Below, piece by piece: positions 1-64,000 of a stretch of 64,000 bases of DNA (its first letter is position 1; the number at the start of each line of letters is the position of its first letter). The stretch spans positions 124,001 to 188,000 of the forward strand of contig NZ_CP020946.1 of assembly GCF_002208115.1 (NCBI RefSeq), written 5' to 3'. Position numbers and translations under genes: made by a program. This DNA is from Bdellovibrio bacteriovorus (GTDB lineage Bacteria > Bdellovibrionota > Bdellovibrionia > Bdellovibrionales > Bdellovibrionaceae). The notes beneath the pieces were generated by a model that was not told where the DNA came from, did not search any database, and saw only the letters and a program-made list of their open reading frames with translations.

Positions 1-1735
1 CACCCTTCAGGAAGGCCGCTGGTTGCGAGAACATGTCGCTGATCTCAGTCAGCGCGGTCACGATTTCTTTCTGGCGGGTGGTCTCGCCACGTTTGGCGGC
101 TTGTTTTTCTTCTCTGATCACATGCTGGGTCAGATCCGCCTTGATCGCCGCCGTCAGGAAGCGGTGAGCACCGTTTTCCAGCAATACAATAGCGGCCGCA
201 GCTTTACGGCGGGTTTTGCCTTCCAGCTTGTTGATGCGGGAATACAGACTGCCACGCTGGGCAGCCGTCAGGGCTAGCAGCTCGCGGAAATCTTTTTGAT
301 TAACTCCAATGGTGTTTTTCAGAACCTTGAAGCTCATTTCATAACGGTCACGGTAAGAATCAAACAGGTAGCCGGTGTTGATGGCCTGAGTGCGGTTGGC
401 AAAAACGCGGTTATCGGCAATCTTCAGACGCAACAGATCCTTTTCAAGACCAATCGGGGTTTTGGTTTGAAGATAGATCAGCTCGGGACGGAACAAAGAA
501 CCCTTCATCAGGTTCAGTGATTCCACCGCGCAGTTGTTCGAGGTGAAATAGTAGCGGCCATCGTAAGACCAGTGTGTTTCGATTGTGCGGGTCACGAACT
601 GACGGATTTCATCACGGGAAAGATTCATCGGCACACTTCGAAGATCGCGCAGCTCGGTCTTGGTGTATTCCTCGATCACCTGATGCATCGGCACCAGGAA
701 CAGACGGGATGGATAGTCCCCGGTCAGACCTTTAAGGGTGTTGATTTGAATGCTGTTCACAAAGGCGCGGTAAGAAAGCACGATGTGCTGATCCAGATCT
801 TTCAGGCAGTCAGGACCGACCTCTTTTCTTTCCGGAGCACACATCACCAGACGGAACATGGAATGACCCCAGCCGCTCATCATGGCTTCGCCCTCGGCCG
901 CCAGCAGATAATGAACCTGATAGATGCGGCTTGGATCGATACTGCGAAGAGGGCTGTCTTTGCCTTTAAAGTCTGGAATCACATAGTTCAAAGGCACCTG
1001 ACAGCGACTGTTCGGGAATGGTGTGTGATTGAATTTGGAACGGAACAGGTGATACAGCGAAGGCCGACGGCAGGCATAGTCCGGGTCCATCAGGAAGTAT
1101 TCCATGTTCACCGGGAAGGACTCAAAGGCGCTGGTCAGCTCATAGATGTCAGGACTGCGGTGTTTCATCCACGATTCATCACTGTCGACAAAACCTGCGA
1201 TCATCGTGAAATAAGGATTCTGCGAATAACTGCGATACATGTTTTCGTAAGGACGGCACTCGGGGCTGGTCTGGTTGTTCTGGCGATCGTCTTTTTCTTC
1301 TTTGCAGATGCGGATCATGCGGGATTCATCGGCATCATGCACATTCAGTTTGTCATAGGCGTGAATGGTTTCGTGAACCACTGTGGCCAGAATCTCACGA
1401 TAGAAGGTTTTATGAGTGCGGTTGATGCGGGTGGCGTTGTTTTCACCACGGCGGATTTCTGCCACGGCCTTCAAATCAATGCGCACCTTGCCCCAGGACA
1501 GTTTTCCCAAGGCGTGATCGCCGTTTTCTTTTAAGCTTTCAAATCGGACTTCCAGTGGTTTTTTGAATTGGGATTTGATCGAAGCCGGCAGCAGTTGTTC
1601 TGCTTGTTTTAGCAGGATCTGGGCGTTTTGTCTGAACTGTTTGTCAGAAGGTCCCTCAGTCAAAGAGTAACTGAATGAAGCATGAGCGCTGGAAGCCATC
1701 AGCATCGCGGCGACAATCAATCCTGCTTTGTTCAT
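1..1735 (-). CDS. Secreted zincin-like protein with HExxH motif and Lnb/DUF4105-like region (C-terminus off window)
   Basis: The gene starts at the ATG at 1733-1735 behind GGAGAG and runs leftward out of the window, so 578 codons are visible and the C-terminus is missing. The N-terminus is a signal peptide ending in SSAHA, which places the protein in the periplasm or outside. Near residue 120 lies VHETIHAYD, an HExxH zinc-binding motif typical of metallopeptidases. Around residue 280 lies LLAAEGEAMMSGWGHSMFRL, which resembles the conserved core of the Lnb N-terminal periplasmic (DUF4105) family. The same reading frame was checked at both motifs. The pairing of a zincin motif and a DUF4105-like segment in one chain is seen directly; substrate and activity are unknown. 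The function as a peptidase is inference only. Confidence 0.8.
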   Translation of the reverse strand, partial: MNKAGLIVAAMLMASSAHASFSYSLTEGPSDKQFRQNAQILLKQAEQLLPASIKSQFKKPLEVRFESLKENGDHALGKLSWGKVRIDLKAVAEIRRGENNATRINRTHKTFYREILATVVHETIHAYDKLNVHDADESRMIRICKEEKDDRQNNQTSPECRPYENMYRSYSQNPYFTMIAGFVDSDESWMKHRSPDIYELTSAFESFPVNMEYFLMDPDYACRRPSLYHLFRSKFNHTPFPNSRCQVPLNYVIPDFKGKDSPLRSIDPSRIYQVHYLLAAEGEAMMSGWGHSMFRLVMCAPERKEVGPDCLKDLDQHIVLSYRAFVNSIQINTLKGLTGDYPSRLFLVPMHQVIEEYTKTELRDLRSVPMNLSRDEIRQFVTRTIETHWSYDGRYYFTSNNCAVESLNLMKGSLFRPELIYLQTKTPIGLEKDLLRLKIADNRVFANRTQAINTGYLFDSYRDRYEMSFKVLKNTIGVNQKDFRELLALTAAQRGSLYSRINKLEGKTRRKAAAAIVLLENGAHRFLTAAIKADLTQHVIREEKQAAKRGETTRQKEIVTALTEISDMFSQPAAFLKG

Positions 1736-1854
1736 CGGGCTCTCCTTGTTTCAAAATGAGACAAACCTGCCCGGACTTTGGAAAATCCAAGCCCTGCTCT
1801 GAAAGTTAATACAAATTCAGTGCCAGACTATGGGGACCTAAGTGATTGATTTGA

Positions 1855-1888
1855 AAATAAAAAAGGGCCACCTTGCGGCAGCCCTTTT
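1855..1888 (-). terminator. Rho-independent terminator after the DUF2388-like gene
   Basis: AAGGGC and GCCCTT arms enclose a short inner helix closed by a GCAA tetraloop when read on the minus strand, followed by a run of T. It sits just past the stop codon at 1918. Confidence 0.8.
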
Positions 1889-1917
1889 CCAGAGAAGAGG
1901 AGGAGATAAAGCGCGAA

Positions 1918-2256
1918 TTACATCTTCAAGATGCCTTCAGCGATCTCAAGATCGGAAGCCTGAAGTTTTGGGTTTTCAGCGCGGATTGCTTCCACAGCTT
2001 TTTGGAAAGAGACGCCACGGATAGCGCCATCAGAAGCAACCATCGTTGCGGCATCTTCTTTAGCTTCAACAACAAGTTTCAAAGTCTGACCAGAGATAGA
2101 AGCCGATGTCGCTACAACACCACCTGTAGTCATCAATGGAATCGCCAGGATGGAGTCTACTGTGGAAGTCACAGAAGCAGAGTATACCTGAGAAATCTCA
2201 GTAGCTTGAGCCATAGTAGCGGACAACAACAACGCAACGATAACGGACTTTTTCAT
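1918..2256 (-). CDS. Small secreted DUF2388-like protein
   Basis: A 112-residue protein with a signal peptide (MKKSVIVALLLSATMAQA). The ATG at 2256 is chosen over a GTG six bases upstream because AGGAG lies five bases before it. The mature part contains EDAATMVASDGAIRGV and a C-terminal LQASDLEIAEGIL; this pattern resembles the DUF2388 family known mainly from Pseudomonas, whose role is unknown. The resemblance is from memory of the family pattern, not from a search. It is a single-gene unit with its own terminator, flanked by two other minus-strand envelope genes. Confidence 0.8.
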   Translation of the reverse strand: MKKSVIVALLLSATMAQATEISQVYSASVTSTVDSILAIPLMTTGGVVATSASISGQTLKLVVEAKEDAATMVASDGAIRGVSFQKAVEAIRAENPKLQASDLEIAEGILKM

Positions 2257-2403
2257 GGGCACTCCTAAAAAGGGTTTAATGTGTTTTGGTTACTGGCTGG
2301 GGAGTATTGCAGCAACAGTGCCAAGGTGTCTCAGTACGGGAAATCACGCATTTGCCGGAAATTCGCGGTAAATCCGATGAGGGCTTGTGTTTAGGGATTG
2401 AAC

Positions 2404-2427
2404 AGCGGGCGCCAATAAGCGCCCGTG
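2404..2427 (-). terminator. Possible terminator hairpin after the cytochrome gene
   Basis: Perfect 7-bp inverted repeat CGGGCGC / GCGCCCG with a 6-base loop, about 40 bases past the cytochrome stop codon. There is no good T run on the minus strand, so it may be only an mRNA-end hairpin. Confidence 0.45.
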
Positions 2428-2464
2428 TTTGCAGGAAAATCAGGAAACACTCACGCGGAGATTC

Positions 2465-4138
2465 TTAGAGTGTCTGCAGGAATTGAATCAGATTGTATTT
2501 GTCTTCGGCGGAAAGAATTTCTTTTCCATCTTTGATGAAGATGCCTTCATCGTGGCCCATGTTGCCCATGCCGGCTTTTCTTGTGTCGTACAAATGCTCG
2601 CGTGTCTTCCACGCTTTCGGTGTTTTGTCGCCTATCGGGTAGCCACCGCAGGCGAAGTCATAGTCGGTGTCTTTGTTCAGCGCTTCGCCGGAGTAATAAA
2701 TCGACGGACGCTTCTTTGCCGGAGTCAGCAGGACACACAGATTCGGAATCGAGTTGTTGTGCATGTACGGCCATCGGGCCCAGATGCCCACCAGTGGTGG
2801 TGGCACATAGCCTTCCTGCGCTTTGATCACGATGCCGTTCTTTTTGGAGATCTCAAGGTCATTCAGTTGTTCCAAAGACTTCATCCCCTGACGGCGGTAG
2901 GGATCCGTGCCAACATTCACCACCGGGGTTTTTTCTTTGTAGCGGACTTCCACTGTTTTCAGGCGCTCCGCGGGCGACAGCACCAGGGCATGTGGCAGGT
3001 TCCAGGCTTTTTCATAGTTCCCGTGGCACTTGGCGCAGTTGTTTTTAAAGATCTGTTCGCCCGCTTTGGCGCGACCCAGATCAATTTTTTCCGCCGGATA
3101 AAAGTCAGTGATGTGCGGGGCTTCCGAAGCAAAAACGGCCGTGGTCAGCTCTTTGATCACATGATCATTTTCCGCCAGCCACTGTTCCAGTTCGTGCAAG
3201 TCGGCACCGCGGCCGATTTCATTCCAGATCAAATTGGTGAAAATGGGATTTCCGCTAAGAACACTTCCGTCTGACAGCCAGCGGTTTTTGTATTTTACAT
3301 TCCACCAGACGGCAGGTTTTGAATCTGCAGGCTTGTCATCAAGATAGGCATCGGCACGCGGCGATCTTGCGGCTTTGTCGCTGTAGTTGGCGTAGCCGTC
3401 TTTCGCACGACGATTCAGCGACAGACTGACCTGCGCCAAAGACGTATCCAAGCCCAGTGCAATCGGCTGCTTCAGGGCGACGGACTTCAGGCGCTCTTTG
3501 GATTCCACCAGCAGGGCGGTTTCCGCATCGGTGGCGCGGGTGTACGCCTGAAAGATGTGGGGATCCATCAAAGGCATGACTTTCTTGGCCTTGATGAAGA
3601 ATTCATTCGCGCGTGGGAATCGGTTGGTCATGCCCAGGACAGTTTTGCCAAACAGGTTCGATGAATGGCAGGCCGCACAGCTGAACGTGAAGCCTTCGGC
3701 GCCGTTTCGTTCAATCAATCCAAAACCCATCAGGGTGTCGGGGCGAATTTCGTCTGGATAGGGAACAGCATAAACCCCGCGCTCGTTTTCAAGCGGGTAC
3801 TTGTGCAGGCCGAGGTTTTCTAAAACATCTTCAAAATTTTTGAATCCGCTGATTCCCTTCATCAGGCTTTGAATCCACTTGCGCAAAGGATTGCTGTTCT
3901 TTTCCTCGATCAGGCGGCGCACGGGTTCATAAGGGGGCAACATCCCGGTGACGGTGACCGGATAGACTTGGGCGTGGATCTTTCCCTTATTTTGAGACGT
4001 CTGGAAATCGAAATCGTTCCACGAGTATATGTTGGATCTCCCACCCGGAGGGACGGCAACTCCTGCAGTCCAGTCGGGTTCGGATTGGGCAAAAGCCGTT
4101 GCGGAGATCAGGGTCAGAAGGAAAAAGAACTTCGTCAT
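2465..4138 (-). CDS. Secreted di-haem cytochrome c, RoxA/cytochrome c peroxidase-like
   Basis: A 557-residue protein with a signal peptide (MTKFFFLLTLISATAFA) and two covalent haem-binding CxxCH motifs, CAACH at residues 154-158 and CAKCH at 368-372. The C-terminal half contains PPLVGIWARWPYMHNNSIPNL and NMGHDEGI, features shared with large periplasmic di-haem proteins such as the rubber oxygenase RoxA and the MauG/cytochrome c peroxidase group. It therefore probably acts in the periplasm as an electron-transfer or oxygen/peroxide-handling enzyme. Which of these reactions it performs cannot be told from sequence alone. It stands alone, with 200 bases of non-coding DNA between its start and the divergent KH gene. 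Confidence 0.85.
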   Translation of the reverse strand: MTKFFFLLTLISATAFAQSEPDWTAGVAVPPGGRSNIYSWNDFDFQTSQNKGKIHAQVYPVTVTGMLPPYEPVRRLIEEKNSNPLRKWIQSLMKGISGFKNFEDVLENLGLHKYPLENERGVYAVPYPDEIRPDTLMGFGLIERNGAEGFTFSCAACHSSNLFGKTVLGMTNRFPRANEFFIKAKKVMPLMDPHIFQAYTRATDAETALLVESKERLKSVALKQPIALGLDTSLAQVSLSLNRRAKDGYANYSDKAARSPRADAYLDDKPADSKPAVWWNVKYKNRWLSDGSVLSGNPIFTNLIWNEIGRGADLHELEQWLAENDHVIKELTTAVFASEAPHITDFYPAEKIDLGRAKAGEQIFKNNCAKCHGNYEKAWNLPHALVLSPAERLKTVEVRYKEKTPVVNVGTDPYRRQGMKSLEQLNDLEISKKNGIVIKAQEGYVPPPLVGIWARWPYMHNNSIPNLCVLLTPAKKRPSIYYSGEALNKDTDYDFACGGYPIGDKTPKAWKTREHLYDTRKAGMGNMGHDEGIFIKDGKEILSAEDKYNLIQFLQTL

Positions 4139-4314
4139 TCCCGATGCTTACAATGTCGTAAGATTACTAGACAATAATATTCTGTCGTTTGACGGGGAGA
4201 GCAGGCCCCCAAAGCTTTTTAAATGGGGCCTTATGAAAAATTGTAATGGTGTGTTCCACAAATCTGGAAGGGAGCACTATCTGCGGACAGGATCTGGTGA
4301 AAGAAAAATTCTAA

Positions 4315-4334
4315 GTTAACATGAAATTGTTAAC
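4315..4334. promoter_or_regulatory. Paired GTTAAC palindromes before the KH gene
   Basis: GTTAAC occurs at 4315-4320 and again at 4329-4334, eight bases apart, immediately before the AGGAG ribosome site of the KH gene. The two copies can pair to form a small hairpin or could be a repressor site. Function is unknown. Confidence 0.25.
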
Positions 4335-4343
4335 AGGAGTTTT

Positions 4344-4700
4344 ATGGGTGCCGAGTCCGTTAAAGTGATTAAAGTAGTGCGTTCCTCTTCAACATCGCGA
4401 GTTGATTCCGGGGCTGCGCCATTAGCCGACAATATTACCGAGATTCGTGAAAAAGCCCGTGAGTTCTTGCTATCGGCTTTGCAGATGCTGGCGCCTGAGG
4501 CTGAAGGTATCGGTGTGGATATTGTCATTGGAGAAAAAACCACCCAGTACGTCGTGAGTTGTCCGAAAGAAGCCATTGGCCGTGTGATCGGTCAACGGGG
4601 TGCCACGATCATGTCCTTGCGCCAGGTTCTGGGTGCGATCATGGGGGCGGCCGGAGCCCGCGCCGTGATTGAAATTCCCTACTATCCTGCCGACAAATAA
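4344..4700 (+). CDS. Small KH-domain RNA-binding protein (KhpA/Jag-type KH)
   Basis: A 118-residue cytoplasmic protein. The ATG at 4344 follows AGGAG with four bases between. The C-terminal half carries a single KH fold, with the nucleic-acid-binding loop seen as GRVIGQRGATI near residues 81-91. The first 30 residues are a basic, Ser/Thr-rich tail. Small single-KH proteins such as KhpA bind RNA and influence translation or cell division in other bacteria; a similar role here is inference. It is monocistronic and ends at a strong bidirectional terminator shared with the convergent repeat-protein gene. Confidence 0.8.
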   Translation: MGAESVKVIKVVRSSSTSRVDSGAAPLADNITEIREKAREFLLSALQMLAPEAEGIGVDIVIGEKTTQYVVSCPKEAIGRVIGQRGATIMSLRQVLGAIMGAAGARAVIEIPYYPADK

Positions 4701-4730
4701 AAAACCCGCGGTTTTCACAGCGGGTTTTTT
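4701..4730. terminator. Bidirectional Rho-independent terminator
   Basis: AAAACCCGC pairs with GCGGGTTTT around a 10-base loop, with A and T tracts on both sides. It lies between the convergent KH gene and the seven-repeat protein gene and probably ends both transcripts. Confidence 0.9.
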
Positions 4731-4736
4731 GAATTC

Positions 4737-6506
4737 TTATCTCATTTTTACCAGACTGTTCAGGCTGACATTGTGAGTGCCTGAGTAACCGTTCAGGGTC
4801 ACCTGGGCAGTGCCATTGCCGAACACGGAAATCACTTTGCCGGTGTAGCTGCGATCATATGTCACGCGGTCACCAGCACAAATGCCTTTGGAGCAAGTCA
4901 CAGGCTTAGTCAAACTTTGCAGGGACACGGTGTGAGTGCCGTTGTAACCTTCAATCGTGATCAAGGCCTGGCCATGACTGAAGACCTTCAGAACCTTGGC
5001 TTTCATGGTGAAATCATACATCAACTGATCGCCAGCACAGATGCCGCTGGCGCAAGTGACTTTTTTGCTCAAGGTGCTGATAGCCACTGTGTGAGTGCCA
5101 TTATAACCTTCAATTGTGATCAGGGCCTGGCGGTTGTTGTAAACCTCGATGACCTTGGCTTCCATTGTGCGATCGTACATCAGGGAATCGCCTGCACAAA
5201 CACCGTCAAGGCAGCGGGTGGGACGGGAGATTTCAGACACATTGATCATGTGAGTGCCGGAATAGCCTTCGATGGTCACCTGCACCTTGTTGTTGGAATA
5301 AACTTTCAGGATCTTCGCCTTCGTGGTGTTGTTGTACATCACAGAATCGCCAGCACACAGCTCACGCAGGCACTGGATGGAATTGGCAAGCTCTGAAATA
5401 TTCACGATATGGAGGCCGGAATAGCCACTCAGCACCACTTGAGCTTTGCCATTGGTGAAGAGTTTTTTGATAGTTGCATCGTAGGAATTGCTATAAAGCA
5501 CCTGGCGATTGATACAGAAGTTCTGGTGGCAGTCGACGGATTTGGCAAGTTCGCTCAAATTCACAATGTGCAAACCGGAATAACCATCCAGCACCACGCG
5601 GGCTTTTTTGTTCGCAAAGACTTCTTTAATTACGCCACTATAGCTATTAGAATAAAGAATGTTGTATCCACCGCAAAGTCCATCCAAACACGCCGTTTGA
5701 GTGGCGATTTCACGCAAATCCACATCATGAGTGCCGCTGTAACCATCCAACGTCACACGCACTTTTCCGCCGCCTAAAATTTGCGTGATCGTACCGACGT
5801 AAGAGCCGGAGTAGACGATCTTGGCGCCCTTGGCGATGGCTGACGGAGTGCTGTTTTGTACCGAAGGTTCGTTGCGCACAGGAACAACAGGATTGGAAGG
5901 TGCCGGAGGAGCCGTCGGAGTGGCAGCCACAGGCTCGACAACACTTTGCAGTGCCAGGCGAGGAACCTCGGTCGCACCAATGGCGCGCAGACGGATATTC
6001 GCAGCCCCACCATAGGATTCAGCAACCAGTTCGAGGGAAACAACGCGGTCGGACAGATTCAGATTTTCAGACGTCAGTGATTCCCAAGTGGAAAGCACGC
6101 GGCTGTCTCTGAATTCACGCACGGCAATCTGCTGACCACGCTCGGTGATGAGCGATGCAGAATGGATTTTCAGTTTGTTGACCTCTACGATCAGTTCCAG
6201 GCGGTTCAGGACCGCAGAGCGCTGCAGATCAATCTTATAAGTGGCGCCGCCGGATTTGCGCGACATCGAGGTGATGGAAAGTTCACCTTTAAACTCTGTC
6301 TGAACAGGTGCTGTCGGTGCCGCCGGTGCTGTTGTCTGGCTTTGAGTGGTGTCTTCCGCTGGCGGGGCAGGAGGCGTTGCGGGTGTTGTGACGACATCGC
6401 CTTCGAATTCGCCTGGGAAAGGCAAATCGACGATGATTTCAGCGCGGGCTGCATTGTGAGTCAAAGACAACAGGGCCATCAAAGTGGCCAAACCAGAACG
6501 TTTCAT
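4737..6506 (-). CDS. Secreted protein with seven tandem ~53-residue GYSGTH repeats
   Basis: A 589-residue protein. ATG 6506 is chosen because AGGAGA lies four bases upstream and because MKRSGLATLMALLSLTHNA gives a proper signal peptide; an ATG seven codons earlier lacks both. After a Pro/Thr-rich linker and a beta-rich region of about 130 residues, the chain is made of seven consecutive repeats from about residue 225 to the end. Each has the pattern Y-(S/N/D)-x5-(A/G)-x-I/V-x2-(V/L)-x5-(A/V)-x-(I/V)-(T/V)-(I/L)-x-GY(S/N)G(T/L)H, and the first six end in C-x4-C-x-G. The short beta-strand pattern suggests SH3- or KOW-like barrels strapped by a disulphide. No family name is recognised. It is probably a cell-surface or periplasmic structural or binding protein. 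Confidence 0.85.
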   Translation of the reverse strand: MKRSGLATLMALLSLTHNAARAEIIVDLPFPGEFEGDVVTTPATPPAPPAEDTTQSQTTAPAAPTAPVQTEFKGELSITSMSRKSGGATYKIDLQRSAVLNRLELIVEVNKLKIHSASLITERGQQIAVREFRDSRVLSTWESLTSENLNLSDRVVSLELVAESYGGAANIRLRAIGATEVPRLALQSVVEPVAATPTAPPAPSNPVVPVRNEPSVQNSTPSAIAKGAKIVYSGSYVGTITQILGGGKVRVTLDGYSGTHDVDLREIATQTACLDGLCGGYNILYSNSYSGVIKEVFANKKARVVLDGYSGLHIVNLSELAKSVDCHQNFCINRQVLYSNSYDATIKKLFTNGKAQVVLSGYSGLHIVNISELANSIQCLRELCAGDSVMYNNTTKAKILKVYSNNKVQVTIEGYSGTHMINVSEISRPTRCLDGVCAGDSLMYDRTMEAKVIEVYNNRQALITIEGYNGTHTVAISTLSKKVTCASGICAGDQLMYDFTMKAKVLKVFSHGQALITIEGYNGTHTVSLQSLTKPVTCSKGICAGDRVTYDRSYTGKVISVFGNGTAQVTLNGYSGTHNVSLNSLVKMR

Positions 6507-6651
6507 AAACTCTCCTAAATTGATCAACGCGTAGCTTGTTACAAGAGCTGTTCCATGAAAAATGAGCTTTGAAATAAAACAGGAGGCTTTAAAGGCGGGG
6601 GGACTGTCGTGGGATTAGACAGGGATCGAAAATGGTCAGCTTCGGAAACAA

Positions 6652-6683
6652 AAAAACCCACGACATTTCTGCCGTGGGTTTTT
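6652..6683 (-). terminator. Rho-independent terminator after sucD
   Basis: AAAAACCCACG pairs with CGTGGGTTTTT (11 bp) around a 10-base loop. Read on the minus strand the stem is followed by a run of T. It lies 25 bases beyond the sucD stop. Confidence 0.9.
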
Positions 6684-6708
6684 CAAAGTTGAATCTAAAA
6701 ACTTAGAA

Positions 6709-7581
6709 CTACTTTTTCAGCATGGATTGCATTGTCGTGCCCATGTCCGCTGGGGAACGGGAGATTTTGCAACCTGCAGCTTCAAGCGCTTTGAACTTCG
6801 CTTCAGCTGTGCCTTTGCCGCCGCTGATGATTGCACCAGCGTGACCCATACGTTTACCAGCCGGAGCCGCAGCACCCGCGATGAACGCCGTCACTGGCTT
6901 TTTGAAGTGAGCTTTGATGTACTCTGCAGCTTCTTCTTCAGCCGTACCACCGATTTCACCAATCATGATAACGCCGTCTGTATCTGGATCTTCATTGAAC
7001 AATTTCAAAACGTCGATGAAGTTTGTGCCGTTCACCGGGTCACCACCGATACCCACGCAAGTGGATTGGCCGATACCAAGTGCCGTCAACTGACCCACAG
7101 CTTCGTAAGTCAATGTACCAGAGCGGGAAAGAACGCCGATACGGCCTGGTTTATGAATGTGGCCAGGCATGATACCGATTTTGCATTCACCTGGAGTGAT
7201 AACGCCCGGGCAGTTAGGACCTACCAAACGAGTGCGTTTACCCTTCATGTATTCTTTCACTTTCACCATGTCCAAAACGGGAATGCCTTCAGTGATACAG
7301 ATTACAAGATCCAGATCCGCATCAACTGCTTCCATGATGGAGTCCGCAGCGAATGGAGGTGGAACGAAGATCACGGAAGCGTTGCAACCCGTGGCTGCTT
7401 TGGCTTCTTTCACGGTGTTGAACACCGGAAGACCGATGTGAGTTGTGCCCCCTTTACCCGGAGTCACACCACCAACCATTTTAGTTCCGTATGCCAATGC
7501 CTGCTCAGAGTGGAAAGTCCCTTGAGCACCAGTGAAACCTTGGCAGATTACTTTTGTGTTTTTGTTAATAAGAATTGCCAT
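6709..7581 (-). CDS. sucD: Succinyl-CoA synthetase alpha subunit
   Basis: A 290-residue cytoplasmic enzyme subunit of the TCA cycle that, with SucC, interconverts succinyl-CoA and succinate with formation of ATP or GTP. Seen are the CoA-binding N-terminal fold ([20 protein letters not shown]), the conserved [20 protein letters not shown] segment, and [12 protein letters not shown] near residue 245, which includes the histidine that is phosphorylated during catalysis. Length matches the family. It is the second gene of a two-gene operon, six bases after sucC, and is closed by a strong terminator. Confidence 0.97.
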
Positions 7582-7587
7582 GTTCGC

Positions 7588-8751
7588 TTATCCTTTAATC
7601 GCAGCAACGATCTTTTTAGCTGCATCAGTCAGGTTGTCGGCTGGAGTGATGTTCAAACCAGATTCTTTCAACATCTTTTTACCCAATTCCACGTTTGTAC
7701 CTTCAAGGCGAACAACCAATGGAACTTTCAGGCCCAATTCTTTGGACGCCGCGATCACACCTTCTGCGATGATGTCACATTTCATGATACCACCGAAGAT
7801 GTTAACCAGGATGCCCTTTACGTTTTTGTCTTTCAGGATGATTTTGAACGCCTCAGTCACTTTCTCTTTGTTGGCGCCGCCGCCAACATCCAGGAAGTTT
7901 GCAGGTTCAGCACCGTGCAATTTGATGATGTCCAAAGTCGCCATCGCCAGACCCGCACCGTTCACAAGGCAGCCGATGTTACCGTCAAGCTTGATGAACG
8001 CCAGATCGAACTTGGAAGCTTCGATTTCAGAAGGCTCTTCTTCGTTCAGGTCACGCATCTCAACGATGTCTGGATGACGGAACAAAGAGTTGGAGTCGAA
8101 GTTCATTTTTGCATCCAAGCAAAGAACGTCACCTTCTTTAGTCACAACCAATGGGTTGATTTCCGCGATAGAGCAGTCCGTGGCAACGAATGCGTTGTAA
8201 AGACCGGCGAAGAATTTCACCGCTTTGTTCACGATTGCTGGTTCCATACCGATTTGGAAAGCCAGTTCGCGAGCCTGGAACGGCATCAGACCCACAGTTG
8301 GATCGATGTCGACTTTTTTGATCGCGTCTGGATTGTGTTCAGCAACTTCCTCGATATCCATACCACCTTCGGAAGAAGCCATCATAGCGGCTCTGCCCGT
8401 AGCACGGTCGATCAGGCACGCAACGTAGTATTCTTTTGCGATGTTGCAGCCTTGTTCGATGAAGACTTTTTGAACAACTTTGCCTTCAGGGCCTGTTTGG
8501 TGAGTCACCAAAGTCATGCCGATCATTTTCTTGGTGTATTCAGAAACTTCGTCCAGGGACTTGGCAACTTTAACACCGCCGCCTTTACCGCGACCACCAG
8601 CGTGGATTTGGGCCTTAACAACCCAAACGCTTCCGCCGATTTCTTTTGCCGCAGCAACGGCCTCTTCAGGAGAGTGAGCAAGTTTGCCTTTCAGCGTAGC
8701 CACTCCGAACTTTCTCAAGACTTCTTTAGCCTGATACTCATGAATATTCAT
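7588..8751 (-). CDS. sucC: Succinyl-CoA synthetase beta subunit
   Basis: A 387-residue subunit that binds nucleotide and, in the complex with SucD, succinate. It begins with the family hallmark [17 protein letters not shown]. The ATP-grasp part is visible ([18 protein letters not shown]), and the C-terminal ligase domain has [22 protein letters not shown] lies seven bases before the ATG. It leads the sucCD operon and is divergent from the Mla operon, with a 128-base shared upstream region in which no convincing promoter boxes were recognised. Confidence 0.97.
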
Positions 8752-8879
8752 TTAATTACTCCTAAAATTCCCAACGAAAATAAAAACTTGCGTTCGATGA
8801 CCCATTCAATATCAAATCGTATTTAGAGACAACCATTACCGCTGGGCGCAGAGGCTCCCAGAGAGAGAATCTGGACCGA

Positions 8880-9638
8880 ATGAGCATCATCAGCCTGAAA
8901 GACGTGACAGTGGCCTTTGACGACCTGGTGGTGTTGAAGTCCATCAACCTGGAAATTCAGGCGGGCGAATCATTTGTGATTGTCGGACCCAGCGGGCAGG
9001 GTAAAACAACTTTGCTCAAGACCATGTCAGGCTTGGTAAGTCCCCGTAATGGCAAAGTATTTGTTGAACAAAAGGACTGGTCGACGCTAAGCAATAAAGA
9101 GCGTCTTCCGCTGCTTAAAAAGGTCGGGATTCTGTTTCAGAAAAACGCCCTTTTTGATTCCCTGACTTGTGTTCAAAATATCAGCTTTCCGTTGCGCGAA
9201 ACCACAGCGTTGTCGGACTGGGAAATAACAAAAAAAGCAGAGTATTTCTTGGATGCTGTCGGCATTCCTCATGCCCGCGATTTGTATCCGGATGAAATCA
9301 GCGGCGGGATGCAAAAGCGCCTGGGAATCGCCCGGGCACTGGCTTTGGATCCCGAGATCATTTTCTATGATGACCCAACCGCAGGCCTTGATCCGATCAC
9401 TTCGCGCAAGATCATCGATCTGATCATGACGTTGAAAAAAGAAAAAGGATCTACGGTTGTTGCGATCACCAACGACATGAATCGCGCTTTTCAAATGGCG
9501 GATCGAATCGGCATGGTGGTGGATCAGGAACTGCTTATCACCGGAACACCTGAAGAAACAAAGAATCACACCGATCCACGCGTGCATCAGTTCATTCGCG
9601 GATTACTTTCCGGCCCTCTCACCACAGCTAACGTCTAG
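8880..9638 (+). CDS. mlaF: Mla-type ABC transporter ATPase 1, with degenerate catalytic residues
   Basis: A 252-residue ABC ATPase of the MlaF/Mkl group that powers phospholipid movement between membranes with MCE proteins. Walker A is GPSGQGKT (residues 36-43) and the signature is intact, ISGGMQKR (140-147). Two catalytic positions are changed. The Walker B region reads IIFYDDPTAGLDP, so the usual catalytic Glu is Asp165, and the switch-loop His is Asn198 (AITNDMN). These changes are complementary to those in the next gene. It is the first gene of the operon. The ribosome site is weak and the start is taken at ATG 8880 because MSIISLKDVTVAFDDL matches the normal N-terminus. Confidence 0.9.
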   Translation: MSIISLKDVTVAFDDLVVLKSINLEIQAGESFVIVGPSGQGKTTLLKTMSGLVSPRNGKVFVEQKDWSTLSNKERLPLLKKVGILFQKNALFDSLTCVQNISFPLRETTALSDWEITKKAEYFLDAVGIPHARDLYPDEISGGMQKRLGIARALALDPEIIFYDDPTAGLDPITSRKIIDLIMTLKKEKGSTVVAITNDMNRAFQMADRIGMVVDQELLITGTPEETKNHTDPRVHQFIRGLLSGPLTTANV

Positions 9639-9713
9639 TTTGTTAACATCATCGTACACTAGTCGTAGAAATGTCGGATTGACCGTGTGTGAACACGCCT
9701 CTACCATGAGTCA

Positions 9714-10445
9714 GTGATTGAGTTCAAAAACCTCGTGAAAAGATTCGGTACAAGGACAGTACTCAACGGATTAAATCTGAAAATCCGCGAGGGCGAGATC
9801 ATCTTTATTCTGGGGACATCTGGGACAGGAAAATCCGTTCTTTTGAAAAACATCGTGGGTCTGCTGACTCCGGATGAAGGCGAAATCTGGATCGACGATG
9901 AAGAGGTCTCTAAATTCTCTGAAGAACAATATCTTCCTATCCGCAAAAAATGCGGCATGGTCTTTCAGCATCCGGCCCTTTTTGATTCCCTGACAATTTA
10001 CGAAAATGTAGCCTTCGGGCTTCGCCGTCACTATCAACTGTCTGAAGAAGTCATTCAGGCAAAGGTTTCAAAGGCCCTGCGCCTGGTGAATTTGCACGGG
10101 GTGGAACAAAAACGTCCCGGCCAGATTTCTTACGGAATGCAAAAGCGCGTGAGCCTTGCCAGGACCGTGGCCCTTGAACCAAGAATTTTGCTTTTTGATG
10201 AGCCCACCACCGGACTTGATCCCGTCACGACAACGGCGGTGAATCAGTTGATTCTGGATCTTTCCCGAGAATTGAAAACAACTTCCCTGGTGGTCAGCCA
10301 CGATATGAATTGTGCGCTTTCCATTGCCGATCGCATTGTCGTTCTGGACAAGGGAAATATTGTGGCCTTGGGTACTCCGGAAGAATTGAAAAAGTCAAAT
10401 CAGCCACTGGTGAAAGACTTCCTGGCGGAGGTTTTAGAGGCATGA
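9714..10445 (+). CDS. mlaF: Mla-type ABC transporter ATPase 2, with altered signature motif
   Basis: A 243-residue second ATPase of the same operon, starting at a GTG (an overlapping ATG at 9706 is in another frame and stops after three codons). Walker A is GTSGTGKS. The Walker B segment LLFDEPTTGLDP has the catalytic Glu (E163) and the switch His is present (H196 in VVSHDMN). The ABC signature, however, reads ISYGMQKR rather than ISGGMQKR (Tyr140). Together with ATPase 1 this predicts a heterodimer with one normal ATP site and one degenerate site. Its last four bases overlap the start of the first permease (ATGA), implying coupled translation. Confidence 0.9.
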   Translation: MIEFKNLVKRFGTRTVLNGLNLKIREGEIIFILGTSGTGKSVLLKNIVGLLTPDEGEIWIDDEEVSKFSEEQYLPIRKKCGMVFQHPALFDSLTIYENVAFGLRRHYQLSEEVIQAKVSKALRLVNLHGVEQKRPGQISYGMQKRVSLARTVALEPRILLFDEPTTGLDPVTTTAVNQLILDLSRELKTTSLVVSHDMNCALSIADRIVVLDKGNIVALGTPEELKKSNQPLVKDFLAEVLEA

Positions 10446-11221
10446 GTATGATCACCTCGTTCCTCGACCAGGTCGGGGCCACATTGTTATTTCTGCAAAA
10501 AATCCTGCGCACGATGATGTTTAAGAAACTCAAAACGCACGAAATTTTTGAGCAGATTTGGAAGGTCACTGTCGACAGCTTCCCGACCACCGCAATGGCC
10601 GGTTTCTTTGTCGGCGCAATCATGACCGTGCAGTTTGCGATGCAGGTGAAAGAGTTTGGCGCCCTGGGGTATCTGGGGGCTTTGGCCACCAGTGCGACTT
10701 TCCGGGAAGTGGGCCCGCTTTTGATCGCCTTCATGCTCAGCGGGAAAGTCGGGGCGTTTACTTCTGCGGAACTGGGGACCATGAAAGTCACTGAACAGAT
10801 TGATGCCGTTCGCTGCCTGGGCGCAGATCCGATTCAGGAAATCATCGTTCCGCGATTTGTGGGCATCATTGTTTCAAGCTTCTTCCTGCTAGCGGCGGGT
10901 TTGATGATGTCGGTTTTTGGCGGCATGCTGCTGGGTGAGCTTTTTGCCGGTGTGAATTATGAAGAATACCTGCGCCATGTTCCTCTGATTGTCAGTCCGG
11001 TATCTATTTTAAGCGGCCTTGTGAAATGCGGCACTTTTGCGGTGGTGCTGGCGACGATTTGCACCTATCAGGGCTATTCCACAACCGGCGGAGCCAAAGG
11101 TGTGGGCCGCGCGGTGGTGGCAACTGCCGTGACGACGATGATTTGTATTGTGGTGATGGACTGGATGACCAGCTTTATCGGGGACATTATCCTGACGATG
11201 GTGCGGGGGTTTAGACCATGA
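10442..11221 (+). CDS. mlaE: Mla-type permease 1 (MlaE family)
   Basis: A 259-residue inner-membrane permease with about five hydrophobic segments. ATG 10442 is chosen because it overlaps the stop of ATPase 2 as ATGA and is preceded by GGAGG; an in-frame start 44 codons upstream would lie inside the ATPase gene. Conserved MlaE features include FREVGPLLIAFMLSGKVGAF, AELGTMKVTEQIDAV and the ALGADP-like CLGADPIQEIIVPR. It forms the membrane channel of the lipid transporter with permease 2. It overlaps the next gene by four bases. Confidence 0.92.
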   Translation: MSMITSFLDQVGATLLFLQKILRTMMFKKLKTHEIFEQIWKVTVDSFPTTAMAGFFVGAIMTVQFAMQVKEFGALGYLGALATSATFREVGPLLIAFMLSGKVGAFTSAELGTMKVTEQIDAVRCLGADPIQEIIVPRFVGIIVSSFFLLAAGLMMSVFGGMLLGELFAGVNYEEYLRHVPLIVSPVSILSGLVKCGTFAVVLATICTYQGYSTTGGAKGVGRAVVATAVTTMICIVVMDWMTSFIGDIILTMVRGFRP

Positions 11222-11985
11222 TCACATTGATTGCTGAAACCCTGACCGGGGTGTTCACTCCGCCGTTTCGTCGCAAGGAATTCTTCCAGCAGCTGCATTT
11301 TGTGGGCAATAAAAGCCTTTTTATCGTGGTTTTTTGTGTGTGTTTTGCCGCGATTGTCACAATCTTAGAATCCTCTTTCCATATGAAGAGTTTTGCCGCG
11401 ATTGTCACAATCTTAGAATCCTCTTTCCATATGAAGATGGTCATTCAGAATGACTCGATGGTGCCGGGTTTTGCCGCTGTTTTGATTCTGCGGGAACTGG
11501 GGGCGATCGTTACGGCGTTGCTTTTAAGCTCGCGCGTGGGTGCGGGATACGCTTCCGAAGTGGGTTCCATGCAGATCACTGAACAGGTGGATGCGCTAAA
11601 AATGCTGGGGATTGATCCGGTCAATTATCTGGTGGTCCCGCGTTTTTTGGCCTGTGTTCTGGGTGGCATGATGATCACAGTCGTCGCCAATATGGCGTGC
11701 ATCTTTTCGGCGATGGCGGTCAGTCAGTTTTATCTGGGTTACACACCGGGGATGTTTTTGACTTCGATGCAGCGTTTTGTGGATTTCAAGGATCTGATTT
11801 TTGCAATGATCAAGGGTGCGTGTTTCGGAGGCGTGATTCCACTTGTGGCTTGTTACTTTGGATTCCGTTGTCAGCAAGGTGCCGAAGGCGTGGGTCGTGC
11901 GACAACAAACACGGTGGTCGTGTCTTCGATTGCAATCATTGTGATTGATTTTATTTTGTCCTATACTTTTAGTTATCTTTACTAG
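11218..11985 (+). CDS. mlaE: Mla-type permease 2 (MlaE family) carrying an internal 16-residue duplication
   Basis: A 255-residue paralogue of the preceding permease, with RELGAIVTALLLSSRVGAG, SEVGSMQITEQVDAL and MLGIDPVNYLVVPR. Residues 43-58 (FAAIVTILESSFHMKS) are repeated at 59-74 because of an exact 48-bp tandem duplication. Removing one copy gives nearly the same spacing to the RELG motif as in permease 1, so the longer form looks derived. The insert lies in the first membrane segment and might extend or disturb it. Whether the protein still works is not known. It overlaps permease 1 (ATGA) and is followed eight bases later by the MCE gene. Confidence 0.9.
   Translation: MITLIAETLTGVFTPPFRRKEFFQQLHFVGNKSLFIVVFCVCFAAIVTILESSFHMKSFAAIVTILESSFHMKMVIQNDSMVPGFAAVLILRELGAIVTALLLSSRVGAGYASEVGSMQITEQVDALKMLGIDPVNYLVVPRFLACVLGGMMITVVANMACIFSAMAVSQFYLGYTPGMFLTSMQRFVDFKDLIFAMIKGACFGGVIPLVACYFGFRCQQGAEGVGRATTNTVVVSSIAIIVIDFILSYTFSYLY
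11342..11437 (+). repeat. Perfect 48-bp tandem duplication inside the second Mla permease gene
   Basis: Bases 11342-11389 are identical to 11390-11437. The unit is a multiple of three, so the frame is kept and 16 residues are added. Absence of any mismatch suggests the event is recent or under active slippage, or is an assembly error. Confidence 0.97.
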
Positions 11986-11993
11986 GGGAACGT

Positions 11994-12770
11994 ATGAAGG
12001 TTGAAACCAAAGTGGGCCTGTTGGCTCTGGTCTCGGTAGTTCTGATTGTGGTCTTTGCCTACTTCATGGGATTTATTTCCCCGTTCTCCAATTCCAAAGA
12101 ACTGAATGTCATGTACAACTATGCCGGGGGGATTGAAGAAGGTTCTCCTGTGCGTGTGATGGGTATCAAAGTGGGCAAAGTAAAGGCAATCACTTTTGAT
12201 CCGGGATACAAAGCGCCTTCCGGTGAAGAAGTAAAACTTCGCCTGACGATCACTGTCGACAAGAAAGCCTGGACCAGTGTCCGGAAAGATTCCAAATTCT
12301 TCATCAACCTTGCGGGTGTGATTGGGGAAAAGTTTCTGGAAATCTCGCCAGGCTCTGTGGATTCCGGTGAATTTTCCTCCGGCGACTATGTTCGCGGTGA
12401 AGATCCCCCGCGTGTGGATCAATTGATCTCTCAAGGTTACGGTTTGGCCGGCAAAATCATCGAACTTGTGGAAAAAAACGAAGGTTCGGTGACTAATATG
12501 ATCCAGCAACTGAATTCTTTGACGACAAACTTCAATAAAACGCTGGTTCTGCTGGATAAAACCACGAAGAATAAAGAAATGGCCAGACTGCTTGATAATG
12601 CGGTCAAAATCAGCGATGACATGGCATATTTGACAGACAAAATGAGATCGAAGAAAGCGGAAGAGACTTATGAGCTGGTTCATAAGCTTCTTTTCAGGCT
12701 CGAACCGCTGGATGGTCCGGCTTTGAAGAAATTCTTCCAGCAAGAGGGTGTGAAAGCCCGCGTTTTCTAA
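11994..12770 (+). CDS. mlaD: MCE-domain lipid-binding protein (MlaD-like)
   Basis: A 258-residue protein anchored by one N-terminal membrane helix (VGLLALVSVVLIVVFAYFMGF), with the rest in the periplasm. Residues about 38-115 form one MCE domain, recognised from YAGGIEEGSPVRVMGIKVGKV and from LAGVIGEKFLEISPG. The C-terminal third is predicted alpha-helical or coiled coil. MCE proteins form hexameric rings that carry lipids for the MlaEF complex. AGGGGAAC lies before the ATG. A single MCE gene alongside paired ATPases and permeases fits one ring on a heteromeric transporter. Confidence 0.92.
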   Translation: MKVETKVGLLALVSVVLIVVFAYFMGFISPFSNSKELNVMYNYAGGIEEGSPVRVMGIKVGKVKAITFDPGYKAPSGEEVKLRLTITVDKKAWTSVRKDSKFFINLAGVIGEKFLEISPGSVDSGEFSSGDYVRGEDPPRVDQLISQGYGLAGKIIELVEKNEGSVTNMIQQLNSLTTNFNKTLVLLDKTTKNKEMARLLDNAVKISDDMAYLTDKMRSKKAEETYELVHKLLFRLEPLDGPALKKFFQQEGVKARVF

Positions 12771-12798
12771 GATCTCCTCGAGCACAGGGAGGTCCTCT

Positions 12799-13452
12799 AT
12801 GTTGAAACTTTCTATCCGTCATGCGGTATCCACCGTGGTGTTTTTTGCAGCCCTGCAAACCCAAGCAGCCACGGTGATCCTGGGCGCAGACTCCAACACC
12901 ATCAACACCAAAGCACGCTCTATCGAAACTGAATATGCCCAAGGCATGCGTGATGAGCGCCTGATGAACACTTATTCTTCGACATTAAGCATGCGCCAGC
13001 AGTTGAAAGTCGGCGCCGGTATGTCCGTGGGCGGAGCCCTGGGTACCATGGGCTTCAATTTGGAATTGAACGTGGAAGATGCTGACGGTGCCATCGCCGG
13101 ATTCGGCACGGGTCATGGTTACAACTCTTTCCAACTGGCATGGAAACATGCTTTCGAGGGTGATTATCTGGCTCCTTATTTCACCGCCGGTTATTCCCGC
13201 TGGTATAATTCCAGCGGCAGCACGTCGGCTGCGAATCATTCCGGAATTCTGGACCGTGTTTTGACCACGGAAGAGAAAAAAACCGGCCGATTTGGCACAG
13301 ATTTTGTGAATGCTTCGTTTGGCCTGCAATATAATCAGCTTTCCGGCGACTTCCGAGGTGTCTCGGTTTATGCAGAACTGATGGCCATGACCGAAATTAA
13401 ACGCGGCATGCTAGTTCCGACCGGTACCGTAGGCGCCCTCTACTACTTCTGA
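12799..13452 (+). CDS. Probable outer-membrane beta-barrel protein, last gene of the Mla operon
   Basis: A 217-residue protein with a signal peptide (cut near LQTQA-ATV) and GGGAGG six to seven bases before the ATG. The mature chain alternates polar and hydrophobic residues with many Gly, Tyr and Trp (GYSRWYNSSG, AGFGTGHGYNSFQLAW) and ends in a terminal Phe (VGALYYF), as typical for proteins inserted by the BAM machinery. It follows the MCE gene by 28 bases, so it may be the outer-membrane partner of the lipid-transport system. That partnership is inferred from position only. The precise family is not recognised. Confidence 0.75.
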   Translation: MLKLSIRHAVSTVVFFAALQTQAATVILGADSNTINTKARSIETEYAQGMRDERLMNTYSSTLSMRQQLKVGAGMSVGGALGTMGFNLELNVEDADGAIAGFGTGHGYNSFQLAWKHAFEGDYLAPYFTAGYSRWYNSSGSTSAANHSGILDRVLTTEEKKTGRFGTDFVNASFGLQYNQLSGDFRGVSVYAELMAMTEIKRGMLVPTGTVGALYYF

Positions 13453-13462
13453 TCGGTTGGTG

Positions 13463-13496
13463 AAAAGGGCCCATCCACTTCGTTGTCGGGCCTTTT
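13463..13496 (+). terminator. Probable terminator of the Mla operon
   Basis: AAAAGGGCCC and GGGCCTTTT form an imperfect stem with one bulge, 11 bases after the stop of the outer-membrane protein gene. Confidence 0.6.
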
Positions 13497-13508
13497 ACTT
13501 CTCTCCGA

Positions 13509-13523
13509 CGTGCTTGGAGCACG
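13509..13523. other. Small perfect inverted repeat
   Basis: CGTGCT and AGCACG flank a three-base loop. It lies in the 352-base non-coding stretch 13453-13804, which otherwise holds only three terminator-like hairpins and no supportable gene. Confidence 0.4.
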
Positions 13524-13568
13524 CCTCCGTTTCGTAAAAAACCCTCCGCCTCGCGGCTGAACCCTTTT

Positions 13569-13604
13569 GACCAACCTCAAGCTTTTTGGGTTGGTCTTTT
13601 TTTT
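13569..13604 (+). terminator. Strong Rho-independent terminator, plus direction
   Basis: GACCAACC pairs with GGTTGGTC around a 12-base loop, followed by eight T. It is probably a second, stronger stop for the Mla operon. Confidence 0.85.
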
Positions 13605-13744
13605 ACTGGCTCTCGCTTCGCGAATCGCGGGGCGCCTTGCTTTCGCAAGAGCGTTTTTTGGGATCTGTTTTTAATCGAGATTTTTTGGCGAAATTGAAAA
13701 ATGGGAGTCGGCCGGAAAGCCGCTCTGGTGGCGGGTTTTGGGCA

Positions 13745-13774
13745 TAAAAAAACCCCAGAGTTGCCTCTGGGGTT
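13745..13774 (-). terminator. Terminator after the Lys-rich small protein gene
   Basis: AACCCCAGAG pairs perfectly with CTCTGGGGTT (10 bp) around TTGC, followed on the minus strand by a T tract. It lies 31 bases past the stop of the 43-residue protein. Confidence 0.9.
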
Positions 13775-13804
13775 CAAGAACTAAAAACTAGTTCCTAAGA
13801 AAGA

Positions 13805-13936
13805 CTACTTCGCAGCTTTCTTAGTAGCTTTTTTAGTAGCTTTCTTAGCTACTTTTTTTGTAGCTTTTTTTGCTACTTTTTTAGTAGTTTTTTTAACTGC
13901 TTTTTTTGTAGCTTTTTTAGCTGCTTTCTTTGCCAT
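13805..13936 (-). CDS. 43-residue Lys-rich histone-tail-like protein made of xKKx repeats
   Basis: A very short gene with a near-ideal ribosome site (AGGAGGAG, five bases before the ATG at 13936) and its own strong terminator. After Met the protein is ten consecutive four-residue units of the form (A/T/V)KK(A/T/V) followed by AK, so about half the residues are Lys and the rest are Ala, Thr or Val. This composition matches the C-terminal tails of histone H1 and of bacterial H1-like proteins such as HctA or AlgP, which bind and compact DNA. A role as a nucleoid-condensing protein, plausible in a bacterium with a compact attack phase, is inference. It is longer than random low-complexity would need and has a proper expression context. 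Confidence 0.85.
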   Translation of the reverse strand: MAKKAAKKATKKAVKKTTKKVAKKATKKVAKKATKKATKKAAK

Positions 13937-14071
13937 GTGCTCCTCCTAGGATGCAAACGTTGTTGTTGTTTCTTAACTTACAAAACTTTACTTACTTAAG
14001 TTTTTCCTAATTCGACCACCGACGTCAACAAAAAATTTACCTTGCATATTTTTTGCGAGCAACCGGGTTCA

Positions 14072-14077
14072 AGGAGG
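14072..14077 (+). promoter_or_regulatory. Ribosome-binding site that fixes a TTG start
   Basis: AGGAGG lies six bases before the TTG at 14084. This supports TTG 14084 over an in-frame TTG 14 codons upstream that has no such site. Confidence 0.7.
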
Positions 14078-14083
14078 TGCCCT

Positions 14084-14821
14084 TTGCTCATCGTTTTTTC
14101 GATTTCGCTGTTCGGACATGCGCTCGTTCACCGAATTTTTTCATCGGTGGCGCGGGATTTTGCATTCTCTCAACACTGGGTTCGATCTTTTTCGATCATG
14201 AACCTGGTTGTGATCTGCTTTCTCACCGTCGCAGCCTCGACACCCACCTTGCTCTGGCTTTTCATCGGCATTCTTTTAATAACTTTAAAGTTTTTTCCGG
14301 CAATTTTGCGTTTTTTCTTAATTCGAAGACTGCGAAGTGCGCTGATTCCGCTTCTTGATTGCATGATTCTGGGTTTGCAAACCGGAAAATCCTTCCGCGC
14401 TTCGTTCTTTTCGGCCGTTGAATCACAAAGCGGTTGGGTGCGTGTGCAGATGTTTGAAGTGTTACATTCGCTGCAGTTTCCGGAATCAAACATCGCCGTG
14501 AAATCCGCTCTGCTGGCGGATTTCCTGTCAGAGATGCACACCATCGATCAGTCGCAGACCCGGTGTGTGGAGCAGGTCAAAGCCCTTCGCCGACATTATA
14601 AAATGCTCGAAGATTTTCGACGTAGGTCCGGACAAGTGAGTCAGCAGATCAAGATGCAGGCGATAATTGTCACCGCTCTTTATCTCGCGCTTTTTGTCTT
14701 TGTAATTATGCAATTTGGTTTCGAGAAGCATCGAAATCTGCTTTTTGGCTCCGGTTTGGTGTTCATCGCGGGCCTTGTTTTCATTTTTTATGTGGGTCGG
14801 AGGATGAAATGGACGGTGTAG
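14084..14821 (+). CDS. TadB-like inner-membrane protein (type II secretion F domain)
   Basis: A 245-residue protein starting at TTG 14084 behind a perfect AGGAGG. It has two N-terminal hydrophobic stretches, a soluble middle (LDCMILGLQTGKSFRASFFS and on to RCVEQVKALRRHY), and two C-terminal membrane helices. This arrangement fits the T2SF domain of TadB/GspF-type platform proteins of pilus and secretion machines. Assignment rests on architecture and on the LQTGKSF..A segment rather than a clear motif. It overlaps the next gene by 13 bases. No ATPase or pilin gene of a Tad system lies nearby, so this is an orphan pair. Confidence 0.65.
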   Translation: MLIVFSISLFGHALVHRIFSSVARDFAFSQHWVRSFSIMNLVVICFLTVAASTPTLLWLFIGILLITLKFFPAILRFFLIRRLRSALIPLLDCMILGLQTGKSFRASFFSAVESQSGWVRVQMFEVLHSLQFPESNIAVKSALLADFLSEMHTIDQSQTRCVEQVKALRRHYKMLEDFRRRSGQVSQQIKMQAIIVTALYLALFVFVIMQFGFEKHRNLLFGSGLVFIAGLVFIFYVGRRMKWTV

Positions 14822-15246
14822 CACCTCCGTTAAAGCTTTTATTGGAGGTTAAACGTGCGGTGGAGCGCGGGCAGTCGGTGCGTCAGGGTGTTTTATCTTA
14901 TGTAAAGACCTCGCACGATGACTTTGTCCCCGTTGTAACCCAGTGGTTGGCGCTATTGCAGCAAGGACAGGATCCGAAAGAGGCGCTGAAGGCTGTGCCC
15001 TCCCTTTATCGCCGCAGTCTTCTGCAGGTTCTGGAGCGCGGTTTGCGGGGCGAGGCCGTTTTTAATGTGCTGGTGCAGTTGGAATCGGAGCTGGTGGAGG
15101 CCTGTCAGGAGGAAATTTCAGGAAAGATAGCGCGGTTGCCGTTTATATTGCTGATCCCGCTTCTTTTGTTTCAGTTTCCGGCGTTTCTGCTGCTCCTTTT
15201 TGGTCCTCTTCTTCAAAATTTTTTTCACTCTTTGGGAGGGGGGTGA
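14809..15246 (+). CDS. TadC-like inner-membrane protein (short T2SF-type)
   Basis: A 145-residue protein. The ATG at 14809 lies inside the end of the preceding gene, behind GGAGG. The soluble part (LLLEVKRAVERGQSVRQGV, VLERGLRGEAVFNVLVQLE) resembles the cytoplasmic region of T2SF proteins and is followed by two hydrophobic segments (LPFILLIPLLLFQFPAFLLL and LFGPLLQNFF), the usual end of TadC. It is about half the normal length. It probably works with the TadB-like protein as a platform in the inner membrane; the partner machine is not in this window. Confidence 0.6.
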   Translation: MDGVAPPLKLLLEVKRAVERGQSVRQGVLSYVKTSHDDFVPVVTQWLALLQQGQDPKEALKAVPSLYRRSLLQVLERGLRGEAVFNVLVQLESELVEACQEEISGKIARLPFILLIPLLLFQFPAFLLLLFGPLLQNFFHSLGGG

Positions 15247-15273
15247 TAGAGTGCCTTCTGTTGGAGGATTCCT

Positions 15274-15483
15274 ATGGCTCAGGCTGATAAAAAGCAGGTG
15301 GCACTTGAAAAACTGGTGGACGAGTTGATGAAAGATCAACCCAGTCGTCAGCTTGTTAAGCAGCTGACCAACGAGCTGGGAATGCCTTATTCCCTGGATC
15401 CAATGACTCAGATCAATACGGTCCTGCAGTCCATGAACACATCCCACCTTCGTTCCAACCGAAGAAAAGAACTAGAAAGATAG
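15274..15483 (+). CDS. Small conserved-looking hypothetical protein
   Basis: A 69-residue soluble, helical protein without signal peptide or membrane segment, behind GGAGG. It has no motif that I recognise (KKQVALEKLVDELMKDQPSR). It sits 27 bases after the TadC-like gene and five bases before cystathionine beta-synthase, so it is probably co-transcribed with both. Its tight spacing and good ribosome site argue that it is real; its role is unknown. Confidence 0.65.
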   Translation: MAQADKKQVALEKLVDELMKDQPSRQLVKQLTNELGMPYSLDPMTQINTVLQSMNTSHLRSNRRKELER

Positions 15484-15487
15484 TCCC

Positions 15488-16534
15488 ATGTCACAGATTT
15501 ACGGTTCCATTCTCGAAGCTATCGGAAACACCCCGATGGTGCGTTTGAACAACGTCACCAAAGGTTCCAAACACCAGTTTTTCGCCAAAGTTGAGTACTT
15601 CAACCCGGGTGGAAGCATCAAAGACCGCGTTGCGGTGGCGATGATTGAAGAAGCGGAAAAGCGCGGGGACTTAAAACCCGGCGGCACTATTGTGGAAGCC
15701 ACTTCCGGAAACACCGGTGTGGGTCTGGCTTTGGCAGCGGCGGTGAAGGGTTATAAGTGCATTTTCGTGATGCCAGAAAAGATGAGTGACGAAAAACGCG
15801 CGATCTTGCGTGCCTACGGCGCGAAAGTGGTTATCACACCGATGGTGATGCCGGAAGATCCGATGAGCCATTACTCTGTATCAAAAAAGATCGCCGATGA
15901 AACTCCGGGCGCGTTCCTGGTGAACCAATTCCACAATCCTGACAACCCTGAGCGTCACTATCGCACCACAGGTCCAGAAATCTGGAAGCAGATGGATGGA
16001 AAAGTCGACATGATCGTGGGTGGCGCAGGCACCGGCGGAACTTTGTCCGGTATCGCTCGCTACATGAAAGAGATGAATCCGCAGGTGAAGGCCATCTGTA
16101 CGGATCCAATCGGCAGTATTTTGTATGATTTGTTCTATCATAAAAAAATCGTGGATCCTCCAGGCTCTTATAAAGTTGAAGGTGTTGGTGAGGACATGCT
16201 TCCTGACAACGTCCATCTGGACATCTATGACGGCTTTGTTCGTGTTTCTGATCCAGAAGCTTTCGCGATGACCCGTCGTTTGGTGGCTGAAGAAGGTCTC
16301 TTGGTCGGTCCATCCAGCGCTTTGGCCTTGGTAGGAGCGATGAAAGCGGCGGAAAAACTGGAAAAACCTTCCAACATCGTGGTGATTTTCCCGGATAGCG
16401 GTCGCGCTTATCTGAGCAAAGCCTTCAACGACAAATGGATGGTTGAAAACGAATTCCTGACTGATGCTGACATGAAAAACGCCTTCAATCGCGTGGTTTC
16501 TGCAGAAGAAGCCCTGGCTGACCTTAAAAAATAA
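15488..16534 (+). CDS. cbs: Cystathionine beta-synthase (PLP enzyme, no CBS domain)
   Basis: A 348-residue cytoplasmic PLP enzyme of fold type II. The PLP lysine sits in NPGGSIKDRV, the substrate loop is EATSGNTGVGLA, and the cofactor phosphate is held by GAGTGGTLSG. Segments such as GYKCIFVMPEKMSDEKR and VEGVGEDMLPD are closer to cystathionine beta-synthase than to cysteine synthase CysK, and the neighbouring gene completes the pathway, so condensation of serine with homocysteine is the favoured reaction. The regulatory CBS-domain pair found in eukaryotic enzymes is absent. Cysteine synthase activity cannot be excluded. Confidence 0.85.
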   Translation: MSQIYGSILEAIGNTPMVRLNNVTKGSKHQFFAKVEYFNPGGSIKDRVAVAMIEEAEKRGDLKPGGTIVEATSGNTGVGLALAAAVKGYKCIFVMPEKMSDEKRAILRAYGAKVVITPMVMPEDPMSHYSVSKKIADETPGAFLVNQFHNPDNPERHYRTTGPEIWKQMDGKVDMIVGGAGTGGTLSGIARYMKEMNPQVKAICTDPIGSILYDLFYHKKIVDPPGSYKVEGVGEDMLPDNVHLDIYDGFVRVSDPEAFAMTRRLVAEEGLLVGPSSALALVGAMKAAEKLEKPSNIVVIFPDSGRAYLSKAFNDKWMVENEFLTDADMKNAFNRVVSAEEALADLKK

Positions 16535-16557
16535 TAGAGCAGGTGAATGAGAAAAAA

Positions 16558-17712
16558 ATGAACGACAATCTTGGTTTTTCCACTCGTGCGATTCATGCTG
16601 GCCAAGCTCCGGATCCTTCTACCGGCGCCATCATGACGCCGGTTTATTTGACCTCGACTTACGTACAAGAATCTCCGGGTGTTCACAAAGGCTGGGAATA
16701 TTCCCGCACGCACAATCCCACTCGTCACGCCTATGAAAGCTGCATGGCAAGTCTTGAGGGAGGCAAACATGGTTTTGCGTTTTCTTCCGGTTGCGCGGCG
16801 ACGACAACTGTTTTGCACCTTCTCAAAGGCGGCGATCATGTGATTGCCATGGATGACATGTACGGCGGCACTTTCCGTCTGTTTGACAAAATCCTTAAGC
16901 ACGATGGCATGGAGTTTTCTTTCGTTGATCTGACGAAGGTTGAAAACTTTGAAAAAGCCGTAAAACCAAACACCAAGCTGGTGTGGTTGGAAACTCCGAC
17001 CAATCCGACTTTGAAGCTGGTTGATATCAAAAAGATCGCAGCCATCGCCAAAGCCAAAGGCATTCTGGTTGCAGTTGATAACACGTTCATGAGCCCCTAC
17101 TTCCAAAGACCTTTGGAGCTGGGTGCGGATATCGTGGTTCATTCTGCGACAAAATACATCGGCGGCCACAGTGACACTGTCGGTGGTATGGTCGTTGTAT
17201 CCCGTGCGGATCTGGCAGAAAGAATGGCGTTCTTAAGCAACGGTATCGGGGCGACTCAAGGGGCGTTTGATTCCTTTATGTTCCTGCGAAGTTTGAAAAC
17301 TTTGCCACTTCGTATGAAAGCCCATCAGGAAAATGCCATGGCGATTGCGAAGTTCTTGGAAGGACATCCAAAAGTGGACAAAGTCATCTATCCGGGTCTG
17401 GAAAGCCATCCTCAGCATGCTTTGGCGAAAGAACAAATGCATGGTTTCGGTGGGATGATCACTTTCTACATTAAAGGGGGCCTGGATTCGGCTCGTAAGT
17501 TCCTGGAAAACGTGAATGTCTTTTCATTGGCCGAGAGTTTGGGAGGGGTAGAGTCCCTGATCGAACATCCGGCGATTATGACGCATGCCTCCGTTCCGCC
17601 TGAAAACCGCAAGGCTTTGGGGATCGACGACACTCTGATCCGCCTTTCTGTGGGCGTAGAGGATCTGAACGACCTGATTGCCGACCTTAAAACTGCTTTT
17701 GATAAGGCTTAA
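16558..17712 (+). CDS. Cystathionine gamma-lyase / gamma-synthase family PLP enzyme
   Basis: About 384 residues; a GTG five codons upstream (16543) is also possible because AGGTGA is 11 bases from the ATG. It belongs to the Cys/Met metabolism PLP family: ETPTNPTLKLVDI, VDNTFMSPYFQRPL and the PLP-binding lysine in HSATKYIGGHSDTVGG are all present, as is GGVESLIEHPAIMTHAS. Placed directly after cystathionine beta-synthase, the most likely reaction is cleavage of cystathionine to cysteine (reverse transsulfuration). Gamma-synthase activity cannot be ruled out from sequence. Confidence 0.88.
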   Translation: MNDNLGFSTRAIHAGQAPDPSTGAIMTPVYLTSTYVQESPGVHKGWEYSRTHNPTRHAYESCMASLEGGKHGFAFSSGCAATTTVLHLLKGGDHVIAMDDMYGGTFRLFDKILKHDGMEFSFVDLTKVENFEKAVKPNTKLVWLETPTNPTLKLVDIKKIAAIAKAKGILVAVDNTFMSPYFQRPLELGADIVVHSATKYIGGHSDTVGGMVVVSRADLAERMAFLSNGIGATQGAFDSFMFLRSLKTLPLRMKAHQENAMAIAKFLEGHPKVDKVIYPGLESHPQHALAKEQMHGFGGMITFYIKGGLDSARKFLENVNVFSLAESLGGVESLIEHPAIMTHASVPPENRKALGIDDTLIRLSVGVEDLNDLIADLKTAFDKA

Positions 17713-17715
17713 CTG

Positions 17716-17744
17716 TTGACATGCAGGGGGCCAATGGATAAACC
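17716..17744 (+). promoter_or_regulatory. Possible sigma-70-type promoter for tRNA-Phe
   Basis: A perfect -35 box TTGACA at 17716-17721 is followed after 17 bases by TAAACC, a weak -10 match, 31 bases before the tRNA. The -35 and spacing are good and the -10 is poor. Confidence 0.4.
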
Positions 17745-17774
17745 TTTGGTCTCTTTGAACGCATATGTTCCAGT

Positions 17775-17850
<76 letters not shown>

Positions 17851-17876
17851 TTTTTCTTCAAAAGTTCAAGGCAACT

Positions 17877-17902
17877 AAACCCGCTTAATCAGCGGGTTTT
17901 TT
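17877..17902 (+). terminator. Rho-independent terminator after tRNA-Phe
   Basis: AAACCCGC pairs with GCGGGTTT around a seven-base loop, followed by a T run, 26 bases after the tRNA. Confidence 0.92.
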
Positions 17903-17921
17903 CGTTTTTGATCCCTAAAAC

Positions 17922-17953
17922 GAAAAAAGACGGAGAATCCTCCGCCTTTTTTA
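17922..17953 (-). terminator. Terminator after the small Cys-rich protein gene
   Basis: AAGACGGAG and CTCCGCCTT pair with one mismatch around a short loop, with T on the minus-strand side, about 40 bases beyond the stop at 17992. Confidence 0.75.
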
Positions 17954-17991
17954 TTTTTCTATCTGGGTCAGTTTCCGACCCCATCCTACCG

Positions 17992-18273
17992 TTATTCGCA
18001 GGATTTATTTTTATCCAAGCAGTCAGTTACGCACTGACCAAACTGATCGTCAGAAGCCCCGTATTTGATAAGCAAATCGCAGTGATTGGCGCAGGTCATT
18101 TGTTCGCTGATGGAATAGGTAATTTCAGCAATGCATTTGTTGTATTCAGACTGACGGAATTCTTCAGTCACCTCAGGAATGCTCAGGATCAATTCGCAAT
18201 CTGCTTTCGTCACATTGGCAGCATAAGAAATTTGAGAGAATAAAATTGCAGAAACAAGAACTAGTGATTTCAT
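17992..18273 (-). CDS. Small secreted Cys-rich protein
   Basis: A 93-residue protein with a signal peptide (MKSLVLVSAILFSQISYA). The mature 75 residues hold seven Cys, including C-x3-C in TCANHC and C-x3-C in QCVTDC, so a disulphide-stabilised periplasmic or secreted fold is expected. The odd number leaves one free Cys or a partner bond. No known family is recognised. It is a single-gene unit with its own terminator. Confidence 0.75.
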   Translation of the reverse strand: MKSLVLVSAILFSQISYAANVTKADCELILSIPEVTEEFRQSEYNKCIAEITYSISEQMTCANHCDLLIKYGASDDQFGQCVTDCLDKNKSCE

Positions 18274-18398
18274 ATTAACCCTTCTATGGAATGTAGATAG
18301 GGGTGTTTACCACTCTCTCTATCAGGGTTAAATAGAGATGTGTTTTGTTGTAAATATACCCCTAAATTGCACTTGTGCAATCAAGGAGCGAGCAAGAA

Positions 18399-19025
18399 CT
18401 AAGTGAAATAAATCAGCAGACACAGGTACTGCAGGGCGGTTCCGCCCATCACGCAGACGTGCCATACGCCGTGGCCGTGTTTGATGCGTTCGTCATTCAG
18501 GAAAAAGAACATGCCGATGCCATAACTGATGAAGCCTGCGATGATCATCGCAAAACCCATCGGGGGAATCGCATCCATCAGATATTTGATAAACGGGAAG
18601 ATGGTCACGGCCATGGTGGAATACAAAAGCAGCGAAGGCAGACGGTTCTTCGGATTTAGAAGTTCCCAGAAAATCCCCACCACCGCCAAAGACCAGACGA
18701 TTCCCAGAATCACCCAACCCAAAGTTCCACGCAATGCCAGCAGGGCATACGGAGTATAACCTCCGGCGATCTTCAGATAGATGCCGATATAGTCCAGACG
18801 ACGATACAGATTTTTTCGTTCTCCGCGGGTGCCGTGATAGATGGTGGAAATACAGTAAAGACCGACAGTACAGACCGCATAGACACCGAAGCTGAAGATT
18901 TTCCAAGTGTCATGCTTTGTGGCTGCAAGTCCCAGCAGCAGAGCGCACCCGATCAGTGCCAGTAACGCTCCGATGGCGTGGGTGACGACGTTGAGCCTTT
19001 CTCCATGTTCGATCTTTTGAATCAT
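18399..19025 (-). CDS. Haemolysin III / PAQR-family membrane protein
   Basis: A 208-residue inner-membrane protein with about seven hydrophobic helices. Conserved PAQR/HlyIII residues are visible: NVVTHAIG near the N-terminus, STIYHGTRG in the second helix, DYIGIYLKIAGGYTPY, and the C-terminal GHGVWHVCVMGG. These His and Asp residues form a zinc site in the family. Despite the name, bacterial members are not proven toxins and may act as lipid hydrolases. It appears monocistronic. Confidence 0.9.
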   Translation of the reverse strand: MIQKIEHGERLNVVTHAIGALLALIGCALLLGLAATKHDTWKIFSFGVYAVCTVGLYCISTIYHGTRGERKNLYRRLDYIGIYLKIAGGYTPYALLALRGTLGWVILGIVWSLAVVGIFWELLNPKNRLPSLLLYSTMAVTIFPFIKYLMDAIPPMGFAMIIAGFISYGIGMFFFLNDERIKHGHGVWHVCVMGGTALQYLCLLIYFT

Positions 19026-19126
19026 TCCCTAAAACCTGCTGAATATAACCTGTTCCGTATGGGTCCAGCTTACCATCATTGGTGTGTCCAGAATGAATAA
19101 AAAATTTTATCAGTCCAGTAAATTGA

Positions 19127-19705
19127 TCACTTTTTAGAAACGAACAGATGATCGCGCAGATAAAAACGCAGAGGCCATTTTGCCGCTTCACCGGCATAGT
19201 CGACACCCACACGTGCCGTTGGGATAATTTGTTCTTTTGAAACTTTGAAATCATCGTCTGTCACATAAAGATCAGAACTATTTTTCCACAGCTTGAGCCC
19301 GTCATGCTTTCGGGTGATGTCGTAGTACTTGCAAAGCTTGCCCGGACCGTTGGTTTTTAGGTCTTTTTTTCGCAGATTTTCCTGTGCTGGCAGTGGTTCC
19401 ACCGCACGAATCAAAACTGCTTCGGGATGTTCATGGGTGCGGGTCACGAAGTTCAGGCAAAAATACATTCCATAAATCATATACACATAAGAATGCCCGC
19501 CATTCAGATACATGGATTTGGTGCGTTTGGTGCGACGGTCTTCAAAGGTATGACAGGCGGGATCCTCAATGCCTAGATAGGCTTCGGTTTCAATGATGCG
19601 GGCTTGTTGGATTCCACAGTCAGTGCGGATATTCAGAACTTTTCCCAGAAGAGACTGAGCCACCAGGGTCGTGTCTTCAAGGTAAAATTCCTGCGGCAGT
19701 ATCAT
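19127..19705 (-). CDS. mpg: 3-methyladenine DNA glycosylase (AAG/MPG type)
   Basis: A 192-residue base-excision repair enzyme that removes alkylated purines from DNA. Recognised from ARIIETEAYLGIEDPACHTF, in which the first Glu is the catalytic residue of the family, from SYVYMIYGMYFCLNFVT, from AVLIRAVEPL and from TNGPGKLCKYYDI. Its ATG overlaps the pgeF stop codon (ATGA at 19702-19705), so it is translated together with pgeF. It is the last gene of a minus-strand run that continues from rseP and tsaB through rluD. Confidence 0.93.
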   Translation of the reverse strand: MILPQEFYLEDTTLVAQSLLGKVLNIRTDCGIQQARIIETEAYLGIEDPACHTFEDRRTKRTKSMYLNGGHSYVYMIYGMYFCLNFVTRTHEHPEAVLIRAVEPLPAQENLRKKDLKTNGPGKLCKYYDITRKHDGLKLWKNSSDLYVTDDDFKVSKEQIIPTARVGVDYAGEAAKWPLRFYLRDHLFVSKK

Positions 19706-20409
19706 GTGCGGCAGATGAAGCTGATCTGGCGCCCGGATTTTTCCTTGTCCCGGCGGTAAGAGTGAAATTCGCTGTTGGTGACCGTGTCGATATGCAGATC
19801 AAACAAGCGCTCTAGAACGATTCCCTCTTGTTCAAGCTGAGTGCGCACGACAAGATTCAGATCCACCAGGGACTTTCCATCAGTAAGATTTTCGAAATAC
19901 TGAGCGCGTTCCGCCGGGCTTAAAGGTCCCAGACTGGATAGAATCTGATCGCGCACGTCGTTTCCGACCTCAAAACTGTTTTTCTGAATGTGCGGTCCGA
20001 TGATCACGTTCAGCTCTGAAGCAGTTGCACCTTCAGAGATAAGTTTCTGTATGGTCTTGGGGATAATTCTGTTGGCAACTCCGCGCCAGCCGGCGTGGAC
20101 ACCAGAAATCAATTCCGTCCCGTGATGATAGAAAAGCACCGGCACACAGTCGGCGGTGATCACACACAAAGCCAAATTCTTGCTGCGAGAAAATTGCGCA
20201 TCCCCCAGGACTTGATAGTCCAAAGAACTGTCTTTGCTTTCGACAACGGCATCGCTGTGAATTTGTTTTAGGCGGACAAAATCAAACTGAGGATAGGCGG
20301 ATTTTAAGTCCGCCAGCGGAGCCGCAGCGCCGCCGAAGAAGGCCGTGATATGCGGGGTTTTGAGTTCATATCCAAGCGGGGTTTTTTCCAAATTCACAGC
20401 AAACCCCAT
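19702..20409 (-). CDS. pgeF: Purine-nucleoside phosphorylase / peptidoglycan editing factor (YfiH/LACC1 family)
   Basis: A 235-residue protein of the multicopper-oxidase-like YfiH family. The metal-binding residues lie in KQIHSDAVV, VITADCVPVLFYH and GVHAGWRGVANRII. Family members phosphorolyse or deaminate purine nucleosides, and E. coli YfiH also edits misincorporated cell-wall precursors. It overlaps rluD by 16 bases and mpg by four. The rluD-yfiH pairing is common in bacteria. Confidence 0.92.
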   Translation of the reverse strand: MGFAVNLEKTPLGYELKTPHITAFFGGAAAPLADLKSAYPQFDFVRLKQIHSDAVVESKDSSLDYQVLGDAQFSRSKNLALCVITADCVPVLFYHHGTELISGVHAGWRGVANRIIPKTIQKLISEGATASELNVIIGPHIQKNSFEVGNDVRDQILSSLGPLSPAERAQYFENLTDGKSLVDLNLVVRTQLEQEGIVLERLFDLHIDTVTNSEFHSYRRDKEKSGRQISFICRT

Positions 20410-21401
20410 TTTTTAATCAGCACCAGAACATCTTCTGGCCAGTCTTTTGTGAAGAACATGCGCTCTTTGGTGCGGGGATGAGTGAACCCCAGCTCTGCTG
20501 CGTGCAGCAGGAATCTTGGTAAAGTACGAAGGTCTTCCTGGGTCGCGCGGGCTTCGATGGATTTGATCTTGCGATCGGCTCCATACAAAGTGTCACCGGC
20601 AATCGGCAGACCGCTTTCAGACATGTGCACACGGATTTGGTGTGTACGTCCGGTTTCAAGCTTTAGTTTCAGATAGCTCATGCCGCTTTTTCTTTGCAGC
20701 ACTTCAAAGTGGGTGACCGCCCACTTGCCCAGGCCCGGATCATCATTCGGATCAGTCAGGGGCTTGCGGTCATCCCCCAGTACAGACGCATAACGTTTGC
20801 GATCCACCGGGTGGCGGGCCAGGAAACTACGAACACTGCCGGACAAAGTACGCGCGGTTCCCAAACAGACGGCATAATAAATTCTATGTGTGCTGCGCTC
20901 TTTGAACTGTGAAGTCAGGGATTCATGGGCTTTGTCGTTTTTGGCAATAACGATGATGCCGCTGGTTTCTTTGTCCAGGCGGTGCACGATGCCGGGACGT
21001 TCTTCGCCAAACTTCATGGAAAGATCATCCGTATGATGGATCAAAGCATTCACCAAAGTGTCATGCGCATGTCCCGCCGCCGGGTGAACAACAAGGCCGG
21101 CGGGTTTGTTGATCACAATCAGATCTTCATCTTCAAACAGCACATCCAGTTTCAGATCAAAGGGCTGAAGTTCGGATGGTTCAGGTTCGGGCAGTTGAAT
21201 TTCAATCAAGTCGTTTTCTTTGATGGCGACAGAGGCTTTGGTGGGTTTCCCGTTTAACAGAACCGCGTTGCTTTCAAGCAGATGGCTTGCGCGGGAGCGG
21301 GTGCCGATTTCAGGAATAAGGGCCATCGCTTTATCCAGGCGAAGTCCACTCATCTCTGCTGTGGCAGTGACCGAAATAGTCGTGTTGTTCTTATTTTCCA
21401 A
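20394..21401 (-). CDS. rluD: 23S rRNA pseudouridine synthase (RluD family)
   Basis: A 335-residue enzyme that converts specific uridines of 23S rRNA to pseudouridine. It has an N-terminal S4 RNA-binding domain (RLDKAMALIPEIGTRSRASHLL) and the catalytic motif HRLDKETSGIIVIAKND with the active-site Asp. GRTHQIRVHM is also conserved. The longest frame begins at a TTG that overlaps the previous gene by 11 bases; an ATG 16 codons later (21353) is an alternative start, and neither has a strong ribosome site. Confidence 0.93.
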   Translation of the reverse strand: MENKNNTTISVTATAEMSGLRLDKAMALIPEIGTRSRASHLLESNAVLLNGKPTKASVAIKENDLIEIQLPEPEPSELQPFDLKLDVLFEDEDLIVINKPAGLVVHPAAGHAHDTLVNALIHHTDDLSMKFGEERPGIVHRLDKETSGIIVIAKNDKAHESLTSQFKERSTHRIYYAVCLGTARTLSGSVRSFLARHPVDRKRYASVLGDDRKPLTDPNDDPGLGKWAVTHFEVLQRKSGMSYLKLKLETGRTHQIRVHMSESGLPIAGDTLYGADRKIKSIEARATQEDLRTLPRFLLHAAELGFTHPRTKERMFFTKDWPEDVLVLIKKWGLL

Positions 21402-22017
21402 GTTTGTTTTTAAAGTGTGTCATGTATGAGTCGGCGACCTTTTTTTCGTCCAGACCCAAAGCTTTGGCAATTTGCACCACATAACCACGAACGAAAACCA
21501 CAACCGGCAGATTGCCCGGATCCATGTTTTCAATGGCTGTGACATAGTAGGAATTGATTTTGGTGATCTCACTCATGCGTTGAGTGGTGATCTTTTTGTA
21601 CTCGCGAACCTTTTTAAGGAAAGCGCCATCCCAGTCGGTGCGGGCCGCGATTTCTTTTTCGAAGGTTTCATCCTTTTGATAAGCCGCTGCTGGTTTTTCA
21701 ACTTTGGTTTCAGGGAAAACCTGTTTGCTGGCTTCCAGGATGGATTCATAAGTCAGATCGTTCAAAGAAGAACGGCCGGACAAAAGTCTTTGATCATAGA
21801 TGTTGCGAAGGATCTTGTTACCAAGAACCTGATAGGCCTCTTCGATCACAACCAGAAGCTCGCGAGCTTCCTGTTCAGAGAAAATAGTGTAGATCGCCGG
21901 ATTGTCCCCGGAATAAGTCGAGCGAGCGCGCTCATAGGCCGTCGTCACCTCATGTTGAGGAGCGTTGGCTGTGAGTTCCAGGACTTCGTAATAGTTGTAT
22001 CTAGACGTCGCTTGCAT
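21391..22017 (-). CDS. J-domain-like and HTH (RodZ-type) protein
   Basis: About 208 residues from ATG 22017; longer frames would run into the upstream ATPase gene. The N-terminal 70 residues (NYYEVLELTANAPQHEVTTAYERAR, EEAYQVLGNKILRNIYDQRL) resemble a J domain in layout but lack a clear HPD. The C-terminal 80 residues (DGAFLKKVREYKKITTQRMSEITKI, VVFVRGYVVQIAKALGLD) match the HTH_25 helix-turn-helix of RodZ-type proteins. It follows the MinD-like ATPase by eight bases and overlaps rluD by 11. A role in polarity or cell organisation with the ATPase is inference. Confidence 0.8.
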   Translation of the reverse strand: MQATSRYNYYEVLELTANAPQHEVTTAYERARSTYSGDNPAIYTIFSEQEARELLVVIEEAYQVLGNKILRNIYDQRLLSGRSSLNDLTYESILEASKQVFPETKVEKPAAAYQKDETFEKEIAARTDWDGAFLKKVREYKKITTQRMSEITKINSYYVTAIENMDPGNLPVVVFVRGYVVQIAKALGLDEKKVADSYMTHFKNKLGK

Positions 22018-22025
22018 CGTAGCTA

Positions 22026-22979
22026 TTATACTACGGCGCGAAGCTCCTCTGGAGCAATAAGTTGTTTGCAGGTTGCCAAAAATTGTCCTGCAAGGGGAGT
22101 GAAGGGTTGGGCGACAAGCACGTGTTCTCTCACACGCACGGACTGCCACACCGCATTGTCATAGTCGATCGCGCCGATGTAATCAATACCAAGGTCGTAG
22201 TACTTGTTACAGACACTTTTCATCGAGTGACCCAAGTCATCGTTGGCCTGATTGCGGGATGTATTCACCAACAAACGAACTGGTGTTGAGGAAAGAGCCT
22301 CAAAGAAGTCATAGTGAATGCCGGTTTCCTCTTTCAGATAAGAACGGAAAGAGAACGGCTTGCTCAAAGTTCTTTGGCGGTGATTGCGCAAAGTGGAAAT
22401 CATGTTGCCGTAAGCATCCGGCGTGGAATTTTCACGCAGGGAATAGCACATGAAAGATTCAATAAAACGATAGGTCTTTTCAATGCTGGTTGGTTCCGGA
22501 GTCGTGATCAGGAACTTTTCATCAGCCACTTTGAACAGCTCCAGGTGAGCTTCCAAAGCGCCAGCGCCCAGGTCCACGATCACATAATCCGCGCGCAGGT
22601 TTTTCAACTGCGGGATCAGGCTTTGAATCTGGTTTTGGGAAAAATCAGTCGGTGTCCAGGCATCCCAGAAGCCCTGAACATAGGAAAGATGCGGATACGG
22701 AGTCGGGATCACCAGCTCTTGCAGGGTCTTAGCACCTTCAAAATAGTGACGGATGTTCATGTGAGAAGGATTCAAACCCAGCACCGTGTGGATGTTGGAA
22801 CCGGAAAGATCCAGATCGACGATCACAACCGAGTGGCCCAGCTTGGAAAGAGTCATGCCCAGGGAAGAGGATACAAACGTTTTACCCACGCCACCTTTAC
22901 CGGAAGCGACCACCCATAGTTTGGTGTCATGATCTTTGTTTGCGTGAGTCGGTTTGAATTCCAATACAGCCTTATCCAT
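22026..22979 (-). CDS. MinD/FlhG-like ParA-family ATPase
   Basis: A 317-residue cytoplasmic P-loop ATPase with the deviant Walker A ASGKGGVGKTFVSSSLG near residues 26-42, the switch segment VVIVDLDLSGSNIHTVLG, and YVIVDLGAGALEAHLELF. These identify the MinD/ParA/FlhG superfamily, whose members place proteins or chromosomes at particular sites in the cell. There is no flagellar gene nearby, so FlhG identity is not supported by context. GAGGAT precedes the ATG. The HTH/J-like protein downstream is a likely functional partner. Confidence 0.88.
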   Translation of the reverse strand: MDKAVLEFKPTHANKDHDTKLWVVASGKGGVGKTFVSSSLGMTLSKLGHSVVIVDLDLSGSNIHTVLGLNPSHMNIRHYFEGAKTLQELVIPTPYPHLSYVQGFWDAWTPTDFSQNQIQSLIPQLKNLRADYVIVDLGAGALEAHLELFKVADEKFLITTPEPTSIEKTYRFIESFMCYSLRENSTPDAYGNMISTLRNHRQRTLSKPFSFRSYLKEETGIHYDFFEALSSTPVRLLVNTSRNQANDDLGHSMKSVCNKYYDLGIDYIGAIDYDNAVWQSVRVREHVLVAQPFTPLAGQFLATCKQLIAPEELRAVV

Positions 22980-22994
22980 GGTTGCATCCTCTTG

Positions 22995-23699
22995 CTATTT
23001 CAATGGTGAGATAAGAATCCCTTTTTTTGTCTCTTCGGCTTCAGATGCGCGAATATAAAGAGGAACAAACGATTTCCAGTCCAAAGTTTGACCTTTTTTT
23101 GCACGGGCTTCCGCCATCAGACCCAGCGTTGTCGCCAGCGGATAGTCCGGCAGGCCGGAATCGCGGTGCATTTTTTTCGCAAGCTCTTCAGGGAAGTATT
23201 CATGATAGGCCTCCCACCCGTCACCCACGACCAGGACGTCCTGACTGATGTGTTGGGAAAGTTCGCGAACGGGAATGGCCGCTGGACCTTTCAGATATTT
23301 CGGTTCTTCACCGGACATATCAAAAAGACCTGTGTACACCATGTTTTTATAGGCATTGATGATGGCCAGAACCGGCTTATCCGATCCGCGCGCGCGTTCA
23401 GCCAAAAGTATCAGCGAGTCAATAGTGACCAGGGGCTTGTTGAAGCTGTAGGAAAAAGTCTTTCCCGCATTGGCGGCAACCCGGATGCCGGTGAAACTGC
23501 CCGGGCCCTGGCCCACGGCAAAGACGTCGATGTCTTCCAATTTCAATCCGGCTTTAAGCAGACAGTTTTCAGTGAAGGGACTGATGATTTCGCTATGGGT
23601 TTTTTGCCGCAAAGTGGTTTCCTCGGCGACGATATTTCCATCCACGATGATGGCAACACCGCCGACGGCGGTGCTGGTTTCCATAGCTAATACTTTCAT
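22995..23699 (-). CDS. tsaB: tRNA threonylcarbamoyladenosine biosynthesis protein TsaB
   Basis: A 234-residue ASKHA-fold protein needed with TsaC, TsaD and TsaE to make t6A37 in ANN-decoding tRNAs. It begins MKVLAMETSTAVGGVAI and contains the family signature VGQGPGSFTGIRVAA. Its ATG overlaps the rseP stop (ATGA), showing translational coupling. Length is normal. Confidence 0.95.
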   Translation of the reverse strand: MKVLAMETSTAVGGVAIIVDGNIVAEETTLRQKTHSEIISPFTENCLLKAGLKLEDIDVFAVGQGPGSFTGIRVAANAGKTFSYSFNKPLVTIDSLILLAERARGSDKPVLAIINAYKNMVYTGLFDMSGEEPKYLKGPAAIPVRELSQHISQDVLVVGDGWEAYHEYFPEELAKKMHRDSGLPDYPLATTLGLMAEARAKKGQTLDWKSFVPLYIRASEAEETKKGILISPLK

Positions 23700-25369
23700 A
23701 GGCCAAACAAGCGGGTGAAGTCATTAAACAGGGCAAAGATCATAAGACTCATCAAAATCGCCAGACCCACTTGCTGGGCGATTTCCATTTTCTTCATGCT
23801 CAGCGGAGCACCTTTGACCAGCTCAATCACATAGAACACCAGATGACCACCGTCAAGCACCGGCACCGGCAGCAAATTCAGGATGAACAGATTCACCGAA
23901 ATGATAGCCATCATCTGCAGGAACTGAGTGATACCAATCTTGAATGTCTCGCTGGCGGCCTGACCGATAGAGATCACACCACCGATATTTTTCGGAGAGA
24001 TCTTGGCCTGGAACAAACGAACAAAGCTCATGACCGTCATGACCGACACTTCCCACGTTTTTTCCGTGCCGCGGATCAAAGCATCCACCGGGTTGGAAGA
24101 ACGAAGGGTCATCAGCTCCGGCATAGCGATGTTCGGAATAGGCGAAATACCGATGGTATAACGCTTTTCCTCAGCACCGGATGCCGTCATCTGCTTGGTC
24201 ATCTTCGGAGTGATTTCCAGATCAATGGTTTTGCCTTCACGCAGAACGGACAAAGACACCGGATTTTTGCCGTCGAAGGATTTGATGTTGTTCAGAACAT
24301 CTTCCCATTTGGACAGGGTGATGTTGTTGATCTTCACCAGACGATCCCCGGCGCGCAGACCCGCGGCCTGAGCCGGGGAGCCTTCAATCACACGGGACAG
24401 ATACAATTCAGAACTTTCAAGCCCCAAAGACGCCAGTGAAAACGCCTTGATGGATTCAATTGGCGCCATGGTCACGGTGATGGCTTTATCAGCCTTGTCA
24501 CCTTCGCGCATGCCCATTACTTCCAGGGTCAACGGCTCTTTGGCGCTGAATTTTGCCAAAGTGTCTTCCAAGGATCTCCAGTAAGAAACCTTGACGCCAT
24601 TAATGCTGGTGATGGTGTCACCGGTGCGAAGACCCAAAGCATGCAGCGGAGAGTTTTCCAAAACACCGATCGTTGTGCCCGCGGAATAAGGGGAAATCCC
24701 CTCCACATTGGCCATGTATTCATAGCTGGAAAGCACATTTGGATTGGGTTCCGGTTTGGCGGTGGTGGAAACCGTCAGGGATTCACCCGTGCCTTCACGT
24801 TTCACATCGACATCAATGTGCAGGTCGTGGCTTTCTTTCAAGGAAAGGGTGCGCTGAACATCTTCCCAGGTGGTGATCGGTTTTTGGTTGATGGAAACAA
24901 TCTGATCCCCAGAGCGGAAGCCCGCCGTGTAGGCCGGAGAGTCTTTCGCCACATCACCCAGTACCGGGATCTTGGCATCTTCGCCAATCAGGGCCACGGT
25001 GAAGAACACCAGGATCGCAAAGAAGAAGTTCATCAGCGGGCCGGCCAGAACGATGGCGATACGCTGCCATACGTTTTTGTGGGTGAAAGAGACTTTCTTG
25101 TCTTCTTCCGAAATGCCTTCGCCGTTTTGTTCGCCGAACATTTTCACGTAACCACCCAGCGGGATCAAAGACAGTGCGTAAGTGGTGTCACCTTTTTTAT
25201 AGGTCAGAAGCTTTTTGCCAAAGCCCAGACTGAAGACCTCAACACGCACTCCGCACCAGCGGGCAACAAGGAAGTGTCCCAGCTCATGAACGAAGATCAG
25301 GATCCCCAGCAGGATGACAAATGGAACAATTGCAGACAGACCAGATTGTAAGAATGAGAAAATATCCAT
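23696..25369 (-). CDS. rseP: RIP site-2 metalloprotease RseP with three PDZ domains
   Basis: A 557-residue inner-membrane zinc protease that cuts transmembrane substrates such as anti-sigma factors. The zinc motif is HELGHFLVARW near residue 28, and the second catalytic motif is NLLPVPVLDGGH near the C-terminus. Between them are three PDZ-type segments, centred on SPAYTAGFRSGDQIVSIN, SPLHALGLRTGDTITSIN and SPAQAAGLRAGDRLVKIN. E. coli RseP has two PDZ domains and about 450 residues, so this protein carries one extra. It follows cdsA by 76 bases in the usual order, though dxr is missing. Confidence 0.95.
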   Translation of the reverse strand: MDIFSFLQSGLSAIVPFVILLGILIFVHELGHFLVARWCGVRVEVFSLGFGKKLLTYKKGDTTYALSLIPLGGYVKMFGEQNGEGISEEDKKVSFTHKNVWQRIAIVLAGPLMNFFFAILVFFTVALIGEDAKIPVLGDVAKDSPAYTAGFRSGDQIVSINQKPITTWEDVQRTLSLKESHDLHIDVDVKREGTGESLTVSTTAKPEPNPNVLSSYEYMANVEGISPYSAGTTIGVLENSPLHALGLRTGDTITSINGVKVSYWRSLEDTLAKFSAKEPLTLEVMGMREGDKADKAITVTMAPIESIKAFSLASLGLESSELYLSRVIEGSPAQAAGLRAGDRLVKINNITLSKWEDVLNNIKSFDGKNPVSLSVLREGKTIDLEITPKMTKQMTASGAEEKRYTIGISPIPNIAMPELMTLRSSNPVDALIRGTEKTWEVSVMTVMSFVRLFQAKISPKNIGGVISIGQAASETFKIGITQFLQMMAIISVNLFILNLLPVPVLDGGHLVFYVIELVKGAPLSMKKMEIAQQVGLAILMSLMIFALFNDFTRLFGL

Positions 25370-25445
25370 TGGTCCATTCTAGAGTGAGCCAAGGATTAAG
25401 GGGTAGAAAATTAAGGGATTTTTCCTGTGGGGCTCGACGTTTCTC

Positions 25446-26282
25446 TTAAGACAAAAGATGAGACAGAATCAAAACTCCGCCTAAAACAACAGGACTTGCG
25501 AATAGGACGCCGTCGACTCGATCCAGGACACCACCATGACCCGGCATGATTTTGCCTGAATCCTTCACATCCGCCACACGTTTCAGCAGAGATTCGAAGA
25601 AGTCTCCGAATTGACCCACAAACCCGGAAACACCACCCAGAAGCAGGAAGACACCAACACTGTTTTCCGGGAACAGGAACAACCAGCAAATCAGACCCGC
25701 GGTCACAGAACCAATGATGCCACCGACCGAGCCCTGCCAGGTTTTCTTAGGGGAAACTGAAGGCATGACTTTATTTTTGCCAAACAGCACGCCAAACACG
25801 TACGCCAAAGTGTCACCGGCAAATACAACTGCCAGCAGGAAGATGAACCAATAAAGGCCATACGCCTGATCCAGCAAACGGAATGCAAAAGAAGGCAAAA
25901 GACCCATATAGAAAAGGCCCAGAGCCGATTTTGCCTGAACAGAAGCCATGTGTTCCAGGTTGCCTTCTTTATGCGAAGACAAAAGAACCGTGATGATCAT
26001 TCCGATCACGGCCAAAGAATAAACGATGGACCCCATGCTCAGGGACGTGATCGACGCAATGAAAACCGCGTAGGTGAAAATTCTGAAAAGTGTTTTGATC
26101 AGTTGGGACTTTTCACGCTGGAACAAGATGGCCGTCAGTTCCCAGTTGCCGATAACAACAATCAGACCCACCGCAATTTTAAGTCCCATCAGCCCCAACG
26201 AAACATAAAGTCCGATGATCAGGGCCAGGGCCACAATTGCAGAAACAGATCTAGTTAGGAAGCTTTTCATGGTTGTTGTCAT
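25446..26282 (-). CDS. cdsA: Phosphatidate cytidylyltransferase (CDP-diacylglycerol synthase)
   Basis: A polytopic inner-membrane enzyme that makes CDP-diacylglycerol for all phospholipid synthesis. The family signature is seen as SLLKRVADVKDSGKIMPGHG followed by GVLDRVDG. About eight hydrophobic helices precede it. The start is uncertain: ATG 26282 (MTTTMKS) gives a 32-base overlap with uppS, ATG 26270 is 12 bases further on, and one still longer frame begins at 26300. The frame and product are not in doubt. Confidence 0.93.
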   Translation of the reverse strand: MTTTMKSFLTRSVSAIVALALIIGLYVSLGLMGLKIAVGLIVVIGNWELTAILFQREKSQLIKTLFRIFTYAVFIASITSLSMGSIVYSLAVIGMIITVLLSSHKEGNLEHMASVQAKSALGLFYMGLLPSFAFRLLDQAYGLYWFIFLLAVVFAGDTLAYVFGVLFGKNKVMPSVSPKKTWQGSVGGIIGSVTAGLICWLFLFPENSVGVFLLLGGVSGFVGQFGDFFESLLKRVADVKDSGKIMPGHGGVLDRVDGVLFASPVVLGGVLILSHLLS

Positions 26283-26985
26283 TGGATGAGACCTTGCCAT
26301 AACGGCGTTGTCTCATCGCAAAAGCCTGAAGGGCTTCGTCGAGGTGAGACTCGGTGAAGTTGGGCCACAGTACTTCTGTGAAATAGAATTCAGAGTACGC
26401 AGCCTGCCACAGAAGGAAATTCGAAAGACGCTGTTCCCCACTGGTACGGACGATCAGATCCGGATCCGGTGTTGGGAAAGTGCTCAAAGAGGAGTTGATC
26501 ACGGATTCGTCGATGTCAGCAGGGGACATTTCCCCGGCCGCGATCTTTTCCGCGATTTCACGCACAGCTTGAGTGATTTCCTGGCGAGAACCATAGCTCA
26601 AGGCAAAGACCAGATTCAGGCCTGTGCATTGAGATGTGGCTTCGATGGATTTTTCGATGGCATTGGCAACATCCAGCGGAAGGCGCGACAAATCGCCAAT
26701 CACCGAGAAGCGGATGTTTTCTTTAACCAGGTTGTCTGTTTCGCGTTTCAGGTAACGGCTCAGGATCAGCATCAAAAGGCTGACTTCCTCTTGAGGGCGG
26801 AACCAGTTTTCAGTGCTGAAAGCGTACAGGGTCAGGTTTTTGATCCCACGGCGTGAACACGCCGTGATGATCTTTTTAGCGACACGGGTGCCTTTGATAT
26901 GCCCGAACGTGCGAGGACGGCGCTTGAGCTGAGCCCAACGACCGTTCCCGTCCATAATGATGGCAATATGCTTTGGCAAACCCAT
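26251..26985 (-). CDS. uppS: Undecaprenyl diphosphate synthase
   Basis: A 244-residue cytoplasmic cis-prenyltransferase that makes the C55 lipid carrier for peptidoglycan and surface polysaccharides. The diphosphate-binding start IAIIMDGNGRWAQ is intact, as are LYAFSTENWFRP and the signature RTSGEQRLSNFLLWQAAYSE. It lies between frr and cdsA in the standard order and overlaps cdsA. Confidence 0.97.
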   Translation of the reverse strand: MGLPKHIAIIMDGNGRWAQLKRRPRTFGHIKGTRVAKKIITACSRRGIKNLTLYAFSTENWFRPQEEVSLLMLILSRYLKRETDNLVKENIRFSVIGDLSRLPLDVANAIEKSIEATSQCTGLNLVFALSYGSRQEITQAVREIAEKIAAGEMSPADIDESVINSSLSTFPTPDPDLIVRTSGEQRLSNFLLWQAAYSEFYFTEVLWPNFTESHLDEALQAFAMRQRRYGKVSSNDNNHEKLPN

Positions 26986-27003
26986 GATCTTATAAGTCCC
27001 TGA

Positions 27004-27564
27004 TTAGATGGTCAGGATCGCTTTTTCTTTTTCGTCAGCAACCTGATCCACTTTTTTGATGAAATCGTCAGTTACTTTTTGGATGTCTGCTTCGGCTTTT
27101 TTGCCTTCGTCTTCGCTGACAGCTTTGTCTTTTTGAAGTTTTTTAACTTCATCGTTGGCGTCACGACGAGCCATACGAACAGCGACGCGTGCTTCTTCAG
27201 CGATCTTTTTAACTTGTTTCGCCAGGTCTTTACGGCGCTCTTCAGTCAGGTCAGGAACTTTCAAACGAATCACTTTACCGTCGTTCATTGGGGCCATGCC
27301 CAGTTCAGACTTGATGATCGCTTGTTCGATGTCTTTAAGGATAGCGACTTCCCAAGGTGCAATCAGGAAGGATTTTGCATCCGGAGTGGAGATAGAAGCC
27401 ACCTGGGATAGCGGGGATGGAGTTCCGTAGTAGTTCACACGGATACCGTCCAGCATGGAAACCTGAGCACGGCCTGTACGAACTTTTTTAAGTTCTTCAG
27501 ACAAAGAGTTCAAAGTCTTTTCCATTTTTGCTTGTGCATTCTTTTTAACGTCTGCGATAGCCAT
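27004..27564 (-). CDS. frr: Ribosome recycling factor
   Basis: A 186-residue factor that, with EF-G, splits ribosomes after termination. ATG 27564 is chosen because AAGGAGA precedes it closely; a 14-codon longer frame overlaps pyrH. Conserved segments are VRTGRAQVSMLDGIRVNYYG and PDLTEERRKDLAKQVKKIAEEARVAVR-type residues in the middle of the chain. It lies 13 bases after pyrH. Confidence 0.97.
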   Translation of the reverse strand: MAIADVKKNAQAKMEKTLNSLSEELKKVRTGRAQVSMLDGIRVNYYGTPSPLSQVASISTPDAKSFLIAPWEVAILKDIEQAIIKSELGMAPMNDGKVIRLKVPDLTEERRKDLAKQVKKIAEEARVAVRMARRDANDEVKKLQKDKAVSEDEGKKAEADIQKVTDDFIKKVDQVADEKEKAILTI

Positions 27565-27577
27565 AGCTGTCTCCTTA

Positions 27578-29219
<1,642 letters not shown>

Positions 29220-29300
29220 TAGGAAGACTCCTTAGTTTTTTGCATCGCGAGCGGGCCGCGGATGACAATATAAATTAAGTTTTTAGATTCAGGACAAAGA

Positions 29301-29326
29301 AAAGGGTGGCTAGGCCACCCTTTTTT
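29301..29326 (-). terminator. Terminator or attenuator between rpsB and tsf
   Basis: AAAGGGTGGC and GCCACCCTTT pair around a three-base loop. On the minus strand the stem is followed by TTTTCTTT. Its place between rpsB and tsf recalls the partial terminator at this junction in other bacteria. Confidence 0.85.
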
Positions 29327-29340
29327 GAACGATCTGCAGA

Positions 29341-30279
29341 TTACTCTGCGGATTCGTCAGACTGGCCTTGTTCAAGCTCAGCTTGGATCTCAACTTCTTC
29401 TGCTGTACCAGCAGCAACAAGTTTGCGAGATTTAGTGGCTTTAACAACTGCAGGACCAGCGGATTTCTTAGGAGCTTCTTTTGCTCCGGCTTTCGCGCCA
29501 GCACCACGTCTCTTAGGAGCTTCTTCCTTGCCATCTGCTTTTGCTTCTTTAGCAACGTCAGATTGCTTGTCAGTCATAGTGCGAAGTTTACCTTCCCACT
29601 CTTTAGCACCTTCAAGGTAAGCATCAGCTACCAAGTTGGAGAACAACTTGATGGAGCGGATAGCATCGTCATTGCCTGGGATCGCGTATTCAACAGACTC
29701 TGGATCAGAGTTTGTATCAGCGATAGCAACAACCGGGATGCCCAAGCGTTTTGCTTCAGCAACTGCGATGTGCTCTTTTGGCAAATCAACTACGAACATT
29801 GCGGAAGGCATTTCCTTCATGTCGCGGATACCAGCAAGGAAATCAGTCAGGCGAAGGTATTCTTTTTCAAGCTTCGCGCGCTCTTTCTTAGTCAGGTAGT
29901 TGAATTCACCTTTTTCTTTCATGGTGTCGATCTTGCGAAGACGATCGATAGAAGACTTGATCGTTTCGAAGTTCGTCATCATGCCACCCAACCAACGCTT
30001 AGTAACATAGTACTGACCGCATTTTGCTGCAGCTTCTTGGATTGGTTCGATCGCTTGTTTTTTAGTACCAACGAAGATCAAACGACCACCGTTAGCAGCG
30101 ATTTCTTTTACGAACTCAGCAGCTTTGTTTGCGCGTACAACAGTCTTTTGCAGGTCGATAATGTGAATACCGCCGCGAGCTGTGTATACATAAGGTTTCA
30201 TCTTTGGGTTCCAACGCTGTGTTTGATGTCCGAAGTGGACGCCAGCGTCTAGCATTTCTTTCATGGTCACTTGTGCCAT
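29341..30279 (-). CDS. rpsB: Small-subunit ribosomal protein S2 with long C-terminal tail
   Basis: A 312-residue ribosomal protein. ATG 30279 gives the universal start MAQVTMKEMLDAGVHFGHQT and follows AGAAAGGAAG; a longer frame upstream is leader sequence. The S2 core ends near residue 235, as in E. coli (241 residues). About 75 further residues form an Ala/Lys/Glu-rich, low-complexity tail (EEAPKRRGAGAKAGAKEAP and an acidic end DESAE). The tail may be disordered; its role is unknown. Confidence 0.96.
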   Translation of the reverse strand: MAQVTMKEMLDAGVHFGHQTQRWNPKMKPYVYTARGGIHIIDLQKTVVRANKAAEFVKEIAANGGRLIFVGTKKQAIEPIQEAAAKCGQYYVTKRWLGGMMTNFETIKSSIDRLRKIDTMKEKGEFNYLTKKERAKLEKEYLRLTDFLAGIRDMKEMPSAMFVVDLPKEHIAVAEAKRLGIPVVAIADTNSDPESVEYAIPGNDDAIRSIKLFSNLVADAYLEGAKEWEGKLRTMTDKQSDVAKEAKADGKEEAPKRRGAGAKAGAKEAPKKSAGPAVVKATKSRKLVAAGTAEEVEIQAELEQGQSDESAE

Positions 30280-30573
30280 GGTAGTACTTCCTTTCTGGTT
30301 AATCGTCCTCGCAGGTAGAGCCAGCTTATTTTGTTTCGCCGGAAGACCCCCTTTTTCAGTACTTGGGGGACCAGTTGATGCCTGTGAGTGCTTATTGTTG
30401 GACTCTCGGGATATCACAGGGCGCCATTGACCGCAAGCAGTCTTTAAAGCTCTTTTCTGAGACGCTTTCGTTACAAACCACGGTCTTCATTAAAAGATGT
30501 TTAGACGCACTGAATAATAGCCGATGATAAATAGGTAATCTCCCAAAATAATCCAGAACGTAAGCGGTGGGGA
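30280..30573 (-). other. Non-coding stretch: rpsB leader and divergent promoter region
   Basis: The 294 bases between rpsB and the histidine kinase hold no supportable gene. In the rpsB leader are a 7-bp perfect inverted repeat (CCTGTGA at 30381-30387, TCACAGG at 30414-30420) and a five-pair C/G stem (30347-30351 with 30365-30369). These could shape an autoregulatory leader; no clear promoter boxes were identified. Confidence 0.45.
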
Positions 30574-31911
30574 ATGAATCAGCAACGGGGCGGTCGGAAC
30601 GATCCTGAAGTGCAGCGAATCTTCCTGGAGCAATCCAGGGAAATCCACATTCGCGTCGATCGTGGTTTTTCAATTCTTCTTTTAATTCAATGGGTTGCAG
30701 CTATCGTTATGGGTATATTGCTAACCCCTACAACGTGGCTGGGAAGCTTTTCGGGGGCGGTGGAAAACGCCTTTGTGGGCCTGATTTTCGGAGGGCTTTT
30801 CAGTCTGCCCGCAGTTTACTGTGTCTATGTCTTCCCTGGGGAAAAGTGGACCCGCCATGTGGTGGCGGTCTCACAGATGTGCTTTTCGATTCTGTTCATC
30901 CATTTGTCGGGGGGCCGGATTGAGACCCACTTCCATGTCTTTGTTTCACTGGCGGCGCTGGCCTTCTATAAGGATGTCGGGCTTTTGGGGGTGGCGTCCT
31001 TTATTGTGATCACGGATCACATCCTGCGCGGGTGCATGCTGCCGATCTCGCTGTACGGGGTGGCTGAAAGCAATCAGTGGCGGTGGCTGGAGCATGCGGC
31101 CTGGATCTTGATTGAAGACATCATCTTAATCATCGGGATCGAACGCATTCGCGGTGAGCTTTATGAGATGGCCTATTCCAAATATCAACTGGTGCAGGCC
31201 CGCGAAGAGGCTTTGCAGTTATCCTCAATCAAATCCACATTCTTAAGCAATATGAGCCATGAAATCCGCACACCCCTAAACAGTATCATCGGTTTTGCGG
31301 ATATTCTGCGCGACACTCATCTGGACAAGGATCAGACTGACTATGTCGGTACGATCCAGCGCTGTTCGGATTCGCTTTTACACATCATCAATGACGTTCT
31401 GGATATTTCAAAAATTGAAAACGGACATCTGCAAATTGACCGGCACAAATTCGATGTGAAAGAGCTGCACACAGACATCTTTAAGATCTTCGAAGCCAAG
31501 TGCCAGGAAAAAAACCTGCAGTTGAAAGTCGACATCGATCCCAGTATTCCGGCCTTTGCGATGGGGGATTCCCACCGCCTGCGCCAGATTCTGATGAATC
31601 TTGTGGGGAATGCGGTGAAGTTCACTGACAAGGGCCGTGTTTGCATCAGCCTGCAAAGGCAGCCGGGGTCAGGGCATTATGTTTGGAAGGTCGCGGATAC
31701 CGGCCGGGGCATTCGTGTGGAAAATATGTCGAAATTATTCCGCAGCTTTTCTCAGGAGGATGTCACGATTTCCCGCACCTATGGCGGTTCGGGGCTGGGT
31801 CTGATGATTTGCAAAAATCTTGTCGAGATGATGGGCGGGGATATCAAAGTGGACAGCAAGCCGGGTGAGGGAACCACGTTCCACTTCACCCTGCCGTTGG
31901 AAGAGGCTTAA
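30574..31911 (+). CDS. Membrane-bound sensor histidine kinase
   Basis: A 445-residue kinase. Residues 1-200 hold about six hydrophobic helices, with GGRIETHFHVFVSLAALAFY inside, forming an integral-membrane sensor. Then comes a HisKA dimerisation domain with the phospho-acceptor His229 in MSHEIRTPLNS, and a HATPase domain with N box NLVGNAVKFTDKG, G1 box DTGRGI and G2 box GGSGLGL. There is no receiver domain and no adjacent response-regulator gene, so the partner is elsewhere. The stop codon overlaps that of the convergent oxidoreductase gene. GGTGGGG before the ATG serves as a weak ribosome site. Confidence 0.92.
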   Translation: MNQQRGGRNDPEVQRIFLEQSREIHIRVDRGFSILLLIQWVAAIVMGILLTPTTWLGSFSGAVENAFVGLIFGGLFSLPAVYCVYVFPGEKWTRHVVAVSQMCFSILFIHLSGGRIETHFHVFVSLAALAFYKDVGLLGVASFIVITDHILRGCMLPISLYGVAESNQWRWLEHAAWILIEDIILIIGIERIRGELYEMAYSKYQLVQAREEALQLSSIKSTFLSNMSHEIRTPLNSIIGFADILRDTHLDKDQTDYVGTIQRCSDSLLHIINDVLDISKIENGHLQIDRHKFDVKELHTDIFKIFEAKCQEKNLQLKVDIDPSIPAFAMGDSHRLRQILMNLVGNAVKFTDKGRVCISLQRQPGSGHYVWKVADTGRGIRVENMSKLFRSFSQEDVTISRTYGGSGLGLMICKNLVEMMGGDIKVDSKPGEGTTFHFTLPLEEA

Positions 31912-33053
31912 AGAGCAGCCTCTGTCATGGATTCAGATTCATCGGATACAGAAGGCATTTCAGATGCTTCAACTTTGAAGCCCAAAGATGCCACGACCAT
32001 TTCGGCCTGCAAAAGAGCGCCGACCAGGTTCTTCTGCTCGTGCACGGTTGCAGAGGCAATCCACAGATTTTCAAGTTCCGGCATTGTCATATTGGCGCTT
32101 AGTTTGATGTCGCCATTGCCCGCGATGATCGGAGTCACAAAGATTCTTTCAAGCTTCACGTTGTCCAAAGCTTCCGGATAAGCGCGTTTGATCTGGCGTT
32201 TGATTTTCTTCAAAGCCGTCCCCACAACTTCGCTGTCTTCAGTCACTTCCTGTTCGATGAAGGTCATCCACTGGGACGCCTGCAAAGGTGCACCCTCAAC
32301 TTCAACCGGCGCATGGAACTTGCCCACGCATGGGCCGATTTCATCCTGAGTGGTGCCGTTCAAAACGTGCATCGCCGTGGAGTCCGTCACCGGTTTGGCG
32401 TGGCAGATATCCAGGCACAAAGAAGTCCAGTAAGTGTTTTTAGCAAGCTTCGTGCGGGCGCGAACAGAGATCGCGTCTTCCGGAAGAAGCAAAGCCAGAT
32501 CCTTCACAGAGCCGGCAAAGATGAAGTTCTGAGCGTGCACAGTCTTGGAACCGTTCACCGTGACGTGAGTCACGCGCTCGCCTTCCTGGTGGAACTTGGT
32601 CACATAAGAACGCGGCATGAAAGTGCCGGTGAATTTTTCAAACAGCATCTGGGTCCACTGATAAGGCTCCACCGCCAGATCCAGGCGTTTGCTGGAAGTG
32701 AAGTAGCTGAACTCTTCATAGAACGCCGGTGGGTTTTCACCAAAACCCAGGAAGGTTTTGAAGTTTCCGCCTTCGTAGGTCACAGGAGCTTCTTCAGAAG
32801 CTTCCGGTGCCACATTCACGTCAATCAGGCTTCCCAAAAAGCGCAGGGCTTTTTCAGAAAGCACAGAGTCCGGAACAAAGCGCAGACCGTTATTCATCGG
32901 TCCGGTCGGGAAGTTGACCTTTTTGTTGGAGCCAAAAGGAAGATCGGCCGCTTCAATCAGGGCGATATTCTTTGTTTCGCGGCTAAGTGCCGCTGCGATG
33001 CTAAGTCCGGTAAGTCCGCTGCCAATAATTGCGTAATCGTAGATATGAGCCAT
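31908..33053 (-). CDS. FAD/NAD(P)-binding oxidoreductase
   Basis: About 381 residues from ATG 33053, chosen because GGGAAGG lies shortly before and because the Rossmann segment YDYAIIGSGLTGLSIAAALS then starts at residue 5. This GxGxxG fold binds the ADP part of FAD. The C-terminal NLWIASATVHEQKNLVGALL resembles the second FAD-contact of amine-oxidase or protoporphyrinogen-oxidase-like flavoproteins. The substrate is unknown. It appears to be transcribed alone or with the CFI-box gene 52 bases upstream. Confidence 0.8.
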   Translation of the reverse strand: MAHIYDYAIIGSGLTGLSIAAALSRETKNIALIEAADLPFGSNKKVNFPTGPMNNGLRFVPDSVLSEKALRFLGSLIDVNVAPEASEEAPVTYEGGNFKTFLGFGENPPAFYEEFSYFTSSKRLDLAVEPYQWTQMLFEKFTGTFMPRSYVTKFHQEGERVTHVTVNGSKTVHAQNFIFAGSVKDLALLLPEDAISVRARTKLAKNTYWTSLCLDICHAKPVTDSTAMHVLNGTTQDEIGPCVGKFHAPVEVEGAPLQASQWMTFIEQEVTEDSEVVGTALKKIKRQIKRAYPEALDNVKLERIFVTPIIAGNGDIKLSANMTMPELENLWIASATVHEQKNLVGALLQAEMVVASLGFKVEASEMPSVSDESESMTEAAL

Positions 33054-33105
33054 GCAAATACCTTCCCTCATAAGGAAGCCGCTTTGCAAGCCTCAAACGG
33101 ACGAA

Positions 33106-33945
33106 TTATCTGCTAACGCATTTAATCAAAACGCGGAGAGCGGCTCTGACTGAGGGTTTCAGCCAGGAGTGCTTATCGAGTAAGCAAGCAATGCGAGGGG
33201 AGTACTTGTAGTAGACAGCGATGAACTTTCTGCCCCAGTTGTGGGTTCGCAGTTGTGTGTCGCGGAAGGCGCGAAGCTGCATGACCTCAAAGGCGGCAGG
33301 GTTTTCAAAAGCCGAGGTTGCGATAAAGCAACGAGGGCGTTCCTTGTCGGACATCTTCAGGAACTGTTTTACGATCTGTGGGTTCTTGGCGGTTTTCTGG
33401 AACGACTCAGCTTTGCGGATGATGTCCGGATAAATCGGCGTGAACTGGATGAACATGGAAAGCTGTTTCGCAGCATTCATCATGCGATCCTGATACTTTT
33501 CATGCGTGTCATAGATACGCAGCAAGTCCCAGTACACCGACGCCACCACGGTCAATTCGGTCGTGCGCGCGCTTTCCTTGAAAGCTTCCGGCTTCAGCTT
33601 TTCGCCTTTTTTGATGTCAAAAACGATGTCCAGAATTTTCAAATATTTTTCGTAGGAAATGGCGGCTTCAGAATAAAGCTTCTGACCCATGCACATGCGC
33701 GCTTTTTTAATCAGCATCACACGGCTTTTCCAAAGCTGCAGGCGGTGCTGCTCGCGGGCCCGTTCCTGCTGCATCAACACACCACCACTGCTGGTGGCAA
33801 CGGTGCGCTTCAGATCTGAAATGCATCCCGCACAAACCTGTGGAGGCAAATTGCTTTCGCCAGCGGCCTGAAGCTTACTGATAAGCTCCGGATCCACCGG
33901 GTGCAATTCGGTCACTTGTATTCCACATCGCGGGCATTGAATCAT
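33106..33945 (-). CDS. CFI-box-CTERM protein with N-terminal zinc ribbon
   Basis: A 279-residue protein without signal peptide. It begins with a zinc-ribbon-like CPRC at residues 4-7 paired with CAGC near residue 38. The middle is helical. The C-terminal 70 residues contain CFIATSAF, VMQLRAFRDTQL and FIAVYYKYSPRIA, which is the pattern of the CFI-box C-terminal domain found in many bacterial proteins of unknown function. That domain assignment comes from the motif order; the biochemical role is not known. Confidence 0.75.
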   Translation of the reverse strand: MIQCPRCGIQVTELHPVDPELISKLQAAGESNLPPQVCAGCISDLKRTVATSSGGVLMQQERAREQHRLQLWKSRVMLIKKARMCMGQKLYSEAAISYEKYLKILDIVFDIKKGEKLKPEAFKESARTTELTVVASVYWDLLRIYDTHEKYQDRMMNAAKQLSMFIQFTPIYPDIIRKAESFQKTAKNPQIVKQFLKMSDKERPRCFIATSAFENPAAFEVMQLRAFRDTQLRTHNWGRKFIAVYYKYSPRIACLLDKHSWLKPSVRAALRVLIKCVSR

Positions 33946-33986
33946 TTTATCGGTCCTTAACCTTCTATTTTAGGTAAGGGCCGTCA

Positions 33987-36032
33987 CTAAAGCAAACTCA
34001 TTGGATCGATATCGATTAATATTTTGACCCCTGAAGGAACCCAATCCTGGTCACCCAAGAGTTGTCTTGAAAAGGGATTCGCGGCTGCGGGCTGCGTAGT
34101 TTTTATTAGAAGATGATATCGGAATTGGCCTCGCAGTTTCGACAGCGGAGCCTCTGCCGGGCCCAAGACTTCAATCGAGCCATATTGCGGGAACTGAGTT
34201 TTTAAAGCCTGAGCTCTTCTGGCCAATAGTCTCGCGGTTTCCTCAACCTGTCCCAGTTTGGTCCCTTGAATGCGGAAGCTGACCAAGCGACCCATCGGGG
34301 GGTAATGAAGGGCCGAGCGGATTTCCAGTTCATGCGTGGCAAAGCCTTCAAAGTCATGGTTCTTTGCAAACGTGATGCTGTCGTGTTCGGTGTTGAACGT
34401 CTGAATGATCACAAGCCCGGGGCTTTCTCCGTCTTTGACGTGTCGACCACTGCGGCCGCTCATCTGTGTGATCAGTTGAAAACTTCTTTCGGTGGCGCGG
34501 AAATCAGGAAGGTTGAAGCCCACATCCGCCAGTACCAATCCCACCAGTTTCAGCTTCGGGAAATCCAAACCTTTGGCGATCATTTGGGTGCCGACCAGAA
34601 TGTCGATCTCACCGGATTCCATGTTGGCAATCAGATCTTCCAGATCTGCACGGCTTTGAATTTCATCGCGGTCCGCACGGGCAATTTTTTTACCCGGGAA
34701 CAGGCGGGTCAGATCTGTTTCCAAAAGCTCGGTGCCCAGGCCGATGGCTTCCAGTTGGCCTTCTTTGCAATCAGGACATTTGGTTTTGAAATTTTCGTGA
34801 TAGTCGCAGTAATGACAAATCAAATGCGAGTGCGCATGCAGGGTCAGTGAAATGTCGCAGTTGGGGCATTCCCGCGTGTGACCACAGGCCGGACACACCA
34901 CCATCTGGGCAATGCCACGACGATTCAGGAACAACGCGGCCTGATCACCGCGATCCAATACCTGATGCATGCGCTCGTACAGGTCGGGGCTGAGCCAGAA
35001 CGGCAGATGCGAGTACTTGGTGATGGCTTTTTGTTTTTCCTCGTCATCGGATTTCAATTTTCGTAAATCAATGACTTCAATGTCCGGCAAGGCACGATTG
35101 GCCACACGACGGCTAAGGCGGTGCAGGTGATACTTGCCTTCCACCGCGTTCTTCCACGTTTCAAGGCTTGGTGTGGCGGAACCCAGCACGACCGGGCAGT
35201 TCATTTGTTTGCCGAGCATCACGGCGGCATCGCGGCCGTTGTATTTCAGTTTTTCATCCTGCTTGAAGCTGGGCTCATGCTCTTCGTCGACGATGATCAG
35301 GCCCAGGTTGTCGATCGGGCAGAATAAAGCGGACCGTGCGCCGATCAGAATGGATTTTCGTCCCTCGACGATGTCCCACCACTGATTGGTGCGTTCGCGA
35401 TCGGTCAGTTGGGAATGTAAAGCTGCAATCTTGTCGCCGAATCGGCGCGCAAAACGCTGAATCAACTGCGGGGTCAGAGAAATTTCCGGCACCAGCACGA
35501 TGCCCCGTTTGCCTTCGGAAAGCACCTTGTCCAAAAGACGCAGGTACACTTCAGTTTTACCAGAGCCCGTCACACCAAAAAGCAGGTGCGTGGAAAAATT
35601 GGAAAACTTCGCAATGCTTTCAAAGCACGTTTGTTGTTCGTCTGTTAGGTGCAGGGCGGAATCCGCTTCCAGTTGCGGGATGACCGGTGGTCGCTTCGAG
35701 GCGCGCTGCTTTTCGGATTTTCGTAAAGGTGGAAAAGCCGATTGCACGACCTGACCCACGGGGTGCAGATAATACTGCGCCAGCCATTCCAGCCACTTTA
35801 CATAGGGCTCTGGCAGGGGTGCGTATTCTTCCACAATACTATCCACAGTCTTGACTTCAAACTCGGGAACTTCCTGAGTCGGACCCAAAATCAGGCCGTG
35901 AACTTTTCGTCCCCCGCGGCCCAACGGCACGGTGACAAGCTGGCCTCTTTGCAGAGGCAGATCAGAGCTGTAGGTCAATGCCTCGGGAAGAGGAGCGTCG
36001 GCCGCAACTTTCCAAAGTTGCGTCGAACTCAT
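33987..36032 (-). CDS. priA: Primosomal protein N' (replication restart helicase PriA)
   Basis: A 681-residue helicase that reloads the replisome at stalled forks. Visible in order are the DNA-binding N-terminal domain, Walker A FGVTGSGKTEVYLR, the DEEH box in LIIVDEEHEPSFKQ, a zinc-binding insert with eight Cys (CPACG, CPNC, CHYC, CPDC), and helicase motifs VGTQMIAKGLDFP and QMSGRSGRHVKDG. Length is a little below the E. coli protein (732). Its ATG overlaps the stop of the upstream secreted-protein gene (ATGA). Confidence 0.96.
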   Translation of the reverse strand: MSSTQLWKVAADAPLPEALTYSSDLPLQRGQLVTVPLGRGGRKVHGLILGPTQEVPEFEVKTVDSIVEEYAPLPEPYVKWLEWLAQYYLHPVGQVVQSAFPPLRKSEKQRASKRPPVIPQLEADSALHLTDEQQTCFESIAKFSNFSTHLLFGVTGSGKTEVYLRLLDKVLSEGKRGIVLVPEISLTPQLIQRFARRFGDKIAALHSQLTDRERTNQWWDIVEGRKSILIGARSALFCPIDNLGLIIVDEEHEPSFKQDEKLKYNGRDAAVMLGKQMNCPVVLGSATPSLETWKNAVEGKYHLHRLSRRVANRALPDIEVIDLRKLKSDDEEKQKAITKYSHLPFWLSPDLYERMHQVLDRGDQAALFLNRRGIAQMVVCPACGHTRECPNCDISLTLHAHSHLICHYCDYHENFKTKCPDCKEGQLEAIGLGTELLETDLTRLFPGKKIARADRDEIQSRADLEDLIANMESGEIDILVGTQMIAKGLDFPKLKLVGLVLADVGFNLPDFRATERSFQLITQMSGRSGRHVKDGESPGLVIIQTFNTEHDSITFAKNHDFEGFATHELEIRSALHYPPMGRLVSFRIQGTKLGQVEETARLLARRAQALKTQFPQYGSIEVLGPAEAPLSKLRGQFRYHLLIKTTQPAAANPFSRQLLGDQDWVPSGVKILIDIDPMSLL

Positions 36033-36886
36033 CTAAACCTCGTGTAGAACTCCGTGATAACGTCTTTCGTTGCCAAAGAGTTGATACCATCCCATTTCAG
36101 GTTCGCATCCAAAGAGGAAGGCTGGAACAGCGCCACCGCCGTTTGTGGACGGGCCGAAGCGCTGATCAAGCGGATGGTCACAGTGTTGTTGCCCCAGCGA
36201 ATCGTGCGGGAGCGCGGATAAGAAAGATTTCGGGCGAAATTGTTATAGTTGTTCGCGCTCATCTCCACCTGGCTTGGCAGGCGCAGCTTGCGCACGACGA
36301 ACTCATCCTGCTGAATCCAGATCCCCGGCGAACCGGCTTCCTGATCCACCGGCGTCGCCACACCCAGCGCGTAGTTCACGACGCCCCCAGTGCGGGAAAA
36401 ACGCACCCAGCTTTCCGGGTCATGTTTGATATCGGCGGCATTTTTTGGAAGAGGCTTCTTGTTAAATGCACCTGCGGGAACAATTTTGAAATGCGCCAGG
36501 GTGTTAGCGAAGATTTCCGGATTGCGCATGTTCAGGAATTTTTCCAAAAACTCTTCCGGTAGCTTTTCGCTTTTGCGGTTGCCGCCGGTCATGCTCCACT
36601 TCTGGCCGCCGTTATAGACAAACTGCAGACGGAAAGAGTTTTGCAAATCCTTGCCGCCAGTGACAGTCAGGCGCAGGGTGCGGTCGCTGTCGACCAGCCA
36701 GGTTTCTTTTACCAGAGTTGTTTCTTCGCCATTGGAAAACTGAACTTCCTGTTCGATGGCGTAAATGCCGGAACCGGCGTTCTCGCTGGTTTTTTGCAAA
36801 ATCGTGCGAGTCGGAAGAATGTACGCCGTCGCCAAAGCTGGCAGCAGCAAAGTGGAAAGGGCGGCGGAGAAAATCATTTTCTTCAT
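36029..36886 (-). CDS. Secreted protein of unknown function upstream of priA
   Basis: A 285-residue protein with a signal peptide (MKKMIFSAALSTLLLPALATA). The mature part looks beta-rich (TWLVDSDRTLRLTVTGGKD, GIWIQQDEFVVRKLRLPSQ) with an outer-membrane lipoprotein-sorting type of strand pattern, but no motif is clear enough to name a family. It lies ten bases from galU upstream and overlaps priA by four bases, so it is co-transcribed and coupled with both, even though the three functions do not obviously match. Confidence 0.7.
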   Translation of the reverse strand: MKKMIFSAALSTLLLPALATAYILPTRTILQKTSENAGSGIYAIEQEVQFSNGEETTLVKETWLVDSDRTLRLTVTGGKDLQNSFRLQFVYNGGQKWSMTGGNRKSEKLPEEFLEKFLNMRNPEIFANTLAHFKIVPAGAFNKKPLPKNAADIKHDPESWVRFSRTGGVVNYALGVATPVDQEAGSPGIWIQQDEFVVRKLRLPSQVEMSANNYNNFARNLSYPRSRTIRWGNNTVTIRLISASARPQTAVALFQPSSLDANLKWDGINSLATKDVITEFYTRFR

Positions 36887-36896
36887 CGGGGACTCC

Positions 36897-37781
36897 TTAC
36901 TTCAGTTTTTCAGCCAGGCTTAGAATATAGGATTTCAGTTCCTGATTCAGTTCCGGACTTTGCAAAGCCAGTTCAATATTGGCCTGCAGGTAACCCAGCT
37001 TGTCGCCAGCATCAAAGCGCTGCGCGGTGAAAGTCATCGCGTTCAGTCCATGCTGGGCACAAAGCACCTTCATGCTGTCAGTCAGTTGGATTTCTCCATT
37101 CAGGGTTGGTTTGGCATTTTGCAGAATATCCATGATCGCATTGTCGAAAACATAACGACCCGGAAGAGCCCAGCGGCTGTTGGTTTCACTGGCTTTGGGT
37201 TTTTCGACCAAAGAAGTCACTTTGAAGAAGCCCGTGGATTTTTCCTCGATCTCGGCAATGCCGTACTTGGAAACGTCTTTGTCTTCAACCTTCATGACCG
37301 AAATGGTGGAGGTTCCGGTTTCTTCAAAAGAGCTGACCAATTGGGAAGTCACATTCGGTTCACCGTGGAAGCCCATGGTGATTTCATCCCCCAGAAGAAC
37401 CGCAAAGGGTTCTTTACCGACAATCGGAAGACCGCAAAGCACGGCGTGCCCCAGGCCCATGGCTTGCTTTTGGCGGATGCTGATGATGTTGGCGGAATCG
37501 CGGATGCGGGTCACACGCTCAAGCAGCTTCTCTTTGCCGTCCTTTGCCAGTTTGTCTTCCAGTTCGTAGGATGTATCGAAGAAATCCTCGATAGCATGTT
37601 TGCCACGCCCGGCAATCAGGATGATGTCCTCAATCCCGGCTTTCACGGCTTCTTCCACCACATACAGAATGATCGGAGCGTCCACGATGGTCAGCATTTC
37701 TTTCGGGACAGTCTTGGTGGCAGGCAGGAAACGGGTTCCGAGGCCGGCAGCGGGGATAATGGCTTTTTTAACTCTTGGCAT
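36897..37781 (-). CDS. galU: UTP-glucose-1-phosphate uridylyltransferase
   Basis: A 294-residue cytoplasmic enzyme that makes UDP-glucose for surface polysaccharides. It opens with the nucleotidyltransferase motif KKAIIPAAGLGTRFLPATKT, and contains IIYVVEEAV-like ILYVVEEAVKAGI, MGLGHAVLC and VEKPKASET. Length matches the family. It heads the galU - secreted protein - priA run. Confidence 0.96.
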   Translation of the reverse strand: MPRVKKAIIPAAGLGTRFLPATKTVPKEMLTIVDAPIILYVVEEAVKAGIEDIILIAGRGKHAIEDFFDTSYELEDKLAKDGKEKLLERVTRIRDSANIISIRQKQAMGLGHAVLCGLPIVGKEPFAVLLGDEITMGFHGEPNVTSQLVSSFEETGTSTISVMKVEDKDVSKYGIAEIEEKSTGFFKVTSLVEKPKASETNSRWALPGRYVFDNAIMDILQNAKPTLNGEIQLTDSMKVLCAQHGLNAMTFTAQRFDAGDKLGYLQANIELALQSPELNQELKSYILSLAEKLK

Positions 37782-37912
37782 AGACTATAAAATCTCAAAC
37801 GTTTCATTCTAAGACAAGCCTTAACGAGGCCTGTCTCAATATGAAAAAGACTGCTGTTTTTCGCCAATATGCCGAAAAGAGATATGTTAGTCTAGGTACA
37901 GGGGAGTATTCC

Positions 37913-39166
37913 ATGAAAGTGCGTTTTAAAAAGGCGACCTGGCGTGCAGCGGGCGGCATCTTTGCCTCCTTCGTGCTGATTGTGTCGTTCCAGAACTGCG
38001 GAAAGGCCGGATTTGATTCGGACCTGGGCAGTGAGGTGGAAGCCGGCCTGACAGATGCTGAACTTTCAGCGAAATATGGTTCCACAACCGGGGCCAAAGT
38101 ATCCGCCATTCCATTTGCGTTTGATGCAGGGTTTGACACGATCACTTATAACTCCTGCGCGGACACTCATTTGCGCAACAATCCCGCTTTCTTTTCCATT
38201 AAAGCCGGTGCCTACAGTACCGGTGGTATTAAACTGACGAATGAATTCTTTGATTACGCGGATACGAATTTCAATCCCGTGTATCCGGCGACCGAGCTGA
38301 CTGAAAACCAGTACAAGGAATATCTGGCGGACTCTCCGGCCAACAATGGTGCGGTGGCGACGATGGCGATTCGTGTGAAAAACAGCCTGACGGATGTTTA
38401 CACAGCCACGAACAAACTGACGTTGTGGACCGATGTGATCCCTCTGGTGGCGCCCTTGACAGATTCCCTGGTGATGGATTCTTTTGCTCAGAAAAACACG
38501 ACTGCGAACTATTTTCCGTTCTCGCCTGAGTCCCGTGTGATGGAAGCTCAGATGAGTTTCAACTCCAGTGAATCACTGGCGAACGAGTACCGCAGTACTT
38601 TTATGACGGCGGCTATCTTGAGTTTGACCTTTATGCCCAACAATGGCGAGCTTTATGAAGTTCGTGCGCCAGCGGCAACAGCGCCGGTGAAAACAGCGTA
38701 CGGCAAGGGTTACTCCATGGTGTTCACGCCTGCGCCGGTAAGTGGTGCGGCGGTGAACAATCCGAATAATATTCTTTCCAGCATTACTGAATATGATCTG
38801 CAGAATCCGACGACAGTGACCAAGAACTGGAACTGTGGTCGTCGTTATGCAGTTATCAGAACTCAGGACGCATCTTCCCTTTGCCCGGCGCAGTCCTACA
38901 GTGACATCTCCGGCAATGCGACTTATCGCTCTGAATTGGCGGTGATGCGCCGTCATCTGCGTTCAGATCAGTGGGATGTGAATGTGGCTTTGAAATGTGT
39001 CGTTCCGAAGGGCGGAGTTTCCTGTTACAAGGAAGAATCCATCAACGGTGCGCCAGTCACGGAATATGACCTGAAGAAAGAATGCTTCCGCGAAAACGGA
39101 AGCTATTCAACCACGGTTCCCAACAGCCGTTGCATGCACTGGGTGACCGTGTGCACGCGTGACTAG
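37913..39166 (+). CDS. Secreted FQNC-type putative lipoprotein of unknown function
   Basis: About 417 residues from ATG 37913, which follows GGGGAG; a frame 24 codons longer has no ribosome site. The N-terminus is a basic region and hydrophobic core (AAGGIFASFVLIVSF) ending in QNCGKAGF. This FQNC form is not a textbook lipobox but looks like the atypical sites seen in Bdellovibrio exported proteins. The mature chain is rich in Asn, Thr and Ser and has several Cys near the C-terminus (CIRENG-like CFRENGSYS, CMHWVTVC). No known domain is recognised. Its stop overlaps that of the M23 peptidase gene. Confidence 0.75.
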   Translation: MKVRFKKATWRAAGGIFASFVLIVSFQNCGKAGFDSDLGSEVEAGLTDAELSAKYGSTTGAKVSAIPFAFDAGFDTITYNSCADTHLRNNPAFFSIKAGAYSTGGIKLTNEFFDYADTNFNPVYPATELTENQYKEYLADSPANNGAVATMAIRVKNSLTDVYTATNKLTLWTDVIPLVAPLTDSLVMDSFAQKNTTANYFPFSPESRVMEAQMSFNSSESLANEYRSTFMTAAILSLTFMPNNGELYEVRAPAATAPVKTAYGKGYSMVFTPAPVSGAAVNNPNNILSSITEYDLQNPTTVTKNWNCGRRYAVIRTQDASSLCPAQSYSDISGNATYRSELAVMRRHLRSDQWDVNVALKCVVPKGGVSCYKEESINGAPVTEYDLKKECFRENGSYSTTVPNSRCMHWVTVCTRD

Positions 39167-40269
39167 TTTGCAGCTACGCGCGCTTCCAGCATCGCTTCCA
39201 TGTGCGATGGATAAGATTTGATGTATTTGATAGGGTCGACCATTCGACCCTTTTTCTTTACGGCGAAATGCAGATGCGGGCGGGTGCAGTAACCTGTGCA
39301 ACCCACTTCGCCGATTCTTTCCCCGGCAGAAACTCTTAAGCCCTGGCGGATTCTTTTATCAATGCGATGCAGGTGATTATAGGCCGTTTCCATCCCATTG
39401 GAGTGCAGCAGGATGATATAGTTGCCCGCGGCGTGATTGCGCCCATAACGGACCACTGTGCCCTTGCGGGGAGCATATACCGGCTCGCCCACCGGAAGCT
39501 CAAAGTCGATTCCCAGGTGCGGTTGCAGGCGTTTGGTGATCGGATGAACGCGGTTGGGTTTAAAGCGGCTGGCGATTTTCAGATAATCTACTGGTGCATA
39601 GAACGGCTTGTTTTCAAGCAGGTCGCCGGCGGCAAAGAAGACGCCTCCACCTTTGTTGTTACGGACAAACTTTTTCTGAACTGGTCGGCCATTGATATCC
39701 AGTGAAGTCTGCAGAACCTCTCCGTATTTCACGAACTGACCCTGTTCGAACTTTCTTTCCACCACCAGCCAGAAATCAGCGCCACGGCTGACGGCTCTGG
39801 GGGCGATATCAAAGGCATAGGCATCCATAAAGCGGGTCGCCACCCAGTTGCTGTTGATTTTGGAAAGGATGCTTCCCAGCAGGGATCCGTACACTTTTCC
39901 TTCCACGCGTGCATGGCTGATTTTGTACTGCGGATCATAAGCGAAGGCCTGAACCCTGCCGGATTTTTTAACGATGCGGAAAGCGTCCGAAGTTTGAGAA
40001 TCAAACATGCGCAGCTCGGTTTCGCCCTTGGATTGGCGAACCAGATAGCGTGTGTCGAGAGTGAGGAAGAGGTTGCGAAGCTTGCTGTTAGAGCCTACAA
40101 CTGATTCACGTTCACTCTGAGAAAAGCCATGCTGGCGCAGAATTGAAATCAGATTGTCGCCAAGACGAACAGGTTTTGCGGTAAATGTGCTGGCTCCGGC
40201 CTGGGCCGATTGATAGGATGTGAATGCCAAAAGAAATGCACTCACTAGTGTTACGAGGTGAAGATTCAT
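39163..40269 (-). CDS. Secreted M23-family metallopeptidase
   Basis: A 368-residue protein with a signal peptide ending near SAQA. The C-terminal LytM domain is intact: HLGIDFELPVG supplies the HxxxD zinc ligands, YNHLHRID the middle motif, and RPHLHFAVKKKGRMVDP the final HxH. The N-terminal half (DNLISILRQHGFSQSERESV) resembles the LysM-like/OapA region of peptidases such as MepM. It probably cuts peptide cross-links in peptidoglycan of the cell itself or of prey. Its start codon overlaps that of the divergent outer-membrane protein gene. Confidence 0.92.
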   Translation of the reverse strand: MNLHLVTLVSAFLLAFTSYQSAQAGASTFTAKPVRLGDNLISILRQHGFSQSERESVVGSNSKLRNLFLTLDTRYLVRQSKGETELRMFDSQTSDAFRIVKKSGRVQAFAYDPQYKISHARVEGKVYGSLLGSILSKINSNWVATRFMDAYAFDIAPRAVSRGADFWLVVERKFEQGQFVKYGEVLQTSLDINGRPVQKKFVRNNKGGGVFFAAGDLLENKPFYAPVDYLKIASRFKPNRVHPITKRLQPHLGIDFELPVGEPVYAPRKGTVVRYGRNHAAGNYIILLHSNGMETAYNHLHRIDKRIRQGLRVSAGERIGEVGCTGYCTRPHLHFAVKKKGRMVDPIKYIKSYPSHMEAMLEARVAAN

Positions 40270-41095
40270 GATGCCCCATCCTTTGAGCTTGTTAAAAAAA
40301 CTTCCTGTTTTTTTCTGCTTTTATCTTATCGTGAACGTGGCCCATGCCCAAGTTTATAATTCCTCGACATCCGCAGCCACAGGTGGAACTGGACGTGCGA
40401 CGGTGGAACCTGGTGATGTGTCATTCATGAATCCGGGTACTATGGTGCACTTAAAAGGCCGTCACTTCTTTTCTTCCTTCGCGGAAAATCAATTCGCTGT
40501 CAGTTTGAGCGATAACACAAAAGACAGCGCGATGCCGGCGGCACTGGCCTTCGTCAAAAAAACTTCGGACGTGTCGCTGGGTCAGTTGGAAGAAAGTGAT
40601 CTGACTTTGACTCTGGCGGAATTTGCGACGGAAAAGTGGGCGATGGGTGTGACGGGTCACTATCGTGAACAAAAACTTCCGAATACTTCTTATCGTCAGA
40701 CCAATGCGGATATCGGCTTCATCTACACGCCTCGCGCGAACATCGGTCTGGCTTTGGTGGGGTATAACTTGTTCGGTGAAGATAAGGATGCTCCTGAAGA
40801 GCTTCGCCGCAAAACCTCAGCCGGGGCGGGATTCAACTATATCCACAACCGCATGGTCCGTTTCCGTCTGGATGCCACGACGGAATCAGAAGTCATGGGG
40901 GGCCTTGAAACTTATGTGAACAATTTTTTGGTCAGCCGTCTGGGGTACTATAACGACACCAACGACAATAGGGAGCTTCTGACGGCCGGATTGGGCTTTA
41001 ATGGCCCTAGATTCGCTTTGAACTATGCCTATGAAGGAAATCCCAAGGAGTCTGGGGATTACAGGCATTCAGTTGACTTGGGGATTCCGTTTTGA
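40268..41095 (+). CDS. Outer-membrane beta-barrel protein
   Basis: A 275-residue protein with a signal peptide ending in VAHA and AGGTGA six bases before the ATG at 40268 (a second ATG follows at once). Its start, SSTSAATGGTGRATVEPGD followed by FMNPGTM, resembles the N-terminus of FadL/OmpP1 or PorV-like barrels. The rest alternates hydrophobic and polar residues (AELGYNLF-like ALVGYNLFGED, LLTAGLGFNGPRFALNYAY), and the chain ends in Phe. Substrate is unknown. It overlaps the divergent peptidase start and is followed by a 42-residue basic protein gene. Confidence 0.8.
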   Translation: MMPHPLSLLKKLPVFFCFYLIVNVAHAQVYNSSTSAATGGTGRATVEPGDVSFMNPGTMVHLKGRHFFSSFAENQFAVSLSDNTKDSAMPAALAFVKKTSDVSLGQLEESDLTLTLAEFATEKWAMGVTGHYREQKLPNTSYRQTNADIGFIYTPRANIGLALVGYNLFGEDKDAPEELRRKTSAGAGFNYIHNRMVRFRLDATTESEVMGGLETYVNNFLVSRLGYYNDTNDNRELLTAGLGFNGPRFALNYAYEGNPKESGDYRHSVDLGIPF

Positions 41096-41131
41096 TAACT
41101 AACTCATTCCGTTAAAAACCTAGGGGATAAA

Positions 41132-41260
41132 ATGGCTTCAAAAACAAAAAAGACTGAATATATTCGCGAAAGAAAAAAAGCGACTAGCGGCAAAAAGCGT
41201 AAAGCTGCAGCTCGCACTAAGGGCACTACTAAATCTGCAAAGACTCTTTTCAAAGACTAA
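41132..41260 (+). CDS. 42-residue basic protein
   Basis: A short frame starting at an ATG behind TAGGGGATA. The protein begins MASKTKKTEYIRERKKATSG and has 14 Lys/Arg of 42, with Ala, Thr and Ser, ending in LFKD. It has a strong terminator 29 bases downstream. Composition suggests an RNA- or DNA-binding peptide or a small ribosome-associated protein. No family is recognised. It differs from the xKKx protein at 13.8 kb in having Arg, Tyr and no strict repeat. Confidence 0.75.
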   Translation: MASKTKKTEYIRERKKATSGKKRKAAARTKGTTKSAKTLFKD

Positions 41261-41288
41261 TTGTCTTCTGATTTAAAGCACTTAGATC

Positions 41289-41321
41289 AAAGCCCCTGGA
41301 GACGTCCAAGGGCTTTTTTTT
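41289..41321 (+). terminator. Rho-independent terminator after the small basic protein
   Basis: AAAGCCCCTGG and CCAAGGGCTTT pair with a minor mismatch around GAGACGT-type loop bases, followed by seven or more T. Confidence 0.9.
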
Positions 41322-41354
41322 ATGCTTAAAACGCCCTGGTAAGGGGCTGAAACG

Positions 41355-41382
41355 AAAAAAGGGCTCCGTCTGGAGCCCTTTT
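41355..41382 (-). terminator. Terminator after the TonB-like gene
   Basis: GGGCTCC and GGAGCCC around GTCT, flanked by A and T tracts. It lies 17 bases past the stop at 41399 on the minus strand. Confidence 0.9.
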
Positions 41383-41398
41383 GTTTTTTGGTCTGTTC

Positions 41399-42760
41399 TT
41401 ATCTCTGACCAACGCTGCGTCGCAACATCCCACCATCTTCCACTGCGCCACCTTTAAGGTCCCAGCGGAACGGCAGTTCAACCCAGCCTTCCTGACCTGG
41501 ATAGAAGCGCCATTTTTTCAGCGCCGCCAGAGTCTTAGCATCCAGATTGCGGAAGCCGGTCGATTTCATCATTTTGAACTGCTGAGGATAACCCTCTTTC
41601 GTGATGTAGGCATAGAAGGCTACGGCACCCTGATCGCCGCGACGACGTTCTTCGCGTGAATATTGCGGGCGCGGGTTGCCGGGCATTTGACGAAGCTGAT
41701 CCAGACTGCGAACTCCGGTTGGAGTTCCCGCCAGTTGTGTGCCCTGACCCGGAGAACCTGCGTTTCCGGCGCCTGCACCTTTACCCATACCACGTCCGTT
41801 ACCTTCGCCACCAAGACCGGCTTTTTTACTGCGCGCTTCGCGTTCCGCAGCTTCACGAGCGGCTGCTGCCATTGCCGCCGCACGTTCGTTGGCTAAAGCC
41901 GAAGCAATTGCCTTGGAGTTTCTTTGGCGCAGGTCTGCTTGTTGCGCAGCCAGTTGGTCCGCTTCCGCTTTGTTTTCTTCATCCAAAGCGGCCAGAGTTT
42001 CATCCTGCTCGGAGGCAAGGGCCGCCGCCAGTGCATCCATGGACTTCTTTTCATTTTCGATCGCCGCCCCTTGAGCGCGATCCATGTTATCGAAGTCCTC
42101 GTTGAAGTCTTCATTCATGCTGGAGGCCACGGCGTGTTTAGCCAGTTGGCCTTCATCCAGTTCTGGAGCTTCAATATCATCAATCGTCATTGGAACAGCT
42201 TTGAACGCCGTCTTCGGAGCCACACTACGACCGCCCTTGGCTGCCGCCACAGACGCTTTCGCAGCAGATTTAGTGGCCTTTACTGGAACAGCTTTCGGAG
42301 CTTTTGCCACGTTCTTGGCTTTGGCTTCCGCTTTAGGTTTGGCAACAACCATATCACCCGGGCTGCCGGCGTCCTCGAGCTTTTCAACCACTGGAGTGTC
42401 TGCCGCAACTGGAGTTCCACCTTGAGTCGGCGGCACTTTTGCTCCACGAGGAGTGATCATTCGTTGAGGCACGTCTTCGATTTCAATCGTGATGGTTTCA
42501 GTTTTTACCTGCTCAACCAGGGGCACAGTGATCATTGCCACGATCAGGATTGCCGCCGCGTGAATGGTCGCAGAGATAGTCAGGAAGCGAGAGGTTTTGC
42601 TTTGTTCCGGTTCGCGGTGAGCCAACAGGAAGGCATCAAAATCAATAGCCGTATTGTCGGCAGCAGACTTCTTTGCCGGGGCAAAGTCAGCATTAGGCAG
42701 CTTGTAGTCGAACAGACTTAGCTGATCTTTTGACTTGTCATTATCGAGGTTAAAACCCAT
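41399..42760 (-). CDS. TonB/AgmX-type protein with C-terminal TonB-like domain
   Basis: About 453 residues from ATG 42760, fixed by AGGAG five bases upstream. The cytoplasmic N-terminus of about 80 residues leads to one membrane helix (TISATIHAAAILIVAMITVP). Then follow a long Ala/Lys/Pro and acidic periplasmic spacer, an Ala/Glu-rich helix, a Gly-rich patch, and a final 80-residue domain (GAVAFYAYITKEGYPQQFKM, TLAALKKWRFYPGQEGWVELPFRW) typical of TonB C-termini. It probably transmits energy or links the inner to the outer membrane. No ExbB/ExbD genes lie nearby, so partners are elsewhere. Confidence 0.8.
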   Translation of the reverse strand: MGFNLDNDKSKDQLSLFDYKLPNADFAPAKKSAADNTAIDFDAFLLAHREPEQSKTSRFLTISATIHAAAILIVAMITVPLVEQVKTETITIEIEDVPQRMITPRGAKVPPTQGGTPVAADTPVVEKLEDAGSPGDMVVAKPKAEAKAKNVAKAPKAVPVKATKSAAKASVAAAKGGRSVAPKTAFKAVPMTIDDIEAPELDEGQLAKHAVASSMNEDFNEDFDNMDRAQGAAIENEKKSMDALAAALASEQDETLAALDEENKAEADQLAAQQADLRQRNSKAIASALANERAAAMAAAAREAAEREARSKKAGLGGEGNGRGMGKGAGAGNAGSPGQGTQLAGTPTGVRSLDQLRQMPGNPRPQYSREERRRGDQGAVAFYAYITKEGYPQQFKMMKSTGFRNLDAKTLAALKKWRFYPGQEGWVELPFRWDLKGGAVEDGGMLRRSVGQR

Positions 42761-42885
42761 AGGCACTCCTGTAGCTATCCAAGAGTGCATTATCAATTCC
42801 CGGGCCACCCCTGCTGGGGCTGGTTTGCAGCTCGGGGGTGGTGGGCCTGTACTTATTTCAGGGGTGTTAGGGCGATTGTCAGCTT

Positions 42886-44337
42886 TTAATAAGCGGGGAT
42901 GGTTAGGCTATAGGCCCTCAAGTAGTCAAAGTACAAATCAACCGCGGCGATCTCTTTGGGGGTTGCGCGGATATCGTAGATGGAGAGCGGCAGATACTTG
43001 TCCCCCAGCTTCAGATGTTTGGGCGTACTGTCCGTGTCGTTGTAGACCACCTCAATGGCGATGTCTTTGGTGCTGATTTTGCTAACACGAGACATATAGT
43101 CGTACTCGAATTCAAGTTTGGATCCATTGGGTTTGATAACAGAGATCATGCGATCATCATCGTTGTAGGTCATGGAAAACTTGTAGCGATCCACGACAAC
43201 ACCGGCCGCGACGTTTTCGTGGATGGCTTCCGCTACCAGAGAACGACCTGCGCCGACACGGTATTTGTAGAAGTAATTTTCCAGGACATTGGAGATCTTC
43301 ACCACCAGTCCTCGGTCGTTGCGCACAATCTTAGTCAGCACATCGCCATTCAGCCTGCGTTCTTTGACCTCAATCACATTGCCGTGCTCGTCATATTTGA
43401 ATTCTCTGCGAACGGCATCTTCGTCAAGCTCTGCCGCAAGAATTCTGCGATTGTCCATCGAATAGGTGTAGGAATAGGCTTTTTCAACGATCACATCGTT
43501 GTCACATTTCTTCGTAACTTTGACGGCATAGCGGGGAGGCTTTTTGGACTGGTCAACTTTATAGGAATAGTCTTCCGCACAGATGTCAGTGCCTTTCAAC
43601 GCCAGCACCCAGTCGTTGGAGTTGTATGAAAGAAGAATTTCTTTTCCGTTGGGCCAGATGGCCTTTTTCATGTTGTTGTTCTTTTCGTAAGAGTACTTAT
43701 AGGTGTTGCCCCAGAAGTTGGTGGCGCTGACCAGATTTTCACCTTGATACTCATACTTTCCAACCACCTGGGTCGGGGCTTTTGCACCTTTGTTCTTGAA
43801 GGTGATAGTTTGGACAAAGCCTGTCGGCGTTGCTTCAATCGTCACCACACGTCCGGAACTGTCGACAAGCTCTTTAGGCAGGCCGCGTTCATTGTACTTA
43901 AGTGCGACAAAGTCGCCGTTCTTTTTCACTTCCTGCAGTTTTCCGTGACTGTTAAATGTTTCAATCGTGCCGTCGGTGAAAACACGCTGGAAGACGTCGC
44001 CGGCTTTGCGGATAGTGCCGGGGCCCCCGGTGGTGGAGCGATAGTCTGAGCCCATTTTTTTGTATTCATGCTCCTGCCCGTCGCCGCAGTGGCGGATGGT
44101 GATTGCGTCTTCGTGATTGATCAGAACTGTCTCCAAGTCTGTGCACCAGCCGTAGCCAAACCATCCTTTGAAAGTGGAGCGACTGTTATATGTGCGCTCC
44201 AGCTTCACGCGCAGATCCAAACCTTTTCCGTCGAAATCAATCCAGGAATGCATGAATGAACCTGTGGAGGTATCAACCAATGCGTGGGCTTGAGATAATA
44301 CTGACAAAGCCAGAATGAATACAGCGACCTTCTTCAT
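42886..44337 (-). CDS. Secreted short RHS-repeat protein without toxin tip
   Basis: A 483-residue protein with a signal peptide (MKKVAVFILALSVLSQAHA). ATG 44337 follows GGGAG. The N-terminus has the DUF6531-like start of RHS proteins (DTSTGSFMHSWIDFDGKGLD, RTYNSRSTFKGWFGYGWCTD). It continues with YD-like repeats such as YNERGLPKELVDSSGR, YDEHGNVIEVKER and YDYMSRVSKISTKD. Typical RHS toxins exceed 1000 residues and end with a core motif and a variable toxin; both are absent here. It could be a truncated or a minimal RHS cage, or an adhesin. Confidence 0.85.
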   Translation of the reverse strand: MKKVAVFILALSVLSQAHALVDTSTGSFMHSWIDFDGKGLDLRVKLERTYNSRSTFKGWFGYGWCTDLETVLINHEDAITIRHCGDGQEHEYKKMGSDYRSTTGGPGTIRKAGDVFQRVFTDGTIETFNSHGKLQEVKKNGDFVALKYNERGLPKELVDSSGRVVTIEATPTGFVQTITFKNKGAKAPTQVVGKYEYQGENLVSATNFWGNTYKYSYEKNNNMKKAIWPNGKEILLSYNSNDWVLALKGTDICAEDYSYKVDQSKKPPRYAVKVTKKCDNDVIVEKAYSYTYSMDNRRILAAELDEDAVRREFKYDEHGNVIEVKERRLNGDVLTKIVRNDRGLVVKISNVLENYFYKYRVGAGRSLVAEAIHENVAAGVVVDRYKFSMTYNDDDRMISVIKPNGSKLEFEYDYMSRVSKISTKDIAIEVVYNDTDSTPKHLKLGDKYLPLSIYDIRATPKEIAAVDLYFDYLRAYSLTIPAY

Positions 44338-44451
44338 GAACACTCCCTGATGCAAAACTATTATCTATTTATTTTTTTGGTCCTGTAAAAAGAAAAAGTT
44401 TCGACTTGGACTGAGGTGTGAATGTAACCTCGTTGAAGTAGGTAGGTGATC

Positions 44452-44700
44452 ATGTTTGCAAAATTGATTGCAGTGGTGACGTTTGTATTTAGCTTCTGTG
44501 CTTATGCCTCTGATCCTAATATAGACAGTTACAAAAAAGCCGGCGAATGTTTCACGGACAGTCCCAAAGAAAAGTGTGTGTACTGTCCTGAAAAGAAAAA
44601 GTTCATACCACTTCCGTCCAGCTCTGCGGACACAACTCCGAAAGATAGCGACTACGAATTTATCGACAAGGCCGCGCCTGTTGAGGATGGTAAGCAGTAA
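44452..44700 (+). CDS. Small secreted protein with CxxC
   Basis: An 82-residue protein from ATG 44452, behind AGGTAGGTG; a GTG two codons upstream is less likely. It has a signal peptide (MFAKLIAVVTFVFSFCAYA) and then ECFTDSPKEKCVYCPEKKK with three Cys including a CVYC pair. The stop shares its last A with the ATG of the next gene (TAATG), so the two are translationally coupled. Its role may be linked to the lytic transglycosylase that follows. Confidence 0.7.
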   Translation: MFAKLIAVVTFVFSFCAYASDPNIDSYKKAGECFTDSPKEKCVYCPEKKKFIPLPSSSADTTPKDSDYEFIDKAAPVEDGKQ

Positions 44701-45515
44701 TGAAACGTCAGTCTGCTTTTGTTGTTCTTGTTGTGTGTGTGCTGGCGTTTGCAACTCCTGACACTTCTTATGGTATGGCAAAGACCATCAACTTCCTGTC
44801 AGCCGCGGGAAGCAAGATCGCAGATCTGTTCGGAAAAGCCAAAGGGGCCTTCAGCAGTTGCACGAACTGCGAGTCTGGCTATGATGGGCCCAAGCCGCCG
44901 GATTCAGCAGGGCTGCCGAAGTGGCAGATGCATCCACAAGGACAAGCTTGGACGAAGTATACTCTTGATGCGATTGATAAAGAGGGTCTGGCTAGTCTTA
45001 ATCCCCGCGATGCTAAGAATTATTGTCCAAACTGGGATAAGTTGACGTTAGAGCAAAGACGCCAGTTTTGGTTGGTTTTGGTGGCCAAACTGTCGGAAAT
45101 TGAAAGTTCATTCCGTCCAACGTTGTCTTTTCAGGAGACAAAAGGGCGATCGCGTGGAACTTCAAGCAATGGTTTGTTGCAGATGAGCGTGAAGCAGTGT
45201 TCGAATCTGCAGACTTCGGCAGACACCTATGATTCTCAGAAAAATCTGTCTTGCGGAGTCGAACTTATGAAGCGTTTGATTACCCAGACGGGAGAAATTG
45301 GTACAGGCGGGAATAGTGGTCTTTGCAAGAACTGGCAACCGTTCTGTGATAATCCCAAGCACTATGTGGCGCAAACAAGGGCCAATAAAGCCGCTATCTT
45401 ACGCACGACTCGAGCAATTCCATTTTGTAGAATTGGTTACACAGAGCCTGCCCTGAATCCGAAGCCAGAGTCAAATACGACACCGGCTCCAGCAACGACC
45501 GAAGGCGCCAGATAG
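44700..45515 (+). CDS. Secreted SLT-type lytic transglycosylase
   Basis: A 271-residue protein with a signal peptide (cut near SYGMA). The middle region is a lysozyme-like SLT fold: LVAKLSEIESSFRPTLSF supplies the catalytic Glu in the usual E-S-x-F context, and SSNGLLQMSVKQC the following GLLQMS motif. Several Cys flank it, including C-x2-C (CTNC) and pairs around NLSCGVELM and LCKNWQPFC. The tail is Pro/Thr-rich. It should cleave peptidoglycan glycan strands in the periplasm of its host or prey. It is coupled by a one-base overlap to the small protein upstream. Confidence 0.88.
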   Translation: MKRQSAFVVLVVCVLAFATPDTSYGMAKTINFLSAAGSKIADLFGKAKGAFSSCTNCESGYDGPKPPDSAGLPKWQMHPQGQAWTKYTLDAIDKEGLASLNPRDAKNYCPNWDKLTLEQRRQFWLVLVAKLSEIESSFRPTLSFQETKGRSRGTSSNGLLQMSVKQCSNLQTSADTYDSQKNLSCGVELMKRLITQTGEIGTGGNSGLCKNWQPFCDNPKHYVAQTRANKAAILRTTRAIPFCRIGYTEPALNPKPESNTTPAPATTEGAR

Positions 45516-46937
45516 TTATTGTGACCCTTCCAATGATTCCAAGGCTTCATCGGCGATGAGGCGCACCTGTTTGGCGCAGCTGCCCACGACACTTCTTTTG
45601 ATGCGATAGATGGAATTAAGCTCTGCTTCGATATCCCCAGCGGCTTCCGAGGGCGTGTACTCGCTGCTTTTGGATTTTGGTGCAGGCCCCAGGCTTAACA
45701 GTGCTTGGTTGGCGCGATTCAGTGAGGCATTGAGGCTTGCGGCTTTGGTGGCATGGCCCTTCAGGGTTTCCTGCAGCTTTGAGTACGCCAGCTGTAGCTT
45801 CTTTTGTGCCTGTGTCGTCTGATCGACGACTTTTTGTTGGGCATTGTTTTTACGCTCGCTGGAGGCTTTTTCGATTTCCTGCATGTGCGTACCGGAAAGA
45901 TTCAGCGTGTTTTCTGCCTCGTCAATGACGACACGCAGATTCTGAATCTTCTTTTCAAGAACATCCTGACGCTGACGGGCGGCTTCGTTCACCGCGATTC
46001 TCTGCTGGTCAAAGTCGCTCATGCAAGAGTGATAGAAAGCCACCAGCTGCTGACGCTTTTCTTTGGCTTTGCCGATGTAAGTGGCAGGCGTCGTGTTGGC
46101 GCCAGGGTAAAGCTGAACAAACTCTTGTTGCAACTTTGCCAGTTCAGCAACGCACTTTCTTTTCGCCGCAGACTCGGACAGCATGATCAGCGTGCGGGCG
46201 CGGTCACGGTGGGACTGGGTTAGTTGCCCTTGCAGCTCCAATACCTCATCTCCCTTGCGGCGGATGATTTCTTTTACTTGGTTCTGTTCATTCTGAAAAC
46301 TGACCAGTTGTTCGCGGCTGTCGCGCTCCAGCTGCAGTTTGTTTTCATTCAGTGTCTCGCGGGCTTCGGAAAGCTCTTTTTCAGTGTCAGTCATCATCTG
46401 GCTGAATTCATCCTGGTCGGCGATGCGTTCTTTGTTCAGCTCGTTCAGTTCCTCCTGAAGGTCTTTGATCTCTTCCGTGATCTTGTCTTTCTCGCTAAAG
46501 TAATCACGACCATTCATCTGTGGGCATGGTCCTTCTTTGCCCGCTAGGGCCGTGGCAGGAACACCCATCATAACAGCAAACGATGACAGAGCATCATAGG
46601 ACGACGTTCCTGACTGTTCGGCGCATTGTTTGGCTTTGGTGACGCAATCAGAGCTGCCGGAAAGACCGCCCTTGCGGCAGGCTTCGGCGATCTTGCGATT
46701 GGATTCATCAATCTTTTCGACCGCCTTCTGGCAAGCTTGCGCCTCTTTATCGGCTTTCGCTGCGGCGGCTTGTTCGGCGCGGTGCTTGATCTTGTCTTCA
46801 AGCTCGCGCTCCTTCAGATCGTGTTTCTTCTTTTCCGCGATAGCTTCTGATTTTTTTGGAGCTGGCTTATCGTCTGCAAAGGAGGTGCAGGTTGCAAATA
46901 GTAGAACCCAACAGATCGTCTTGATAATGACCGTCAT
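45516..46937 (-). CDS. Secreted coiled-coil protein
   Basis: About 473 residues from ATG 46937, which follows AAAGGAT; an ATG six codons earlier (46955) overlaps the upstream stop as TAATG and is an alternative. A signal peptide (ends near TSFA) is followed by very long, charged helices with heptad spacing (KITEEIKDLQEELNELNKER, LEKKIQNLRVVIDEAENTL). Nine or so Cys are scattered outside the helices. No family is recognised. It forms a two-gene unit with the Cys-rich protein upstream and converges with the lytic transglycosylase, whose stop abuts its own. Confidence 0.8.
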   Translation of the reverse strand: MTVIIKTICWVLLFATCTSFADDKPAPKKSEAIAEKKKHDLKERELEDKIKHRAEQAAAAKADKEAQACQKAVEKIDESNRKIAEACRKGGLSGSSDCVTKAKQCAEQSGTSSYDALSSFAVMMGVPATALAGKEGPCPQMNGRDYFSEKDKITEEIKDLQEELNELNKERIADQDEFSQMMTDTEKELSEARETLNENKLQLERDSREQLVSFQNEQNQVKEIIRRKGDEVLELQGQLTQSHRDRARTLIMLSESAAKRKCVAELAKLQQEFVQLYPGANTTPATYIGKAKEKRQQLVAFYHSCMSDFDQQRIAVNEAARQRQDVLEKKIQNLRVVIDEAENTLNLSGTHMQEIEKASSERKNNAQQKVVDQTTQAQKKLQLAYSKLQETLKGHATKAASLNASLNRANQALLSLGPAPKSKSSEYTPSEAAGDIEAELNSIYRIKRSVVGSCAKQVRLIADEALESLEGSQ

Positions 46938-46954
46938 TGTTGCGGATCCTTTCA

Positions 46955-48472
46955 TTACGGAAGCAGGCTGTGCTTCACAGCCTCATATCGATTTTTTACT
47001 TTAAGCCAGATATTTGAATGGGGACCCGTTATTCCGTCCACACCACTGGGAACTCCGTTTCCAGCAAGGCCGCGATAGGTGCCGGGTGCACCAGATTTGG
47101 GCAGGAATCTTTCTAGATCTGGATTTGATCCCATTTGATAGCCGGAAAGCGCTTTATAAGTTTTCTCTCCACCTTGATCTTCCAGATCTACTTTTTCGTA
47201 TGTCTTTTCAGGTTCACCCTTGGTGCCAGAGGCAGATTGAGTGCCTGCCAGGATGTTGGTGTTAGGGCCCGGCTTTGCGCCTTTAAGACGCTTTTGGAGG
47301 CCACCCTGAAGATTCGGGGAGCCTAAGCTTGCTCCTGAGCCTTGGCGGCCGTCGACACTGTAGTCCGGCCCTGAAGGTGGGCGCTGGGCATGACCTTGAA
47401 GCCCAGCAAAGCCTACTTGGTCGCGGATGGCTGCGGTGCTACTTGGTTTGCCGATCTTGCGGCCTTCGCTTGTCATGTAAGGGGCCACTGATTCCTCAGT
47501 GGCTTTTTGATTCATACATTCTGGAGCTGTTGGGGTCTTTGAGCATATACAAACTCGGTTCGAGGTCATGTCGGGATGACTGCAATCCATTTTCGCTTGT
47601 TGCGCGCATCCGACCGCTGTCGGATCCGTCGCACAGATGTCAGGACTGCCAGTTCCGTTCGAAAGCATTGAGCATGCCTCGGAGTTGGCCTTGAGAGTTG
47701 CAAAGTTCTGAGCCGCAGCTGCAGCTTGGGTCATTTTTGTTGAGAAGCCTTGGCAGGAGGATAGGTTTCCAGCCATGGCCGTGCGGGCACTGGCGGTAGT
47801 TGATACAGAAGATTGGCTACCACTGCATTTCGGGATCAGCGGGGCTGAGCATGCCGACACGCAGCTGTTTACGGAGGTGCCGCAAAGCTGGCGATACCCC
47901 ATCACCGCCACATTGGCGGCTTGGGCAACACGGCCCATCTTAGAGCAGCTTTCCTGAATACCCGCAGCAGACTTCTGACCGGCAATCACGCTGACCTCGG
48001 TGATCGCATTCATCGCGGCACTGAGGCCGGAGCCATTCTCATCGCAAGCACTGGCCGCCTTGAGAGTGGCTTGTTCGCAAGCGCCAACCTCGGCGTCGTA
48101 GTCTTCGCGGCATTGTTGGGCTGGAGGTGGATTTTCTTCGGCGGTAGTCGCTGGGCCGTCCGGAATTGTGCCGGGTTTGTCGGGAGGAGCTGGGCTGGGA
48201 GCGGGGGAGGGGCTTGTGCTTGTTCCGGGCCCATCTGATGGTAATAGGTTGTCTGACTCAAGTAAATTTTGTGAATTACTGAGCTTCTTTTCTTGTTCTA
48301 CACAATATCTATAGCACTGCTTGAATTCTTCCTGCCGGGTCTTAATATCGCGAACTACGGTGAACACGCTATCGCAATCAGCGACGCACTTCTGGCTTGC
48401 CTGAGTGGGTAAATATGACAGCCATGTAATGAAAGAAATTAGCCTGAAAGTACTGATAAGATTTGTGAACAT
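46955..48472 (-). CDS. Large secreted Cys-rich protein
   Basis: About 505 residues from ATG 48472; longer frames reach into intergenic DNA without a ribosome site. A signal peptide (FRLISFITWLSYLPTQAS) is followed by a Cys-rich section (CVADCDSVF, CYRYC), a Pro/Ser linker, and a region with over fifteen further Cys (SCVSACSAPLIPKC, RVCICSKTPTAPEC). The C-terminal third is Gly/Pro/Ser-rich and lacks Cys. Many disulphides suggest a rigid extracellular or periplasmic structure. No known domain is recognised. Confidence 0.75.
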   Translation of the reverse strand: MFTNLISTFRLISFITWLSYLPTQASQKCVADCDSVFTVVRDIKTRQEEFKQCYRYCVEQEKKLSNSQNLLESDNLLPSDGPGTSTSPSPAPSPAPPDKPGTIPDGPATTAEENPPPAQQCREDYDAEVGACEQATLKAASACDENGSGLSAAMNAITEVSVIAGQKSAAGIQESCSKMGRVAQAANVAVMGYRQLCGTSVNSCVSACSAPLIPKCSGSQSSVSTTASARTAMAGNLSSCQGFSTKMTQAAAAAQNFATLKANSEACSMLSNGTGSPDICATDPTAVGCAQQAKMDCSHPDMTSNRVCICSKTPTAPECMNQKATEESVAPYMTSEGRKIGKPSSTAAIRDQVGFAGLQGHAQRPPSGPDYSVDGRQGSGASLGSPNLQGGLQKRLKGAKPGPNTNILAGTQSASGTKGEPEKTYEKVDLEDQGGEKTYKALSGYQMGSNPDLERFLPKSGAPGTYRGLAGNGVPSGVDGITGPHSNIWLKVKNRYEAVKHSLLP

Positions 48473-48790
48473 ACCGTTACAATCGGACGGGCTATTTGTC
48501 GGCTGAATAGATATAAAGATTAATTGTTTATAATATAGTCGATGTATAGGAGATTCGGGTGGGCCGGGATTCATAGAAACAGAAGAGGGCCTTAAGTTGG
48601 TGAGCATTACGCGTGCTGGAACTGGTAGAGGCGGGAAGAGCTGCAACAAAGAGGGTCTTCTGTCCAGGATAGATGCTCACTATAACTTTATCAGACCCTT
48701 TCTTGAGTAGTGCGGTACCTAGTGTAGTTTGATGTGCACTATTCTGTGCTGCAACGATGGTTTTTAGTTCTATGCCTTCATTGGTTCCTA
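48473..48790. other. 318-base non-coding stretch between divergent genes
   Basis: AT-rich near 48500-48540, with TATAAT at 48529-48534 but no matching -35 box. A 91-codon minus-strand frame (48528-48803) has a TTG start, rare codons and no signal peptide; it overlaps the start of the trypsin-like gene and is not counted as a gene. It may be a remnant. Confidence 0.4.
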
Positions 48791-49588
48791 ATGAAAAGCT
48801 CAATGTTCCTTTTTCTATTTTTGGTTTTATGCAGCTGCCAAGACAGTGGGGTGACGTCTACATTTGCCATTTCTTCAGATTCATCAATTATCAGAGGTGA
48901 GAACGTCGAGCCTCAAAGCGAAATTGCGCAAAGCTCTGTCGTTCTGACCACGTATTTTGAGAAAGATGGAAAAGTAGTTTATAAGAGTCGATGCTCCGGA
49001 GTACTAATCTCGCTAAGAAGTGTACTTACCGCGGCTCACTGTTTTATTCCGGACAACGTTGAGTATGCTTCGAGTCGGACATACGTCACATTTCTCGTGA
49101 ATTTGGAGAATATAAAGGGATCAGACTCTCAATGGATTCAGTCTTGGGTGGCAAACCGTCAATATATCGATGGAAAAAAAGATCCGGAAAACGACATCGC
49201 AATTGCCCTTCTAAAAAGCGATGCTCCAAGTCCTTATAAACCTGCAAAGATTGCGAGAGCGGACCAGGTGCCAAAGCCTGGAGATTTCATTACTTCCGCC
49301 GGCTATGGGATTTCTTCTGAAGTTCCGAGGGTGGAATCAAATAGGTTGAAGAAGGTTCAGCTGAGGGTTCAAGGAGTCTACTACGCAATCGTTGTGGTAA
49401 ATGAGACAGACCAGGGCTCTTCCTGCTTTGGAGACTCTGGTGGTCCGTCCTTTATTGATAGTGAAGATGGATTGATTTTATATGGAATCAACGTAAGTGG
49501 GCGAGGAGTAAACGGGAAGCATTGCAATCAGAGCGGGTCAATCTTACTGCTCTCATTTCATCGCAGTTTCATTGCCCCATATCTATAG
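48791..49588 (+). CDS. Trypsin-like (S1) serine protease lipoprotein, intact catalytic triad
   Basis: A 265-residue protein from ATG 48791, supported because its Cys16 lipobox (FLVLCSC) and triad positions then match those of the downstream paralogue exactly. The S1 catalytic residues are His83 (VLTAAHCF), Asp135 (ENDIAIAL) and Ser216 (SSCFGDSGGPSF). The chain ends RSFIAPYL. As a lipoprotein it would sit on the membrane surface and digest proteins outside the cytoplasm. No clear ribosome site was seen, and the AT-rich codon use differs from the surrounding chromosome. Confidence 0.85.
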   Translation: MKSSMFLFLFLVLCSCQDSGVTSTFAISSDSSIIRGENVEPQSEIAQSSVVLTTYFEKDGKVVYKSRCSGVLISLRSVLTAAHCFIPDNVEYASSRTYVTFLVNLENIKGSDSQWIQSWVANRQYIDGKKDPENDIAIALLKSDAPSPYKPAKIARADQVPKPGDFITSAGYGISSEVPRVESNRLKKVQLRVQGVYYAIVVVNETDQGSSCFGDSGGPSFIDSEDGLILYGINVSGRGVNGKHCNQSGSILLLSFHRSFIAPYL

Positions 49589-49616
49589 ATCTCTTTGAAA
49601 ATAGTAAATGCAGGTA

Positions 49617-49638
49617 TGTTTGTAATGATATACAAACA
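49617..49638. promoter_or_regulatory. Perfect 8-bp inverted repeat before the pseudoprotease gene
   Basis: TGTTTGTA and TACAAACA flank six bases, 40 bases upstream of ATG 49679. It might be an operator or an mRNA hairpin between the two trypsin-like genes; there is no T run. Confidence 0.45.
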
Positions 49639-49678
49639 GGAAGTCTGATAAGGTTCCCCAAAAAATTTGAGGACCAGC

Positions 49679-50965
49679 ATGCGGAACCTATCGATCCTAA
49701 TTCTTTCTCTGTTCGCAATTTCGTGTAGTAATTCATCCAACAATTATCACGTCAGTGTTGAAGAGCAGTCCGCTATCATCGGCGGATCCCCAGTTGTTAA
49801 AACGAGTCCGATTGCCACTGGTACCGTTGGTGTTGGCGTGGTTTTTTATAACAAAGATCAGGTTGTGGCACGTACGCAGTGCTCGGGTGTGCTGATTTCT
49901 ACCAAAGCAGTGTTAACTGCTGCGAGTTGTTTCTTTAAGCAAGGTGTAGCGACTAATTCCTATAAAGCTTTTGTCTTCTATGGAACAATTGTGAATGATC
50001 CCACCACCGTAACGGAGTGGGCGGGTAAGGTCGTCGTTCATCCGAACTACAACCCAGCAAATCCAGCGATGCAGTACAGAGATCTGGCTGTTGTTGAACT
50101 TGCCAAGCCAGCAAATAAACTTTATCAGCCAGTCAAGATTCTGAATGATCTTAGTAAAATCAGAGTGGGATCTACCCTTCTTTTTGCGGGCTTCGGGGTC
50201 GATAGCCTAGAGCCATTCCGTTATTCCAGTGTCATGAGATCCGCATTGATGTCGGTCCAAAAAGTAGGGATTTCTGAGTTTGAGATTGCTCCAACCAAGT
50301 ATTCTCGAGTGTGCGTTGGTGACGCTGGAGGACCCGTATTCCTGAATACAACTGCCGGTATAGAGCTTGTGGGCGTGAATCGAAGCAATTTCAGTGGTGA
50401 AGGTGCGGATCAGTGTCAGACTGCCATTGGAGTTGCACGTATTGATTTCAACAAGGGATTCTTGGCTCCTTATCTGCAAGACAACAGAAGAAAACTTTAT
50501 GTGTTGTCGGCAGTTACGGACAGGGGCTATCCAGTTCTTCAGATGGGTTATGGGCCCAATCGTGAATCGGTAGTTAAGCAGTTCGAGTATGGCGCGGCAA
50601 TCAGACGGTACGTGAAGGAAGCTATTGAATGTAGCGAAGGCTGGGTTGCTACTGTTAATCATGCTCACTACAGAGTTCATGGCGCTTCATGTGGTGCTAC
50701 TACGAAGGAACAATCACTTAGCAAGGCTCTGGAGAAGTGCCGCCAGGCAAATTCTCAATGTGGTGTCGCAGCAGCGGATCACAATATGTCGGTTTCTTGG
50801 GGCTACTTTGTGCCTGGTGATCATCTCGAAGTGCCGGACTATTTCTTCTTTGACGGGAAAAGTGACGGGGGTGGTGAGCACTGTGCCTTTGGCCAAAACT
50901 GCACTCCAATGGGTGCCGCAATGCTGAATCGTCTGGGCTTTGTCGATATCACAGGTAGACGATAA
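49679..50965 (+). CDS. Trypsin-like pseudoprotease lipoprotein with C-terminal extension
   Basis: A 428-residue protein from ATG 49679, behind GAGGA, with a lipobox ending at Cys16 (LFAISC). The first 265 residues are a trypsin-like fold homologous to the protease just upstream, ending GFLAPYL where that one ends APYL. However the catalytic His is Ser83 (VLTAASCF) and the catalytic Ser is Ala216 (CVGDAGGPVF), with only Asp135 (YRDLAVVE) kept. So it should not cleave peptides. The extra 163 residues have a Cys-rich pattern (ALEKCRQANSQCGVAAADHN) that recalls DUF4189-type domains. It may bind rather than cut a target or regulate its neighbour. Confidence 0.88.
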   Translation: MRNLSILILSLFAISCSNSSNNYHVSVEEQSAIIGGSPVVKTSPIATGTVGVGVVFYNKDQVVARTQCSGVLISTKAVLTAASCFFKQGVATNSYKAFVFYGTIVNDPTTVTEWAGKVVVHPNYNPANPAMQYRDLAVVELAKPANKLYQPVKILNDLSKIRVGSTLLFAGFGVDSLEPFRYSSVMRSALMSVQKVGISEFEIAPTKYSRVCVGDAGGPVFLNTTAGIELVGVNRSNFSGEGADQCQTAIGVARIDFNKGFLAPYLQDNRRKLYVLSAVTDRGYPVLQMGYGPNRESVVKQFEYGAAIRRYVKEAIECSEGWVATVNHAHYRVHGASCGATTKEQSLSKALEKCRQANSQCGVAAADHNMSVSWGYFVPGDHLEVPDYFFFDGKSDGGGEHCAFGQNCTPMGAAMLNRLGFVDITGRR

Positions 50966-50970
50966 AAGTA

Positions 50971-52833
50971 CTAAGACACCAACCGCAAGCTCACGCCATT
51001 ACGGCCATTTTGTTTGACGGAATAGAGGGCTTCATCGGCTTGTTGAATCAGGCTGTCGATGTTGCCTTGTTTGTCGGTGGCGGTGTAGCAGGAAACTCCC
51101 GCACTGACCGTCACAGTCAGGTTCGGAGCCAGGTCCGTAAAATCACACAATGAAATTTCACGGCGAATGCGTTCTGCCACTTCTTTAGCCGGCAATGGAT
51201 CTGTGAATGGCAAAATCGACAGGAATTCTTCCCCGCCAATTCGTCCAATCATATCGCCTTTGCGTAAAGCCTTCTGGCCTATTTCAGCAACACGTTTGAT
51301 CACCTCATCACCCACGGCATGTCCGAAGGTGTCGTTGATGCGTTTGAAGTGATCGATATCAAAGATAATCACCGACATGCCTTTGCCCTGTCGTTGCGAG
51401 GTGCTGAGGCTTTGTGCGCCGTATTCCAGCACATGACGACGGTTCGGGATGCGGGTCAGCTCGTCCGTCATCGCCAGTTCGCGCATGCGGCGGGCTGTTC
51501 GCACCTGGCGGATAGTAAAGATCGCAGTCACGCTTAAAAGCAATGCAATCAGACTGAGCGACATCAGTTGCAGGCGCTGAATGCGATGAGCATCCTGCAG
51601 CTGTCGTTCCTGTGATTGATTTTGCGCTTTCAAGATTCGGTTGGCCTCTTCTTTTTTGCCCAGATCAAATTTGAAATTCAACTGGCGCAGTTGCTCATCG
51701 GCGCGGATCACGTGCATTTGGTCTGAATACTTTTTAAAGCCTTCTAAAGCTGCATAGGCCTGCTTCCACTGACCCGAGCTTTGATAGATGCGGCTTTCTT
51801 CCGAGAAAATATCCGCCGCCAACTGCACCGAATTAGGGTTGCTGTTCAGGCCGTGGGCCTTTTTCAAATTCAACAATGCTTGCTTGTTGTCGCCCAGCTT
51901 TGCATAAGTTCGACCCAACTCAAAATACAACTGCCCCAGAGATTTGGGCAGGTTCATGCCTTCCAGAGTAGTCACGGCTGTCTTCAGATGCTCCAGCGCC
52001 TTCAGCGGCTGGTTCATGCTGTTGTAAAGGCTTCCCAGAGCGCGCTCGACAACGGCGATGGACTTGGTATTGCCAAGTTCGCGATGAATCTTCAGGGACT
52101 CTGTGAAGTGCTCGCGTGATTTTTCAAACTGGTTCAGGTCTTCATAGCGGCGGCCCATGTTGTAGAGAACGACGGCGACGTTGCGGGTTTTGTTCAGGTC
52201 GCGATTTTTTTGCAGAACTTCAGCGAAGTATTCCAAAGCGCGTTCGTGTTCCCCCATGCGTCCGTAAAGCACCGCGATCGAGTTCAAAGTGATGCGCTCT
52301 TCGTTTGAGTCCTGCAGCTTTTTGAAGATTTCTTTGGCTTGCAACAGATGCTTCAGACTTTCCGAAAACTGATTTTGATAGGATAGCAACTGACCCATGT
52401 TCAGGTGTGCCTTGCCTTGCTGGGCGGGCAGGTTCAGCTTGCGGCTTTTTTCCAGCAGATAGGTCAGGCCTTCCATCGCCTTGGTCGCCTGGCCCGAGGC
52501 CTCCAGCGCTGAAAAATGACAAAGCTCCAGATTCATCAGCACATTAGGTGGCAAAGAAGCGTGACCCAGATAAGGGCTGGTGGATTTTAATGCTTCTTTG
52601 GGATCGTCATTGTCGACCAGGATCTCGCATTTCAGCAGATCCTTTTCGGCCTGCAGCAAGGCATCGTTTTTCGCAGCCGAGTTTTCAATCAGTGAAAGCA
52701 AATGCAGGGCTTTGCGAGGATCAGTCCCCGCAAGGGATTTGGCTTCGTCGATCTGTGATGTCGTCGAAGTTGCAAAAACCGAGGAACTGAAGAGCAGTCC
52801 CATAATGATACAGCCGGCTGCCAGTACGTGCAT
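50971..52833 (-). CDS. TPR-containing diguanylate cyclase (GGDEF)
   Basis: A 620-residue protein from ATG 52833 (GGAAG upstream). A signal or first membrane helix is followed by a periplasmic block of about nine TPR-like helical pairs (residues about 90-380), a coiled coil, and a second membrane helix (LMSLSLIALLLSVTAIFTI, near residue 430). The cytoplasmic end is a GGDEF domain with the active motif GGEEF near residue 532 and an inhibitory I-site RKGD five residues before it. It should make cyclic-di-GMP from GTP in response to a periplasmic signal. No EAL domain or partner is adjacent. Confidence 0.93.
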   Translation of the reverse strand: MHVLAAGCIIMGLLFSSSVFATSTTSQIDEAKSLAGTDPRKALHLLSLIENSAAKNDALLQAEKDLLKCEILVDNDDPKEALKSTSPYLGHASLPPNVLMNLELCHFSALEASGQATKAMEGLTYLLEKSRKLNLPAQQGKAHLNMGQLLSYQNQFSESLKHLLQAKEIFKKLQDSNEERITLNSIAVLYGRMGEHERALEYFAEVLQKNRDLNKTRNVAVVLYNMGRRYEDLNQFEKSREHFTESLKIHRELGNTKSIAVVERALGSLYNSMNQPLKALEHLKTAVTTLEGMNLPKSLGQLYFELGRTYAKLGDNKQALLNLKKAHGLNSNPNSVQLAADIFSEESRIYQSSGQWKQAYAALEGFKKYSDQMHVIRADEQLRQLNFKFDLGKKEEANRILKAQNQSQERQLQDAHRIQRLQLMSLSLIALLLSVTAIFTIRQVRTARRMRELAMTDELTRIPNRRHVLEYGAQSLSTSQRQGKGMSVIIFDIDHFKRINDTFGHAVGDEVIKRVAEIGQKALRKGDMIGRIGGEEFLSILPFTDPLPAKEVAERIRREISLCDFTDLAPNLTVTVSAGVSCYTATDKQGNIDSLIQQADEALYSVKQNGRNGVSLRLVS

Positions 52834-52891
52834 ACTTCCAGATTCATCGGACAAAGCCGGGCTGGACTAAAGTGTTTGCCGGTTCGGGAAT

Positions 52892-52927
52892 AAAAAAAGC
52901 CCGTCAAGAATCAGCCTGACGGGCTTT
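52892..52927 (-). terminator. Rho-independent terminator after tig
   Basis: AAAGCCCGTCA pairs with TGACGGGCTTT (11 bp) around a 10-base loop. On the minus strand it is followed by seven T. Confidence 0.92.
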
Positions 52928-52962
52928 GGAAGTTTTAAACTTCAGTTCTGAAGTTCAGCAGA

Positions 52963-54276
52963 CTAGTGGTTTTCTTCTTTCAAAGAACCCGCTGGAACTT
53001 CTTTTACTTTCACGGACTTGTTCAGGAAAGCGATCACTTTCTCTTCAGTCAGCATGTAAGTCAGGCGGGAAGCCTGCTCTGGACGACCGTAGAATTCCTT
53101 GATGCGGGATTCTTCGATACCAGTTTGTTGAGCGTACTCAGCAAATTTAGCATCCAAGTCTTCTTTTTTGCAGAACAAATCATGTTTCTTGGCAATAGCA
53201 TCAACCAGGAAAGAAGACTGAATCATTTCAGCAGCCGTCTTTTCGAAATCGCCATCCCATTTTTCAACGTAAGAAGCGAAGTCATCTGGACCCATGCCTT
53301 GTTCAGACATGCGTTTTTTGAAGTCTTCAACCAAAGACGCTTTTTGTTCTTTCATCAAAGATGGAGGAACTTCAACCGGGTTTTCTTTAACCAAAGTTTT
53401 CAAAAGACGGTTTTTGAAAGCGTCTTCGATGCGTTTGGTTTCAGTTTGCTCAAGGTCTTCCTGGATGGACTTTTTCAAAGTCTCTAGATCAGAAGGACCG
53501 CCCAGAGTCGCCAGGAATTCGTTAGTCAGTTCCGGTAAAACTTTGGCTTTGATCTGGTTCAAAGTCACTTTGAACTCAACTGGTTTACCAGCAAGCTCTG
53601 CAGAGTGGTATGGATCCGGGAATTTCAAAGAAAGAGTTTTAGTCTCGCCTTTTTTCATGCCCACGATACCGTCTTCGAAACCTTCGATGAATTGTTTCGC
53701 GCCCAGTTCAAGGTGGTGATCTGTGCCGGAACCGTTTTCAAGAGGCTGGCCGCCCATGAAACCTTCAAAGTTGATAACAGCGATATCGCCCATTTTTACG
53801 GCGCGGTCTTCAGCAACAACTTCGAAAGTTGCGCGGGAAGCACGGATGTTTTCAAGAACCTGATCGATCTTCTTTGGATCGAATTCAGCTTTTTCTTTTT
53901 CAACTTCCAGGCCTTCGTATTTTTTCAGAGTGATCTCTGGACGAACATCGAATGCTGCAGAGAAAGAGAAGTCTTTGTTCTCTGTTGGATCTGCAAATTC
54001 GAATTCTGGGTAGCTGATTGGCTCAAGCTTGTGCTCATTCAATGCTTCAGCGTAGTGCTTCTGGATAAGATCCTGAACCACGTCTTGTTTTACACGGTCA
54101 CCGTAAAGGCTTTTTACAGTCGCCAAAGGAGCTTTACCTTTGCGGAAGCCTTTGATGGTCACTTCTTTTTGGATGCCATTGAAGATCTTTTGGAAAGCTG
54201 TCTGAACTGCCGCAGCAGGAACTTCGATGTTCAACTTTCTGGAAAGGTTAGAGACCTTTTCTACGTTTGATTTCAT
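52963..54276 (-). CDS. tig: Trigger factor
   Basis: A 437-residue ribosome-associated chaperone and peptidyl-prolyl isomerase. ATG 54276 follows AGGAGA. The ribosome-binding signature region is TIKGFRKGKAPLATVKSLYG (with the GFRxGKxP motif) near residue 43, the FKBP-type centre is AVINFEGFMGGQPLENGSGT, and the C-terminal arms are helical. Length matches E. coli (432). The usual clpP/clpX neighbours are absent; the ArsA-like genes lie divergent. Confidence 0.96.
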   Translation of the reverse strand: MKSNVEKVSNLSRKLNIEVPAAAVQTAFQKIFNGIQKEVTIKGFRKGKAPLATVKSLYGDRVKQDVVQDLIQKHYAEALNEHKLEPISYPEFEFADPTENKDFSFSAAFDVRPEITLKKYEGLEVEKEKAEFDPKKIDQVLENIRASRATFEVVAEDRAVKMGDIAVINFEGFMGGQPLENGSGTDHHLELGAKQFIEGFEDGIVGMKKGETKTLSLKFPDPYHSAELAGKPVEFKVTLNQIKAKVLPELTNEFLATLGGPSDLETLKKSIQEDLEQTETKRIEDAFKNRLLKTLVKENPVEVPPSLMKEQKASLVEDFKKRMSEQGMGPDDFASYVEKWDGDFEKTAAEMIQSSFLVDAIAKKHDLFCKKEDLDAKFAEYAQQTGIEESRIKEFYGRPEQASRLTYMLTEEKVIAFLNKSVKVKEVPAGSLKEENH

Positions 54277-54404
54277 GTCTATTTCTCCTAGATTACGCCA
54301 ACGCGTTATAAACTGGTGGATACTAAAAGACGGGCCGACTTTAGGCAACTGTAATGCTATGCGTAATGCCTATAAATCAGAGGTCAGCGACACTCTTAGA
54401 ACCT

Positions 54405-55274
54405 ATGAAGCAAGAGATTCACTTTGTGACCGGAAAAGGGGGCGTGGGGAAGTCGGTTTTAGCCGCATCCCTGGCGCTTAAAAAGAGCCAAGAGGGTAAA
54501 AACACCCTCCTTGTCGAGCTTGGAGATCAAAGTTTCTTTAAGGATTTCTTTAATTTACCCCAAGTTGGATTCCAGCCAGTTTCGATCAGGCCCAACCTTT
54601 CCCTTGCGCTTTGGACGGGGGAGGCCTGTTTACAGGAATACGCCCGCCATTTCATCAAGGTGGAAAGTCTGGCGAAGCTCTTCTTTGAAAATGCTGTGAT
54701 GAAGGCCTTTATCAACGTAGCTCCGGCACTGCCGGAACTTGCGATCTTGGGAAAAGTCACCAGCGGCCCCCGCAAACACGGTCCGCCGCTGCCGTTTGAT
54801 TGCATCGTGGTGGATGCCTTCGCCACGGGGCACTTCATTGCTTTGCTTGAAGCCCCAAAGGGCATGGCCGAGGCGGTGCAGTTTGGTCCGATGGGGGAGC
54901 AAAGCCGCAGCATTGATGCTCATATTCGCAATCCTGAAATCTGCAAGTACCACGTGATCACGCTTCCGGAAGAGCTTCCGCTGAAAGAAGCCTCCGAACT
55001 GATCGCGCGATTGAAAAATGAATTCGGTGTCACCGCAGAGTTGATCATGAACAAGATGATCGAAGCCCCGGTGTCCGAGCAGACTCTGCAGGAAGTGCAG
55101 GCGGAAAATTCCGATCTTTCAAAATTTGCCGAGTATCTGGACGGTCACATTCGCCGCCAGAATCAGATGTGGCATCAGGCGCAAGGTTTAAGTTCGCAGG
55201 TCACACGCGTGCCTTTGTATTTTGAATCCAGCGCTTGGGCCCTGGTGGAAAAAGCGGCGGAGGTGTTGAAGTGA
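54405..55274 (+). CDS. ArsA/Get3-family ATPase 1, lacking the usual DPA motif
   Basis: About 289 residues from ATG 54405 (no clear ribosome site). The P-loop HFVTGKGGVGKSVLAASLAL is intact. The segment after it reads TLLVELGDQSFFKDFF, where family members normally have a D-x-DPAHS type switch, and the second motif is DAFATGHFIAL instead of DTAPTGH. It therefore looks like the degenerate half of a pair with the next gene, comparable to the two halves of E. coli ArsA. Function is not arsenic export by necessity; such pairs exist in other predatory or gliding bacteria. It overlaps the next gene by four bases (GTGA). Confidence 0.85.
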   Translation: MKQEIHFVTGKGGVGKSVLAASLALKKSQEGKNTLLVELGDQSFFKDFFNLPQVGFQPVSIRPNLSLALWTGEACLQEYARHFIKVESLAKLFFENAVMKAFINVAPALPELAILGKVTSGPRKHGPPLPFDCIVVDAFATGHFIALLEAPKGMAEAVQFGPMGEQSRSIDAHIRNPEICKYHVITLPEELPLKEASELIARLKNEFGVTAELIMNKMIEAPVSEQTLQEVQAENSDLSKFAEYLDGHIRRQNQMWHQAQGLSSQVTRVPLYFESSAWALVEKAAEVLK

Positions 55275-56344
55275 GCCTGTTTAAAGACACCAAAGTTTTA
55301 GTCTGCGTGGGAAGTGGCGGCGTCGGGAAGACCACGATTGCAGCATCATTGGCCGTGCTTGCAGCCCAGGAAGGCAAACGCGTCTTGGTACTGACCATCG
55401 ATCCGGCGAAGCGTCTGGCGCAAACCCTGGGGATCGAAGGCACCAAAGACATCACCAAAGTTCCGGGACAGAATTTCAAGGGCGAACTTTATGCCTCGGT
55501 GATTGATCATAAGAAAACTTTTGATGACTTCGTGGCCCGCGCGGCAAAAAAGACCGAATCCGCACAGAAGATTTTCAACAACAGTCTGTACAAGCAGCTT
55601 TCAACCAATCTTAGCGGATCACAAGAGTTCACAGCGTTGGAAAAACTGTATTCTTGTTACGAATCCGGGCAGTTTGACCTGATCGTGCTGGATACGCCGC
55701 CGACAAAGCATGCGATTGATTTTTTGAATGCTCCCCAAAAGCTTTCAGCCTTGTTCAATGAAGGCGTGGCGAAGTGGTTCCGCGATCCGGAAGGAAAAAA
55801 AGGGGGCTTCTTCGGTCACCTGTTGCAGACCGGAACCCGTCAGGTTTTGAAAGTTCTGGAGTCATTGACTGGCTCGAACTTCATTCGTGAACTGGGTGAC
55901 TTTTTCATCAATATTGAACAGTGGCAGGGAAAACTTCAGGCCCGCACTATTGATGTGCACCGAATGCTGGTGGCGCCTACCACGCAGTTTTGTCTGGTGA
56001 CGGCCTTTGATCAGGCCAAGCTGAAGGAAGCAGAGTATTTCTCAAGGGAAATCAATAAAGGCGGCTACCATCTCGGAACGGTGGTTTTGAACCGGGTCTT
56101 CCCTTACTGGCTGGACCTCCGTTCGGCTCAAGAGGTTGGAAAAGGTCATGAGGATCTTGTGAAGTTGTATTCTCAGATGAGGTCCTACTACAATCAAAGG
56201 GATCAACTGTATCAGCAGTTTGAGTCGGGCATGAAGAATCAGGCCCGCATCTTCCGCATCCCTGATCTGGTGAAGGATATTTCCGACCTCGGGGGGCTTG
56301 AAGAGCTCAGCGCCCTGATCGTCGAAGGAGAAAAGAAAGCATGA
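55271..56344 (+). CDS. ArsA/Get3-family ATPase 2, intact motifs
   Basis: A 357-residue protein that starts at GTG 55271, with GGAGG upstream and overlapping the stop of ATPase 1. The P-loop VCVGSGGVGKTTIAASLAVL, the switch VLTIDPAKRLAQTLG, and DTPPTKHAIDFL are all present, so it should bind and hydrolyse ATP. No Get3-like metal-binding CxxC is seen. Its stop overlaps the next gene (ATGA). A heterodimer with ATPase 1 is the natural reading of the tandem arrangement. Confidence 0.9.
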   Translation: MSLFKDTKVLVCVGSGGVGKTTIAASLAVLAAQEGKRVLVLTIDPAKRLAQTLGIEGTKDITKVPGQNFKGELYASVIDHKKTFDDFVARAAKKTESAQKIFNNSLYKQLSTNLSGSQEFTALEKLYSCYESGQFDLIVLDTPPTKHAIDFLNAPQKLSALFNEGVAKWFRDPEGKKGGFFGHLLQTGTRQVLKVLESLTGSNFIRELGDFFINIEQWQGKLQARTIDVHRMLVAPTTQFCLVTAFDQAKLKEAEYFSREINKGGYHLGTVVLNRVFPYWLDLRSAQEVGKGHEDLVKLYSQMRSYYNQRDQLYQQFESGMKNQARIFRIPDLVKDISDLGGLEELSALIVEGEKKA

Positions 56345-57453
56345 GACTGATTCTGTCCGCCGCCCTGGTTCTGCTTTCAGGATGTTCCTTGCTGGGTCAA
56401 CGAAGTCAGCCGGATGAAACTCAAGCGGTGCGAGCCACCGAGCTTGCGCAGATCACCAATGCGGAAAAAGTTCTGAACAACGGAAGCTTTGATCAGTCAT
56501 TGATTCTGTATAAGGAATTTCAGGGCCTGCATCCCCAGTCCACCTTCTTGCAGGCGGCCCGCCTTGGGGAAGCGCAGTCTTTGGCCGGTCTTGAGCGCTG
56601 GCAGGAGGCTTTGGAGCTTTATCGCGACATCACAGTGAAAACGCGCAACTATCAGCCCGAAATTGCTGCCCAGGCTCTGTATCGGATGTCTTTTGCTTAT
56701 GAGGCCCAAGGTGATGATCTGCGCACGGTTTCAACCTTGCTGGATGCAAAGAAACTGGGTCAGTATCTGCCGCTTGAAACTGCACTTGCAGAAATTCCAG
56801 CCCGTCTGGCCATCGTTTATGGTCGTCAGGATCGAGAAGACGACGCCGTGGCGTATTTGAACGAGGCCGAGCGTGGAATTGAAAAAGTTCAGGCGGAAAA
56901 AGGCACCGAACTTCCGAAAGAGTGGCTGGCAAAAACTTATGTGCAGATGGGTGGAGTTTCCACCAATCAGCTGGGTGTTCAGAACTTTTCAGCCTTCGTG
57001 CGCGGACAGAAGCTGGTGCAGATTTATTTGTTCCGCGCTGTGCGTTTGAATGACACGAACTGGTCCACTCGGGCAAAAACCCGTTTGCAGGAAACCTACC
57101 GAGATCTGTTCACCGTGGTGGAATCCCAGCGTGAGCAGCGTCGCTTGCAGTCTGCTTTGGGTGCCGAACTTTTGGGTTTGATTGACCAGGCCGAATTGTA
57201 CCGGCCACCCACGGGTCAGAAAATGAATTCTCATGAAACAGAATTCTTCGCGTTTCTGGCTGATGTAAGAAAGAAAACTGAGGATATTGTATATACCAAC
57301 GATGAAGTCATGGGGTTGACCGAGGAATCCCAGCGACTGAACAGTCTGCGCAGGTCCGGTCGAGTCAAAGCCGACTCGCTCTTGCCTGCTGAAGAGAAAG
57401 CCACTATACCTCTTCCTCCCAAAGTGGTTCCCTCGGAAGATCCTAATCTGTAA
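56341..57453 (+). CDS. TPR-like lipoprotein
   Basis: A 370-residue lipoprotein with a lipobox (LVLLSGC, Cys15). The helical repeats (LYKEFQGLHPQSTFLQAARL, ALELYRDITVKTRNYQPEIA, AQALYRMSFAYEAQGDD) match TPR or tol-pal-associated helical pairs. It is the third gene of the ArsA-like unit, coupled by ATGA. A role as a membrane partner of that ATPase pair is possible but inferred from the operon only. Confidence 0.8.
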   Translation: MRLILSAALVLLSGCSLLGQRSQPDETQAVRATELAQITNAEKVLNNGSFDQSLILYKEFQGLHPQSTFLQAARLGEAQSLAGLERWQEALELYRDITVKTRNYQPEIAAQALYRMSFAYEAQGDDLRTVSTLLDAKKLGQYLPLETALAEIPARLAIVYGRQDREDDAVAYLNEAERGIEKVQAEKGTELPKEWLAKTYVQMGGVSTNQLGVQNFSAFVRGQKLVQIYLFRAVRLNDTNWSTRAKTRLQETYRDLFTVVESQREQRRLQSALGAELLGLIDQAELYRPPTGQKMNSHETEFFAFLADVRKKTEDIVYTNDEVMGLTEESQRLNSLRRSGRVKADSLLPAEEKATIPLPPKVVPSEDPNL

Positions 57454-57483
57454 TTTCTGTCGCTTTGGCCTTAAGGAGATACT

Positions 57484-58740
57484 ATGGCGAAACTTATTCT
57501 GCACAAACAAACCCTCGCCAACATGAACGAGATCTGTGCCTGGTTTGCTTCCAAAACCGCAAACATGTCTTACCCGATCTATTCCAGCTATGACATCCGT
57601 GATTCGGGCTACAAGATTTCCAATGTGGATGCGAATATTTTTCCGGCAGGCTTTAACAATATCTGCCCAACCGACAAAGAGTCAGCGCCGGCTCTGGTCG
57701 ACAAGTACCTCACCAAACACTATGGCGCTGGCATCAAGAACATCATGCTGGTGACCGAAGAGCATACCAACAACGCTTTTTACTGGGAAAACGTTCACAC
57801 CATCCGCAAGCTGATTGAAGCCACCGGTCGCGTGGTGAAGGTCGCGATCCCTCGCGATCTGCCAGAGCCCTTGAAACTGACCAGTTCTGCTGGCAACGAA
57901 GTGATCGTTCATTCCGCCTTGAAGGGTGGAGAGCTTTTGAAAAGCTTCACTCCGGATCTGATCATCAGTAACAACGACTTTTCTGAAGCTTACGAGGAAT
58001 GGGCGCCGACCATGAGCGAATTCCCGATGAATCCACCAAGGGAGCTTGGCTGGTATCAGCGCAAGAAAAGCACATACTTCAAATATTACAACCAGTTGGC
58101 CAGCGAATTTGCGGAAGTGGCCCAAATCGACCCGTTCCTGCTCAGAGTTGAAACCGAACTGTTTGAACACTTCGATATCGGAGACGAAAACAGCCGCAAT
58201 GCCTTGGCGGAAAAAGTCGATCAGATGCTCGCGCGTCTGCGTGAAGACTATAAAAAACGCGGCATCAACCAAGAGCCCTTCGTGTTTGTGAAAAACAATG
58301 CCGGCACTTATGGTTTGGCGGTGATTCGCGTGGGTTCGGGCGAAGAAGTGAAAGCCTGGTCTTACAAGTCCCGCAAAAAAATGAAAGCGGCCAAGGGCGG
58401 TCGTGATGTGGAAGAAGTTATCATCCAGGAAGGCATTCCTTCCATCGTGGAAGCCGACGGGGCCAGCGCCGAGCCGGTGATCTATATGGTGGGCTGCGAG
58501 CTTGTTGGGGGCTTCCTGCGCACGCATGCCGAGAAAAGCTCCACCGAAAGCCTGAACAGTCCGGGAGCGGTTTATAAGCGTTTGTGTGTGTCAGACCTGG
58601 CAATCAATACTCCGGGCTGCCCGCAGGAAAACGTGTACGGCTGGACTGCTAAATTGGGTCTTTTGGCGATTGCCATGGAGGCGCAGGAAATGGGTGCGGT
58701 CTTTAAGGGCTACACACCGGTTGGTTGCGGCAAGCAATAG
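57484..58740 (+). CDS. gshA: Glutamate-cysteine ligase, proteobacterial GshA (PF08886-like) type
   Basis: A 418-residue enzyme, with AAGGAG before the ATG. Its sequence (YSSYDIRDSGYKISNVDANI, FPAGFNNICPTD, VFVKNNAGTYGLAVIRVGSG) matches the unusual GshA family that differs from the E. coli GshA fold. It would make gamma-glutamylcysteine, the first step to glutathione. Assignment is by recall of the family sequence and should be checked. It follows the TPR lipoprotein by 30 bases and ends at a strong terminator. Confidence 0.8.
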   Translation: MAKLILHKQTLANMNEICAWFASKTANMSYPIYSSYDIRDSGYKISNVDANIFPAGFNNICPTDKESAPALVDKYLTKHYGAGIKNIMLVTEEHTNNAFYWENVHTIRKLIEATGRVVKVAIPRDLPEPLKLTSSAGNEVIVHSALKGGELLKSFTPDLIISNNDFSEAYEEWAPTMSEFPMNPPRELGWYQRKKSTYFKYYNQLASEFAEVAQIDPFLLRVETELFEHFDIGDENSRNALAEKVDQMLARLREDYKKRGINQEPFVFVKNNAGTYGLAVIRVGSGEEVKAWSYKSRKKMKAAKGGRDVEEVIIQEGIPSIVEADGASAEPVIYMVGCELVGGFLRTHAEKSSTESLNSPGAVYKRLCVSDLAINTPGCPQENVYGWTAKLGLLAIAMEAQEMGAVFKGYTPVGCGKQ

Positions 58741-58758
58741 TTTGATTCTCTGAAAAAC

Positions 58759-58795
58759 AAAAAAGGCCCCTCTGAAAAGAGTGGGCCTTTTTCTT
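58759..58795. terminator. Bidirectional terminator after gshA
   Basis: AAAAGGCCC and GGGCCTTTT, with an inner CTCT/AGAG pair, form a stem with A and T tracts on both sides between two convergent genes. Confidence 0.9.
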
Positions 58796-58814
58796 TTGTC
58801 GTACCGAAGTCAGA

Positions 58815-60059
58815 CTAGCGACAGGCGGGAAGTGACTGTGGATTTCCAGAGGCGGAAATGGCCACGGTGCCGTCACCATTGGCAAGGTTCTGGATAAACT
58901 GAACGTTGCCGTCGTCGTTCATGCAAGGGGTGCCCCCCAAGCCCACTTCGGTCAGGTTCATTTTTTTGTCGAATGTGAACGTCGTGTTGTAAACGCCTGT
59001 TTTGAACAGATCCGGAACCAGTTCGTAGGTGACGCCTTTGTAGTTCAGCTCAGTTTTCTTGTTTACAGTCCCATCAACGCGAATCACATTTTTGGCACGG
59101 TCAAAGAACCACAGATTGCCAAACACAGCGTATCCGTTGCTTTCCGGAATGATCAGCATAGGCAGGTTGCAGGCCCCCTCACGGGCAAAGTCAGCGTTCA
59201 CTCGCAAGGTACGGATGTTTCCTTCATCCAGGGTCACACGGCCCATTTCGGCCACTTTGCTGTCGACACAAGCGTATTCCATGCCGCCGTGACCGAAGTA
59301 CTGGTTGGCAGAAAGGGAGCCGGACAGAATGCGGCCCAATTGATCTATGAACAATTCGGAATTCGTCCAGAAACCTTCCGGCGTGGTGTATCCCAAAGAA
59401 AGCTTCAGGCCGTTTTCCTCGTAAGTGGTCAGATGCAGTTCCTGCAGCATTTTCAGATAATCTTTTTTCAGAAGGCTGCGCACGTGCTGGGCATGAATAA
59501 CGCCGTTGAAGATGCGCACGCGTTCAGAGAACATCTCATTTGCAGGGCTGTTTATGACTTCGCGGTAGATAGCCTCGTGAAGGATCAAAGCGGCCTGATT
59601 GTCGGCATCAAGTTGATTCCACAAGTTGGCGTTTACCACGTAGCGGGCTTTGTTCAGAATGGACGGATTTCTTTGGAAGATGACCTGCTCAAGAGCGCAG
59701 TCCTGCGGCACTGTCACCAGGCCCAGGTCCGGAGTCTGGCGAATTCCCAGATCAGTCACAAACTGCGCCGAGTTCATGAAGTCCAAAGCGCTTTCTTGGT
59801 ACTGGCGCATGCGAGCCGGATCCACAACTTCCAGGCGGGAAGCAAGATCCACGGCTTTATCCACAGCCGTGTCAGCCTTGGAGTATTTCACGACACCCAG
59901 ATCACGAGTGGTGACTTCGTAAAGATCCAGCACGATCGGCGCTTTGCCGGTGCAGAACAGGGCAAAGCCGGCGTTGCCACGGTCATACCAGTTGTTGGCG
60001 TGAGCAGACACCGCGATCAGGGACAGCAGGGATGTGACGACTAGTTGGCTGAATCTCAT
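58815..60059 (-). CDS. Secreted protein coupled to a TIGR02147 regulator
   Basis: A 414-residue protein with a signal peptide ending in VSAHA. A helical region contains NQAALILHEAIYREVINSP, with an HE pair near residue 161 that is reminiscent of zinc peptidases but lacks the full HExxH. The C-terminal part is beta-rich with Cys pairs. Its ATG overlaps the stop of the upstream TIGR02147 gene (ATGA), so the two are produced together. This pairing of TIGR02147 regulators with an exported protein is recalled from the predatory lineage. Function is unknown. Confidence 0.8.
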   Translation of the reverse strand: MRFSQLVVTSLLSLIAVSAHANNWYDRGNAGFALFCTGKAPIVLDLYEVTTRDLGVVKYSKADTAVDKAVDLASRLEVVDPARMRQYQESALDFMNSAQFVTDLGIRQTPDLGLVTVPQDCALEQVIFQRNPSILNKARYVVNANLWNQLDADNQAALILHEAIYREVINSPANEMFSERVRIFNGVIHAQHVRSLLKKDYLKMLQELHLTTYEENGLKLSLGYTTPEGFWTNSELFIDQLGRILSGSLSANQYFGHGGMEYACVDSKVAEMGRVTLDEGNIRTLRVNADFAREGACNLPMLIIPESNGYAVFGNLWFFDRAKNVIRVDGTVNKKTELNYKGVTYELVPDLFKTGVYNTTFTFDKKMNLTEVGLGGTPCMNDDGNVQFIQNLANGDGTVAISASGNPQSLPACR

Positions 60060-60805
60060 TTTTGCACCTTCGTTACCGGGAACAGTTGCACGTTCAGATT
60101 GTAAACATCCGTTTTTGGTCCCTGAGTCATCAGGGTGGCCATTTTGCGGCGGAAGTTTCTGATCAGGCGTTTTGCTTCAGGGATTTTCTTGCGGTTCATT
60201 GGGAATGTGATCGAAGTCACATCACGCAAATCCAGCGGCACGCGGTCCATGTTGTCCAGAACCTGAACCAGAGATTGTTTGTGAGAGCGGCGCAGGGATT
60301 CAGAAGGGATGTTGTGGCTGGTTTCCAGTTGTTTGTGAGTGACGATGAATTTTCCGTCTTCGATCTGCAAAAGACCCAGACGGCACAGGCGTTCAATGGC
60401 GGCCTGGGCGACTTCAACCGGGATGTTCAGGCGGTCGGCAATCCAGTTGGCGTTGGGCTGGAATGTTTTTACTGGCACCAGTGCCAGAATTGCAAAGTGG
60501 TACCAGTCGCAGATAACACCGAATTCGTCTTCTTTAAGTTGAACTTCCGGCAGCAGAGTTTTGACTTTGCGTTTGTCGAATTCGATCAGGTTTTTCAAAT
60601 GAATGAAGTCATTTTCACCCATACCCAGGCCCTTGATAACCTGTTTCCCCACGGACATGGTCATGATCCGGCGGCCGTTGATATAGTCACTGAGGCGGCT
60701 GGATGGAATGCCCAGAATCTTGGCGAATTGGGCATTGGTCAGTTGAGGCGCTGAAGAGCGTCGTCTTTGATACTCGTTTAATAGAAATTCGGACGTCTTA
60801 TTCAT
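60056..60805 (-). CDS. TIGR02147-family transcriptional regulator
   Basis: A 249-residue cytoplasmic protein. The N-terminal 60 residues are a helix-turn-helix (NAQFAKILGIPSSRLSDYINGR). The central region (ICDWYHFAILALV and NWIADRLNIPVEVAQAAIERLCRLGLL) is the DUF4423-like core that defines the family, which is nearly confined to Bdellovibrio-type bacteria and Fibrobacter. It ends in a basic tail. It probably controls its own operon, since it heads it. Two inverted repeats lie upstream. Confidence 0.9.
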   Translation of the reverse strand: MNKTSEFLLNEYQRRRSSAPQLTNAQFAKILGIPSSRLSDYINGRRIMTMSVGKQVIKGLGMGENDFIHLKNLIEFDKRKVKTLLPEVQLKEDEFGVICDWYHFAILALVPVKTFQPNANWIADRLNIPVEVAQAAIERLCRLGLLQIEDGKFIVTHKQLETSHNIPSESLRRSHKQSLVQVLDNMDRVPLDLRDVTSITFPMNRKKIPEAKRLIRNFRRKMATLMTQGPKTDVYNLNVQLFPVTKVQK

Positions 60806-60884
60806 AAGGATTGGGTTTATTGCATGCTTTTTCAGAGACTAAAAGGGGAAAAACCCAGAGGGAAAATAGAGGTAAAATCAGATT

Positions 60885-60894
60885 GGTAATTACC
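60885..60894. promoter_or_regulatory. Palindrome GGTAATTACC in the regulator upstream region
   Basis: A perfect 10-base palindrome 80 bases upstream of the TIGR02147 start. It is a candidate operator only. Confidence 0.35.
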
Positions 60895-60914
60895 GTGTTT
60901 TAAGGGGATGACAA

Positions 60915-60934
60915 GTGTTCCAGCCCCGGAACAC
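60915..60934. promoter_or_regulatory. Inverted repeat GTGTTCC-N6-GGAACAC
   Basis: A perfect 7-bp inverted repeat with a six-base gap, between the regulator gene and the plus-strand gene at 61075. Spacing fits a dimeric DNA-binding protein; a hairpin is also possible. Confidence 0.4.
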
Positions 60935-61074
60935 CGGAAAATATTTCAGGTAATCTTACGAGAATTTCATCTCGACCTTGGTAGGCAAATCCTGCGACCT
61001 ACGGCCAGCCACTCACAAAGTAGGATATGTCGGAAAAACGCCGTGCTATCCTAAACAAAAGAGGGATCGCAAAT

Positions 61075-61707
61075 ATGAGAAAATTCTACGGAGTGGTCGG
61101 TCTGTTCACCGTGTGTTTTGTGGCAGGCTTTGCTTTCTTAAAATCCAACACTGACGAATATCAAATCAACCGTGATCCCGCGGCCGTCAGAAACAACTTC
61201 GACTTCTCTCACCTGCGTGGTGAACAACTGCAAGAGGCTGTCCGTCAAAGACTGCTGGCGGGTTTGGAAATCAGAAAAAACACTCAAGGGGCTGGCATCG
61301 GACTGGGACACTTTGTCTTTATCGATGAAAGCGGCAGCAAAAAACTGGCTTGTCAGGAATTCCAGAAAGTCTTCCTGAGCTTTGAGGCCGAGGGTGTTTC
61401 TATCGGCGGTGACAAGCCTCAGATGGAAGTCGAAGGTCGTTGTGATGTTTCTTCCGACATGTCCCGCATCAACGCCTTGTATGTCCCTGTTCAAAAAATT
61501 CTGGGCGAGCATCCGGGCGACGGGGAGTTTCAGTTCAATGAAGGTCCGAAAGTGACCGTGCGTTTTACGAATCTGCCGGAAGAATGGCCGCGCACATGGT
61601 TGTTGAAGTCCGTGAAACTGGTCAATGAAAGCGCTTCTGAGGCGCTGGTCGTGGAAAGCGACGAGGTGGCCAAAACTCTGGGCCACCCGGTCGTCTTTAG
61701 CTGGTAA
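61075..61707 (+). CDS. Membrane-anchored hypothetical protein
   Basis: About 210 residues from ATG 61075, chosen because GAGGGA lies eight bases before; a frame 16 codons longer has no spaced ribosome site. One N-terminal helix (FYGVVGLFTVCFVAGFAFL) anchors or exports it. The rest is soluble, with two Cys and beta-rich stretches (KLACQEFQKVFLSFEAEGVS, PKVTVRFTNLPEEWPRTWLL). No known family is recognised. It is followed 28 bases later by the stop of a convergent secreted protein gene. Confidence 0.7.
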   Translation: MRKFYGVVGLFTVCFVAGFAFLKSNTDEYQINRDPAAVRNNFDFSHLRGEQLQEAVRQRLLAGLEIRKNTQGAGIGLGHFVFIDESGSKKLACQEFQKVFLSFEAEGVSIGGDKPQMEVEGRCDVSSDMSRINALYVPVQKILGEHPGDGEFQFNEGPKVTVRFTNLPEEWPRTWLLKSVKLVNESASEALVVESDEVAKTLGHPVVFSW

Positions 61708-61735
61708 TCTGCTTCGTCATCGGCGGATTGCAGGA

Positions 61736-62371
61736 TTATTTTCCTGAAACCGCAGAGTGTTCAATTCCGTCCATCGTGATGGCTTTGAACGCTTTGGCTT
61801 TATTATAGTGCGCCAGAACCACGCGGGTCGCACACATCACACCTTCACATTTATGAATCACCAGATCGCAGTCTTCGGCTTCCACCGTGCCGGTGCGATG
61901 ATCGATGTGGGTCAGACGACCTTTCATTTTCACTTCTTCTGTCAGTTCCTTGCTGGCAATCACGGAATTGTCGCGATCCACAGCACTAGAAACTTCTTTT
62001 TCCATGGTGATGATCACATCTTCCAGGCCGTCATTAGAGTTGGACCGAACCCCTTTCAGATATTCAGGCATGAACTCCAAAGCGCTCATTTCTTGTTTTG
62101 TAAAGGTCTGCTTGTCGGTGCGACCGGAAGAAATCAGTTTTCCTGAGTAAGATCCTTTTTTCATGTGGATCATATTGCCATAGTTCATGGTGAACTTGTC
62201 TTTGGCGAAGGTCACAAAGCCGAAGTTCTTGTCGCAGGTGTACTGGATAGCCACCGTGGTTTTGATCATCTTTTCTGTTTCCTGCAGCTCACGCAGGTAA
62301 GAGTTCACATCGGCCAGAGAGGTTGAAGAAAAGGCCAAAAGAGCCATCAGGGAAAGTACCGGTTTTTTCAT
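61736..62371 (-). CDS. Small secreted protein of unknown function
   Basis: A 211-residue protein with a signal peptide (MKKPVLSLMALLAFSSTSLA). The mature part has Cys at YTCDKNF and in a cluster EDCDLVIHKCEGVMCA near the C-terminus, suggesting disulphides. No recognised domain. It is monocistronic, converging with the preceding gene. Confidence 0.7.
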   Translation of the reverse strand: MKKPVLSLMALLAFSSTSLADVNSYLRELQETEKMIKTTVAIQYTCDKNFGFVTFAKDKFTMNYGNMIHMKKGSYSGKLISSGRTDKQTFTKQEMSALEFMPEYLKGVRSNSNDGLEDVIITMEKEVSSAVDRDNSVIASKELTEEVKMKGRLTHIDHRTGTVEAEDCDLVIHKCEGVMCATRVVLAHYNKAKAFKAITMDGIEHSAVSGK

Positions 62372-62540
62372 AATCTATCCTTTTTGGTTGATAGCCCCTA
62401 AAGAGCAAAGCCCTTGCCAGTCAGGCATTACCAAAAAAGCCGGGTACGGGGCCATGGGAGCCCATTTTAGAGGATTTGGCGCAGACGAGTGAACGGGATA
62501 AAAAAGAGGGGATGTCGCGGATTCAGTCAGTGGTGACAAA

Positions 62541-62573
62541 AAAAATCCCCTCGCAGCCAGGGCTGGAGGGGAT
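62541..62573 (-). terminator. Rho-independent terminator after pepA
   Basis: ATCCCCTC and GAGGGGAT, with an inner CAGCC/GGCTG helix and a single bulged base, followed on the minus strand by a run of T. Confidence 0.92.
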
Positions 62574-62600
62574 GAAAGCTCTCAGATTGTGCCTGAAAAA

Positions 62601-64000
62601 CTATGTGTACTGCTTCGCGATTTCAACGAAGGTACGGATCATCGCGCCGGAAGCGCCTTTCTTAGGGCAATAAGGCAAACGGTTGCCCACAGCCCAGCCA
62701 GTGCCCGCGATATCGAAGTGCGCCCAAGGGATGCCTTCGCCCACGAACTGCTCAAGGAAGGCAGCGGCTGTTGCAGAACCTGCACCTTTGCCGGAAGAGA
62801 TGTTGGAAAGGTCAGCATAAGTGCCCTTCATGTCTTTCACATGGAAGTCTGTCAAAGGCATGTTCCAAACCCATTCGCCGGATTCAGCAGCCGCTTTTTC
62901 AACTTTCGTTTTCAAAGCAGAGTTGCGAGTGAAGTAACCCGTGTGAGTGTTACCCAACGCGATAACCATCGCACCCGTCAAAGTCGCTGCATCCACGATC
63001 ATTTGTGGTTGCAGTTCAGTTGCGTAAGAAAGAGCGTCTGCAAGGATCAAACGACCTTCAGCGTCTGTGTTGTTCACTTCGAATGTTTTACCATTGCGAG
63101 CTGTGTGCACATCGCCTGGTTTTGTCGCAGAACCATTGATCAGGTTTTCAGTGGAAGCAACAAGGCCGACAGCGTTCACTTTCAGTTTCAATTTTGCGAT
63201 CGCCAGCAATGTGCCGATAACGTTCGCGCCACCGCACATGTCGTATTTCATCTCTTCCATGCCAGCACCTGGCTTAATGGAGATACCACCGCAGTCAAAG
63301 GTCAGGCCTTTACCCACGAAGCAAACCGGCTTTTTGGAAGCGGCTGCGCCTTTGTATTCCATGATAATGAAACGTGGTTCCTGGTCAGAACCGTTGGAAA
63401 CGCCCAGAAGGCCGCCCATTTTCTCTTTTTTGATGCGCGCTTTATCCCAAACAGTCACTTTCAGGTTGGCGATGCCTTTGGCACCTTCAACTGCAGAGTC
63501 TGCAAGAATGGTTGGAGTCATCAGGTTGCCTGGCAAATCGCCCAGACGGCGGGAGAAGTTCACAACAGAGCCCAGGATCGCGCCTTCGTTGAAAGCAGCC
63601 TTCACAGCTTTGTCGTTACCCATCTTGGAAACAACGTGAACGTTGATTTCTTTGGCTTCTTTTTTACCGGACATCAGTTCGTTGAACACGTATGAAGTCA
63701 GGATCAGACCTTCTGCAGTTGCTTTTGCAAAGTCAGCAGCGTCTTTTTTGCCAGCAGTGATGCCGTCGAAGTGAACGGCAGCTTCAGTCACGTTCAAAGC
63801 CTTGATCGCCTCGTAAGCAGAAGCCATGGATTGACGAACGGATTCGTGAGTGATTTCGTTTTCTTTACCAAGACCCACCACGATTACGTGACGGAAACCT
63901 TTGAAGCTGAATTCACGGAAAACAACAGTTTCCTGATGCTTGCCGGAGATCGTTTTTTCTTCCAAAGATGGCAGCAAAGCTTTGTGAAGCTCAGAATGAG
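62601..64000 (-). CDS. pepA: Leucyl aminopeptidase (M17), N-terminus off window
   Basis: The frame continues past 64000, so the true start is outside; a TTG at 63977 in the frame is not it. The visible 466 codons include the whole catalytic domain: GKGLTFDCGGISIKPG, KYDMCGGANVIGTL, and the M17 signature NTDAEGRLILADAL that holds metal ligands. The enzyme is a hexameric cytoplasmic two-metal peptidase that removes N-terminal residues. The N-terminal macro-like domain is partly seen. Confidence 0.95.
   Translation of the reverse strand, partial: HSELHKALLPSLEEKTISGKHQETVVFREFSFKGFRHVIVVGLGKENEITHESVRQSMASAYEAIKALNVTEAAVHFDGITAGKKDAADFAKATAEGLILTSYVFNELMSGKKEAKEINVHVVSKMGNDKAVKAAFNEGAILGSVVNFSRRLGDLPGNLMTPTILADSAVEGAKGIANLKVTVWDKARIKKEKMGGLLGVSNGSDQEPRFIIMEYKGAAASKKPVCFVGKGLTFDCGGISIKPGAGMEEMKYDMCGGANVIGTLLAIAKLKLKVNAVGLVASTENLINGSATKPGDVHTARNGKTFEVNNTDAEGRLILADALSYATELQPQMIVDAATLTGAMVIALGNTHTGYFTRNSALKTKVEKAAAESGEWVWNMPLTDFHVKDMKGTYADLSNISSGKGAGSATAAAFLEQFVGEGIPWAHFDIAGTGWAVGNRLPYCPKKGASGAMIRTFVEIAKQYT

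Follow-up and report, generated by a model that had tools for sequence, protein, structure and literature searches.

Introduction

Why would an operon of the MCE type encode two different ATPases, each altered at motifs that the other keeps? The question is raised by a stretch of 64,000 nucleotides from Bdellovibrio bacteriovorus (contig NZ_CP020946.1, positions 124,001 to 188,000, forward strand), referred to here as the window and taken from a complete genome of 3.77 Mb. MCE transporters move lipids between membranes; the direction of movement, import or export, and the ATP spent on it are disputed. In an ABC transporter, Walker motifs and switch from one subunit meet the signature of its partner to form each ATP site. 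Asymmetry between the two sites is familiar above all from exporters, CFTR and TAP among them. The original prediction, made from the DNA of the window, was that the two ATPases pair as an asymmetric heterodimer with one normal and one fully degenerate site.

A six-gene operon with two ATPases

All six genes of the operon lie on the plus strand, with divergent sucCD-like genes upstream of the first. Their coordinates in the window, and those of the ATPase motifs, are as follows.

8880..9638, plus strand: ATPase 1 (A1), MlaF-like ABC ATPase, 252 residues, with intact SGG, Asp165 and Asn198
9300..9308, plus strand: A1 signature Ser141-Gly142-Gly143, intact (ORF translation)
9372..9374, plus strand: A1 Asp165 at the catalytic Glu position (ORF translation, alignment)
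9471..9473, plus strand: A1 Asn198 at the switch His position (ORF translation, alignment)
9714..10445, plus strand: ATPase 2 (A2), MlaF-like ABC ATPase, GTG start, 243 residues, with Glu163 and His196 intact and the signature altered
10128..10136, plus strand: A2 signature Ser139-Tyr140-Gly141, first Gly replaced by Tyr (ORF translation, alignment)
10200..10202, plus strand: A2 catalytic Glu163, intact (ORF translation)
10299..10301, plus strand: A2 switch His196, intact (ORF translation)
10442..11221, plus strand: permease 1, MlaE family (Pfam MlaE PF02405, E 2.2e-59), overlapping the end of A2
11218..11985, plus strand: permease 2, MlaE family (Pfam MlaE PF02405, E 2.5e-61), overlapping the end of permease 1
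11994..12770, plus strand: MlaD-type protein with a single MCE domain (Pfam MlaD PF02470, E 6.3e-18, residues 35-120 of 258)
12799..13452, plus strand: product of the operon's sixth gene, probably an 8-stranded beta-barrel of the outer membrane (gene order, AlphaFold2, Foldseek)

The reading frames and residues are exactly those of the original prediction (SGG, Asp165 and Asn198 in A1; SYG, Glu163 and His196 in A2), and the ATPase genes are followed, as it said, by two permeases and an MlaD-type MCE protein, as seen from the reading frames and Pfam matches. In the window the gene of A2 overlaps that of permease 1, and the latter that of permease 2. The operon is also present in a named B. bacteriovorus strain (L141), and A1 is 98% identical in a relative's genome (G133). 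Permease 2 of the window carries an exact 48-bp tandem duplication at 11342-11437 in a conserved helix region (16 residues, FAAIVTILESSFHMK repeated with SF). It was not found in the nine relatives compared, the closest ones included, and is either a strain-specific insertion or an assembly artefact.

Set against E. coli MlaF (K-12 genome), in which the corresponding motifs read SGG, DEP and SHD, the substitutions are real: A1 deviates at the catalytic Glu and the switch His, A2 at the first signature Gly, and the remaining ATP-binding motifs are intact, with Walker A, Q-loop and D-loop unaltered in both proteins. The features of a degenerate ATP site are divided between the two, Glu and His being replaced in A1 only and the signature altered in A2 only.

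The system has the features of the MCE family (type VIII), namely MlaE/YrbE permeases, an MCE-domain protein and ATPases of the MlaF/MceG clade. For both A1 and A2 the closest solved ATPases are MlaF (7d06, 6z5u, 7ch8, 6xbd), and MceG is also among the best PDB relatives. True Mla systems are recognised by MlaC and MlaA in the genome and by an MlaD without a long C-terminal region (< about 50 residues) (PMC7790496). The complete genome gave no match to MlaC (PF05494) or MlaA (PF04333), both of which were detected in an E. coli control, and the MlaD-type protein has a C-terminal extension of ~138 residues. A homodimeric MlaF with consensus motifs, another feature of the canonical pathway, is replaced here by two distinct ATPases, each motif-altered. 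The name Mla given by the original prediction needs correcting: with a long MlaD extension and neither MlaA nor MlaC, the system is an MCE transporter and not the canonical Mla pathway.

Predicted pairing of A1 and A2

An A1-A1 dimer would be without the switch His at both sites and an A2-A2 dimer would have the altered signature at both, so that one complete site arises only when A1 pairs with A2. Judged from the sequences, an asymmetric A1-A2 heterodimer with one consensus and one impaired ATP site is very probably the best explanation of these motifs. The original prediction is supported by the complementarity of the substitutions, their conservation and the co-occurrence of the two genes in 141 of 144 genomes; from these we infer the dimer itself.

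On this reading a single lipid ABC transporter of the MCE family would contain A1 and A2 as its unlike nucleotide-binding subunits, together with permease 1, permease 2 and MlaD, and the two ATPases would pair head-to-tail. Site I would bring the Walker A/B motifs and switch of A2 together with the SGG of A1; this consensus site would hydrolyse ATP and drive the cycle. Site II would place the Walker A/B motifs and switch of A1 (no His, and here Asp) opposite the SYG of A2, where hydrolysis would be slow or nil. Site II should still bind ATP because Walker A and Q-loop of A1 are intact, and it probably holds the dimer partly closed between power strokes. The subunit order given here is a presumed one, as is a lipid substrate, which is suggested by the MlaE and MCE families of the membrane components.

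The original prediction had called the second site fully degenerate. Impaired it would be, but the stronger term goes too far, since Walker A, Q-loop, D-loop and the signature Ser and second Gly remain. In other ABC proteins an Asp at the Glu position can still allow slow hydrolysis, and in exporters the Glu-to-Asp sites hydrolyse far below the transport rate and are accompanied by changes in H-loop and signature (PMC7756269).

An AlphaFold2 model of A1 and A2 joined by stop read-through (the two are in one frame) had good domains, with a mean pLDDT of 79.7, and no defined dimer (pTM 0.48); its only long twin-cassette alignment was at 21.6 Å rmsd. The joined fold used five in-frame relatives, a deeper alignment having been dropped in which MAFFT put single A1 rows on the A2 half. 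Outside the phylum, a Cloacimonadota locus (L203, 4821-6417) has a lone MlaF-like ATPase with SFG, directly followed by an MlaD-type gene, with no permease or second ATPase nearby, so an altered signature by itself does not demand a heterodimer.

Conservation of the motif changes

Orthologues were gathered across the phylum and their motifs read locus by locus, for operonic totals of 101 A1 and 99 A2 copies. Every A1 has SGG (101/101) and the switch His is missing in 100 of the 101; every A2 has Tyr or Phe for the first signature Gly (99/99), with Glu kept in 99/99 and His in 98/98. Within the same class, A1 (84 rows from 83 genomes, one genome being counted twice) has SGG and Asp in 84/84 and Asn at the switch in 83/84; the exception, L095, has regained or kept His and is the sole such case among the 101 operonic copies. 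A2 of the same class has SYG in 81/83 and SFG in 2/83, Glu in 83/83 and His in 82/82. Sister-class A1 is more varied outside the signature: all 17 rows have SGG, with Glu in 11 and Asp in 6, and the switch is Asn in 11, Ser in 5, Thr in 1 and His in none. The 16 sister-class A2 rows (12 SYG, 3 SFG, 1 SFS) keep both Glu and His throughout.

Median identity within the families is 51% for A1, the faster-diverging of the two, and 61% for A2. At this divergence the motif columns are held by selection, not by chance. The substitutions are complementary, as had been proposed, and conserved far beyond the strain, in about 100 operons. An orthologous A1-A2 pair with all motifs intact, which would be at odds with the original prediction, was not found among the loci read across the phylum.

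The conserved core of the asymmetry is the loss of the switch His in A1 together with the change from Gly to Tyr or Phe in the A2 signature. The Asp of A1 is a frequent, non-universal addition that is not tied to pairing: Asp-for-Glu was considered as the key change and rejected, since 11 of the 17 sister-class A1 keep Glu and stand-alone A1-like paralogues have Asp with an intact His.

The same counts bear on a heterodimer whose two sites hydrolyse at similar rates, with Asp/Asn and Tyr as tolerated variants, perhaps as in LivF/LivG. Such equal sites would agree with the Glu kept by most sister-class A1, with the replacement of Glu by Asp in some functional contexts, where hydrolysis is slow (PMC7756269), and with the signature Tyr or Phe that is common in LivG and CbiO/EcfA-type proteins. 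The deviations are nevertheless confined to one composite site over about 100 operons, whereas neutral tolerance would be expected to scatter them, and equal sites are on balance unlikely.

Joint presence, linkage and fusion

In the 144 genomes of the class, A1 and A2 are both present in 91, both absent from 50 and found one without the other in 3, so that 141 of 144 are concordant. A1 was scored as present at E 1e-66 or better, leaving out G131 and G257 (best match a stand-alone paralogue) and adding G169 and G205 after locus reading; the cut-off for A2 was E 1e-75. The 50 joint absences were derived by subtraction, 31 of them not named individually. All three discordant genomes involve contig ends or broken assemblies: A1 stands alone on a 3.4-kb contig in G150, and A2 alone beside a contig end in G189 and G258. 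Fisher's test gives p of about 4e-35 for the co-occurrence, a value that is too small since the genomes are kin. Losses occur in several families, however, and one genus (g17, 14 genomes) is entirely without both genes.

At 42 loci the reading frame of A1 overlaps that of A2. In L068 (2139-3848), A2 is fused to permease 1; the shared frame is 570 residues long and its linker about 60-70 residues, and the fusion is a natural sign that both work in one complex. Where A1 has moved away from A2 by 1.7-4 kb or onto another contig (G138, G153, G167, G170, G188), it still keeps Asp and Asn.

The same observations weigh on the view that A1-A1 and A2-A2 homodimers serve as alternative motors for the same or different permease pairs. 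Each protein does resemble the homodimeric MlaF (PMC7790496); in some genomes A1 is separated from A2, and A1-like paralogues also occur on their own. Against this, either homodimer would be impaired at both its sites, and this across about 100 operons; the joint presence and absence described above is unlike that of two independent motors; and no extra MlaE gene lies beside the unlinked A1 copies in the loci read. Separate homodimers are accordingly very improbable.

Ancestry and stand-alone paralogues

In a maximum-likelihood tree of 127 ATPases (quick search, SH-aLRT support only), A1 and the stand-alone paralogues form one clade (97) and A2 a separate one (99), both among the MlaF/MCE ATPases and split from LivF/LivG at 100% SH-aLRT. 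The A1 and A2 clades hold the same classes, and the pair is therefore older than the split of those classes; on this tree the substitution pattern is an ancient one. All motifs are intact in canonical MlaF of other phyla and in this genome's two other well-formed MlaF copies, which lie at MlaE loci. A further MlaE locus of the same genome (L003, 755-1477, near 2111880) encodes an ATPase that deviates at almost all motifs: Asp in the Q-loop, HVPGRIRKL at the signature, LLDDPSVGLGQ, and ISSYD at the switch.

Stand-alone A1-like ATPases were read at 11 loci without an adjoining permease; all of them have Asp and 8 have His. L110 was moved out of this group, being the unlinked A1 of G170, which has Asn and whose A2 operon lies elsewhere. 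The stand-alone paralogues are suggestive of a link between loss of the switch His and A1-A2 pairing, and equally no more than suggestive of a regain of His in unpaired copies; two trees disagree on whether the unpaired paralogues are nested within paired A1 or basal to it, and the contrasts that are independent number only two. One stand-alone MlaF-like ATPase (L075, 1248-2006; G133:C1 near 867762), with Asp for Glu, His kept and no permease, adjoins genes for a P-type ATPase and a small heat-shock protein, and similar copies occur in other genera.

That A1 is a non-catalytic regulatory pseudo-ATPase, bound to the transporter and not an obligate half of a dimer, would suit its lost residues and faster divergence (51% against 61% median identity) but is hardly credible, as Walker A, Q-loop and SGG are kept in every A1 copy, as expected if it completes the A2 site, and A2 with SYG is unable to build a consensus site with itself.

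The sixth gene

The protein encoded at 12799-13452 carries a signal peptide and a C-terminal YYF, and matches no Pfam family. Its gene directly follows MlaD in 37 of the 38 loci where it was found, two sister-class loci included. The AlphaFold2 model (mean pLDDT 83) has eight strands at pLDDT >90, and its best Foldseek matches are the OprF and OmpA barrels (E 6e-6 and 5e-5). From the gene order, the barrel may be the outer-membrane end of the transporter system.

A wider picture can be sketched tentatively, and is open to considerable doubt: a Bdellovibrionota-wide MCE transporter with heteromeric ATPases and permeases, in which one site would hydrolyse and one would hold, and lipid would pass through an elongated MlaD to a dedicated OmpA-like barrel that the sixth gene encodes and that would stand in for MlaC and MlaA. 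For Bdellovibrio, the operon itself points to an ancient envelope lipid system in a predator that has neither MlaA nor MlaC.

Comparison with known systems

Known MCE transporters use two identical ATPases (PMC7790496, PMC9882608), as the original prediction had stated for Mla systems. The MlaFEDB complexes of E. coli, A. baumannii and P. aeruginosa likewise have MlaE permeases and an MlaD-type protein in one operon, but MlaF and MlaE are each present in two identical copies, in the stoichiometry MlaF2E2D6B2 (PMC7790496), whereas the present operon has two distinct ATPases and two distinct permeases and lacks MlaB, and the C-terminal tail of MlaF is absent or short in A1 and A2. The mycobacterial Mce1 system (MceG2, YrbE1A-YrbE1B, Mce1A-F) also has two different permeases, the YrbE1A/YrbE1B heterodimer; its MceG is a homodimer with equal sites that serves several Mce systems (PMC9882608), while the operon of the window has unlike ATPases and a single gene for an MCE protein. 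Two different permeases thus have a precedent in Mce1, and two different ATPases have none in the literature searched: the open-licence papers gave no account of heteromeric MCE ATPases or of a Bdellovibrio Mla system.

In the heterodimeric exporters (TAP1/2, MRPs, CFTR, TmrAB, TM287/288, BmrCD), one subunit likewise has Glu-to-Asp and an H-loop change and its partner the altered signature, so that one site is consensus and the other degenerate (PMC7756269). The altered signature position of A2 matches the degenerate sites reviewed there and also LivG. These exporters are type IV, with membrane and ATPase domains fused; the present system has separate MlaE-type permeases and an MCE protein.

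LivF and LivG are the two ATPases of one transporter, a branched-chain amino-acid importer of the HAAT family. LivF has SGG and Glu with Gln for the switch His, and LivG has S/A-Y-G with Glu and His intact, so the two are complementary as in A1 and A2, also in E. coli; the same arrangement is seen in many phyla (for example L153, L144 and L235). Their ATPase clade, permeases and substrates differ from those here, and A1 and A2 are not members of the LivF or LivG clades in the tree; given that separation (100% SH-aLRT), the likeness is convergent. No discussion of site asymmetry in LivF/LivG was found in the open-licence literature searched. The pattern S[Y/F]G-x-QKR, which misses some true A2 genes, was scanned over 84,980 species genomes: the matches listed are mostly LivG, many beside LivF, and CbiO-like proteins, and the Mla-type ones among them are all from Bdellovibrionota but for the Cloacimonadota locus L203. 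The same pattern occurs in none of the 195 genomes of the phylum around a Myxococcales genome, again with some true A2 missed.

With one consensus and one impaired site, the two sites of such a lipid transporter could be mutated separately, which is impossible in homodimeric MlaF. A family of lipid transporters would have acquired asymmetry of the form shown by LivF/LivG, and the literature searched does not describe it for that family. That LivF and LivG show this layout within one transporter supports the A1-A2 heterodimer and lowers the novelty of the principle: the complementary pattern also occurs in LivF/LivG and in the exporters, and what would be new, against the literature searched, is a heteromeric ATPase in the MCE family.
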